Positions 1 to 39,460 of a stretch of DNA of 39,460 nucleotides are shown piece by piece. Positions within the stretch are counted from its first letter, which is position 1. Every line of letters starts with the position of its first letter. This stretch comes from Thermoplasmata archaeon (lineage in GTDB: Archaea; Thermoplasmatota; Thermoplasmata; Lutacidiplasmatales; UBA184): NCBI GenBank assembly GCA_021823345.1, contig JAKAOF010000006.1:1-39460 (forward strand), in the 5' to 3' direction. Below the pieces are notes generated by a model. That model made no database searches and was not told the origin of the DNA. It saw only the letters and a list, made by a program, of their open reading frames with translations. The position numbers and the translations under genes are program-made.

Positions 1-215
1 GTAACTCGCCCTCACGAAAATGGATTCCGTAGTAATCGCGGGTCAACATCCCGCGGTGAATGTGCCCCTGCTCCTTGCACACACCGCCTGTCAAGTCATC
101 CGAGTTGGGCCTGAGTGAGGGTGACTCATCACTGGGTCGCTCGAACTTAGGTTCAGCAAGGGGGACTAAGTCATAACAAGGTATCTGTAGGGGAACCTGC
201 AGATGGATCACCTCC
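1..215 (+). rRNA. rrs: 16S rRNA, 3' end (5' truncated by window)
   Basis: Archaeal 16S 3' domain motifs: 'cttgcacacaccgcc', 'gtcataacaaggtatctgtaggggaacctgcagatggatcacctcc' ending in anti-SD CCTCC at 211-215. Confidence 0.97.
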
Positions 216-313
216 AAGAGACACTTCTCCCTCATCCAACACCGAAGAACGCCTTCCCAGCCCCCATGGGGCCATCTTAACCCCGCTACCAAAAAATTGG
301 TAACTACAAGGAA

Positions 314-321
314 TTTATATA
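314..321 (+). promoter_or_regulatory. TATA-like box (tttatata) upstream of ribB
   Basis: TTTATATA centred ~28 nt upstream of ATG 346; spacing fits a leaderless archaeal mRNA. Confidence 0.6.
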
Positions 322-345
322 CTCCTCGTCTGCTCTCCCTCAGCA

Positions 346-1092
346 ATGGCGCTTGCCAATTCCCAGCGGCCTTCCCGAGGAGCCATCGAGGGGGATGCCT
401 CCCTCGGCGAAGCTCTCGAGCAACTGTCCCGGGGCCAACCCATCTTGCTCTTCGATGACCCGCACCGGGAGGGGGAGACGGATGTCGTCGTGCTTGCCGA
501 GCGGGTAGATGCGCGCGCGATTCGGGAGATGCGCCAAGAGGCGGGGGGACTTCTTTGTGTCACCACGCCGTTCGAGCTTGCTTCCTCGTTGGGATTGGGT
601 TACCAGGATGAGCTCCTCCGGGAGCTCTCGGCAACGCACCCGGTGATCCGTGGACTCCTGCCCGAAACCTTGCCCTACGATCGCCGGAGCTCCTTCGGGC
701 TCTGGGTGAACGCTCGCAGCACCTTTACGGGGGTCTCCGACACGGATCGGGCGTTGACGATCTCCGCGGTCGGCCGCCTGGTGGCCAGCATGCCGAGCCT
801 ATCGCCGGAGGAACTGCGGGGCCGGTTCGTTACCGAGTTCCATGTCCCGGGTCACGTTCCTCTCCTCCATTCGGCGCCGGGCCTGCTCCAGGAACGGCGA
901 GGACACACGGAACTTTCCAACGCGCTGGCCATCATGGGCGGGCTGACCCCATCCCTCGCGCTCATGGAGATGTTGGGCGACGATGGCCGAGCCCTCCCTC
1001 GGGAGGCGGCTGAGGCACGGGCGAGTACCCAGGGATGGCCTTTTGTAGAAGGTAGGAAAGTGACCCAGGCGTGGTCCCGATGGTCCGAGTAA
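346..1092 (+). CDS. ribB: 3,4-dihydroxy-2-butanone 4-phosphate synthase
   Basis: ILLFDDPHREGETDVVVLAERVDARAIREMRQEAGGLLCV motif; adjacent to other riboflavin genes. Confidence 0.93.
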   Translation: MALANSQRPSRGAIEGDASLGEALEQLSRGQPILLFDDPHREGETDVVVLAERVDARAIREMRQEAGGLLCVTTPFELASSLGLGYQDELLRELSATHPVIRGLLPETLPYDRRSSFGLWVNARSTFTGVSDTDRALTISAVGRLVASMPSLSPEELRGRFVTEFHVPGHVPLLHSAPGLLQERRGHTELSNALAIMGGLTPSLALMEMLGDDGRALPREAAEARASTQGWPFVEGRKVTQAWSRWSE

Positions 1093-1517
1093 TGGCAACG
1101 GGGGTCTTTGACCTTCTGCACCCAGGACATGTGCACTATCTGACAGAATCCCGGAAGCTGGGCGATACGCTCGTGGTCGTGGTGGCACGAGATGCCACCG
1201 TCCGCAAGTTGAAGCGAGAACCCATCGTCCGGGAAGAGATTCGGCGGGCGATGGTCGAGTCGCTCAAGCCGGTCGACCAGGCCATCCTGGGTTCGGAGGT
1301 CGACATGTTCGACACCGTGGCGAAGGTGCGTCCGGACATCATCACCTTGGGATTCAATCAACGCTGGGATGAGCGGGATATCGAGGAAAAATGTGCCGCT
1401 CGCGGCATCCATTGTCGGGCCGTTCGGGTGGGGGGGCATCCGGAGGAGGAGTTCTCGACCCGCGCGTTGGTCCGGCGAGTCCTGGAGGTCCAGGGGACTG
1501 GTCGGGAACAGAAATGA
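1071..1517 (+). CDS. ribL: Archaeal FAD synthase (cytidylyltransferase-like)
   Basis: ATGVFDLLHPGHVHYLTESRKLGDTLVVVVARD nucleotidyltransferase HxGH-type motif; overlaps ribB end; the in-frame start may be ATG 1071 or the later ATG ~1092. Confidence 0.9.
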   Translation: MVPMVRVMATGVFDLLHPGHVHYLTESRKLGDTLVVVVARDATVRKLKREPIVREEIRRAMVESLKPVDQAILGSEVDMFDTVAKVRPDIITLGFNQRWDERDIEEKCAARGIHCRAVRVGGHPEEEFSTRALVRRVLEVQGTGREQK

Positions 1518-2023
1518 AGACCATCGGGATCGTGGACACTACGTTCGCTCGGGTGGCGATGGGGTCGATCGCCCAGAGCACCCTGCGTTCCACCGGGGGT
1601 AATTTTCGCACGGTACGCCGGACCGTTCCCGGCATCAAGGACCTCCCGGCCGCGGTCGTTCAGTTGTTTCGTCAAGGGGCGGATCTCGTGATGGCCCTCG
1701 GGATGCCGGGGAAAGCGGACTATGACCGCACCTGCGCGCACGAGGCGAGCCAGGGCCTGATCTCTGCCGCCGTGCAGGAGGGCCGTCCCGTGATCGAGGT
1801 CTTTGTCTTCGAGGGGGAAGCCCGCTCGGACAAGGAACTGAAGCTGCTCGTCCGTCATCGGACCGAAGAGCACGCGTGGAATGCCTACCGGATCCTGTTT
1901 CATCCTGCGGACCTGACCCGCTCCGCGGGCACTGGGGCACGACAAGGCTTTGCGGACGCCGGCCCCGCGGGTTCTCCTTCCAGGAAACGAGGTTTTAGAA
2001 ATGGTATCGCGAAGTATGCCTGA
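1514..2023 (+). CDS. ribC: Archaeal-type riboflavin synthase
   Basis: MKTIGIVDTTFARVAMGSIAQ...LVMALGMPGKADYDRTCAHEASQGLI; ATGA overlap with ribL stop; start taken as internal ATG 1514 of ORF 1391-2023. Confidence 0.9.
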   Translation: MKTIGIVDTTFARVAMGSIAQSTLRSTGGNFRTVRRTVPGIKDLPAAVVQLFRQGADLVMALGMPGKADYDRTCAHEASQGLISAAVQEGRPVIEVFVFEGEARSDKELKLLVRHRTEEHAWNAYRILFHPADLTRSAGTGARQGFADAGPAGSPSRKRGFRNGIAKYA

Positions 2024-2447
2024 AGGCGGAAAGGAGAAGGTTCGGCTCGGGATCGTAGCCAGCGAATTCAACTATGACGTGACCTCGCTCATGGTCGAGC
2101 GGGCCAAGGAAGAGATCGAGTTCCTCGGCGCTGACCTGGCCGCGGTGGTCAAGGTGCCCGGCGTCTTCGACATGCCATTGGCGGTGGCGAAGCTCATGAA
2201 GCGGTCCACGGTGGATGGCGTGGTCGCCCTCGGTGCCGTCATCGAAGGGGAGACCAGCCACGACGAGCTGGTGGCGAACCAGTCCGCCCGGAAGCTCCTC
2301 GACATCTCCGTGCAGGAAGGCAAGCCCTTGGGCCTCGGTATCACGGGTCCGGGAGAGTCCCGGCTCCAGGCTCAGGACCGGATCGAGAAGGCCGCGGACG
2401 CCGTGCGGGCCGTCGTCAAGATGACCCGCCGTCTCAGCGAGATCTGA
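2001..2447 (+). CDS. ribH: 6,7-dimethyl-8-ribityllumazine synthase
   Basis: RLGIVASEFNYDVTSLMVERAKEEIEFLGA...VPGVFDMPLAVAKLMK...GAVIEGETSHDELVANQ; ATG 2001 in frame. Confidence 0.93.
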   Translation: MVSRSMPEGGKEKVRLGIVASEFNYDVTSLMVERAKEEIEFLGADLAAVVKVPGVFDMPLAVAKLMKRSTVDGVVALGAVIEGETSHDELVANQSARKLLDISVQEGKPLGLGITGPGESRLQAQDRIEKAADAVRAVVKMTRRLSEI

Positions 2448-2469
2448 ACCCGTCCGATCCCGGCAGGAC

Positions 2470-3732
2470 CTAGAAGCGGTAGCTATGACGGGGCCGTTGC
2501 CCCGAGCTCCGCGTGGTCCGGTTCTGGGGAGGGTACCGTCGGCCCGCCGGTGGTGGACCCACCGGCGACGGGTACTTCTCCGAGAGGTCCTCCCGGGTGA
2601 TCTTGATCCCTAGGTGTTGCTCGATGCGATCGAAGTCATCGACCTCTTCCCGGCTGACGAGCGAGATGGCCGCTCCCTGGGTCTGCGCCCGGGCGGTCCG
2701 TCCGACCCGGTGGATGTAAGTGTCCCCGTCCTGCGGAATATCGTAGTTGATCACACAGGAGATCCCTTCGACGTCGATCCCTCGGGCGGCAATGTCCGTG
2801 GCGACCAGCACCACGTGATGCCCCCGGCGGAACCCTTCGAGTGCCCGTACCCGTTGGGCCTGGCTCTTGTCCCCATGGATGACTCCGGCCTTCACGCCCC
2901 GCATCGCCAACTGGTGGGCGACCCGGTCGACACGGTGCTTCGTGCGGGCAAAGACCAGGACGCTTTCCATGCCTTCCTGCTTCAGGAGGTCGCAGAGCAC
3001 GTCCGTCTTGCGGTTCGCCCCTACGAGAAACGCCGAGTGCGAGATGCCCGCTGCGGCGGCGGAGCGCTCCTGCATCCGGACAAGGTGGGGATGGGTGAGG
3101 AAGTCATGTGAGAGCCGAAGGACCTCCGGGGGCATCGTGGCCGAGAAGAGCATCGTTTGCCGGTCTCGGGGGAGGTGGGAAAGGATGGTGCGCACGTCGG
3201 GAAGGAATCCCATGTCGAGCATGCGGTCGGCCTCATCCAGGACCAGTATCTCGAGAGACCGGAAGTCGACCCAGCCGCGTCGCATGTGGTCGAGCAATCG
3301 CCCCGGCGTGGCGACGACGATCTCAACGGAGCCATGGAGGGCCCGGCGCTGGTCTTCCATGCCGACCCCACCATAGACCGCGACTCCGCGGAGGTGCGTG
3401 TGTCGGCCGAGCATCTTCAAGAACCCTTCCACCTGGAGTGCAAGTTCTCGGGTCGGGGTCAACACGAGGGCATAGACCCGACCCCTCGGGTGGTTCATCA
3501 GCCGTTCCAGGATTGGCAGCAGGAACGCGGCGGTCTTGCCGCTCCCGGTCTGCGCCGAGCCGATGATGTCGCGACCCCGGATGGCTTCCGGGATGGTCCG
3601 GGCCTGGATCGGGGTGGGCTGACGGTAGCCCATCTCGCGGACTCCCTTGCGGAGAGAGTCGCTTAAGGGCATTTGGTCGAATTGTTCAATGGAGCTAGGC
3701 TCTTCTTCGGTCCCCTGTTTGGGTTCGTTCAT
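2470..3732 (-). CDS. DEAD/DEAH-box ATP-dependent RNA helicase
   Basis: Q motif YRQPTPIQARTIPEAI, AQTGSGKTAAFLLP, VLDEADRMLDMGF, SATMP, HRVGRTARA. Confidence 0.97.
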   Translation of the reverse strand: MNEPKQGTEEEPSSIEQFDQMPLSDSLRKGVREMGYRQPTPIQARTIPEAIRGRDIIGSAQTGSGKTAAFLLPILERLMNHPRGRVYALVLTPTRELALQVEGFLKMLGRHTHLRGVAVYGGVGMEDQRRALHGSVEIVVATPGRLLDHMRRGWVDFRSLEILVLDEADRMLDMGFLPDVRTILSHLPRDRQTMLFSATMPPEVLRLSHDFLTHPHLVRMQERSAAAAGISHSAFLVGANRKTDVLCDLLKQEGMESVLVFARTKHRVDRVAHQLAMRGVKAGVIHGDKSQAQRVRALEGFRRGHHVVLVATDIAARGIDVEGISCVINYDIPQDGDTYIHRVGRTARAQTQGAAISLVSREEVDDFDRIEQHLGIKITREDLSEKYPSPVGPPPAGRRYPPQNRTTRSSGQRPRHSYRF

Positions 3733-3839
3733 TTGCGTTCAGGCGTCCCAAACCGACGTTGCCGATGGGGGATTCGTCTGCTACGATGTTGGGATACCAT
3801 CTCCCTTAAAAGGGCTCCCCCGTCCACCGCGCACCAGAA

Positions 3840-3947
3840 TTACCGTTTTTTCGGGGTTCTTCTCTCCCGGATCGTCTCCGAACGCCGACGGCGTGGGAGG
3901 TCTCGAACCTCCCGTCGAGGGTCTCGCTCTCGCCGACAGAATTCCAT
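3840..3947 (-). other. Possible 35-aa Arg-rich micro-ORF / structured leader region upstream of the DEAD-box helicase
   Basis: ATG at 3947 in the minus frame to TAA 3840-3842: MEFCRRERDPRREVRDLPRRRRSETIRERRTPKKR; AATATATT ~27 nt upstream; contains the perfect 7-bp hairpin at 3895-3913. Confidence 0.25.
3895..3913. repeat. Perfect 7-bp inverted repeat (gggaggt-ctcga-acctccc)
   Basis: Read directly: GGGAGGT CTCGA ACCTCCC. Confidence 0.8.
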
Positions 3948-3991
3948 AAGGCTCTTATAGGTGGGTCGACAATATATTCGGTGGGTGCTTG

Positions 3992-5986
3992 ATGGGATTG
4001 GCAGGTGGACTGCTTATCGCCACAATTTCCCTCGTAATCCTTTTCCTCGTTCCCGCTGCCCTCCCCCAGGTTAGCGCCAGTACCACCGCCACCCCCAGTC
4101 CCCCCGTGTCAGTCTCCGGGTCGGCCACCTCGGCGCATCCCCAAGGGATCTGCAGTTCGGGTTGCGAGGGGGCCCCGATCAATTGGTACACAAGTTGGCC
4201 GTGGGGGGCCTCTCAGATCTTCAGCTTGCCGTCCCATTTTGGAGGGGCCTACGATTGTTTTGACTGCGCATCCGGGCAGAATGAAGCCTGTCCCGGCAAC
4301 ATCTCCGCGCACTCCCCGAACATTCCGGGAAACATGAATGGGGTGTGCTATGTCGGGATGCAGACGTTCCCGATCTACTTTGCAACGAGTCCGCAGTCGG
4401 GCAACCTTCAGGCGGGGACCTATCACGTGAACATCGGCTCCGACGACGGCTCAACGATCTTCCTGGACCAGTATCCGAGTATTTCTCCCGGGGCTCTTGA
4501 GACCTCGAACAACTACAATTTCATCGTGGGTTCGCCCTCTGGCTGTGGATACGGATGCCCAAGCAGTTGGAGCTCGAGCAACGGGGGTCTCACGACCCTG
4601 AAGGGGCTCTACTACCTGCACGTGGCATTTGGTGAGTGCTGTGGCGGCCCCTCCGCCCTCTCCTATTGGTTCTACACCAACCAAGGGGACCCTTGGGGCA
4701 GCGGACTCTTGAACGCCGGCGGCGCGGGTCCCGGCAGCACCCAGACCTTCTTCCCCCAGACCGCGATCTATGGGAGCGTGATCTGCAACTGCCCGTCCGG
4801 CCCGAAGCCCGTTCCGGGCCTTTCGGTCAGCATCACGGCCAACTATGGGTCGGGGTGGACCTACCCGCTCCTGTCGGCGTCGGATGGCACCTTTGGGCTC
4901 GAGATCCCGCAGAGCGAGTTCCCTGCGGGAGACCTCAGTAACTCGTACACCGTGTCGGTCGTCCCTCCGGCGGGATTTACGCTGACGCAGATCCTCGTGA
5001 ACGGAAATCCGACCAGCTTCCCGGCCCAGTTGGGCGTCGGACCGGGTTTCGGGGCGAACGTTCAGTTCATCGTCAGTCCCTTGCCTGCCGCTCTCGAGCT
5101 GGGGGCTTCGACCTCACCGGTCAAGATCTGTAAGAACGGTACTTCGGGGACATGCTCCGCCCCTACCACTGCACAAGTGACCTTTTACGCCAACAACTCG
5201 GGAGGCCCGCTCTTCCCCTTGCCTTCGGGCCCGACTTCCGCCCTGTTCGAGGTCACATTGGCGAACAACCTACAGTTTGCCACCCCCATGAACGCCAGCT
5301 TCACCTGCAACTCACCGAGCGGTCCGGTCAGCGGCTGCACGGTCGCCATGATCGCACCGAACGAGATCGGCTTCAATTGGGCAGGGGGTGGGTTTGCTTC
5401 GGGTGACTCATGGACGGGGTCCTTCAATATCGAGGCCACGGGCCCTCCCTTTGGGATCTACATTCCGGTGAATGTCTGTACTGCATCGCAATCCAACGGC
5501 GGCGCCACGTGCACCGGGTTGGGGAATAGCTCGGGGAGCTGGGTAGCGTACTCGGACTACTGTGGCGCCACCGGGCAGATCTCCTTACCGCCCGCGCCGG
5601 TCTTCATCATGCCACCGACACCAGTGGAACCTCCACCGCCACCTCCCCCACCCCCGCCGCCTCCTCCCCCGCCGCCACCCGGGATGCCGGTGGTCAATCC
5701 CGTAGGAGTGGGCGTGGGCTCGCCGGTCAACATCCCGATCACCAATCCGACCGTGAACCCCGTGACCAGTATCGTTTCCCAACCCACCCTCGTGGGTCAG
5801 GTCATGGCAACGCCGATGGGTTCTCCGCTCGTGTCGGCGGGGTTCGTGGGCGTCTTCACCTCGCTCGGAATCGGTAACCGGGTGAAGCAGCGCAAGATGG
5901 TCGCCGTGAAGAGTCAGGCCATGCGTTCTCCCAAGAATTCCCCGAGCCCGTCGGGAGAAAGCACTTCGATCGGGACCATCGAATAG
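3992..5986 (+). CDS. Secreted/cell-surface protein with PA14-like N-terminal region and poly-proline linker
   Basis: N-terminal hydrophobic segment LAGGLLIATISLVILFLVPAALPQ; 'AGTYHVNIGSDDGSTIFLDQY' PA14-like; Ser/Gly/Thr-rich; 17 consecutive Pro codons at 5630-5680. ATG 3992 preferred over TTG 3989. Confidence 0.75.
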   Translation: MGLAGGLLIATISLVILFLVPAALPQVSASTTATPSPPVSVSGSATSAHPQGICSSGCEGAPINWYTSWPWGASQIFSLPSHFGGAYDCFDCASGQNEACPGNISAHSPNIPGNMNGVCYVGMQTFPIYFATSPQSGNLQAGTYHVNIGSDDGSTIFLDQYPSISPGALETSNNYNFIVGSPSGCGYGCPSSWSSSNGGLTTLKGLYYLHVAFGECCGGPSALSYWFYTNQGDPWGSGLLNAGGAGPGSTQTFFPQTAIYGSVICNCPSGPKPVPGLSVSITANYGSGWTYPLLSASDGTFGLEIPQSEFPAGDLSNSYTVSVVPPAGFTLTQILVNGNPTSFPAQLGVGPGFGANVQFIVSPLPAALELGASTSPVKICKNGTSGTCSAPTTAQVTFYANNSGGPLFPLPSGPTSALFEVTLANNLQFATPMNASFTCNSPSGPVSGCTVAMIAPNEIGFNWAGGGFASGDSWTGSFNIEATGPPFGIYIPVNVCTASQSNGGATCTGLGNSSGSWVAYSDYCGATGQISLPPAPVFIMPPTPVEPPPPPPPPPPPPPPPPPGMPVVNPVGVGVGSPVNIPITNPTVNPVTSIVSQPTLVGQVMATPMGSPLVSAGFVGVFTSLGIGNRVKQRKMVAVKSQAMRSPKNSPSPSGESTSIGTIE

Positions 5987-6022
5987 GCCTCCGAAGGGAG
6001 GACTCCCCCCCCACGTACCGGT

Positions 6023-8149
6023 TCACTCCGTGTCTCGCACTTCCTTGTGTAGAGCTTCCGCACTCAGCCCGGGGGAGGCTCGCGGGGCTTGGGCCACGAC
6101 CTTTCGAATGGATGCGACGATCTCGGGGTTCACGAGCGTCGTGGTGTCCCCGGCGTCAACACCATTGGACAACGCGGCGAGCACCCGCCGCATGATCTTC
6201 CCGGAGCGGGTCTTGGGCATGTCGTCCACGACGTAGACGTGCTGCGGAGCGGCGACCTTGCCAATGAGTTCGACGATGGAGGATCGGACCCGTGCGGCTA
6301 CCTCGGCGGCGGGGGGAGCACCGGGTTTGAGCGAGATGTAGATGTCCGGGACTCGGCCCTTGAGCTCATCGGCGAGCGGGACGGCGGCCGCTTCGGCCAC
6401 TTCGGGGACCTTGAGGCAGGCACTTTCGAGTTCCTTGGCGCCGAGCCGGTGCCCGGCCACCTTGATGACATCATCCAGGCGGCCGAGGATCCTAAAGTAG
6501 CCGTCCGCACCTTGGATCGCCCCGTCGCCCGTCACGTAGGGCCAGTCCCGCCAGTCGGTGCTCTTCTCGTCTCGGCAAAAGCGCGAATAATATTGTTCGA
6601 GGAACCGGTGGGGATCCCCCCAGATCGTCTGCATGATGCCGGGCCAAGGGTTGCGAATGCAAATGATCCCGGCATGTCCCGAGCCGCGTTCGATGGGTCG
6701 GCCGTCTTCATCCAGGATGACCGGGAAAATCCCGGGGACCGCTGGACCGGCGCTTCCGGGTTTCATCGGATGGATTCCTGGCACCGTGCTGCAGAGGAAC
6801 CCTCCGGTCTCCGTCTGCCACCAGGTGTCGACCACGGCGGCCTCGCCTTTGCCGACCTCGTCGTAGAACCAACGCCACACCTCGGGTTCGATGGGCTCTC
6901 CCACGGTCGCCATGAGCCGGAACTTCTGCCCATGCCGATGCGGTTCCTCCGGAGCGGTCTTACGAAGCTGCCGGATGAGCGTCGGGGAGGTGTGAAAGAT
7001 GTTCACTCCTAAGCGTTCGGAGATCCGCCACGAACGGGACGGGTCAGGGTAGGACGGCACCCCTTCGTAGAGGACCGTAGTCCCTCCGATCGCCAACGGG
7101 CCATAGACCACGTAGGAGTGTCCGGTGATCCACCCGATGTCGGCGGTGCACCAGTAGATGTCCTCCGGTTTGAGGTCGAGGACGTACTTGGCGGTCCCGG
7201 TGACGTAGGCGAGGTATCCTCCGGTACTGTGTTGGCATCCCTTGGGTTTGCCCGTGGTCCCGCTCGTGTACATGAGGAAGAGCGGGTCCGTGGAGGCCAT
7301 CGGCTCCGGATCCACGCGCTTCCCGGCGTACCTTCCGATGAGGTCTTCGATCCGGTGGTCCCGGCCGTCCTTCAAGGGATGGGTGGTCAACGAGCGGCCC
7401 GGGTGGCGGCTCCAGACGAGCACCTTGTCCACCCGCTGACCCATGCTTTCCGCCGAGCGAACGGCGGCTTCGACGTTCGCAAAGTGATCGATGGTTCGAC
7501 CGTTGCGGGAATAGCCATCCATGGTCACCAGTACCCGGCTCCCGGAGTCGGCGATCCGCGTGCCGCAGGCGGCGCCACTGAATCCACCAAAGACCTCGCA
7601 ATGGACGGCACCGATGCGTGCGGCGGCGAGCATCGATATGGGAAGTTCGGGGGTCATGGGCAGGTGAAAGGTCACCCGGTCTCCCCGCCGGAGCCCCGCA
7701 AAGTCCCGCAACAGCGCGGCAAACTCGTTCACCCGCTGGTGAAGCTCTCGATATGCGATGTACTGGACCGCCTCCGCTTCGTCCTCGGGGACGAAGATCA
7801 TGGCAGGTTGGTCCCCCCGCTCGGCGAGGTGCCGGTCGACACAATTGTGCGATGCGTTCAGGGTCCCCCCCTCGAACCATCTCCAGAACGGCGGGTGGGA
7901 GGTATCTAGGACGGTCTTCCAAGGGGTGCTCCAGTCGAGGAGGCGGGCATACTCTTCGAAGCACGCCGGAAAGCGTTCTTCCGAGAACCGTTCAAAGATC
8001 GTGGGGTTACGGACGTTCGCCTGGGCCGTGAACCTGGCCGGGGGGGGAATCGTTCCCTCTTCTTTCCAGCGCGCGTCGATCGAGGGGGAGGAAGGGTCGG
8101 TCGGGGAAGCGCCTGCTCGGTTCGTTGCCCGAGTAGGAACTTCGCTCAT
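6023..8149 (-). CDS. acs: Acetyl-CoA synthetase (AMP-forming acyl-CoA synthetase)
   Basis: MYTSGTTGKPKGCQHSTGGYL, DIGWITGHSYVVYGPL, DTWWQTETGG, YVTGDGAIQGADGYFRILGRLDDVIKVAGHRLG, KTRSGKIMRR. Confidence 0.95.
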   Translation of the reverse strand: MSEVPTRATNRAGASPTDPSSPSIDARWKEEGTIPPPARFTAQANVRNPTIFERFSEERFPACFEEYARLLDWSTPWKTVLDTSHPPFWRWFEGGTLNASHNCVDRHLAERGDQPAMIFVPEDEAEAVQYIAYRELHQRVNEFAALLRDFAGLRRGDRVTFHLPMTPELPISMLAAARIGAVHCEVFGGFSGAACGTRIADSGSRVLVTMDGYSRNGRTIDHFANVEAAVRSAESMGQRVDKVLVWSRHPGRSLTTHPLKDGRDHRIEDLIGRYAGKRVDPEPMASTDPLFLMYTSGTTGKPKGCQHSTGGYLAYVTGTAKYVLDLKPEDIYWCTADIGWITGHSYVVYGPLAIGGTTVLYEGVPSYPDPSRSWRISERLGVNIFHTSPTLIRQLRKTAPEEPHRHGQKFRLMATVGEPIEPEVWRWFYDEVGKGEAAVVDTWWQTETGGFLCSTVPGIHPMKPGSAGPAVPGIFPVILDEDGRPIERGSGHAGIICIRNPWPGIMQTIWGDPHRFLEQYYSRFCRDEKSTDWRDWPYVTGDGAIQGADGYFRILGRLDDVIKVAGHRLGAKELESACLKVPEVAEAAAVPLADELKGRVPDIYISLKPGAPPAAEVAARVRSSIVELIGKVAAPQHVYVVDDMPKTRSGKIMRRVLAALSNGVDAGDTTTLVNPEIVASIRKVVAQAPRASPGLSAEALHKEVRDTE

Positions 8150-8332
8150 GGGCGGTCATCCAAGAGTATCCCTTCGAGATGAAAAGGGTGACGACGCGGA
8201 GCCACCTTCGTCGATGGTCCCATTTCTTTGCGACGGGAGAGGGACCGGGCCCGCCCGGGGGGGCTCTAACGCTAAGGAATAGAGAAGAACCGGAAAACGA
8301 GCGAGCCCTCGGGGTGGCGCAGAGCGGGAGCG

Positions 8333-8485
8333 CTACTTGGTCTTGCCGGACTTTTCCTTCGACTTCACTCGAAGTCCGGAGTAACCGCACTTCCGGCACT
8401 GCGTGGCCCGGATGGAATTCCGCGCAGAGCAGTTCATGCAGATCTTCTTGATCAGCAGCCGATTGGTGGCCTCAGGGAAGGGCAT
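8333..8485 (-). CDS. rpl40e: Ribosomal protein L40e (50 aa; absent from supplied ORF track)
   Basis: Reverse-strand translation [50 protein letters not shown]; two CxxC zinc-ribbon pairs. Confidence 0.93.
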
Positions 8486-8541
8486 AACGGGCGCACTGTT
8501 ACCAAAGAGCTATTTTACTGTTTTGAGTAGCCCACGGGCGT

Positions 8542-10050
8542 ATGGACAGCGAGACTCTCATGGCCACCTTCCTGCGTCGAGGGATCCTGTGGCCCACCGC
8601 AGAGATATACGGGGGCATCCAGGGGTTCTACGATTACGGCGATGCGGGCGGGGCCATCAAACGGAACCTGGAGTCCGCCTGGGACCGCTGGTTCGTCGGT
8701 CTTTCCCCCGGATACTACCGCATCGAGCCCGCCGAGGTCCTTCCCGAGGCCGTGCTGCGAGCCTCGGGACACCTCGCCAACTTTGCGGACCCCCTCGTGA
8801 CCTGCGACTCGTGTAATGAGCGCTTCCGAGCCGACACGTTGCTCGAGGAGTGGGGTGAGAAGGATGTCGAGGGTCTCCGCGTCGAGGACCTTCAGGCCCG
8901 GATCTCCCAGATCAACAAGAAATGCCCCAAGTGTGGCCGAGGGAAGATCTCTCCCCCCAAGGCCTTCAATCTCATGTTCGGCGTGGACGTGGGCACCGAG
9001 GGCCGGGAACGGGCGTACCTTCGTCCGGAGACGGCCCAGTCGAGCTACCTCGCATTCTCCCGCCTTTGGAACGTCATGCGCAAGAAGCTCCCACTCGGCG
9101 TTGCCGTGGTGGGTAAGGCCTACCGGAACGAGATCGCTCCTCGTCAGGTGCTCTTCCGGATGCGGGCCTTCACCCAGGCCGAACTCCAGATCTTCTTCGA
9201 CCCCGAAGAGCCCGCGGCCTCGTGGAAGCTCCCGGTGGATGCCAAACTGCCCGTCCTGACCGCGCGACGCCGCGCACGAGGGGACACGGAGCACCTCCTC
9301 ACCCCCGCCTCGGAACTCGTGGCTTCCGGCGAGATGCCTGAGTTCTACGCCTACCATCTCTACATGTCCTACCTCTTCTATCGGGACATCCTGGGATACC
9401 CCGAGCGCTCCCTGCGCCTCTTTGAGAAGAACGAGAAGGAACGGGCGTTCTACAACCGCATCCAGTACGACATCGAGCTCAAGCTCGAATCCCTCGGAGG
9501 GTTCAAGGAGATGGGCGCGGTCCACTATCGGGGCGACTACGACCTTAGCCGGCATTCCGAAGGTTCGAAGAGCGATCTGGGAGTCACCTTGGATGGGGGC
9601 AAGCACCTCCTTCCGCACGTGCTCGAGCTTACCTTCGGGATCGATCGGAACATCTGGGGCCTTGCCGACGTCCACCTGCACAAGGACCAGGACCGGACCT
9701 TCTGGTCACTGCCCTCCTATCTTTCCCCCTTGGTCGCCGGCGTCCTTCCCCTCATCCCGAAGGAACATGGAGCGCTCGCCAACTCGCTCTACCAGAGCCT
9801 CCGGTCGGAAGGGTTCCGGGTGACGATCGATGAGGCGGGGTCCGTCGGCCGGCGGTATGCCCGGCTCGATGAGGTTGGGGTCCCCTTTGCGGTGACCGTC
9901 GACCGGGACAGCCTCACCAACGGGACGTTCACCCTACGGGCCCGGGACGCGAAGACCCAGCAACGGCTCAGCCTTCCGGAGATCATCCTCGAGCTGCGAC
10001 GAGCCAGCGTTTCCCCGGTTCCAAGCTCGGTCGGACCTACCGCTCCGTAG
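8542..10050 (+). CDS. glyS: Glycyl-tRNA synthetase (archaeal/eukaryotic alpha2 type)
   Basis: FLRRGILWPTAEIYGGIQGFYDYGDAGGAIKRN, YLRPETAQSSYLAFSRL, GKAYRNEIAPRQVLFRMRAFTQAE. Confidence 0.96.
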   Translation: MDSETLMATFLRRGILWPTAEIYGGIQGFYDYGDAGGAIKRNLESAWDRWFVGLSPGYYRIEPAEVLPEAVLRASGHLANFADPLVTCDSCNERFRADTLLEEWGEKDVEGLRVEDLQARISQINKKCPKCGRGKISPPKAFNLMFGVDVGTEGRERAYLRPETAQSSYLAFSRLWNVMRKKLPLGVAVVGKAYRNEIAPRQVLFRMRAFTQAELQIFFDPEEPAASWKLPVDAKLPVLTARRRARGDTEHLLTPASELVASGEMPEFYAYHLYMSYLFYRDILGYPERSLRLFEKNEKERAFYNRIQYDIELKLESLGGFKEMGAVHYRGDYDLSRHSEGSKSDLGVTLDGGKHLLPHVLELTFGIDRNIWGLADVHLHKDQDRTFWSLPSYLSPLVAGVLPLIPKEHGALANSLYQSLRSEGFRVTIDEAGSVGRRYARLDEVGVPFAVTVDRDSLTNGTFTLRARDAKTQQRLSLPEIILELRRASVSPVPSSVGPTAP

Positions 10051-10900
10051 GGTCTTTTTCGGATACGAGCACGTCCTGCAGCCGGTTCCGCCGGTGCTTC
10101 AACTGGCGTCGGAGGGAACTGCGTAGCTTCTTCCGAGCGGCTCCCTCCGGTTGACCCCGAACCCACTCTTCCAAGACCCCAAGGTCGTGATGCGTCCCAA
10201 GCTCCGCTTGTAATCGCTGCCACCCGCTGGAGAACTCTGCCTCCGCGAGACGGCGGGCGACGGAACGACGTACGAGACGTGCACGCCGGAGAGTGATCCG
10301 GACCCGATGAAGGTTGCGTCTCGAGGGTCGGGACCGAGCACGTTGGATCGCCCCCGACAGCTCTTTCCGACCCTCCTTCAACTGTAGATCGATCGCCCGC
10401 TCTACACGATGAACGGTCGCCGGAACGCCGATCTTGCCCGGTAGGCTGTGCAACTGGGTCTCCAATTTTCTTTCCCTTTTGGCCGTTGATCTCCAGACTT
10501 CGTTCGATCCTTCCTTGAGCGACTTCGTCCAGGTCTCGGGAACGCTCCACGGCCGATGACGGATGGGTCGCGCCTGCATGCTCAGGCGTTGCTCGATGAC
10601 CTGCAAATCTCGGAGCCGTCCCACATCCTCCAAGAGCGCCTCGATCGTAGCGAGGGTCCGTTGGACCGGTCTTCGGGACCCGGGACGCAAGGCTTCCTCC
10701 CAAAGATGGAGTTCCAGGCGCAATGCGCGAAGGTCCTTGTGATGGGCATGGACCAGAACGAGCGATGGGGGCGAGGACGAACGCATCCGCTGTGCCTGAC
10801 GCCCCACCCGGGCGATCCGGGCGAGCATCCGTTGGCGGAATTCCGCGACCCCCACTCGGGAGAAGTCCTCCGAAGGAATTCTCAGGGGGTCCTTCGCCAT
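10037..10900 (-). CDS. CHAD-domain protein (putative polyphosphate-associated)
   Basis: Helical, Arg/His-rich: RRNLHRVRITLRRARLVRRSVARRL...ELGTHHDLGVLEEWV; N-terminal 'HAHHKDLRALRLELHLWEEAL' typical of CHAD. Confidence 0.85.
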   Translation of the reverse strand: MAKDPLRIPSEDFSRVGVAEFRQRMLARIARVGRQAQRMRSSSPPSLVLVHAHHKDLRALRLELHLWEEALRPGSRRPVQRTLATIEALLEDVGRLRDLQVIEQRLSMQARPIRHRPWSVPETWTKSLKEGSNEVWRSTAKRERKLETQLHSLPGKIGVPATVHRVERAIDLQLKEGRKELSGAIQRARSRPSRRNLHRVRITLRRARLVRRSVARRLAEAEFSSGWQRLQAELGTHHDLGVLEEWVRGQPEGAARKKLRSSLRRQLKHRRNRLQDVLVSEKDPTER

Positions 10901-10912
10901 GGACGGCCCCCG

Positions 10913-11686
10913 TCAGCGATAGGATTCAATGCGGACCCCATCGAAGAGCCCTTGGACGCGGGTCCGGACATCCCGGTGCACTTCTTCGGGGGGTCGGTTG
11001 GCGTTGATCCGGTAGAAGTCGTAGTCTCGGGCCATCCAATCGAACTGCGATTTGAGGAGGGCCTGGTACTTGAAGAAACTCTCGAACCGGTCCGTGGAGA
11101 GCCCCATGTCCATCCCCGACTCCCAGTAGTCCAGCGACTGGTACCGGCTGAAGGCTCGGTGCATCAGGATCTCCGGGCGGCTGTCCAAGAAGATGGTCAG
11201 GTTCGGCTTCAGTGCGAACTGGTAGAGGCGTTGCGCCCATTCCTGGGTCGCCCCGCGGACGATCGCTCGCGCCATCAGGGTGAAGATGTAGCGATCGGCC
11301 AGCACCACATATCCGGCGGAGAGCGCCGGGATGATCTTGTTCTCCAACTGGTCGGCAAAATCGACGGCGTAGATGAGGGCCATCGTGGTGGAGCCCAAGA
11401 GGTTACCCCGTTTCGCCTCATCGATCTGCTCCGAGACGAGGTTGGAACGCCGCAGTCCCGTCTCCAGCACGGCATGCCCCTGAACCTCGAGATGCTCATG
11501 CAGCAACTCACACTCGGTCGTGCGTCCGGAGCCATCCGCCCCTTCGATGACGATGAGGGTCCCCCGCAGGGTCTCGATGACCGACCCCGGAAGGCGCGTA
11601 CCGTACGTGGAAAACCCGGTTCGCGAACGGGAACCCGGCCGAGGGGCGGGGGTCGAGCTCTGGCCCGAGGAACGTCTAGTCGCCAT
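10913..11686 (-). CDS. Thymidylate-kinase-like P-loop protein, paralogue 2 (Walker A Lys replaced by Arg)
   Basis: LIVIEGADGSGRTTECELLHEHL...YVVLADRYIFTLMARAIVRGA; start set at ATG 11686 (MATRRSSG), overlapping the stop of the upstream gene. Confidence 0.85.
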   Translation of the reverse strand: MATRRSSGQSSTPAPRPGSRSRTGFSTYGTRLPGSVIETLRGTLIVIEGADGSGRTTECELLHEHLEVQGHAVLETGLRRSNLVSEQIDEAKRGNLLGSTTMALIYAVDFADQLENKIIPALSAGYVVLADRYIFTLMARAIVRGATQEWAQRLYQFALKPNLTIFLDSRPEILMHRAFSRYQSLDYWESGMDMGLSTDRFESFFKYQALLKSQFDWMARDYDFYRINANRPPEEVHRDVRTRVQGLFDGVRIESYR

Positions 11687-12404
11687 GGAGCAATACCTCC
11701 TCCTTCGGGAACCCTTCGAGCAATGGACGCACCGCCGACCGCACCTGCCGTTGCATGGTCTCGATGTCCACCTCGGCATCCAGCACGGTAAAGCCCTCCG
11801 TCTTCGCAAGGAGGTCGTACTGTCGCTTGAGGAGCGATTGGAAGCGGAGGTAGCTCTCGGTGACATCGTTCGAGAGTCCGAGGTCCATGCCGGCCTCGTA
11901 GTGCTTGATCCGCATTCGAGCCGCCACCTTTCGCTGATGGGCGGTCTCGACCCGCACCCGGAAGTAGAAGCTCCGGTCCGGTGTCACGGCAAAGGAGTAG
12001 AGGCTGCGCACCCAGTCAGGGTCGCACCCCCGGGCCACATCGCGGGCGTAGGCCGTGTAGACGTACCGGTCGCAGATCACGATGTAGCCGGCCCGCAACG
12101 GGGGCAGAATGTGGCGCTCGAAGCGGTCGGCGAAATCGGTGGCGTGCAACAGGGAGAATGTGGTCGGGGTGAGGAGGTTCTTCCTCTTCCCGCGTCGGAT
12201 GATGCCGGATACGAGTTCCGAAGAGTTCCACTCGGTGAAGAAGACCCGGTAGCCGCGGGCCGAGAGGTAGCGAAGGAGCAGGCGCGCCTGTGTCGACTTG
12301 CCGCTCCCGTCCAATCCTTCCAACACGAGCAGTTTGCCCGGAACGGGCACCTTTTGAGGCGAATTTGCCTCCGGTGGGGAATCGAGTTTCTTATTGCTCG
12401 ACAT
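11676..12404 (-). CDS. Thymidylate-kinase-like P-loop kinase, paralogue 1 (candidate polyphosphate/nucleotide kinase)
   Basis: LLVLEGLDGSGKSTQARLLLRYL...YIVICDRYVYTAYARDVARG; no REPGGT motif (TEWNSSELVS instead). Confidence 0.87.
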   Translation of the reverse strand: MSSNKKLDSPPEANSPQKVPVPGKLLVLEGLDGSGKSTQARLLLRYLSARGYRVFFTEWNSSELVSGIIRRGKRKNLLTPTTFSLLHATDFADRFERHILPPLRAGYIVICDRYVYTAYARDVARGCDPDWVRSLYSFAVTPDRSFYFRVRVETAHQRKVAARMRIKHYEAGMDLGLSNDVTESYLRFQSLLKRQYDLLAKTEGFTVLDAEVDIETMQRQVRSAVRPLLEGFPKEEVLLHGD

Positions 12405-14049
12405 GAACTTTCAACTTTAGATGGCGGCGCAGCCAACGGCTCGCGCGCTCAAAAAGCCTCGGGTCGATCGCCGCGGTCCGCGAACACGAGACCACCAGAC
12501 GGTTCCCCTTCCGTACGATCCGGGGCTTGGGTCGCACATCGCCCATCGATTCTGAGAAGGCCAGGATCGACCCGAGCACCCGGGCCACCTCCATGTCGTC
12601 CTCCTCCAAGACAAGCGGGTACCTTCGGAGGGTATCCGATGGTACGTCGCTTCCCTCGTGCATGCTCACGACGAGCGAAGCAAGGAGGAATCCGCGATGC
12701 GAGAGACCGTAGATGGGGCGGCTCCGCAGGATGTAGGCCGAGTGGGCCGCGTGGCTGGGATAGGACAATGTCGAGCCGACATCGTGCATGAGCGCCGAGA
12801 TCTCGAGGACCAGCCGTTCCTCGTCCCCGAACTGGTGGACCGCACGGGTGATATCGAAGAGGTGCAGCGCGAGTTCCCGGACCCTTCGGGCATGGGCCCC
12901 ATCGGAACCTGAGGCCCAAAGGGAGGCCAGGGCGCTCGCCTGCCCCATTACTTCGACCGAGGAGGGGAGGTCCCGGTCCAAGATCTCTTGAGCGAGCCCC
13001 TCTCGGATACCACACCCGGAAACGGTCAACGAGGAGGCCCGCCGACGGTGGAGCACTCCCAACACTACCGCCAGGCCGGCCACGATGATGTCCGCCCGGT
13101 TCGCCGAGAGTCCCGGGATGTCACGGCGAACGGGGGTCGAACTCTCCGAAAGGATATCGTAGAGACGTTCCAGGTCCCGCGTTCGCAGCACGTATCCGTG
13201 GACCCGGGCAAGGGGGTACTCCCGGACGGATTGCATGGCGTGGGCGAGCGAACGGATGGTACCGCCGACCCCGACGATACGTTCATCCTTTCCGGCCCGC
13301 AACAGATCAAGCTCGCGCAGCTCCTCGTCCACGAAGTCTTCCAACGAATGGAGTTCCTTCGGCTTGGGAGGGTCGTGATCGATGAACCTCCGATGAAGAC
13401 GCAGGGCCCCCAAGGGGAGCGACAGCGACTTGACCAATTTTTCATCCCGGACCTGGATGGCCTGAATGGACCCTCCCCCCAGGTCGATGATGAGGTCCTT
13501 CTGCAGCGGCAGGGAGCTCGCCACGCCCAGGAACGCATACCGCGCCTCGTCCTCCGAAGAGAGCACTCTCAACGGGATCCCGAACCGTCGACGGATCATC
13601 TCGATGAATCCCGGGCCGTTGGGAGCATCTCGGACGGCACTGGTGGCGACCGCGTGGATGTCGAGCACGCCGAAGGAATCGATGATCTTTCGGAAACGGG
13701 CGAGGGTCTCTATCCCTCGACGAACCGCCCGGGGTGCGATCGATCCATCTTCGAGGATGCCTTCGACGAGCCGGGGATATTCCTTGCTCTCGTGGATGCT
13801 CCAAGGCGGACCCACCGGAGCGCTCCGGTAGATGACCAGGCGAGCGGAGTTCGAGCCCAGGTCGATGACCGCAAACGGGCGGTCCCGCCACGGGTGGGGG
13901 GTGGCCACCTTCCTGGAGACATTTCGGGGGGGCTCCGTGAGGGGCCGGGAAGGGGACCGGGAACGGAGCGCCGGGGGGGGTACCTCCTCCCCCGGGGGAG
14001 CGCCCGAAGGGAGTTGGGGTCGGTCGTCTCGGGCCCTCATCGCCGTCAA
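12391..14049 (-). CDS. ppx: Ppx/GppA exopolyphosphatase-family protein with C-terminal HD-like domain
   Basis: FAVIDLGSNSARLVIYR, ATSAVRDAPNG, LIIDLGGGSIQ, VGVGGTIRSLA, HD-type LVLEISALMHDVGSTLSYPSHAAHSAY. Confidence 0.93.
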   Translation of the reverse strand: MTAMRARDDRPQLPSGAPPGEEVPPPALRSRSPSRPLTEPPRNVSRKVATPHPWRDRPFAVIDLGSNSARLVIYRSAPVGPPWSIHESKEYPRLVEGILEDGSIAPRAVRRGIETLARFRKIIDSFGVLDIHAVATSAVRDAPNGPGFIEMIRRRFGIPLRVLSSEDEARYAFLGVASSLPLQKDLIIDLGGGSIQAIQVRDEKLVKSLSLPLGALRLHRRFIDHDPPKPKELHSLEDFVDEELRELDLLRAGKDERIVGVGGTIRSLAHAMQSVREYPLARVHGYVLRTRDLERLYDILSESSTPVRRDIPGLSANRADIIVAGLAVVLGVLHRRRASSLTVSGCGIREGLAQEILDRDLPSSVEVMGQASALASLWASGSDGAHARRVRELALHLFDITRAVHQFGDEERLVLEISALMHDVGSTLSYPSHAAHSAYILRSRPIYGLSHRGFLLASLVVSMHEGSDVPSDTLRRYPLVLEEDDMEVARVLGSILAFSESMGDVRPKPRIVRKGNRLVVSCSRTAAIDPRLFERASRWLRRHLKLKVHVEQ

Positions 14050-14122
14050 TTCAGCGGACCATCGCGTGTTCGCGAGACTCGAGCATCCGGGGGTACCGTG
14101 AAGCTAGAAGCGTACACGGAAT

Positions 14123-14662
14123 TCATTCTTCCGCCTCCTTGGACCTCGTGGCGGCCCGAAGACGGCCGAGGCTGCGTCGGGAGAGCGCCCAGAGCAGTCT
14201 TCCCCCTCCGGGCCGAACCTCTCCCGGAAAGTCGAGCGCCACGGCACCGCCCTTGGAAAATTTGAGGACGGACGTGGATTCCCCGAACAGGCACAGGCCC
14301 ACGAATTGCGACAACAATGGTTCGTGGCTCACCATGACCAGGTCTCCAGCAACTCGCGACCGTTTGGCGCGATTGAAGAGTTCAAGCGTGGACCCATCGG
14401 GTTCCAGTTCCTTCCAGTAGGAGATCACGCGTTTCGTTCCCCACGACTTCTGGAGCATCTCGGCGGTCTGCCGGGTACGGGCAAGGGGGCTGCTTGACAT
14501 CCCGCCTCGCTTCGTCAACAGCGAACTCAATCCCTTCGCCGCCTGTCGGAACTCTTCCACCCCCGTGGGACGCAGCGGACGCCCTCGGTCGTCGGGCCAA
14601 CGAGAGAAGTCCCGGGACATGGCGGGCGCATGCCGTACGAGGATCCAGCGTACTCCTTGCAC
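14123..14662 (-). CDS. SixA-like histidine phosphatase (RHG family)
   Basis: WILVRHAPAMSRDFSRWPDDRGRPLRPTGVEEF...SSPLARTRQTAEML...LVMVSHEPLLSQF; GTG start at 14662. Confidence 0.9.
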   Translation of the reverse strand: MQGVRWILVRHAPAMSRDFSRWPDDRGRPLRPTGVEEFRQAAKGLSSLLTKRGGMSSSPLARTRQTAEMLQKSWGTKRVISYWKELEPDGSTLELFNRAKRSRVAGDLVMVSHEPLLSQFVGLCLFGESTSVLKFSKGGAVALDFPGEVRPGGGRLLWALSRRSLGRLRAATRSKEAEE

Positions 14663-14828
14663 GTCCTCAGAGTGACCTCCGAACGGTGTAGGTGTGCCCG
14701 TATTTCAAGCTCGACCTAGGGGTCGCGCCGGGTCCCAGTACCGGGCGAAAGACCGAAACAACCCCCGATGGGTCCACGGAATGGCCGGCTAATCTCCTCC
14801 AGAGGAGTTCGGTGATGGTTCCATAGCG

Positions 14829-14837
14829 TTTTTAAAG
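14829..14837 (+). promoter_or_regulatory. TATA-like box (tttttaaag) upstream of coiled-coil gene
   Basis: ~26 nt upstream of ATG 14860. Confidence 0.55.
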
Positions 14838-14859
14838 CGCAGAGTCTGCTGAAGCTATC

Positions 14860-15456
14860 ATGAGCGGACAACCCCCCCAACCGGGAACGGTGAATTCTGG
14901 CGGTCTGCCGGAGACACGATTACGGTTCTTCAGCCAGGAGTATGCCGATATCCAAAAGCTCCGGGAACGAGCCCAGAAGAATGCGCACACCGCGATGAAA
15001 CTGCGGCACAAGGCCTCCAAGTTCATGACGTCGATGGAACGGTACAAGCACAAGGCGACCATCATGCGAGAGCGGGCCTCCGCGGCCACCGCCAAGATCC
15101 CGGAATTTCAGGACCAGATGAAAGAGCTCCAGGCGGAGATCAACGCCGGGGCCCAGGCCGTGAGCAGCGGGGGAGTACGACCCCGTGACCAAAGCAAGCT
15201 TCACCTGCGGGTCCGGAAGATGCAAGAGAAGGTGGTCAAGTACCAGCGGAAGATCGCTTACTATGAGGCGAAGGCCTCGCACTACATGTCCGTCTCCTCG
15301 GTGAAGAAGGTTCACGCCGACGTGCTGGAGGAGAAGGCCAAGGCCTATGACATCGAGGCCCACAACGACAATCTCCGAGCCGACCGTCTCCAGCAGGCGA
15401 CGGAACAAGACGTGTCCGAAGCGGGTACGAACAAGACGCAGATCGGGCGACTATGA
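14860..15456 (+). CDS. Conserved-looking coiled-coil protein, function unknown
   Basis: Long charged helical sequence (KLRERAQKNAHTAMKLRHKASKFMTSMERYKHKATIMRERA...); ATGA overlap with next gene. Confidence 0.75.
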   Translation: MSGQPPQPGTVNSGGLPETRLRFFSQEYADIQKLRERAQKNAHTAMKLRHKASKFMTSMERYKHKATIMRERASAATAKIPEFQDQMKELQAEINAGAQAVSSGGVRPRDQSKLHLRVRKMQEKVVKYQRKIAYYEAKASHYMSVSSVKKVHADVLEEKAKAYDIEAHNDNLRADRLQQATEQDVSEAGTNKTQIGRL

Positions 15457-15986
15457 AGCTCGTGGTCACTGTCGGGATGCCCGGCTCGGGTAAGGATGAG
15501 ATCGTGGCGATCGCCAAGGGCCTGGGTTTCCACGTCATCAAGATGGGGGACCTGGTTCGCAATGAGACCCAGAAGCGGCGATTGCCCCTGATCGACAAGA
15601 ACATCGGTCGGATCGCCAACGAGGAACGAGAGAAGTTCGGGCACTCCATCTGGGCGAAGCGAGTGATCCCGCTCGTCACGGAGACCAAGACGCTGATCGA
15701 TGGCTGCCGAGGCGACGATGAGCTGTCCTTGTTCCGACACCATTTCGGAGACCTCGTGCTCATCGGAGTCCATTCGTCACCAGATACTCGGTTCGACCGG
15801 CTCTCCAAGCGCGGCCGAGGGGACGATTCGATGAGCCCCGAGGCCTTCTACGAGCGAGACCGACGGGAACTCAAGTTCGGTATCGGGAACGCTCTGGCGC
15901 TCGCAGATCACATGATTGTGAACGAAGGGAGCGTGCAAGAACTCCGCGACCGGGCCAACGAAGTCCTGCGCTCCATTCTCGACTGA
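15453..15986 (+). CDS. UPF0200-type archaeal P-loop nucleoside/nucleotide kinase-like protein
   Basis: KLVVTVGMPGSGKDEIVAIAKGLGFHVIKMGDLVRNET. Confidence 0.85.
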   Translation: MKLVVTVGMPGSGKDEIVAIAKGLGFHVIKMGDLVRNETQKRRLPLIDKNIGRIANEEREKFGHSIWAKRVIPLVTETKTLIDGCRGDDELSLFRHHFGDLVLIGVHSSPDTRFDRLSKRGRGDDSMSPEAFYERDRRELKFGIGNALALADHMIVNEGSVQELRDRANEVLRSILD

Positions 15987-16036
15987 CGCACCGGAGATAT
16001 CCCGGCCTGAACGCTCCCACAGGTTCGATCTCGGTC

Positions 16037-16954
16037 ATGGGTCAGGTCTTCCTCCTCCACCTGGGACGGAAGGTGGTCCTTTTCGGGACCGATCTCAAGG
16101 AGGTCGACTCGTGGGACCTTCCTCGCGGGGACGCCGTTGCGGAGCTGTCCTTGACCGAGACGACTCCAAAGTCCCTCACCGACTGGATGCGCGAGGTCCT
16201 TCGGAAGTTCCCGGGCGCCATCGTGCGTACGGAGGACCGGCTCTGCCGCCGTGCCCTGGATGACCTGAAGATTCCTTACCGTCCGGTCCCCGACCCCATT
16301 CTTGCCCGGATCCGCCAGCGTACGTTCTTCGCCTTACCCCCTCCCGCATTCATCCGGCGGGCCCGGGCGGCCCTTCAGGCCCATCTGCGGAGTCCGGAAG
16401 AGCAGATCGTCCTCCTCTCACGGGAAGCAGATCGATTGGAACGGCTGGTGCGTCGGGAGGAAGAGTATGGTCAACGGCTAAGCCTCAGCGCAACCCCCGA
16501 ATCCGCCGTTTTCGTCCAAGCTCGACGGTCTTCGCAGCTCAAGAACGACATTTCGCAGATCTTGGGAGACGTGGAACACGACCTCGAGACCGAGACGCGC
16601 CGGCTTCTGCCGAACACCGTGGCCGCATTGGGTTCCCGGACGGCCGCTCGACTTTTGGCGGAGTCCGGAGGCCTCCGGGTCTTGTCGAGATTCTCAGCGT
16701 CCCGGGTTCAACTCATCGGTTCCCGACGACGGTCTCCAGGCCGACCTCCCAAGTTCGGCCTCCTTTACCGGGCCGAGGGAATGGAACGGATTCCTCCCGA
16801 CCGACAGGGCGCCATGGCGCGGAGCTTGGGGGCCCTCACCGTCGTGGCCCTCCACGCGGATCTCCTTACCCATCAGGACCGTACGGCCTGGGTCCGCACG
16901 AAGAAGGAGCGGCGCATGCTACAGTTACAATCCCACGGACGGAGGTCGAGTTGA
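16037..16954 (+). CDS. nop5: Nop5/Nop56-like C/D box RNP protein
   Basis: Nop domain LPNTVAALGSRTAARLLAESGGLRVLSRFSASRVQLIGS...PKFGLLYRAEGMERIPPDRQGAMARSLGA; precedes fibrillarin. Confidence 0.9.
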   Translation: MGQVFLLHLGRKVVLFGTDLKEVDSWDLPRGDAVAELSLTETTPKSLTDWMREVLRKFPGAIVRTEDRLCRRALDDLKIPYRPVPDPILARIRQRTFFALPPPAFIRRARAALQAHLRSPEEQIVLLSREADRLERLVRREEEYGQRLSLSATPESAVFVQARRSSQLKNDISQILGDVEHDLETETRRLLPNTVAALGSRTAARLLAESGGLRVLSRFSASRVQLIGSRRRSPGRPPKFGLLYRAEGMERIPPDRQGAMARSLGALTVVALHADLLTHQDRTAWVRTKKERRMLQLQSHGRRSS

Positions 16955-17634
16955 CGGGCAAGGCTTCGCCCAATCTCCTGCATGAGGACGTGGCTGGACG
17001 CAAGTTCCTTTGGACCCGGGCGCTCGGCGCGGTCGCTCCCTCTTCGAAGGAGCGGTTCCGGTTCACCTCCGAAGGAGCCTGGAGAGCGTTCGACCCCGCC
17101 CACTCGAAGCTTGCCGCGGCCCTCTCGGGCAAGGAATGGCCCCCGCTCCCGCAGCCAGGAGAAAAGGTACTCTATCTCGGGGCGGCGACCGGCACCACGG
17201 CGAGCCATGTGGCCGACCTCGTGGGCAAGCTGGGGGTCGTCTACGCTGTCGAGAAGAGCCCGCGAGCCTTCGCACAGCTCCTGGAGACGGCTCAGAACTG
17301 GCCGAACATGGCTCCGGTCCTCGCCGATGTTCGCGAGACCGCCGCTTACATCGGATGGATACCTCCCGTAGATGCGATCTACATGGATGTTCCCCAGGTC
17401 GATCAGGTCGAGATCGCCCGCCTCCATGTTCGGCGGTTCCTTCGCCCGGGGGGGCGGCTCTTCCTCGCGCTAAAGCTTTCCAGCCTCGGCCGGGAAAGGA
17501 CCTACCAGGAGCACCTCGACCGGGCACGCACGCTGCTCGCCGAGGACTGTATTCTGGAGAAAACCATCTCCTTGGAGCCGTTCTACAGGAGGCACGCCTT
17601 TATAGTCGGAAAGTCTCAAGCCCGCAACCATTAA
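16951..17634 (+). CDS. flpA: Fibrillarin-like rRNA/tRNA 2'-O-methyltransferase
   Basis: GEKVLYLGAATGTTASHVADLVGKLGVVYAVEKSPRAFAQLL...NMAPVLADVRE; TTG start preceded by SD-like GGAGGT at 16941-16946. Confidence 0.95.
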   Translation: MTGKASPNLLHEDVAGRKFLWTRALGAVAPSSKERFRFTSEGAWRAFDPAHSKLAAALSGKEWPPLPQPGEKVLYLGAATGTTASHVADLVGKLGVVYAVEKSPRAFAQLLETAQNWPNMAPVLADVRETAAYIGWIPPVDAIYMDVPQVDQVEIARLHVRRFLRPGGRLFLALKLSSLGRERTYQEHLDRARTLLAEDCILEKTISLEPFYRRHAFIVGKSQARNH

Positions 17635-18065
17635 TGCAGAGATTCCGGAGCGGGCCATTGCTCGCTATCAAACTGGAGGCCGGGGAGGATCTGATGAGTT
17701 CGCTGGTCCAGTTGGCCAAGGAAGAGAAGGTGGAGGCCGGTTTCGTCACCTCGGGGATCGGGATGCTTCGGGGGAGCCGGGTTGGATACTTCATCGGCGA
17801 CCGTTATGATGAGCGGACCTACGAGGGGCCGCACGAACTGTTGTCGCTCCAAGGCAGCATCGCCACCCGGAGCGGAGAGCCGCACATTCACCTCCACGGA
17901 GCCCTCGCCAATCGCTCCCACGACGTGGTCGGTGGACACCTGTTCGAGGCGACCGTTCACGTGGTCTGTGAGATGCTGGTGACGGTCTTCGAAGGGAAAT
18001 CCTTCAAGAGGACCGATTCGGGACCGGTGCTCAAGCTGCTGGACCTGATGCCGGACTCCGGGTAG
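17634..18065 (+). CDS. DUF296/PPC-domain (PD1-like) protein
   Basis: LAIKLEAGEDLMSSLVQLAKEEKVEAGFVTSGIGMLRGSRVGYF...EPHIHLHGALANRSHDVVGGHLFEATVHVVCEMLV; internal ATG 17634 of ORF 17010-18065. Confidence 0.9.
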   Translation: MQRFRSGPLLAIKLEAGEDLMSSLVQLAKEEKVEAGFVTSGIGMLRGSRVGYFIGDRYDERTYEGPHELLSLQGSIATRSGEPHIHLHGALANRSHDVVGGHLFEATVHVVCEMLVTVFEGKSFKRTDSGPVLKLLDLMPDSG

Positions 18066-19176
18066 CGGCCCCGCGACCCCGTAGTACCAGGATCGTCACG
18101 ATATCCTGGTCTTCGAGACGATGGTCCCGGGAAACTCGTTGGCCCGGGAACTTGGCGCTCCGTCCCCACACCAACGCGGAACTGAAGGAACTGGACAGGC
18201 CCATGGGCAGGTTCTGCAAGAGTTCCCGTATGGTGGCCCCACGGCGCAGGATCAGCGGCTCCTCCCGGTCCACCGGCTTTCCTTGCGGCTTCATGAAGAT
18301 GCGGATGAACGCGAGGGCATGCCCGATCGCATCCTTGAGCTCCTCGATCCCTTCACCGGTCGCCGCGGAAATGAAGTGGACCCGCACTTTCGGCATCTTT
18401 TCCAGCACCTTCTTGCGAGCGGCGGTGTCCAAGAGGTCGGCCTTGTTGACGATCCATAGCGAGGGAATGTAGACGCGGTTCCCCGCCAGGGAGTCGATGA
18501 CGTCATCGATGGACACATCCTGTCGAAGGATGATCAGGGCATTGTGGATCCCAAACTCACGGGCGATGTCGGTCACGAGCTTCGGGGTCACCTTGGTGAG
18601 CTTCACGGTCGACTCGACCTGGACCCCGCCTCGTTCCGCCTTGGTCAAAGATATGCTCGGGGGGGCACGGTCCACACGGATGGCCGCGTTCTCGAGCTCC
18701 TTGAGGAGACCGCGTGGCTCCAAGTGCTGACCATCGATGATGAACAGCAGCAGGTCCGAGGAACGGGCGACGGAGATGACCTCCCGCCCTCGGCCGCGAC
18801 CCTGCGCAGCTCCGGTCACCAATCCGGGCATGTCCAGGATCTGGATGTTCGCCCCATGCCAGGAAAGCATTCCCGGGATGATCGTGGTGGTGGTGAACTC
18901 ATAGGCCGCCGCCTCACTTTCCGCGCCGGTCAGCCGAGTGAGCAGGGTGGACTTCCCTACGGAAGGGTATCCCACCAGGGCGACGGTCGCATGACCGCTC
19001 TTGCGGACGGCATACCCCAGCCCGCCTCCGCCGCCTTTGGCCCGCTTTTCCCGTTCGATCCGGAGCGAAGCGATCTTGGCCCGGAGCTTTCCTATGTGGC
19101 CCTCGGTGGCCTTGTTATGAGGCGTCTTGCGAATTTCTTCCTCGAGACGCTCGATCTCCTCTTCGATCGACCCCAT
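18031..19176 (-). CDS. drg: DRG-family GTP-binding protein (OBG/DRG, C-terminal TGS)
   Basis: ATVALVGYPSVGKSTLLTRLTGAESEAAAYEFTTTTIIPGML...ILDMPGLVTGAAQGRGRGREVISVARSSDLLLFIID. Confidence 0.95.
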   Translation of the reverse strand: MGSIEEEIERLEEEIRKTPHNKATEGHIGKLRAKIASLRIEREKRAKGGGGGLGYAVRKSGHATVALVGYPSVGKSTLLTRLTGAESEAAAYEFTTTTIIPGMLSWHGANIQILDMPGLVTGAAQGRGRGREVISVARSSDLLLFIIDGQHLEPRGLLKELENAAIRVDRAPPSISLTKAERGGVQVESTVKLTKVTPKLVTDIAREFGIHNALIILRQDVSIDDVIDSLAGNRVYIPSLWIVNKADLLDTAARKKVLEKMPKVRVHFISAATGEGIEELKDAIGHALAFIRIFMKPQGKPVDREEPLILRRGATIRELLQNLPMGLSSSFSSALVWGRSAKFPGQRVSRDHRLEDQDIVTILVLRGRGAATRSPASGPAA

Positions 19177-19205
19177 CGCTTAGTGTTGGTGCGAAGAACG
19201 TCACC

Positions 19206-19211
19206 ATTTAA
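19206..19211. promoter_or_regulatory. Palindromic TATA-like box (tttaaa) between divergent genes
   Basis: ~30 nt upstream of drg ATG (19176, -) and ~26 nt upstream of ATG 19235 (+). Confidence 0.5.
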
Positions 19212-19234
19212 ACGTCTTGGACCGCCTGCCCGAC

Positions 19235-21751
19235 ATGTTCGCCGGGGCTCGCACTCCAACCTTGTGGTCGGCTTACCGGTTGGTTCCTCCCACCACGACC
19301 ACGAGGGAAGAAGCGAGATTTGCGTACCCCAGGCTCTTTGAGACCATCCGGACGTTGCACGCCGTAGGGCAGCCGGTGGCCTTTGATCTCTGCCAGGAGC
19401 GGGGTCGGAGGGGGATCTACCTGACCGTCAACCGGGAGATCGGAGCATCGAATCTTGCCATCTTCGACCGATTCTATCGCCAGTGGCGAAAGGAGGAGGT
19501 GCGCCTCGCCCCCTCGTACTCTGCGCTCCAGGCTCGTGACGTGGGCGCGTTAGTACCTTCGGGACCCCATCGTACGGGACCCTTTCTGCCATTGTCCGAG
19601 CTGGAATGGGGAGCCCCTTGGCGCGGTCTGTTCTCGCTGGGACTCCGGTCCAACATCAATCTGTGGTTGCGGGTGGTGCTAACCCCCCTGGGAACCTCGA
19701 GGTCACGTCCCTTGCCCATCGACCGCACCGAGGGGGCCCGTCCTCCGGAGCACCGGATCGGAAAGAAGGTGCTCGACTCGAGGATGGAAAGGCACCTCGA
19801 CCAGATCTGGACCGTGGGGGGGGTAGTGTCCATTTGGGGTGCGAACGACCGCGCGACCGCTCCACGAGCGGTGGAGGAGACTCGCCAATTGGTGCAACGC
19901 ACGGTCGAGGCGCTCTCGGCCGCGCCCGGGGGATGTGGATTCTCGGTGCACTGGCCCCGGTGGAGAAGATCTCAACGACAGTTGCTCGAGCACTATTTTG
20001 GGGGTCATCTCGGTTTGCGAAGGAAACCGCTTCTTCTTTCCAAAGGGTGGCTCTCGACCGGGGAAGTTGCCTCCTGGTTTCCTCCCTTGTTCTTGCCGAC
20101 TTCCGGGCTGAGATCACCGGTCCCCGTCGTTTCCTCCCTGTGCGTCGGTACCGATGCCGTGGGTAGTCCGGTCGAGATGTACTGGCACCCGCAAGAAGGT
20201 CATCACCTGCTGACGGCCGGGGAGACGGGGATGGGAAAGAGCACGTTGCTGGTTTCCGCAGCACTCTCCACCCCGGATCCTGACGTCGCGATCGTGGTGA
20301 TCGATCCGCGAGGCGACACCGTCCGAAGTTTCATCACCCACCTGGATGAGCGCCGCTTGTCGCGGACCACCTACATCGCTCCCACGCAGTCCCCCGTGGC
20401 GCAGAACGTCCTGTCCATGGAACCTCCTCCGAGCCCGTCGCTCGCGGGGGTTTGGCGTGAACGACATGTGAGCGAACTCGTCAGTGCCTTTCGCAGGGTT
20501 CGTGCCGAACGCTATGGAGAGACGTTCTACTGGGGGCCCCGGATCGAAGAGGTGCTCACGCAGGTACTTCTGTTCCTTAGTCAGATACCTCGTTCGACCC
20601 TAACGGATGCCCTGACGGTCCTCGAGCATCCGGAGACCGCACCGGACCGCGCCCGGCAAGAGGCCCCGGGTAATCCCGAGTTGGCCCAACTGGCCGACCG
20701 AATATCTTCCGAGACCCGGGAGAACTTGGAAGGAGCACGCCGGGTCGTGAGCGAAGTGGTCCTCTTCCCGTCCCTCGCCACCCTCTTGTCGGCCCGGGAT
20801 GCGCACTGGGACTTCTCGCTCGCCCTCGGCCCGGGAAAGATGACCTTGATTTCGCTCGAACAGAATGTGATGAGCACTCGCGGGGCCTCGTACTTGGGTT
20901 CGATCTTTCTCTCCTTGCTCTGGTCAAGGATCCTGAGCCGGGGTCCTTCCCGCAACAAGGTGCTCGTGATCTTGGACGAGGTGCAAGACTATGCGAATGC
21001 ATCACTGGCCGAAATGCTTCGGCAAGGACGGAACTACGGTGTGCACGTGTGGTGCGCGACCCAATCGATCAGTGCCTTGCCGCTCGAGCTGAAAGAGGCG
21101 CTATTGACGAATGCTCGAGACCTGATCCTGTTCCGGGGTTCTCCGAACGACTCACGGCTTGCGCAGGAAAGCTTTGGCCTCCCACCGGAGGACAATCTGA
21201 TGGCGCTTCCAAGGGGCAATGCGTACGCCTTCCTCGGCAAGTCGACTACGGTGGCTCGGGTGCAAATCCGCTCCCCCACGGCACCCTCTCGCTCGTCCGG
21301 GGTGGAGGGGCGGTTGCTTGAGCTCCAGGAGGCGTCCCGTAAGTTTTGGTCGGTATCCGAACACAATAGCGGTCAACCGCAACCGGAGACCCCGGGATTG
21401 AGTGCACCAACCGTCGGAACCGAAGGGGAAGTCCAGCGCATTATCGATGCCCTCATGGTAGGAATGCAATCTTCCTCCGGCGATGGAGACTTCTCTGTGC
21501 CCCTCTCGGTGCTACGACGGATGGCAAATTCGCAGGAATCGCTCCTTCGACGGGTGGGTCGTACTCTTTCGGGTCGAGGGGTACTCATCCGAGTGCTTCG
21601 ACAGAAACCCGAGCATTCCTGGATCCTCTCAAGGTCCGCATTGCTGAACACCCTGCCTGGCCCAATGACCTTGGAGTCACGAACCCGAGCTGGGAACCTC
21701 TGGTCGAGTGCCCAGGAACACTCAACGGGTCGAGATCCGGACGGCGCGTGA
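19235..21751 (+). CDS. VirD4/VirB4/HerA-superfamily ATPase (conjugative coupling-protein-like)
   Basis: Walker A GHHLLTAGETGMGKSTLLVSAAL; IVVIDPRGDTVRSF; Walker B NKVLVILDEVQDYANASLAEMLRQGRNYGVHVWCATQSISALP; ATG 19235 preferred over TTG 19217. Confidence 0.88.
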   Translation: MFAGARTPTLWSAYRLVPPTTTTREEARFAYPRLFETIRTLHAVGQPVAFDLCQERGRRGIYLTVNREIGASNLAIFDRFYRQWRKEEVRLAPSYSALQARDVGALVPSGPHRTGPFLPLSELEWGAPWRGLFSLGLRSNINLWLRVVLTPLGTSRSRPLPIDRTEGARPPEHRIGKKVLDSRMERHLDQIWTVGGVVSIWGANDRATAPRAVEETRQLVQRTVEALSAAPGGCGFSVHWPRWRRSQRQLLEHYFGGHLGLRRKPLLLSKGWLSTGEVASWFPPLFLPTSGLRSPVPVVSSLCVGTDAVGSPVEMYWHPQEGHHLLTAGETGMGKSTLLVSAALSTPDPDVAIVVIDPRGDTVRSFITHLDERRLSRTTYIAPTQSPVAQNVLSMEPPPSPSLAGVWRERHVSELVSAFRRVRAERYGETFYWGPRIEEVLTQVLLFLSQIPRSTLTDALTVLEHPETAPDRARQEAPGNPELAQLADRISSETRENLEGARRVVSEVVLFPSLATLLSARDAHWDFSLALGPGKMTLISLEQNVMSTRGASYLGSIFLSLLWSRILSRGPSRNKVLVILDEVQDYANASLAEMLRQGRNYGVHVWCATQSISALPLELKEALLTNARDLILFRGSPNDSRLAQESFGLPPEDNLMALPRGNAYAFLGKSTTVARVQIRSPTAPSRSSGVEGRLLELQEASRKFWSVSEHNSGQPQPETPGLSAPTVGTEGEVQRIIDALMVGMQSSSGDGDFSVPLSVLRRMANSQESLLRRVGRTLSGRGVLIRVLRQKPEHSWILSRSALLNTLPGPMTLESRTRAGNLWSSAQEHSTGRDPDGA

Positions 21752-21979
21752 ACGGTGGGTTCATGGAATCGTCTTCTGGAAAGGCTCGAAGCCCTGGCAT
21801 CGGATCCTTTCGAGGCGGGGGCTCCATTGTCGTAACGAGGAGTCTGGCCAGGATGGTGGCGGGTCGGCGGCCCCCCATCGGATAGCTTCCAGGTTCCGAG
21901 GACACCCCTTTTCCCCCCGTTTTGATGGTCAGAAATTCGTCCGGAATAATCTTTTAACTCAAATGACCTACTCGTTGCC

Positions 21980-22750
21980 GTGAGCGGAGGGTCTTCTCAG
22001 CTTGACTTGCCTCGATGCCCCACCGGTATCGAAGGGCTAGACAACATACTTGACGGAGGCGTTCCCCGGGGTTCTACCATCCTGCTCACAGGTAGTTGCG
22101 GTACGGGAAAGACAACTCTGGGGTTGGAGTACTTAGTTCGCGGTGCGAATGCAGGCGAAAAGTCGATGTTCTTGTCTGTAACCGAGGCTTCCGACCGGAT
22201 CATTCAGAACCTTACCACGTTCGAGTTCTTTGACAAGAAGATCATTGACGAGGGTAAACTGGTCTTCATCGACGTCCCGATCCTCTACGAGAAGCTCGGG
22301 CTTTCCAAGCAAGAGCTTACGCCGGAAGATATCGATCTGCTCATCACGGCCATCGTGGACCTTGCGAACACCCTCAAGATCCAGCGGCTGGTGCTGGACT
22401 CGGTCACCTCCGTGTGCTTCCGTATCCGGCACGAGGAGAAGATCCGGGACTTCATCCTCAAGCTCGGGAAGTCGCTTTCCGATATCGAGTGCACGACCTT
22501 CCTCGTGAGTGAGATCGGCCCGCAGGCAGATCGCTACTCGCTCTACGGGGTAGAGGAGAACATCGCCGACGGAGTCATTCTTCTGGGCAACAGCCAGCGA
22601 CAAGGAGACCTCCTGCGGACGCTCCAGATCATCAAGATCCGAGGGGCCACGCACAGCCGGGCGCAGTACGTGATCGAGATCACCCCACTTGGAATCTTTC
22701 TCGCCCCGTTCTTGAAAGGGGGCGGGAGGTCAACGATCGGTAATGGTTAG
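21980..22750 (+). CDS. KaiC/RecA-superfamily ATPase with intact P-loop
   Basis: CPTGIEGLDNILDGGVPRGSTILLTGSCGTGKTTLGLEYLVRGANAGEKSMFLSVTE; Walker B IQRLVLDSVTS; GTG start. Confidence 0.93.
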   Translation: MSGGSSQLDLPRCPTGIEGLDNILDGGVPRGSTILLTGSCGTGKTTLGLEYLVRGANAGEKSMFLSVTEASDRIIQNLTTFEFFDKKIIDEGKLVFIDVPILYEKLGLSKQELTPEDIDLLITAIVDLANTLKIQRLVLDSVTSVCFRIRHEEKIRDFILKLGKSLSDIECTTFLVSEIGPQADRYSLYGVEENIADGVILLGNSQRQGDLLRTLQIIKIRGATHSRAQYVIEITPLGIFLAPFLKGGGRSTIGNG

Positions 22751-23342
22751 TTCGACCAACGCATCCCAATTGGCCGAAGGGCTTCGTAGCATGGCCCCGG
22801 GCTCGGCGGTACTTGTCCGCATGAAGGGAGCCACCTACACGGACAGCTACTTCGCGGCGCTCTCGGCCGTTCTGCGAGAATACGCCATGGAAACGAAGGG
22901 TTACGTGGTCTACCTTTCCGTCACCAACCCGGCATCCCTTCTGGTGGACATCCTCTCGTCGGTCGACATCCCGATCCAAGGCGTGTCGTTCATCGATGTG
23001 ACGAGCTACATGATGGTCGACAAGGCCAAACGGGCCGCCAACACCACCTACGTGGAGAGCCCGACCATGCTCGAGACGATTATGCTCCGCGTCGAGTACC
23101 TGCTACGCCGGAGCCCCAACGAACGGAGGATCGTCGTCCTGGACTCCATCAGTTCGCTCGCCATCCACAACAACAGCCACATCCTGCAGGAATTCCTCCA
23201 CATCCTGGTGAACAAGCTCAAGTCGATGGGAGCCGTCACGGTCCTGCTCACCGTGATCGAGGAGACCGCGCCCGAGCTCTCGAACGTGCTTTCCCTCATC
23301 TCCGATGCGAACGTGACGCTCGAGGGCGGTGGCCAGTCGTGA
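22743..23342 (+). CDS. KaiC/RecA-fold-like protein lacking a recognisable Walker A
   Basis: P-loop position reads GSAVLVRMKGATYTDSYF; Walker B-like RRIVVLDSISSLAIHNN retained; overlaps both neighbours. Confidence 0.75.
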   Translation: MVSSTNASQLAEGLRSMAPGSAVLVRMKGATYTDSYFAALSAVLREYAMETKGYVVYLSVTNPASLLVDILSSVDIPIQGVSFIDVTSYMMVDKAKRAANTTYVESPTMLETIMLRVEYLLRRSPNERRIVVLDSISSLAIHNNSHILQEFLHILVNKLKSMGAVTVLLTVIEETAPELSNVLSLISDANVTLEGGGQS

Positions 23343-24127
23343 CGGAAAAGGCGGTCAAGGAGGCGATCTTCGGGATCCCCGAGGTCGACGATGAACTTGG
23401 AGGCGTCCTTCCCAAAGGCTGGGCGGGCATCGTCTCCGGAGCCCCCGGCAGCGGAATTGAGCTCCTCGCGAAGCAGTTCGCCAGCTTTGCCCCCGACCGG
23501 GTACCCGTCTACTACTATACCACCATGGAACGCACGGAGGACGTCCTTGGCGCCCTGCGGAACTTCGGGTGGAAGGAGAATCTGAACCTGGTGAACATCC
23601 TGGAAGAGTACTACGACCAGGTCCTTTCCCGTAACCTCGAGGTCAGCCGATTCCGTGAGATGGGGATCTCTCCGGAAGATATCTCACAGTTCACCATGAA
23701 AGGGATCGAGGGGCGGCGGGTCAACTTCGTGACCCGGATGATCAATGACATCGCCACCCTGGACAAGCCGTTCCGCCTGGTGGTGGACTCCCTGGATTTT
23801 TTCTTGGAACAGGCCGAGCCGAGTGATGTCATCTCGATGGTGCGTCAGATCCGCTATCGCGCCCAGCGGGTCGGGGGCCGGGCGCTCATGACGCTCACTC
23901 CCGAGGTCCACGATAACCGCGTCACGGGTACGCTCGGTACGATCGCCGATGTGCTCCTCAACCTCGAGGTCGAGGAACGTGCGACGAAGTTCCACTACGC
24001 CATCGCGATCGAGAAGGTCCGCAATCATCCGGAGTCGACCGGTCTCATTCGAGTGAACGTCGGAGGGTCCGGGATCGCGAGCGCCGGCACGGAAGATAAG
24101 GACAAGAGCCGGTTCTCCGCGGTATAG
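23339..24127 (+). CDS. KaiC/RecA-superfamily protein with degenerate Walker A (GAPGSGIE)
   Basis: FGIPEVDDELGGVLPKGWAGIVSGAPGSGIELLAKQFA...FRLVVDSLDFFLE. Confidence 0.88.
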   Translation: MTEKAVKEAIFGIPEVDDELGGVLPKGWAGIVSGAPGSGIELLAKQFASFAPDRVPVYYYTTMERTEDVLGALRNFGWKENLNLVNILEEYYDQVLSRNLEVSRFREMGISPEDISQFTMKGIEGRRVNFVTRMINDIATLDKPFRLVVDSLDFFLEQAEPSDVISMVRQIRYRAQRVGGRALMTLTPEVHDNRVTGTLGTIADVLLNLEVEERATKFHYAIAIEKVRNHPESTGLIRVNVGGSGIASAGTEDKDKSRFSAV

Positions 24128-24145
24128 CGCGCTAACGTAGCCCCG

Positions 24146-27004
24146 TCACGGGTCGGGGGATTTCTTTGGTTCAGGTTCCACTGGCTTGGCCTTGGGAGGG
24201 GTAGGCGACATCACCCGGCTGAACATCCGATGGATGTCCTCGGGACGAGGTGCCGTCGTGGTGGATCGGCCGGCAGAGGTATCCGAGCGACCGGCCCCGG
24301 CCCGGATGTCGCTCACGAACGTCTCGAACTCCTGAAGGACCTCGGTAATGGTCGCGTGGTCATAGCCCCGCGCTTCGAGGGTGTGGAGCGAGTTCCGGAC
24401 AAGCTGGGCATAGGTCATCAGCTCGTCACCGGCTTCTTCGGACGATTGCAACCGCCCCGTGTCCGCCGCAGTCGCCGTGGCTTCCACGTCTCGGACCACG
24501 GCCTCCATTCCGGCCTTCCCGAGATAGCTTTCGAGGAACCCTTTAAAGAGCGTGAGCGACCACTGGAGCCCCGCAAGTTCCCGGTGCGGGGTCGTGTCGA
24601 CCGCGGTCCGGGCGAGGGTCTCCAGCACCCCGCGGACCCGCACCACGTAGTCGATCAATGGTTCCCCGGGATTCCAGGGAACGTTCACATCGGTCGACCA
24701 ACGCCGGCTCGTCTCCTCGAGCATGCGGGTAAGGCTCGTCATCTGCTTGTCGCTCAGGCCGCGGTGGGACTCCATGAGCGAGGAGGAGACCGCATTCGCC
24801 ATGGCCAGCGAAGAGGGCGGGGTGGCGCCTTCGGGGTGTTCGGACTGGGCCCGATGCACATACTCGGGGGCCGGTTCGTTCTGCTTTCGAAGGACTCCCG
24901 TGGCGTACCCTGCCCGGAACGCGGAGGCTTCCCACTCAACGATGTTCATCTCGGATTCGGGGGTAGAGGGCGCCGGGACAGGGGTAGGTTCTCGCGGGGG
25001 CGCTGCGACTTGCGTGGCGGGCCCCGTAACGGTGGGTACTGGCGTAGGGGGGAGCTCTTTCGGAACGGGAGTGGTGACTCCCGGGGATGGCGGGGAGGGA
25101 GGGCGGTTCAAGACCCCATCGAACAAATGGTTCACCCGCTCCATGCCTTGGTGCGGGGGGATCGCTGCGGGGAGGGCACCCCCATGGGCCGGATCTTCCG
25201 TCCCCTTGAGGTCCGTCAGGAGAACATCGAACTCGTGAAGGATGCGGTCGACCTCTTCCCGGCTCAATGTAGTCGGAGCGAGAGCGGCCAACGCTCGGCG
25301 CACGAGGTTGGCGTAGGTCGAAAGTTCATCGTGTTCTCCCTCCATTCCCACGGGGGCCAGCATTCCGCTGGCGGCCTGCTCTGCGATGGTGTCGACCAAT
25401 TGGACCGTTCGTTGCTTCCCGATCGAGCTCTCCAGAAAGCCTCGGAAAAGAGCCAGCGCCCACTGCAGTCCCGCGGTAGGGTTCCGTTGGGCGACCGGTC
25501 CGCCCATGGCGGTACGTTCCAGTACCCCATACGTGCTCTCTGCGCGCTTCAGATAGTCGTCAAGTGACTCTCCGGAGTTCCGGGAGACCTTCAGAAGTCT
25601 CTCCAGACGCTTGGTCTCGGATTCGAGGGATCTCAAGAAGTCGGCAAACACCCGATCCCCTAACTGGGCATTCGACTCCGACACTGTCCGGGTCAGGGCC
25701 GCCGAAAGTACCGCCGGTTCCGGTACCTTCCCCCCCAATCGAGCCGATTCTAATGCCCCACGAAGGGCGTAATCCCTTCCGGATTCTCCCGCCTTCCGGG
25801 TAGCGCCGGTGGTCAGTGCGGTCCGGAAAGCCGATACTTCCCAAGGGGTCAGTCCGTTCTTGGGAGACAGGAACTCTAACCCGGCATTCGAGGTGACCGA
25901 GACCGGTGCCTTCCGGTCCAACCCTGTGGTGACGGGGATGGCGGGGGGCAACGAGGTCGGGGCAGTGGCAGGAGCTTGCCGGGAAGGCATGTCACTCGCC
26001 ACGGGCCGAACGGCTTCGGTCGAAGGACTCTCGGTCCGACGCTTGGGCACGGCGGTGGTCTCCGCAGACCGCGAGGAGGGGGGCTTCTGGGATAGCGCGA
26101 TATGGAGGGCTTCGAGCTTGGCCCCCGTTGAGTCCGTGTACTGAGCAATGTCCTTGAGGGTGGGTCGCCCCGTCGAGATCTTGACATCGTGGGCCATGGT
26201 AGCTCCGATGAGCTCCTTGTCGGATACCTTGGAAAGTAGCACTTTGAGATTCCGCAATTGCGACTGGGCGTCCACCCACTTGCTCCGTTCTAGTACGATG
26301 TAATCGGGCGTGCTCTCGGGGATGAGGTCCTCTTCATCCTCCGGGACGAAGGCCGCCACGGTGCCGCCGACGGTTGCGATGCCCCCCACCAACAGGAAGA
26401 CGATCCAGAGCGGGTAGTAGCGTCCCCCGATGTGGGCATAGCTCCCCCAAAAGAGGATGGAGATGACCATTGCCGCCACTCCAAAGAAGAGCAGGGGCGC
26501 GCTCGACTCGAATCCCTCTATGATTTCTTGGCCCCGGCTCTTCGCTACGCGGGAGGGACGATCACGAGGGGTCTCTCTCGGGAAGGTCTGGCTCGACGGA
26601 GTCCGTCCTTTCGCTGGCTGGATGCGAGGGGCAGGTTGGTGCCGGAACAGGGGGAGGAACCACAGTACGACCCCCAGCAGCAGGAACGCACCGATCGGCA
26701 CAATGAGCGCTCCCCAGACGATCTGGGGGTCCGTCACCACGAGCGAGATGCCCAAGATCAGGAGAATGGCGGCGGCGGAGGCGAGGAAGAGGAATAGTAA
26801 GGCCGGACGATAGGTCGCCGTAGGTCTCAAGCTCCGACCCCGGGTACGAACGGTACGCTCTCGGAACGAGGGCGGTCGACGAGGGGTAGGGGGTCGGGAT
26901 CTTGCTTTCGGGGCGGGCGTGGCGGAAGAAGGCTTCCACTCTCGGAGGGGGGGACGTTTCACTGCTGGCGCCCTAGGTGAGTGAGGCGGCATCCGCCTAT
27001 ACAA
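24146..27004 (-). CDS. Large multi-domain membrane protein with internal tandem duplication
   Basis: TM segments PALLFLFLASAAAILLILGISLV, IVWGALIVPIGAFLLLGVVLWFL, LLFFGVAAMVISILFWGSYA, LWIVFLLVGGIATVGGTVAAFV; Pro/Thr-rich linkers; two homologous ~215-aa modules. Confidence 0.85.
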   Translation of the reverse strand: MYRRMPPHSPRAPAVKRPPLREWKPSSATPAPKARSRPPTPRRPPSFRERTVRTRGRSLRPTATYRPALLFLFLASAAAILLILGISLVVTDPQIVWGALIVPIGAFLLLGVVLWFLPLFRHQPAPRIQPAKGRTPSSQTFPRETPRDRPSRVAKSRGQEIIEGFESSAPLLFFGVAAMVISILFWGSYAHIGGRYYPLWIVFLLVGGIATVGGTVAAFVPEDEEDLIPESTPDYIVLERSKWVDAQSQLRNLKVLLSKVSDKELIGATMAHDVKISTGRPTLKDIAQYTDSTGAKLEALHIALSQKPPSSRSAETTAVPKRRTESPSTEAVRPVASDMPSRQAPATAPTSLPPAIPVTTGLDRKAPVSVTSNAGLEFLSPKNGLTPWEVSAFRTALTTGATRKAGESGRDYALRGALESARLGGKVPEPAVLSAALTRTVSESNAQLGDRVFADFLRSLESETKRLERLLKVSRNSGESLDDYLKRAESTYGVLERTAMGGPVAQRNPTAGLQWALALFRGFLESSIGKQRTVQLVDTIAEQAASGMLAPVGMEGEHDELSTYANLVRRALAALAPTTLSREEVDRILHEFDVLLTDLKGTEDPAHGGALPAAIPPHQGMERVNHLFDGVLNRPPSPPSPGVTTPVPKELPPTPVPTVTGPATQVAAPPREPTPVPAPSTPESEMNIVEWEASAFRAGYATGVLRKQNEPAPEYVHRAQSEHPEGATPPSSLAMANAVSSSLMESHRGLSDKQMTSLTRMLEETSRRWSTDVNVPWNPGEPLIDYVVRVRGVLETLARTAVDTTPHRELAGLQWSLTLFKGFLESYLGKAGMEAVVRDVEATATAADTGRLQSSEEAGDELMTYAQLVRNSLHTLEARGYDHATITEVLQEFETFVSDIRAGAGRSDTSAGRSTTTAPRPEDIHRMFSRVMSPTPPKAKPVEPEPKKSPDP
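24300..24945 (-). repeat. Internal protein repeat B of the large membrane protein
   Basis: WEASAFRAGYATGVLRKQNEP...AGLQWSLTLFKGFLESYLGKA...DELMTYAQLVRNSLHTL...EVLQEFETFVSDIRA. Confidence 0.85.
25203..25852 (-). repeat. Internal protein repeat A of the large membrane protein
   Basis: WEVSAFRTALTTGATRKAGES...AGLQWALALFRGFLESSIGKQ...DELSTYANLVRRALAAL...RILHEFDVLLTDLKG. Confidence 0.85.
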
Positions 27005-27072
27005 GATGCGCCACCAGTGTTTGAACCTATCGGCGCGCTGTAATGCATGCTTGAATGAGAAGTTTTTGAAAG

Positions 27073-27237
27073 ATGGAAAACAAAGGAGCCGTTTCCGTGA
27101 CCGAATTCTCTAATCTGAAGGTCGGTTTCACGGCGGAATGGGTTTCTAGAGCGTTTGGCGCTAAACACTTCCACAAGATGGAGTATTATGGATGCCCCTT
27201 TGGTTTGCATGTACTCCAAGAGATGGTCCCGCCCTGA
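27073..27237 (+). CDS. Possible 54-aa small protein in an AT-richer intergenic segment
   Basis: ATG 27073 to TGA 27235-27237: MENKGAVSVTEFSNLKVGFTAEWVSRAFGAKHFHKMEYYGCPFGLHVLQEMVPP. Confidence 0.3.
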   Translation: MENKGAVSVTEFSNLKVGFTAEWVSRAFGAKHFHKMEYYGCPFGLHVLQEMVPP

Positions 27238-27296
27238 CCGCTCGATATGGATGCGTTCATAACGTACCGATTATTCCCTGTCGATGCAGGTCGATA

Positions 27297-27902
27297 ATGT
27301 CCGGGATGCGCCGTCCCAAGAGGAACGAAATGGGCGGAAGACTTTCCTCCCTTGCACTTCCCATCCTAACAAAACGACTGGTTCTACGTCTCCCCACGCT
27401 CGCCGACACCGACTCGTTCATGTCCGAAGCCCATGATCCGCGACTGTTGCAATGGTTTTCCAAGGGGTCTCCTCCGGAGACTCGCGAGGAACAGGTCGAC
27501 ACCATCAAGAAGATCCGCAAGGCGGCCCGCGCGGGAGATTCCTTGAGCCTTGGTCTATTTGACCGGGGGTCCGGAGCGTCGGTCGGCGTGATCTCGCTCT
27601 CGAGCCTCAACTGGGGGGACATGTGTGCCGAGATCGGGTACATCGTGTCGCCCAACCATTGGGGGAAAGGGTACGCTACGGAGGCGGTGGCCTCGCTCTG
27701 TGCCGAGGCGTTCGGATGCCTCAATCTACATCGGATCGAGGCGCAGGTATGGCCGTCCAATCTCGCTTCCGGTCGGGTACTTGAGAAGGTAGGCTTCCAC
27801 AAGGAAGGGACCCGACGGCAGTGCGATCTTAAGGGAAAGACCTGGCTCGATTGCGACACTTACGGACTCCTGCGAGGGGAGAACCGTCTGGGTCCGACGT
27901 AG
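27297..27902 (+). CDS. GNAT family N-acetyltransferase (RimJ/RimL-like)
   Basis: TKRLVLRLPTLADTDSFM...AEIGYIVSPNHWGKGYATEAVASLCAEAFGCLNLHRIEAQVWPSNLASGRVLEKVGFHKEGTRRQ; start could also be 27330. Confidence 0.92.
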   Translation: MSGMRRPKRNEMGGRLSSLALPILTKRLVLRLPTLADTDSFMSEAHDPRLLQWFSKGSPPETREEQVDTIKKIRKAARAGDSLSLGLFDRGSGASVGVISLSSLNWGDMCAEIGYIVSPNHWGKGYATEAVASLCAEAFGCLNLHRIEAQVWPSNLASGRVLEKVGFHKEGTRRQCDLKGKTWLDCDTYGLLRGENRLGPT

Positions 27903-27970
27903 ACGTGGAAATCGGTCCGCTCGGGCCGGTAGTCCAGTCAAGATCGAGTGAGCCCGTCGATGGCGGAAGT

Positions 27971-29077
27971 TCAGAGAATCTTCCCCTTGTGGAGGATCCG
28001 CGTCCCATCCACCGAAACGTCGGCTTGCTCGAGCGACACCCAGTCCATGAAACTGGAGTGGTTCGCCCCTCCAAAGCCGATGTTCCTTCCGATCTGGAGG
28101 CTGATGACCCCTAGTTCGTCCTGATGCATGCTCGGGACGTTCTTTAGCGCCGGATTGAGACCGAAGGTCAGGACCCCTGCTCGGTCGCGGCCCTCCGTAC
28201 CTCCCTCGAAGCTTTCCCGGAACCTCTCCTGGCCCATCTTGAACGAGTACTTGGTCAAACGGCCGTCATGGAACTCAAGGCGCCCTCCGCCGTTCTTCCA
28301 CCAGGGGGTCCACGTGGGAAGATTGGAACGAATCGTTCCCTCGGCGGTCTTGCCATCCAACACGAATGGAAGCCGACCGTCCGGGTAATTCGCCATCATG
28401 CCATAGATGTCGTTCCGAGCGAACTTGCCGGGCACTCCGGTGTGCAGTCGGGAGGGCTTGCCGGCCAAGGCTACCTGCAAGTCGGTGCCATTCGCATGCT
28501 GGATCCGGAGATGCCGGCCGCCTTGGAGGGACCGTTGCAACCGTTTGCCGACCTTGACCATCGTCTGCGGGTCGACACTGCTCGCTTCAAGGATCTCGCG
28601 GTTCAGTCGGTCCACCGTGGTACCCCACTGTCGAGCGTTGCTCTCTGTCGCAAAGCCCACCCCCATCCGCACGCCGCGAAGGCCCGTGGCCCGGACGATC
28701 TCGTACCACGAGTCGTTCCACGCCGTCAGTTCATCGGAGGTCTTCATGTCGAGCGTATTGAAGCGCTCGCTGTCGCCGGGGCCCCAGAACATGACGTAGG
28801 CATCGGCGTGCTTCAGGGCGGCCTTCTCGGCGGCACCCATGACTCCCAGGAGCTGGGTCTGCTCCCGGTCGACGGCATTCCAGTAGGCCGACTCGTCCTC
28901 GAGAAAGAGGAGGGGTACGCCCCCTGCGCGACGGACCTCGTCGACCACGGCGGTCGCCACCGGGACCGAGTGAGACCACGATTCGACGATGACGCTCTCT
29001 CCGGGCTTTACCTTGAGGGACTTGGTGACCAAGTTATGCGCCGCCGACCTTCGCAGATCCGAGATCTGTTTTGGCAT
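27971..29077 (-). CDS. Aminopeptidase, M29 (thermophilic metalloprotease) family
   Basis: LKVKPGESVIVESWSHSVPVATAVVDEVRRAGGVPLLFLED; C-terminal ALKNVPSMHQDELGVISLQIGRNIGFGGANHSSFMDW. Confidence 0.87.
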   Translation of the reverse strand: MPKQISDLRRSAAHNLVTKSLKVKPGESVIVESWSHSVPVATAVVDEVRRAGGVPLLFLEDESAYWNAVDREQTQLLGVMGAAEKAALKHADAYVMFWGPGDSERFNTLDMKTSDELTAWNDSWYEIVRATGLRGVRMGVGFATESNARQWGTTVDRLNREILEASSVDPQTMVKVGKRLQRSLQGGRHLRIQHANGTDLQVALAGKPSRLHTGVPGKFARNDIYGMMANYPDGRLPFVLDGKTAEGTIRSNLPTWTPWWKNGGGRLEFHDGRLTKYSFKMGQERFRESFEGGTEGRDRAGVLTFGLNPALKNVPSMHQDELGVISLQIGRNIGFGGANHSSFMDWVSLEQADVSVDGTRILHKGKIL

Positions 29078-29201
29078 GGCCGGCTCCAGGGGCGCTCGCT
29101 ACTTACGGCGAAGGTGTAGGTCCCCCCTACATCCCGGTTAACTATCCCGTAGTCCCCGACACGTGTCCCCGAGCCTTGTCCGTCGCCATTTCAGTCATAG
29201 G

Positions 29202-29208
29202 CTATATA
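29202..29208 (+). promoter_or_regulatory. TATA-like box (ctatata) upstream of AcnX gene
   Basis: ~27 nt upstream of ATG 29232. Confidence 0.55.
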
Positions 29209-29231
29209 CGTCCGCCCCAATTCCCCGCTCC

Positions 29232-30419
29232 ATGGAACTCAGCCGGGAAGACGAGGCCATCCTGAAGGGGGAGAAGGGCCCACGTCATGCCGAACTGATG
29301 CGCATCCTGGTCTCCCTGGGCGACCTGAACGATGCTTCCCGGTTGATCCCGGTCTGGTCGGTTCAATTGTCAGGGATCTCGTTCAAGACGATGGGCATCC
29401 CCGGCACGGAGTTCCTCGAAGATGCCGCCCACGAGGTCCGCTTTGCGGTCCCCACCACGGTCAATCCGGCGGGGTACGACGTCGGGGGACCCGGGGTCGT
29501 GCCCGCCAGCGCAGAGTTCAAGGAGAAGCAACAGCGGATCATCCGATCGCTCCTTACGATGGGGGCTATCTCGACCTTCTCGTGCACCCCCTACACCACT
29601 GAGTATTCTCCCCCGCCTGGAGCCCATCTTGCCTGGGCCGAGAGCTCGGCGGTGATCTATAGCAACAGCGTGATCGGTGCCTTCTCGAACCGAGAGGGGG
29701 CCCCGAGCGCCCTGGCGAGCGCGGTCCTGGGAAAGACCCCGGAGTACGGTCTGCACTTGCCGGCAGGTCGAAGGGCGGAGGTCGTGGTCAATGTCCGGAA
29801 CGGACGGGAGATCCGGTTTTCGAGCCTGGGGGCATATCTCGGAAAGAAGCTCGGAAGCCGCATCCCCTACCTGCGAGGCGTGCATCCGGTAGCGGACGAA
29901 ATGAAGGCCATGGGGGCCGCCATGAGCGCCTGGGGGTCCGTTCCCATGTTCCACGTAGAGAACGTCACGCACGAGGCATCGGTCCAAGAGCTCGCCGGTC
30001 TGGAATCGATGGAGGTCGGACCCGAGGACATCCAGGCGTTCGAGAAATCCTTGGGACTCAACGCCGAGTCCCCCAGTCTCATTGCCATTGGATGTCCCCA
30101 CGCGACAAAAGGGGAGCTCGAGCACTTGGCCAAGGTGATCCGCGAGCGCCGAGACGGGAAGCTCAAGGATGGGCTCCAAGTATGGGCATGTACGAACCGA
30201 AGGATCATCCAGGACAACCCCGACTTGGTGCGCTATCTGGAAGGCGCTGGAGTGAAGGTGATCCAGGACACCTGCATGGTCGTTGCCCCGATCGGTGCCG
30301 ACTACCCGGTCATTGCCGTCAATTCGGCCAAGGCGGCGTTCTACGCCTCAAAGAAGTCCTTCAGTGGGCAAAAGGTGCTCTACGCCACCACGGAAGAGCT
30401 GATCGACCGGTGGGCATAA
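29232..30419 (+). CDS. Aconitase X catalytic (large) subunit; putative phosphomevalonate dehydratase large subunit
   Basis: MELSREDEAILKGEKGPRHAELMRILVSLGD...CTPYTTEYSPPPGAHLAWAESSAVIYSNSVIGAFSNREGAPSALASAVLGKTPEYGLH; ATG 29232 in ORF 29163-30419. Confidence 0.92.
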   Translation: MELSREDEAILKGEKGPRHAELMRILVSLGDLNDASRLIPVWSVQLSGISFKTMGIPGTEFLEDAAHEVRFAVPTTVNPAGYDVGGPGVVPASAEFKEKQQRIIRSLLTMGAISTFSCTPYTTEYSPPPGAHLAWAESSAVIYSNSVIGAFSNREGAPSALASAVLGKTPEYGLHLPAGRRAEVVVNVRNGREIRFSSLGAYLGKKLGSRIPYLRGVHPVADEMKAMGAAMSAWGSVPMFHVENVTHEASVQELAGLESMEVGPEDIQAFEKSLGLNAESPSLIAIGCPHATKGELEHLAKVIRERRDGKLKDGLQVWACTNRRIIQDNPDLVRYLEGAGVKVIQDTCMVVAPIGADYPVIAVNSAKAAFYASKKSFSGQKVLYATTEELIDRWA

Positions 30420-30564
30420 TCGCCTCTGTCTCCCCACCTTCGTGGCCTCTTCCCGCAGGAAGACCCCTTACAACGGATCCTTAGGGGGGGCAAGACCGTC
30501 CCCCGCCTCTCGGCCCGACATGGGGCGAGGGACCCCGTTGTCCACTAACGTCCCAGGGGCTGTT

Positions 30565-32754
30565 CTACAGGTGGAGTGTGGAAATGTACCCCACGAGGTT
30601 GTTCGAGACCACGAGGTAGACGAATAGGATGCTGATGGTGTTGACCACCTTGATGAGCGGGTTGATCGCCGGGCCCGCCGTGTCCTTCGTGGCATCGCCG
30701 ACCGTGTCGCCCACGACGGCGGCCTTGTGAGCATCCGAACCCTTTCCTCCGAAATGGCCCTGCTCGATCCACTTCTTCCCATTGTCCCAGGCGCCACCAC
30801 CGACGGTCATGAAGATGGCGAGGGGGAGTCCTGAGAGGATGACGCCAAAGAGCAGGCCGCTCACCGCGACGGGCCCCAGTAGGAAGCCTACGGCGAGTGG
30901 GGTCACCACAGCGATCACGGCCGGTAGTACCAGCTCACTGATCGCGGTCCGGGTGACGATGTCCACGCAGGGTCCGTACTCCGGGCGGCCCGTCCCATCC
31001 ATGATGCCCTTGATGGTCTTGAACTGGCGGCGGACCTCTTCGACCACCGACTGTGCGGCCGTTCCCACGGCGCGCATCAGGAAGGCGGTGAAGAAGAACG
31101 GAAGCATGGCACCGATGATGAGCCCGATGATGACCAGGGGCTGGTTGACGGCCAACTGCTGGAGCTGGGACGCCCCCGCCGCCGGGAACGCTGCCTGGTA
31201 ATAGGCGGCGAAGAGCACGAGGGCGGCGAGTGCCGCGGAACCCACGGCATATCCCTTGGTCACGGCCTTGGTCGTGTTTCCGACGGCGTCCAGCGGGTCG
31301 GTGATCCCCCGGGCCTCCTCGGGTAGCCGGGACATCTCGGCGATCCCGCCAGCGTTGTCCGTGATGGGTCCGAAGGCGTCGATCGAGATGATCATTCCCG
31401 TGGCGGAGAGCATCGAAGCGGCGGCCAGACCGATCCCATAGAGACCGAAGTCCGTGGCTCCCGCTGCGATGGGTGCGAAGAGATACATGACGCCATAGGC
31501 GGCGATGATGCCTCCCACGATGGCGAGCGATGGGATCAGGACGGCTTCCAGACCTACGCTCATGCCTTGGATGACCACCGGCCCGGCACCGCGTTGGGCC
31601 GATTCGGAGATGGAGTTGACCGGGCGTCGGTTGGTCCCGGTGTAGAAATCGGTGGAGAAGACGATGACCAGCATCACGATGAGCCCGGTCGCACTGGCCA
31701 CAAAGACGGCTCCCCATTCCGGGGCCATGAAGATGTAGGAGAGTACCGCGAGGCCGCCGATACCCACGATGACCGTCACGATCAACCCCTTGTAGAGGGC
31801 GCCCATGATGGAGCCTCCCTCCGACATGCGCACGAAGGGGAACGCCACGATCGTGGCCACGATCGACCACGCCGACACGATCAAGGGGAAGAGCACCGCC
31901 CAGGGCAACTGGGCCGTCACATCCGTCAGGAAGTAGGCCAAAAGCATGGTGGAAACTGCGGTCACGACGTAGGTCTCGAACAGGTCGGCCGCCATACCGG
32001 CACAGTCGCCCACGTTGTCGCCCACATTGTCCGCGATGACGGCGGGGTTCCGGGGGTCGTCTTCCGGGATCCCTGCCTCGACCTTACCCACCAGGTCCGC
32101 CCCCACGTCCGCTCCCTTGGTGTAGATCCCTCCGCCCACTCGAGCGAAGAGACTCATGAGCGAGGCCCCGAAGATGAAGCCCGCCATCTCCAGGATGTTG
32201 CCCTGGAAGCCGACATAGAAGCCGATGAGCCCGAGGAGGGCGAACCCCGCCACGGAGAGTCCGGTGACGGAACCGCTCATGAAGGCGAAGCGCATCGAAG
32301 CGTCCAACCCCTTCTCGTGGGCGGCCTTGCGTTCTTCTTCGGAGGTACCCTTCGCCTCGATCTCCCCTTGCTCGCGTGCCACGTTGGCGGTCCGGACGTT
32401 GGCCCGCACGCTGACATACATCCCGAGATAGCCGGCGAGTGCGCTCCCCACGGCTCCGGCGACGAATCCGAGGGCCATGTGGGCGCTGAAAAAGATGTCC
32501 CCGTGGGACGCCCCATATCCGTAGAGCCCGCCCAGGATCAGGATGGCGATCACGGCCCCGACGATGGCCACGGTACGGTACTCCCGCACCAGGAACGCCT
32601 CGGCCCCCTCACGGATGGCCTTGGAGATCTCCCGCATCTTGTCGGTCCCCTCGTCGCGTTGGAAAACGAGGACGGTTTCATACCCGGCATAGCCGAGGGC
32701 AAGCATCGCGGCCAGGAAGACGAAAAGCTCTACTAGGGGGACCGGAAAGGACAT
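30565..32754 (-). CDS. hppA: Membrane-bound proton-translocating pyrophosphatase, K+-independent-type motif
   Basis: Multi-TM; GGGIYTKGADVGADLVGKVEAGIPEDDPRNPAVIADNVGDNVGDCAGMAADLFETY; AVGNTTKAVTKGYAVGSAAL; ATG 32754 chosen. Confidence 0.97.
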   Translation of the reverse strand: MSFPVPLVELFVFLAAMLALGYAGYETVLVFQRDEGTDKMREISKAIREGAEAFLVREYRTVAIVGAVIAILILGGLYGYGASHGDIFFSAHMALGFVAGAVGSALAGYLGMYVSVRANVRTANVAREQGEIEAKGTSEEERKAAHEKGLDASMRFAFMSGSVTGLSVAGFALLGLIGFYVGFQGNILEMAGFIFGASLMSLFARVGGGIYTKGADVGADLVGKVEAGIPEDDPRNPAVIADNVGDNVGDCAGMAADLFETYVVTAVSTMLLAYFLTDVTAQLPWAVLFPLIVSAWSIVATIVAFPFVRMSEGGSIMGALYKGLIVTVIVGIGGLAVLSYIFMAPEWGAVFVASATGLIVMLVIVFSTDFYTGTNRRPVNSISESAQRGAGPVVIQGMSVGLEAVLIPSLAIVGGIIAAYGVMYLFAPIAAGATDFGLYGIGLAAASMLSATGMIISIDAFGPITDNAGGIAEMSRLPEEARGITDPLDAVGNTTKAVTKGYAVGSAALAALVLFAAYYQAAFPAAGASQLQQLAVNQPLVIIGLIIGAMLPFFFTAFLMRAVGTAAQSVVEEVRRQFKTIKGIMDGTGRPEYGPCVDIVTRTAISELVLPAVIAVVTPLAVGFLLGPVAVSGLLFGVILSGLPLAIFMTVGGGAWDNGKKWIEQGHFGGKGSDAHKAAVVGDTVGDATKDTAGPAINPLIKVVNTISILFVYLVVSNNLVGYISTLHL

Positions 32755-32755
32755 T

Positions 32756-33265
32756 TCACACCCGTTTACGTTCCCCCAAGGCATTTCCGGAACGTTTTAA
32801 CCTTTCCATGTCGGAAAGGAGGTGGGCGCGGACCACGAGGACCACCACCGCCAGCAGTGCGTCGACCAACGCGGTGGCAAGATAGAACGCATAATGCGCC
32901 TGGGTAAGGAAGAACACCGCTCCCGTCCCACTCGAGGTCACCTTGAGTACGACAAGGATGTCCAGGTAGGGCCGAGGATTCTCCGGCTCACGAGCCGCGA
33001 GGAAGGAACTCGCCGTGGCCCCCACCATGTAGGCGAAGGTGAAGATGAGCCACCCGCCAAAGGAGTCGGCCAGTTGGGCTGGGGTCGGAGCCGGGAGCCC
33101 GAGCGCGTTGCCGATCTGAGTGATGTCGTTGACCGCCGTTTGGGGAAATGCGACGTACAGGACACCAAAGACCAGGAACAGGATGGACAGGAGATAGAGG
33201 ATGACCGAGGAATTGCGGCAAATGGGGAACCACGGGCCCGAACTGGAAGGGGTCGGGGCACTCAT
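32756..33265 (-). CDS. Small multi-pass membrane protein, unknown function
   Basis: MSAPTPSSSGPWFPICRNSSVILYLLSILFLVFGVLYVAFPQ...GWLIFTFAYMVGATASSFLA...; internal Met used as start of ORF 32756-33289. Confidence 0.7.
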   Translation of the reverse strand: MSAPTPSSSGPWFPICRNSSVILYLLSILFLVFGVLYVAFPQTAVNDITQIGNALGLPAPTPAQLADSFGGWLIFTFAYMVGATASSFLAAREPENPRPYLDILVVLKVTSSGTGAVFFLTQAHYAFYLATALVDALLAVVVLVVRAHLLSDMERLKRSGNALGERKRV

Positions 33266-35178
33266 CGGGCCGTCCATTCCTTCACCCAACTCTCCGCATT
33301 TCGCTCAGCGAGCGCAATGATGCTCACCATCGGGTTCACCTGCGGGGAACCGGGGAGCATGCTGGCGTCGGATACCGCGAGGCCTTCTTCTCCCCACACG
33401 AGCCCTCGCTCGTCGAGCACCCCGAGCGACTCTTCTCCCGCCATGCGTGCGGTCCCGAGGGGATGGAAGGCGAACAGGTGAAGTCCATCGGGTTTCAGCT
33501 CCTCCCGCTCGAAGGTTGCGACCTCAGATGCCGTCTCCAGAGGCTTTCCTGCCCCGACCGGCAGGAACACCCTCTTCGCTCCAGCCGAGAAGAGGACCCG
33601 GGCACACGTGGCCATGGCGTCCCGGATCCGCTCAGTGTCGGCCTTCCCTAACGAATAATGGACCCAGGGCCGTCCCAAGGCCTCGGTGATCAACCGACCC
33701 TCGCAATCCTCACTGATCATCCCCCCCATGATCGCCCAATGGGAGAGGGTCGGAAGGTAATTCTTGTACGCGCTCCCGAACGACGGGACCAGACCTGCCG
33801 TGCTCAATATTCCTCGCGGCTGAAACGTCGCCTCCAGGAGGGTCTTGGGTACCTGGGGCCGGATGAAGTAGGATTGGAGCACCCCTTCCCAGCCCCGGAC
33901 CTCCTCCGGCATCTCCCCGGCCACCTCAAAGGAAGGATGGATCTTGAGATGGCGACCACTGTGGGCCTCGGACCTACGGGTGCCTTTCCCGGACAAGAGG
34001 GTCGGAGTGTGCAAGGCCCCCGCGGCGATGACGACGTATTTCGCACGGACCCGCAAACCCACGGGGGGAGCCACCGTGGCTCCATGGGTGATCCGGGCCT
34101 CCACCACCCACCCTTGTCTCCGGGACGTTTCCCTTCGGACCCTCGTGACCTGGCAATGCGAGACCAGCTGGGCACCGTGGGCAAGGGCCTGCGGGAGGTA
34201 GTTGAGCGCCATGCTCTGCTTCGCATCCCGAGGACAGCCGATGACACACTCATCCGAGCCCCGGCAGCCGGGGGCGGGACGGGGGATGATCCCGTGGTCG
34301 GCGAGCCCGAGGGCCATGGCCCCCTTTTGCATGACCCGAGCGTTTCCACCCAGGATGTCCCAGGCGGGGGTCGATACCTTGAGCGTACGTTCCGCTCGCT
34401 CAAAGTAGGGTTCCAGGCGGTCGGGGGTGAACGAGGAGAGCGAGCAGTGTTGGGACCACTCCTTGACGACGGAGTTCGAGGGGCGGAAGCAGCTTCCCGA
34501 ATTGAACACGGTGGTTCCCCCGACCGCTCGAGCTTCCACGACCGTGATCACGGGACGTCCCAAGGTCGTGAGCAGTCCCGCTCCCCGGTAATGCCGGGCC
34601 ATCCGGGCCAAGGGAGCCCCTCGAAAGTTCTCTCGATTGTAGGAGCCGCCTTCCTCCAGGAGCAGGACCTTGAGGCCCGCCCGGGCGAGCACGGCTGCCG
34701 CCGGAGCCCCCCCGGCACCGGTCCCGACGATGCATACGTCACAATCGAGGTTGTGGCGTTGGCTCGTCTGGGCGGTGGACAGCGTGGGAAGCGGAGGCGA
34801 GGCGGGAGGAAGGTCGGACACCGGCGCGGGTCCCACCCCAAGAGAGGCACGGACCCGGTCGCGCGAAGTGTACGTGCCCTCAATGAGATGGCGCAGAAGT
34901 TGAAAGAGGTCCCCCGGAAGACCGGTCCGTCCCCCCATGTTCTCCAGGTGACGCGCGGCGGCTTCCGGGTCCAAGGAGAGAAGTCTGCGACCGCCAGGGG
35001 AGAAGAACGCGGACAGGTCCATCGTCCACACCGCCCCCTTGACCATCCAGCGGGCGACGGGATCCGCTCCGTGCATCAGTCGCTCGATCTCCCCGGGAAC
35101 CCCTTCCTCCAACGCCCCGGTCGAGATCGGTCCTCCCGACGGGATGAGGGTGTCGGCGATCTTCTCGAGGCCGTTCAT
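33262..35178 (-). CDS. GMC-family FAD-dependent oxidoreductase with N-terminal extension
   Basis: CDVCIVGTGAGGAPAAAVLARAGLKVLLLEEGG; VGGTTVFNSGSCFRP; GCRGSDECVIGCPRDAKQSM; C-terminal AFHPLGTARM...VSDASMLPGSPQVNPMVSIIALAERNAE; start ATG 35178. Confidence 0.9.
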   Translation of the reverse strand: MNGLEKIADTLIPSGGPISTGALEEGVPGEIERLMHGADPVARWMVKGAVWTMDLSAFFSPGGRRLLSLDPEAAARHLENMGGRTGLPGDLFQLLRHLIEGTYTSRDRVRASLGVGPAPVSDLPPASPPLPTLSTAQTSQRHNLDCDVCIVGTGAGGAPAAAVLARAGLKVLLLEEGGSYNRENFRGAPLARMARHYRGAGLLTTLGRPVITVVEARAVGGTTVFNSGSCFRPSNSVVKEWSQHCSLSSFTPDRLEPYFERAERTLKVSTPAWDILGGNARVMQKGAMALGLADHGIIPRPAPGCRGSDECVIGCPRDAKQSMALNYLPQALAHGAQLVSHCQVTRVRRETSRRQGWVVEARITHGATVAPPVGLRVRAKYVVIAAGALHTPTLLSGKGTRRSEAHSGRHLKIHPSFEVAGEMPEEVRGWEGVLQSYFIRPQVPKTLLEATFQPRGILSTAGLVPSFGSAYKNYLPTLSHWAIMGGMISEDCEGRLITEALGRPWVHYSLGKADTERIRDAMATCARVLFSAGAKRVFLPVGAGKPLETASEVATFEREELKPDGLHLFAFHPLGTARMAGEESLGVLDERGLVWGEEGLAVSDASMLPGSPQVNPMVSIIALAERNAESWVKEWTAR

Positions 35179-35660
35179 GGTGGAGGCGCTTCCATGAGGC
35201 CCTTCAATTTCCGCAGCGATCCCTCGGTGTCTCGGCGCACCCGTGAACGGAGAAAGAGCCAGTCGAGGAATCGGCCCAACCCGCCGTAGGGCAACTGGTA
35301 ATGGAGGATGAACTCCATCTCGGTCCCACCGTCCTTTTCCGCGAGGACGCACCTGTCCTCGAACTCTTCAAAGGGGGCCTTGGTGGGAACGTTTCCATCC
35401 GATGGAGTGGCTTGGGTCAGACGGTCGGTAAAACGATAGGGCGGGTCCCACGTGACGACCTCCTGGACCCAACGATAGTCCTTGCGCCCGATCAACGCAT
35501 GCATCATCAACCGGGTTCCCAGACGGATGGGAGGTGGGGTCAGGTGATGTGCCTCCTTCACGGAGGCGTGCCACAGCGGGGCGTTCTCCCCTTGGGATAC
35601 GAAGTCAAAAACCTTGGTCACCGGCGCCCGGATTTCGGTATGAAACCGAAGGGTGGCCAA
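35175..35660 (-). CDS. SRPBCC/polyketide cyclase-like ligand-binding protein
   Basis: MATLRFHTEIRAPVTKVFDFVSQGENAPLWHASVKEAHHLTP...DKDGGTEMEFILHYQLP-type pattern; overlaps the GMC gene start by ATGA. Confidence 0.82.
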   Translation of the reverse strand: MATLRFHTEIRAPVTKVFDFVSQGENAPLWHASVKEAHHLTPPPIRLGTRLMMHALIGRKDYRWVQEVVTWDPPYRFTDRLTQATPSDGNVPTKAPFEEFEDRCVLAEKDGGTEMEFILHYQLPYGGLGRFLDWLFLRSRVRRDTEGSLRKLKGLMEAPPP

Positions 35661-35667
35661 AGGAACC

Positions 35668-35991
35668 CTACTTCGAGGCGGCCAAAAGGTCGTCCAGGTC
35701 CTGGTTGGTAAGGCCCTTCATGCTCTTACCATCCCGACGCCAGCTCTGATCACCATCTTGAAACACCATCATCGTGGGGATGATGTCCAGATGGAAGGAG
35801 TTCCAAAGCGGGTTATCCGTATCGGACACGTCCACCCAGGCCACGTTCCCGCCGAGGGCCGGCTCGCGTAGTTCGTAACGCTTGCGAAAGTCCCGACAGT
35901 AGGGGCACCAGTCGGCGCCAAAGGCCACTACCCACTTGCCCTCTCGCAGGAGCTTTTCTCCGGAGAAGTCGGCGGGCGCTAGATTCTGCAT
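35668..35991 (-). CDS. Thioredoxin-fold protein (WCPYC active site)
   Basis: GKWVVAFGADWCPYCRDFRKRYELREPALGGNVAWVDVSDTDNPLWNSFHLDIIPTMMVFQDG; ATG 35991; TATA-like ctataaat ~26 nt upstream. Confidence 0.9.
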   Translation of the reverse strand: MQNLAPADFSGEKLLREGKWVVAFGADWCPYCRDFRKRYELREPALGGNVAWVDVSDTDNPLWNSFHLDIIPTMMVFQDGDQSWRRDGKSMKGLTNQDLDDLLAASK

Positions 35992-36181
35992 GTCCCCTTG
36001 CACGCACCTACCCCATTTATAGGCATCACCCCACCCTGCCGAACACCTACCGAGGGTTGGTAAAAGAATCCGCGAAGCGACCCTTGGCGCCCTCGGACCT
36101 ATCGCTCGGACCTGAGGATGTTGGACGGTTGTCGGGCGTTCGGAACCTCGTTCATATATCCGGCTTCGCAATGAACGGAAC

Positions 36182-38173
36182 GTGAGCTCGTTCGATATCG
36201 ACCGGACCATGAGTCCCCGGGGTGACCAGCCCCGTGCCATCTCCGAACTCGTGGCGGGTGTCCAGCGAGGAGAAGCGCACCAGACGCTCCTCGGAGTCAC
36301 CGGTTCCGGCAAGACGTTCACGATGGCGAACATCATCGCAGAACTGAACCGGCCAGCGCTCATCATCTCACCGAACAAGACCCTCGCCGCTCAACTGACG
36401 AGCGAGTTTCGTGCCCTCTTTCCTCGGAACGCGGTCGAGTATTTCGTGAGCTACTACGATTACTACCAGCCGGAGGCCTACGTGCCGGCGACCGACCTCT
36501 ACATCGAGAAGGATGCCTCCGTCAACGAGGAGATCGACCAGCTCCGACACCGGGCCACCCAGGCGCTCCTTACCCGCCGGGACGTGATCGTCGTGGCGTC
36601 GGTCAGTTGCATCTATGGCTTGGGTTCGCCCGAGGAATACCGCACCAGCATCCTCGAACTGCGGGTGGGCGACGTGATCCTCCGGCGGGATCTCCTCTCG
36701 AAGCTCGTCGCCATGCGCTACGAGCGCAACGACATGGAGCTCGATCGGGGGCGCTTCCGGGCCCGGGGGGCAACGATCGAGATCATGGACACGGTCTCCC
36801 GGGTCTATCGGATCACGTTCTCCGGGAACGTGGTCGAGGGCCTCCAGGAGCTCGACCCCACGACCCGTGAGGTCCTCCACGCGCTGGAAGCGGTCGCCCT
36901 TTTCCCCGCCACTCACTTCGTAACGCCGACCGAACGTCTCGAGCAGATCCTCGGCGAGATCCGCAAGGAAATGGCCGAACGGGTGATCGAGATGACGAAC
37001 CAGGGAAAGCCGCTCGAAGCTCAGCGACTCAAGAGCCGCACGGAGTACGATCTCGATATGATCCGGGAGACCGGGTACTGCACTGGGATCGAGAACTACT
37101 CCCGATACTTTTCCGGTCGAGCCGCCGGGGAACCCCCCTTCACCCTCTTGGACTTCTTTCCTCCCGACCGGCTCACCTTTGTCGATGAGTCCCACGTGAC
37201 CCTTCCCCAGCTCCGCGGAATGTACGAAGGCGATCGGACACGGAAGGACAATCTCGTCAACTTCGGTTGGAGACTTCCTTCGAGCCGAGACAACCGTCCG
37301 CTCAAATGGAACGAATTCCTGGCCCGGACTCCCCAAGCCATCTTCGTCTCCGCCACTCCGGGACCCATGGAGCTCAAACTGTCCAAGCAGGTGGTCGAAC
37401 AAGTGATCCGTCCGACCGGGCTCGTGGATCCACCCATCGAGGTCCGTCCCCTCGAGGGACATGTGAAGGACCTCATCGAGGAGATCCGGAAGAAGGTGGC
37501 GAAGAAGGAACGTACCCTCGTGACCACCCTCACCAAGGCGACCGCGGAAGACCTCGCGGACCACCTCGCATCCAAGGACCTCAAGGTCCGTTACCTGCAC
37601 TCCGAAGTGGAGACGCTGAAGCGGATCGAGGTGATCCGGGACCTACGGCTCGGAGTGTTCGACGTGCTCGTGGGAGTCAACCTGCTCCGGGAAGGACTGG
37701 ACCTTCCGGAAGTGGGCCTGGTAGCTATTCTGGACGCGGACAAGGAAGGGTACCTCCGGTCCGAGACCTCCCTCATCCAAACGGCCGGTAGGGCCTCGCG
37801 GAACGTGGAAGGTCGGGTGATCCTCTACGCGGACCGCATGACCGGGTCCATGCAGCGGGCCATCCAAGAGACCTCGCGCCGGCGAGCGAAACAGGTCGAG
37901 TACAACCAAGAGCACGGGATCGTTCCGGAGACCGTGATCAAGGAGGTCCGCAGCATCCTGGCGACCGGGGTGGGGGCCCCCTCGGGGGACGTTTCCGTGG
38001 CAGGACTTGGGAAGTACTGGAAGGACCGGCTCCCCCTCCTCATCGCTCACCTCGAAGAGGAGATGCGCCTCGCGGCCGAGGAGCTCAATTTCGAGGATGC
38101 CGCTCGGATCCGGGACCGGATCAGGAAGCTCGTAGAATCCGTGAACAAGGCGCCCTCTGGAAAGCCCCATTGA
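36182..38173 (+). CDS. uvrB: Excinuclease ABC subunit B
   Basis: PRGDQPRAISELVAGVQRGEAHQTLLGVTGSGKTFTMANII; YDYYQPEAYVPATDLYIEKDASVNEEID; C-terminal UVR motif LEEEMRLAAEELNFEDAARIRDRIRKL; GTG start with catatatcc ~28 nt upstream. Confidence 0.97.
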   Translation: MSSFDIDRTMSPRGDQPRAISELVAGVQRGEAHQTLLGVTGSGKTFTMANIIAELNRPALIISPNKTLAAQLTSEFRALFPRNAVEYFVSYYDYYQPEAYVPATDLYIEKDASVNEEIDQLRHRATQALLTRRDVIVVASVSCIYGLGSPEEYRTSILELRVGDVILRRDLLSKLVAMRYERNDMELDRGRFRARGATIEIMDTVSRVYRITFSGNVVEGLQELDPTTREVLHALEAVALFPATHFVTPTERLEQILGEIRKEMAERVIEMTNQGKPLEAQRLKSRTEYDLDMIRETGYCTGIENYSRYFSGRAAGEPPFTLLDFFPPDRLTFVDESHVTLPQLRGMYEGDRTRKDNLVNFGWRLPSSRDNRPLKWNEFLARTPQAIFVSATPGPMELKLSKQVVEQVIRPTGLVDPPIEVRPLEGHVKDLIEEIRKKVAKKERTLVTTLTKATAEDLADHLASKDLKVRYLHSEVETLKRIEVIRDLRLGVFDVLVGVNLLREGLDLPEVGLVAILDADKEGYLRSETSLIQTAGRASRNVEGRVILYADRMTGSMQRAIQETSRRRAKQVEYNQEHGIVPETVIKEVRSILATGVGAPSGDVSVAGLGKYWKDRLPLLIAHLEEEMRLAAEELNFEDAARIRDRIRKLVESVNKAPSGKPH

Positions 38174-38327
38174 GCCCACGAGCCTCCCGCAATGCCTATC
38201 CGGTATCGTACTATGGACGTAACCCGATGTACTCCCATCAGGGTTGCGCCACAGTGACCCGGCCCCGACCAATTGTTGAACACTCCCCGCTCGCTTTCTG
38301 GACCCCTTTGCCGTCGAGAGCGGATCG

Positions 38328-39377
38328 TTGCCGGGGGGGGTGGTAGCCCCCATGGCCGCACCTCCGCAGGTTCCGTTCGTGTCCATCACGGGGGAGGTCA
38401 TCGTTTCGGCTCGGGGCCTGCTTAACCACCAGTCCCAGCAACACAACAACGGGGCTCCCTTCGGTATCGACACCCCGGGTACGAAGACCGGTGGGATCCA
38501 AGAAGCCATTGACTGGCTTTACAGTCACCGGAAAGGGAATAACCGGACGGCGGAGGGAGGGCACATCCGCGTCGTCGGGGACACCGTGATTCACGAGACC
38601 GTCCGCATCCCCATCTGGCCCGGTTTGCTGTTCGAGGCCGACCATATCATCGTGGCGATGCCGAGCGGGGATGGCATCCTCGTCGGCTACGACTACAAGG
38701 AACTGGGGGACATCATCATCGGGGGGAGCGTCATTTCCATCCGGGTGCTCGACGGCCCGATCACGGGGAACCGGGGACCGGGACTGCCCCATTACTCAAG
38801 CCAGGGTACGAGCGGCCTCCACGTGAGGCAGCTCGACGGAGGACGGATCGACATCGGGATGGTCCGTTTCTTCACTCGGTATGGCATCTACATGGACGGG
38901 TTCGACGAACAGGACGCACACGCGGCCTGCATTGACAACCTGATCCTCGTCAATGCCTTCACCTCGAACGGGGTGGGGCTGCGGACGCGCAGCAACTCGA
39001 GCCCCCAGGGAAGCTTCTGCGGAGGTAACCGGTTCGTCCTCGGTCACTTCCTCGGAAACTATTACGGCATCTTGATGGACGCCGACACCGATGACTCCGG
39101 ACGCTTGCTGTTCACGAACCCGACCAGCATCAACAATCACCTGTTCGCGACCGTCGAGGATTCGATCGTGTTGATGGCGCCCCAACCGCCCCCTGATGCC
39201 GCCGACGTGGTCATCAACTCCACGGCGTGCTTCTTCGTGCTCAATGCCAAGGTGGCGGAACTTCGAGGGGACCAGAACGTCCTCATCATGCCGGGAGTGG
39301 AGCGGCTCAAGCGCGTGAACCCGAGCGATCACAATGTCATCGCCACCCCCACCATGCGTCCGGGAGGCTTCTTCTAG
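38328..39377 (+). CDS. Putative right-handed beta-helix (pectate-lyase-like) protein, possibly surface-associated
   Basis: Beta-rich repetitive pattern after 'GIQEAIDWLYSHRKGNNRTAEGGHIRVVGDTVIHETVRIPIWPGLLFEADHIIVAMP'; start uncertain (TTG 38328 or ATG 38352). Confidence 0.6.
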   Translation: MPGGVVAPMAAPPQVPFVSITGEVIVSARGLLNHQSQQHNNGAPFGIDTPGTKTGGIQEAIDWLYSHRKGNNRTAEGGHIRVVGDTVIHETVRIPIWPGLLFEADHIIVAMPSGDGILVGYDYKELGDIIIGGSVISIRVLDGPITGNRGPGLPHYSSQGTSGLHVRQLDGGRIDIGMVRFFTRYGIYMDGFDEQDAHAACIDNLILVNAFTSNGVGLRTRSNSSPQGSFCGGNRFVLGHFLGNYYGILMDADTDDSGRLLFTNPTSINNHLFATVEDSIVLMAPQPPPDAADVVINSTACFFVLNAKVAELRGDQNVLIMPGVERLKRVNPSDHNVIATPTMRPGGFF

Positions 39378-39460
39378 AGGCCATGGGATCGGGCAAACCG
39401 GCGGAGAACCCCTTCGACCTCACGCGGCGCACGAAGGGGGTCCGTGGCGGACTTTTCCTG

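Follow-up and report, generated by a model that had tools for sequence, protein, structure and literature searches.

An operon that joins an intact KaiC-like ATPase to P-loop-less relatives in Thermoplasmatota, and its possible link to type IV pili

The window (the whole 39,460-nucleotide stretch of DNA that was analysed) contains, at positions 21980–24127, three overlapping genes that encode one intact KaiC-like ATPase (A) and two P-loop-less relatives (B and C). Rather than a product of gene decay, this trio is probably a regulator built of mixed subunits. Our favoured reading is a hetero-oligomeric KaiC module in which A would be the catalytic subunit, accompanied by one or two dead subunits, and which would regulate type IV pili much as ArlH does the archaellum. 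We infer the heteromer and its function, and give this reading a probability of about 0.48, i.e. slightly below even odds. The pattern of one active and two inactive proteins recurs in 85 loci, far beyond what chance would produce.

All three genes are encoded on the + strand; A and B overlap by 8 bp, and B and C by 4 bp (Table 1). The earlier note, which had placed three overlapping intact reading frames at these coordinates, is right on this point, and the motifs that it quoted for each protein are all present. Its description of the proteins as similarly sized does not hold, as B is approximately 60 aa shorter than A and C: the Walker B Asp is separated from the C-terminus by 65 residues in B, compared with 114 in A and 101 in C, and B ends ahead of the C-terminal part that holds the trans-acting residues in KaiC. 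The loop of B at the place of the P-loop is four residues shorter in most distant orthologues. The genome is G+C-rich, with many long overlapping ORFs, and most of those around the trio (21708–21983 and long antisense frames) are probably spurious.

Table 1. Genes and sequence elements of the trio in the window, with the loci and families in which a pilin gene adjoins the operon
Feature	Position	Strand	Remarks
Gene A, KaiC-like ATPase, 256 aa	21980..22750	+	GTG start; sole intact P-loop among the three; PF06745 E-value 5.5e-55
A Walker A, GSCGTGKTT, residues 38-46	22091..22117	+	G38 and G41-T45 invariant (40/40)
A Walker B, RLVLDS, residues 136-141	22385..22402	+	D140 and S141 invariant (40/40)
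A trans-acting K219-x-R221 (then G)	22634..22642	+	aligns with KLRG of KaiC CI; invariant (40/40)
Gene B, P-loop-less KaiC-fold protein (predicted), 199 aa	22743..23342	+	without C-terminal K-x-R; PF06745 E-value 3.8e-6; model pLDDT 90.5
B GSAVLVRMKGATYTDSY, residues 20-36	22800..22850	+	strand and helix start at the place of the P-loop; Y36 invariant
B Walker-B-like RRIVVLDS, residues 128-135	23124..23147	+	within RRIVVLDSISS; D134 invariant (39/39)
Gene C, KaiC-fold protein (predicted), 262 aa	23339..24127	+	degenerate P-loop, K-x-R kept; PF06745 E-value 2e-11; model pLDDT 89.9
C degenerate Walker A, GAPGSGIE, residues 34-41	23438..23461	+	consensus G.PGSG[TIM]E; GK[TS] here in 0/71
C Walker-B-like RLVVDS, residues 146-151	23774..23791	+	R146 and S151 invariant; D150 in 30/33
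C K226-x-R228-N229	24014..24025	+	equivalent to the trans-acting K-x-R of KaiC (orthologue aligned to KaiC CII); K 66/67, R or K 62/67
Pilin-adjacent loci			L048, L051, L055, L057, L059, L061, L063, L064, L066, L067
Further pilin-adjacent loci			L189, L190, L191, L193, L196, L197, L208
Pilin-adjacent GTDB families			f5, f9, f14, f16, f18, f20, f21, f23, f24, f43, f46

A is an unambiguous member of the KaiC family, both by its match to the Pfam KaiC profile (PF06745, 186.7 bits) and by direct sequence similarity to KaiC in the PDB (5e-51). The same profile detects C with 44.1 bits and B with 26.9 bits, the latter barely above the curated cut-off of 26.6. As the B profile matches no PDB sequence, a fold comparison was needed: AlphaFold2 monomer models were built from alignments of 39 orthologues for B and 33 for C, and Foldseek searches of the PDB returned KaiC, FlaH/ArlH and the archaeal KaiC-like protein PH0284 for both (best E-value 2.2e-8 for B and 5.4e-13 for C). 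All three proteins are thus assigned the KaiC/RecA fold, A by its family match and B and C by prediction and structural comparison, in line with the earlier note; unrelated folds were not seen. Each of them contains one KaiC domain, not a tandem CI-CII arrangement. B and C are members of the KaiC superfamily by predicted fold and descent, predicted not to be active ATPases, and a functional Walker A motif is predicted for A only. Matches to more specific families are weak. The NCBIfam ArlH family (cut-off 215 bits) is the best NCBIfam match of C (48.9 bits, 6.6e-13) and is also matched by A (35.4 bits), but all three proteins remain far below that cut-off, and B and C show weak matches to DUF7504, DUF7090 or DUF835. 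PF23365 (DUF7090) was rejected as a name for B: it scores under the cut-off, and the stronger matches are other, mostly longer proteins.

The distribution of catalytic elements was surveyed at 85 loci, with 83 A, 85 B and 71 C proteins scored for the pattern GxxxxGK[TS]. The P-loop was found at the right place in 81/83 A proteins and in none of the B (0/85) or C (0/71) proteins. The two A proteins without it are one sequence truncated by a contig end and one relic, found in genome G208 (family f8; L206, 447–1686) as part of an A-B pair at a locus that lacks C. Its P-loop is ruined (GGMASGRSS), and this is the only sign of decay that we have seen. A single match to the pattern in C of locus L072 (GIVSSGKS) lies at the C-terminus of the protein; it was discarded and is read as chance. 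One other C protein (L178, 5520–6302, genome G083) carries GAGKE in the degenerate loop and is the sole C with a Lys there, still without Thr/Ser. In KaiC structures the residues of the K-x-R element touch the ATP of the neighbouring subunit. This element is kept in A and C and absent from B. Taken together, the two distributions indicate that A is complete, that C possesses only the trans half of the nucleotide site, and that B has neither. B does have an invariant core of its own, composed of E105-S106, L110-E111, D134, H142-N143, E150 and H153.

B is present, essentially in single copy, in 66 of 81 relatives, and a search of the same 81 genomes for A found it in the same 66 and missed it in the same 15, two of which have weak paralogues only. 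Every relative that carries a name is a metagenome assembly of Thermoplasmata or Euryarchaeota; Candidatus Lutacidiplasma silvani is one of them. C was detected in 61 of the 66 genomes with A and B; two of the misses are at contig edges and the remaining three make up all of family f9, in which pilins directly follow B. Families f21, f23, f24 and f43 also have no C at the locus and a pilin gene directly after B. With five families having no C at the locus, A and B must be able to work without it, at least there. The window's own family accounts for eight of the losses, of which seven fall in genus g4, in genomes with completeness up to 97%, and all three genes were lost jointly. Across the phylum sample the B profile detects 149 of 293 genomes. 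The A-B-C order is the same in regions from other classes, with a median gap of 0 bp between A and B and of -4 bp between B and C; the conservation of the trio's synteny, raised in the earlier note, thus extends across the phylum, though in the five families mentioned above the locus lacks C. The degenerate copies show low dN/dS (NG86) in comparison with the nearest genomes (0.06–0.07 for B and 0.03 for C) and in the closest pair, G001–G002 (0.04 for B and 0.01 for C), while larger comparisons are unreliable because dS is near or above 1 in most pairs. B and C are ancient and under purifying selection. The view of the earlier note that the second and third genes are not pseudogenes is well founded: their orthologues have intact frames, low dN/dS and conserved degenerate motifs, and no random decay is seen. 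In family f37 there is also a second, divergent cluster B-B'-A' (L198, 4928–9705; L200, 4425–15128) beside a pilin-like gene (AVSEVIGAILM). Two of its genes are P-loop-less and the third is KaiC-like and has GKT, which looks like a duplication of the active/inactive scheme.

A type IV pilin gene (N-terminus AVSPVIATILMVAITVVLAAVLYVMV) lies directly 3' of the operon and on the same strand in 17 loci, which represent 11 GTDB families from different classes (Table 1). Because these genomes have only 1–5 Pilin_N matches each, such adjacency would be expected by chance in approximately 0.2% of cases per genome, and several have roughly half of all their pilin matches, or more, beside the trio. In the phylum sample Pilin_N was found in 141/149 genomes with B, compared with 70/144 other genomes (Fisher p 6e-20, not corrected for phylogeny); families f19 and f26 possess pilins without B. 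In genus g4, trio-less genomes have 0.7 pilins versus 2.8 in the others, a shortfall that is partly due to general reduction, as the trio-less genomes are also smaller and have fewer KaiC genes. Clustering of the neighbouring genes revealed no recurrent class-level neighbour besides pilins. Approximately 18 sampled families have the operon without an adjoining pilin and with varied neighbours. The window's own family likewise has no pilin beside the trio; instead, a gene for an 844-aa HerA/TraD/VirD4-like ATPase (19217–21751, + strand; FtsK_SpoIIIE 1.3e-5, TraG-D_C 3e-5) is found upstream. In the genomes of this family that were read it immediately precedes the trio, several of them having a gap of some tens of bp, and it was not seen beside the trio outside the family. 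The arlI and arlJ genes are not at the trio locus in this family, and matches to the pilus-type ATPase and platform in the window's own genome are located on contigs C36 and C15. On the other side of the trio the window encodes a 952-aa protein (24146–27004, - strand) without a Pfam or NCBIfam match, seen only in the window's genus, with hydrophobic N-terminal segments and two repeats around LQW(A/S)L(A/T)LF(R/K)GFLES.

A physical A-B(-C) complex explains these data most economically, given how the catalytic parts are split, that A and B are inherited all or nothing and that the genes overlap. From these findings we infer a physical heteromer, the ring geometry, trans-activation by C and a pilus-regulating function. 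A hetero-oligomeric ring of catalytic and structural or sensory subunits was already suggested in the earlier note, which did not include the link to pilins. A would be the only subunit to bind and hydrolyse ATP. C would not bind ATP via a P-loop, but its K-x-R could reach into the nucleotide site of a neighbour. We place C next to an A subunit, where it could complete or gate the active site of A; a K-x-R element in a protein that has no P-loop itself would otherwise be difficult to understand. B may serve as a structural cap or a docking subunit, e.g. for a sensor or a target. The linkage to pilins suggests that the module most likely regulates type IV (adhesive) pili or helps to assemble them, comparable to what ArlH does for the archaellum motor. 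This is in line with the reported link between KaiC families and archaeal T4P loci (PMC4858521) and with ArlH as an ATP-binding regulator in the archaellum (PMC8978795). The most specific version of this proposal is a new KaiC architecture, i.e. a mixed ring with A catalytic, C giving its K-x-R to A, and B a dead cap or docking subunit, which would be the ArlH equivalent of adhesive pili across Thermoplasmatota; as a whole it is doubtful, and we put it forward tentatively.

The trio could alternatively be a general-purpose heteromeric KaiC/iKaiC signalling hub, for which the adjacency to pilins would be one output among others or a side effect of the clustering of surface genes. The resemblance of B to the P-loop-less families DUF7090, DUF7504 and DUF835, the last of which has been described as an inactivated KaiC domain of response regulators (PMC5847659), speaks for such a hub, as do the varied neighbours in the ~18 sampled families without pilin adjacency. 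However, pilins are the sole recurrent neighbour across distant families, and Pilin_N is absent from just 8 of the 149 genomes with B, so that we regard a general hub as somewhat unlikely, although a serious candidate. It is less probable still that A acts as a homo-oligomer, with B and C as separate adaptors or scaffolds, connected to it by no more than a common operon and pathway. With its full set of cis and trans residues A could form a homohexamer alone, and C is dispensable in some families; yet the strict co-inheritance of A and B from overlapping genes argues against such independence, and the K-x-R that C keeps without its own P-loop is difficult to account for outside a shared ring.

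Two further explanations are very improbable. A relationship to Elongator, with the trio as an archaeal counterpart of the mixed RecA-fold ring Elp456 that acts on tRNA, is suggested by matches of 17/33 C members to PAXNEB/Elp4 (best 1.3e-11) and of 20/39 B members to Iki1/Elp5 (best 5.9e-5). The PAXNEB match of C must be considered generic, because the ordinary KaiC protein A matches PAXNEB as often (36/40), and the Iki1 match of B is weak; moreover, no Elp4-6 chain appears among the top 50 Foldseek hits of either model (B or C), and it is to pilins, not to tRNA genes, that the operon is linked. Elp456 homology was accordingly rejected for want of a specific match. That B and C are pseudogenes, i.e. 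decaying duplicates of A, is hardly credible at all. The loss of the P-loop from both, and the ruined A of the relic without C described above, are what decay would leave behind, but intact frames in distant families, invariant residues and dN/dS of 0.03–0.07 against the nearest relatives refute it.

KaiC-like ATPases are abundant in archaea, as are inactivated KaiC domains, and they have been proposed to form signalling hubs. What appears to be new here is a widespread, single-copy operon of active and inactive KaiC proteins, with the catalytic parts spread over the subunits and with a linkage to pilins. In the literature searched, to which Makarova 2017 (mBio e01959-17, on KaiC hubs) did not belong, no description of a conserved trio was found. 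The second component of archaeal KaiC hubs is unknown in most cases (PMC4858521). A co-inherited active/inactive set with retained trans residues offers a concrete and testable division of labour in a KaiC ring, and the linkage to pilins suggests a readout (piliation, adhesion) and a module that may be to the adhesive pili of archaea what ArlH is to the archaellum.

Among the known systems, Elongator Elp456 also consists of three RecA-fold paralogues, and its heterohexamer is a precedent for a mixed ring of such paralogues without the P-loop consensus (PMC11050213). Unlike the trio, it has no intact A-like subunit; its sequence links to the trio are generic or weak, and it was not recovered by the fold search. 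In the case of cyanobacterial KaiC, A is a close relative of its domains, the K-x-R of the ring interface is kept, and mixed KaiC complexes, i.e. hetero-oligomers of KaiC1 and KaiC3, have been reported (PMC6989803), but KaiC has the CI-CII architecture, whereas the trio proteins are single-domain and two of the partners are P-loop-less. No gene resembling KaiA or KaiB came to notice next to the trio. Inactivated KaiC domains (iKaiC) and inactive KaiC partners in archaea are a published concept (PMC5847659), and B and C fit the description of iKaiC partners: KaiC fold, loss of the ATPase motif and linkage to an active KaiC. Like DUF835, DUF7504, DUF7090 and MEDS, B and C are dead KaiC domains beside active ones; in contrast to these, they are stand-alone, single-copy proteins whose place in one operon with their cognate active KaiC is fixed across the phylum, and C keeps the trans-acting residues. 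ArlH is KaiC-like and regulates ArlI, the motor ATPase of the archaellum. ArlH/FlaH resembles the trio in its KaiC fold, in being the best NCBIfam match of C and in working with a type IV-pilus-like machine. It differs in being a single protein of the arl operon, while the trio comprises up to three proteins, two of them P-loop-less, encoded beside pilins or alone.
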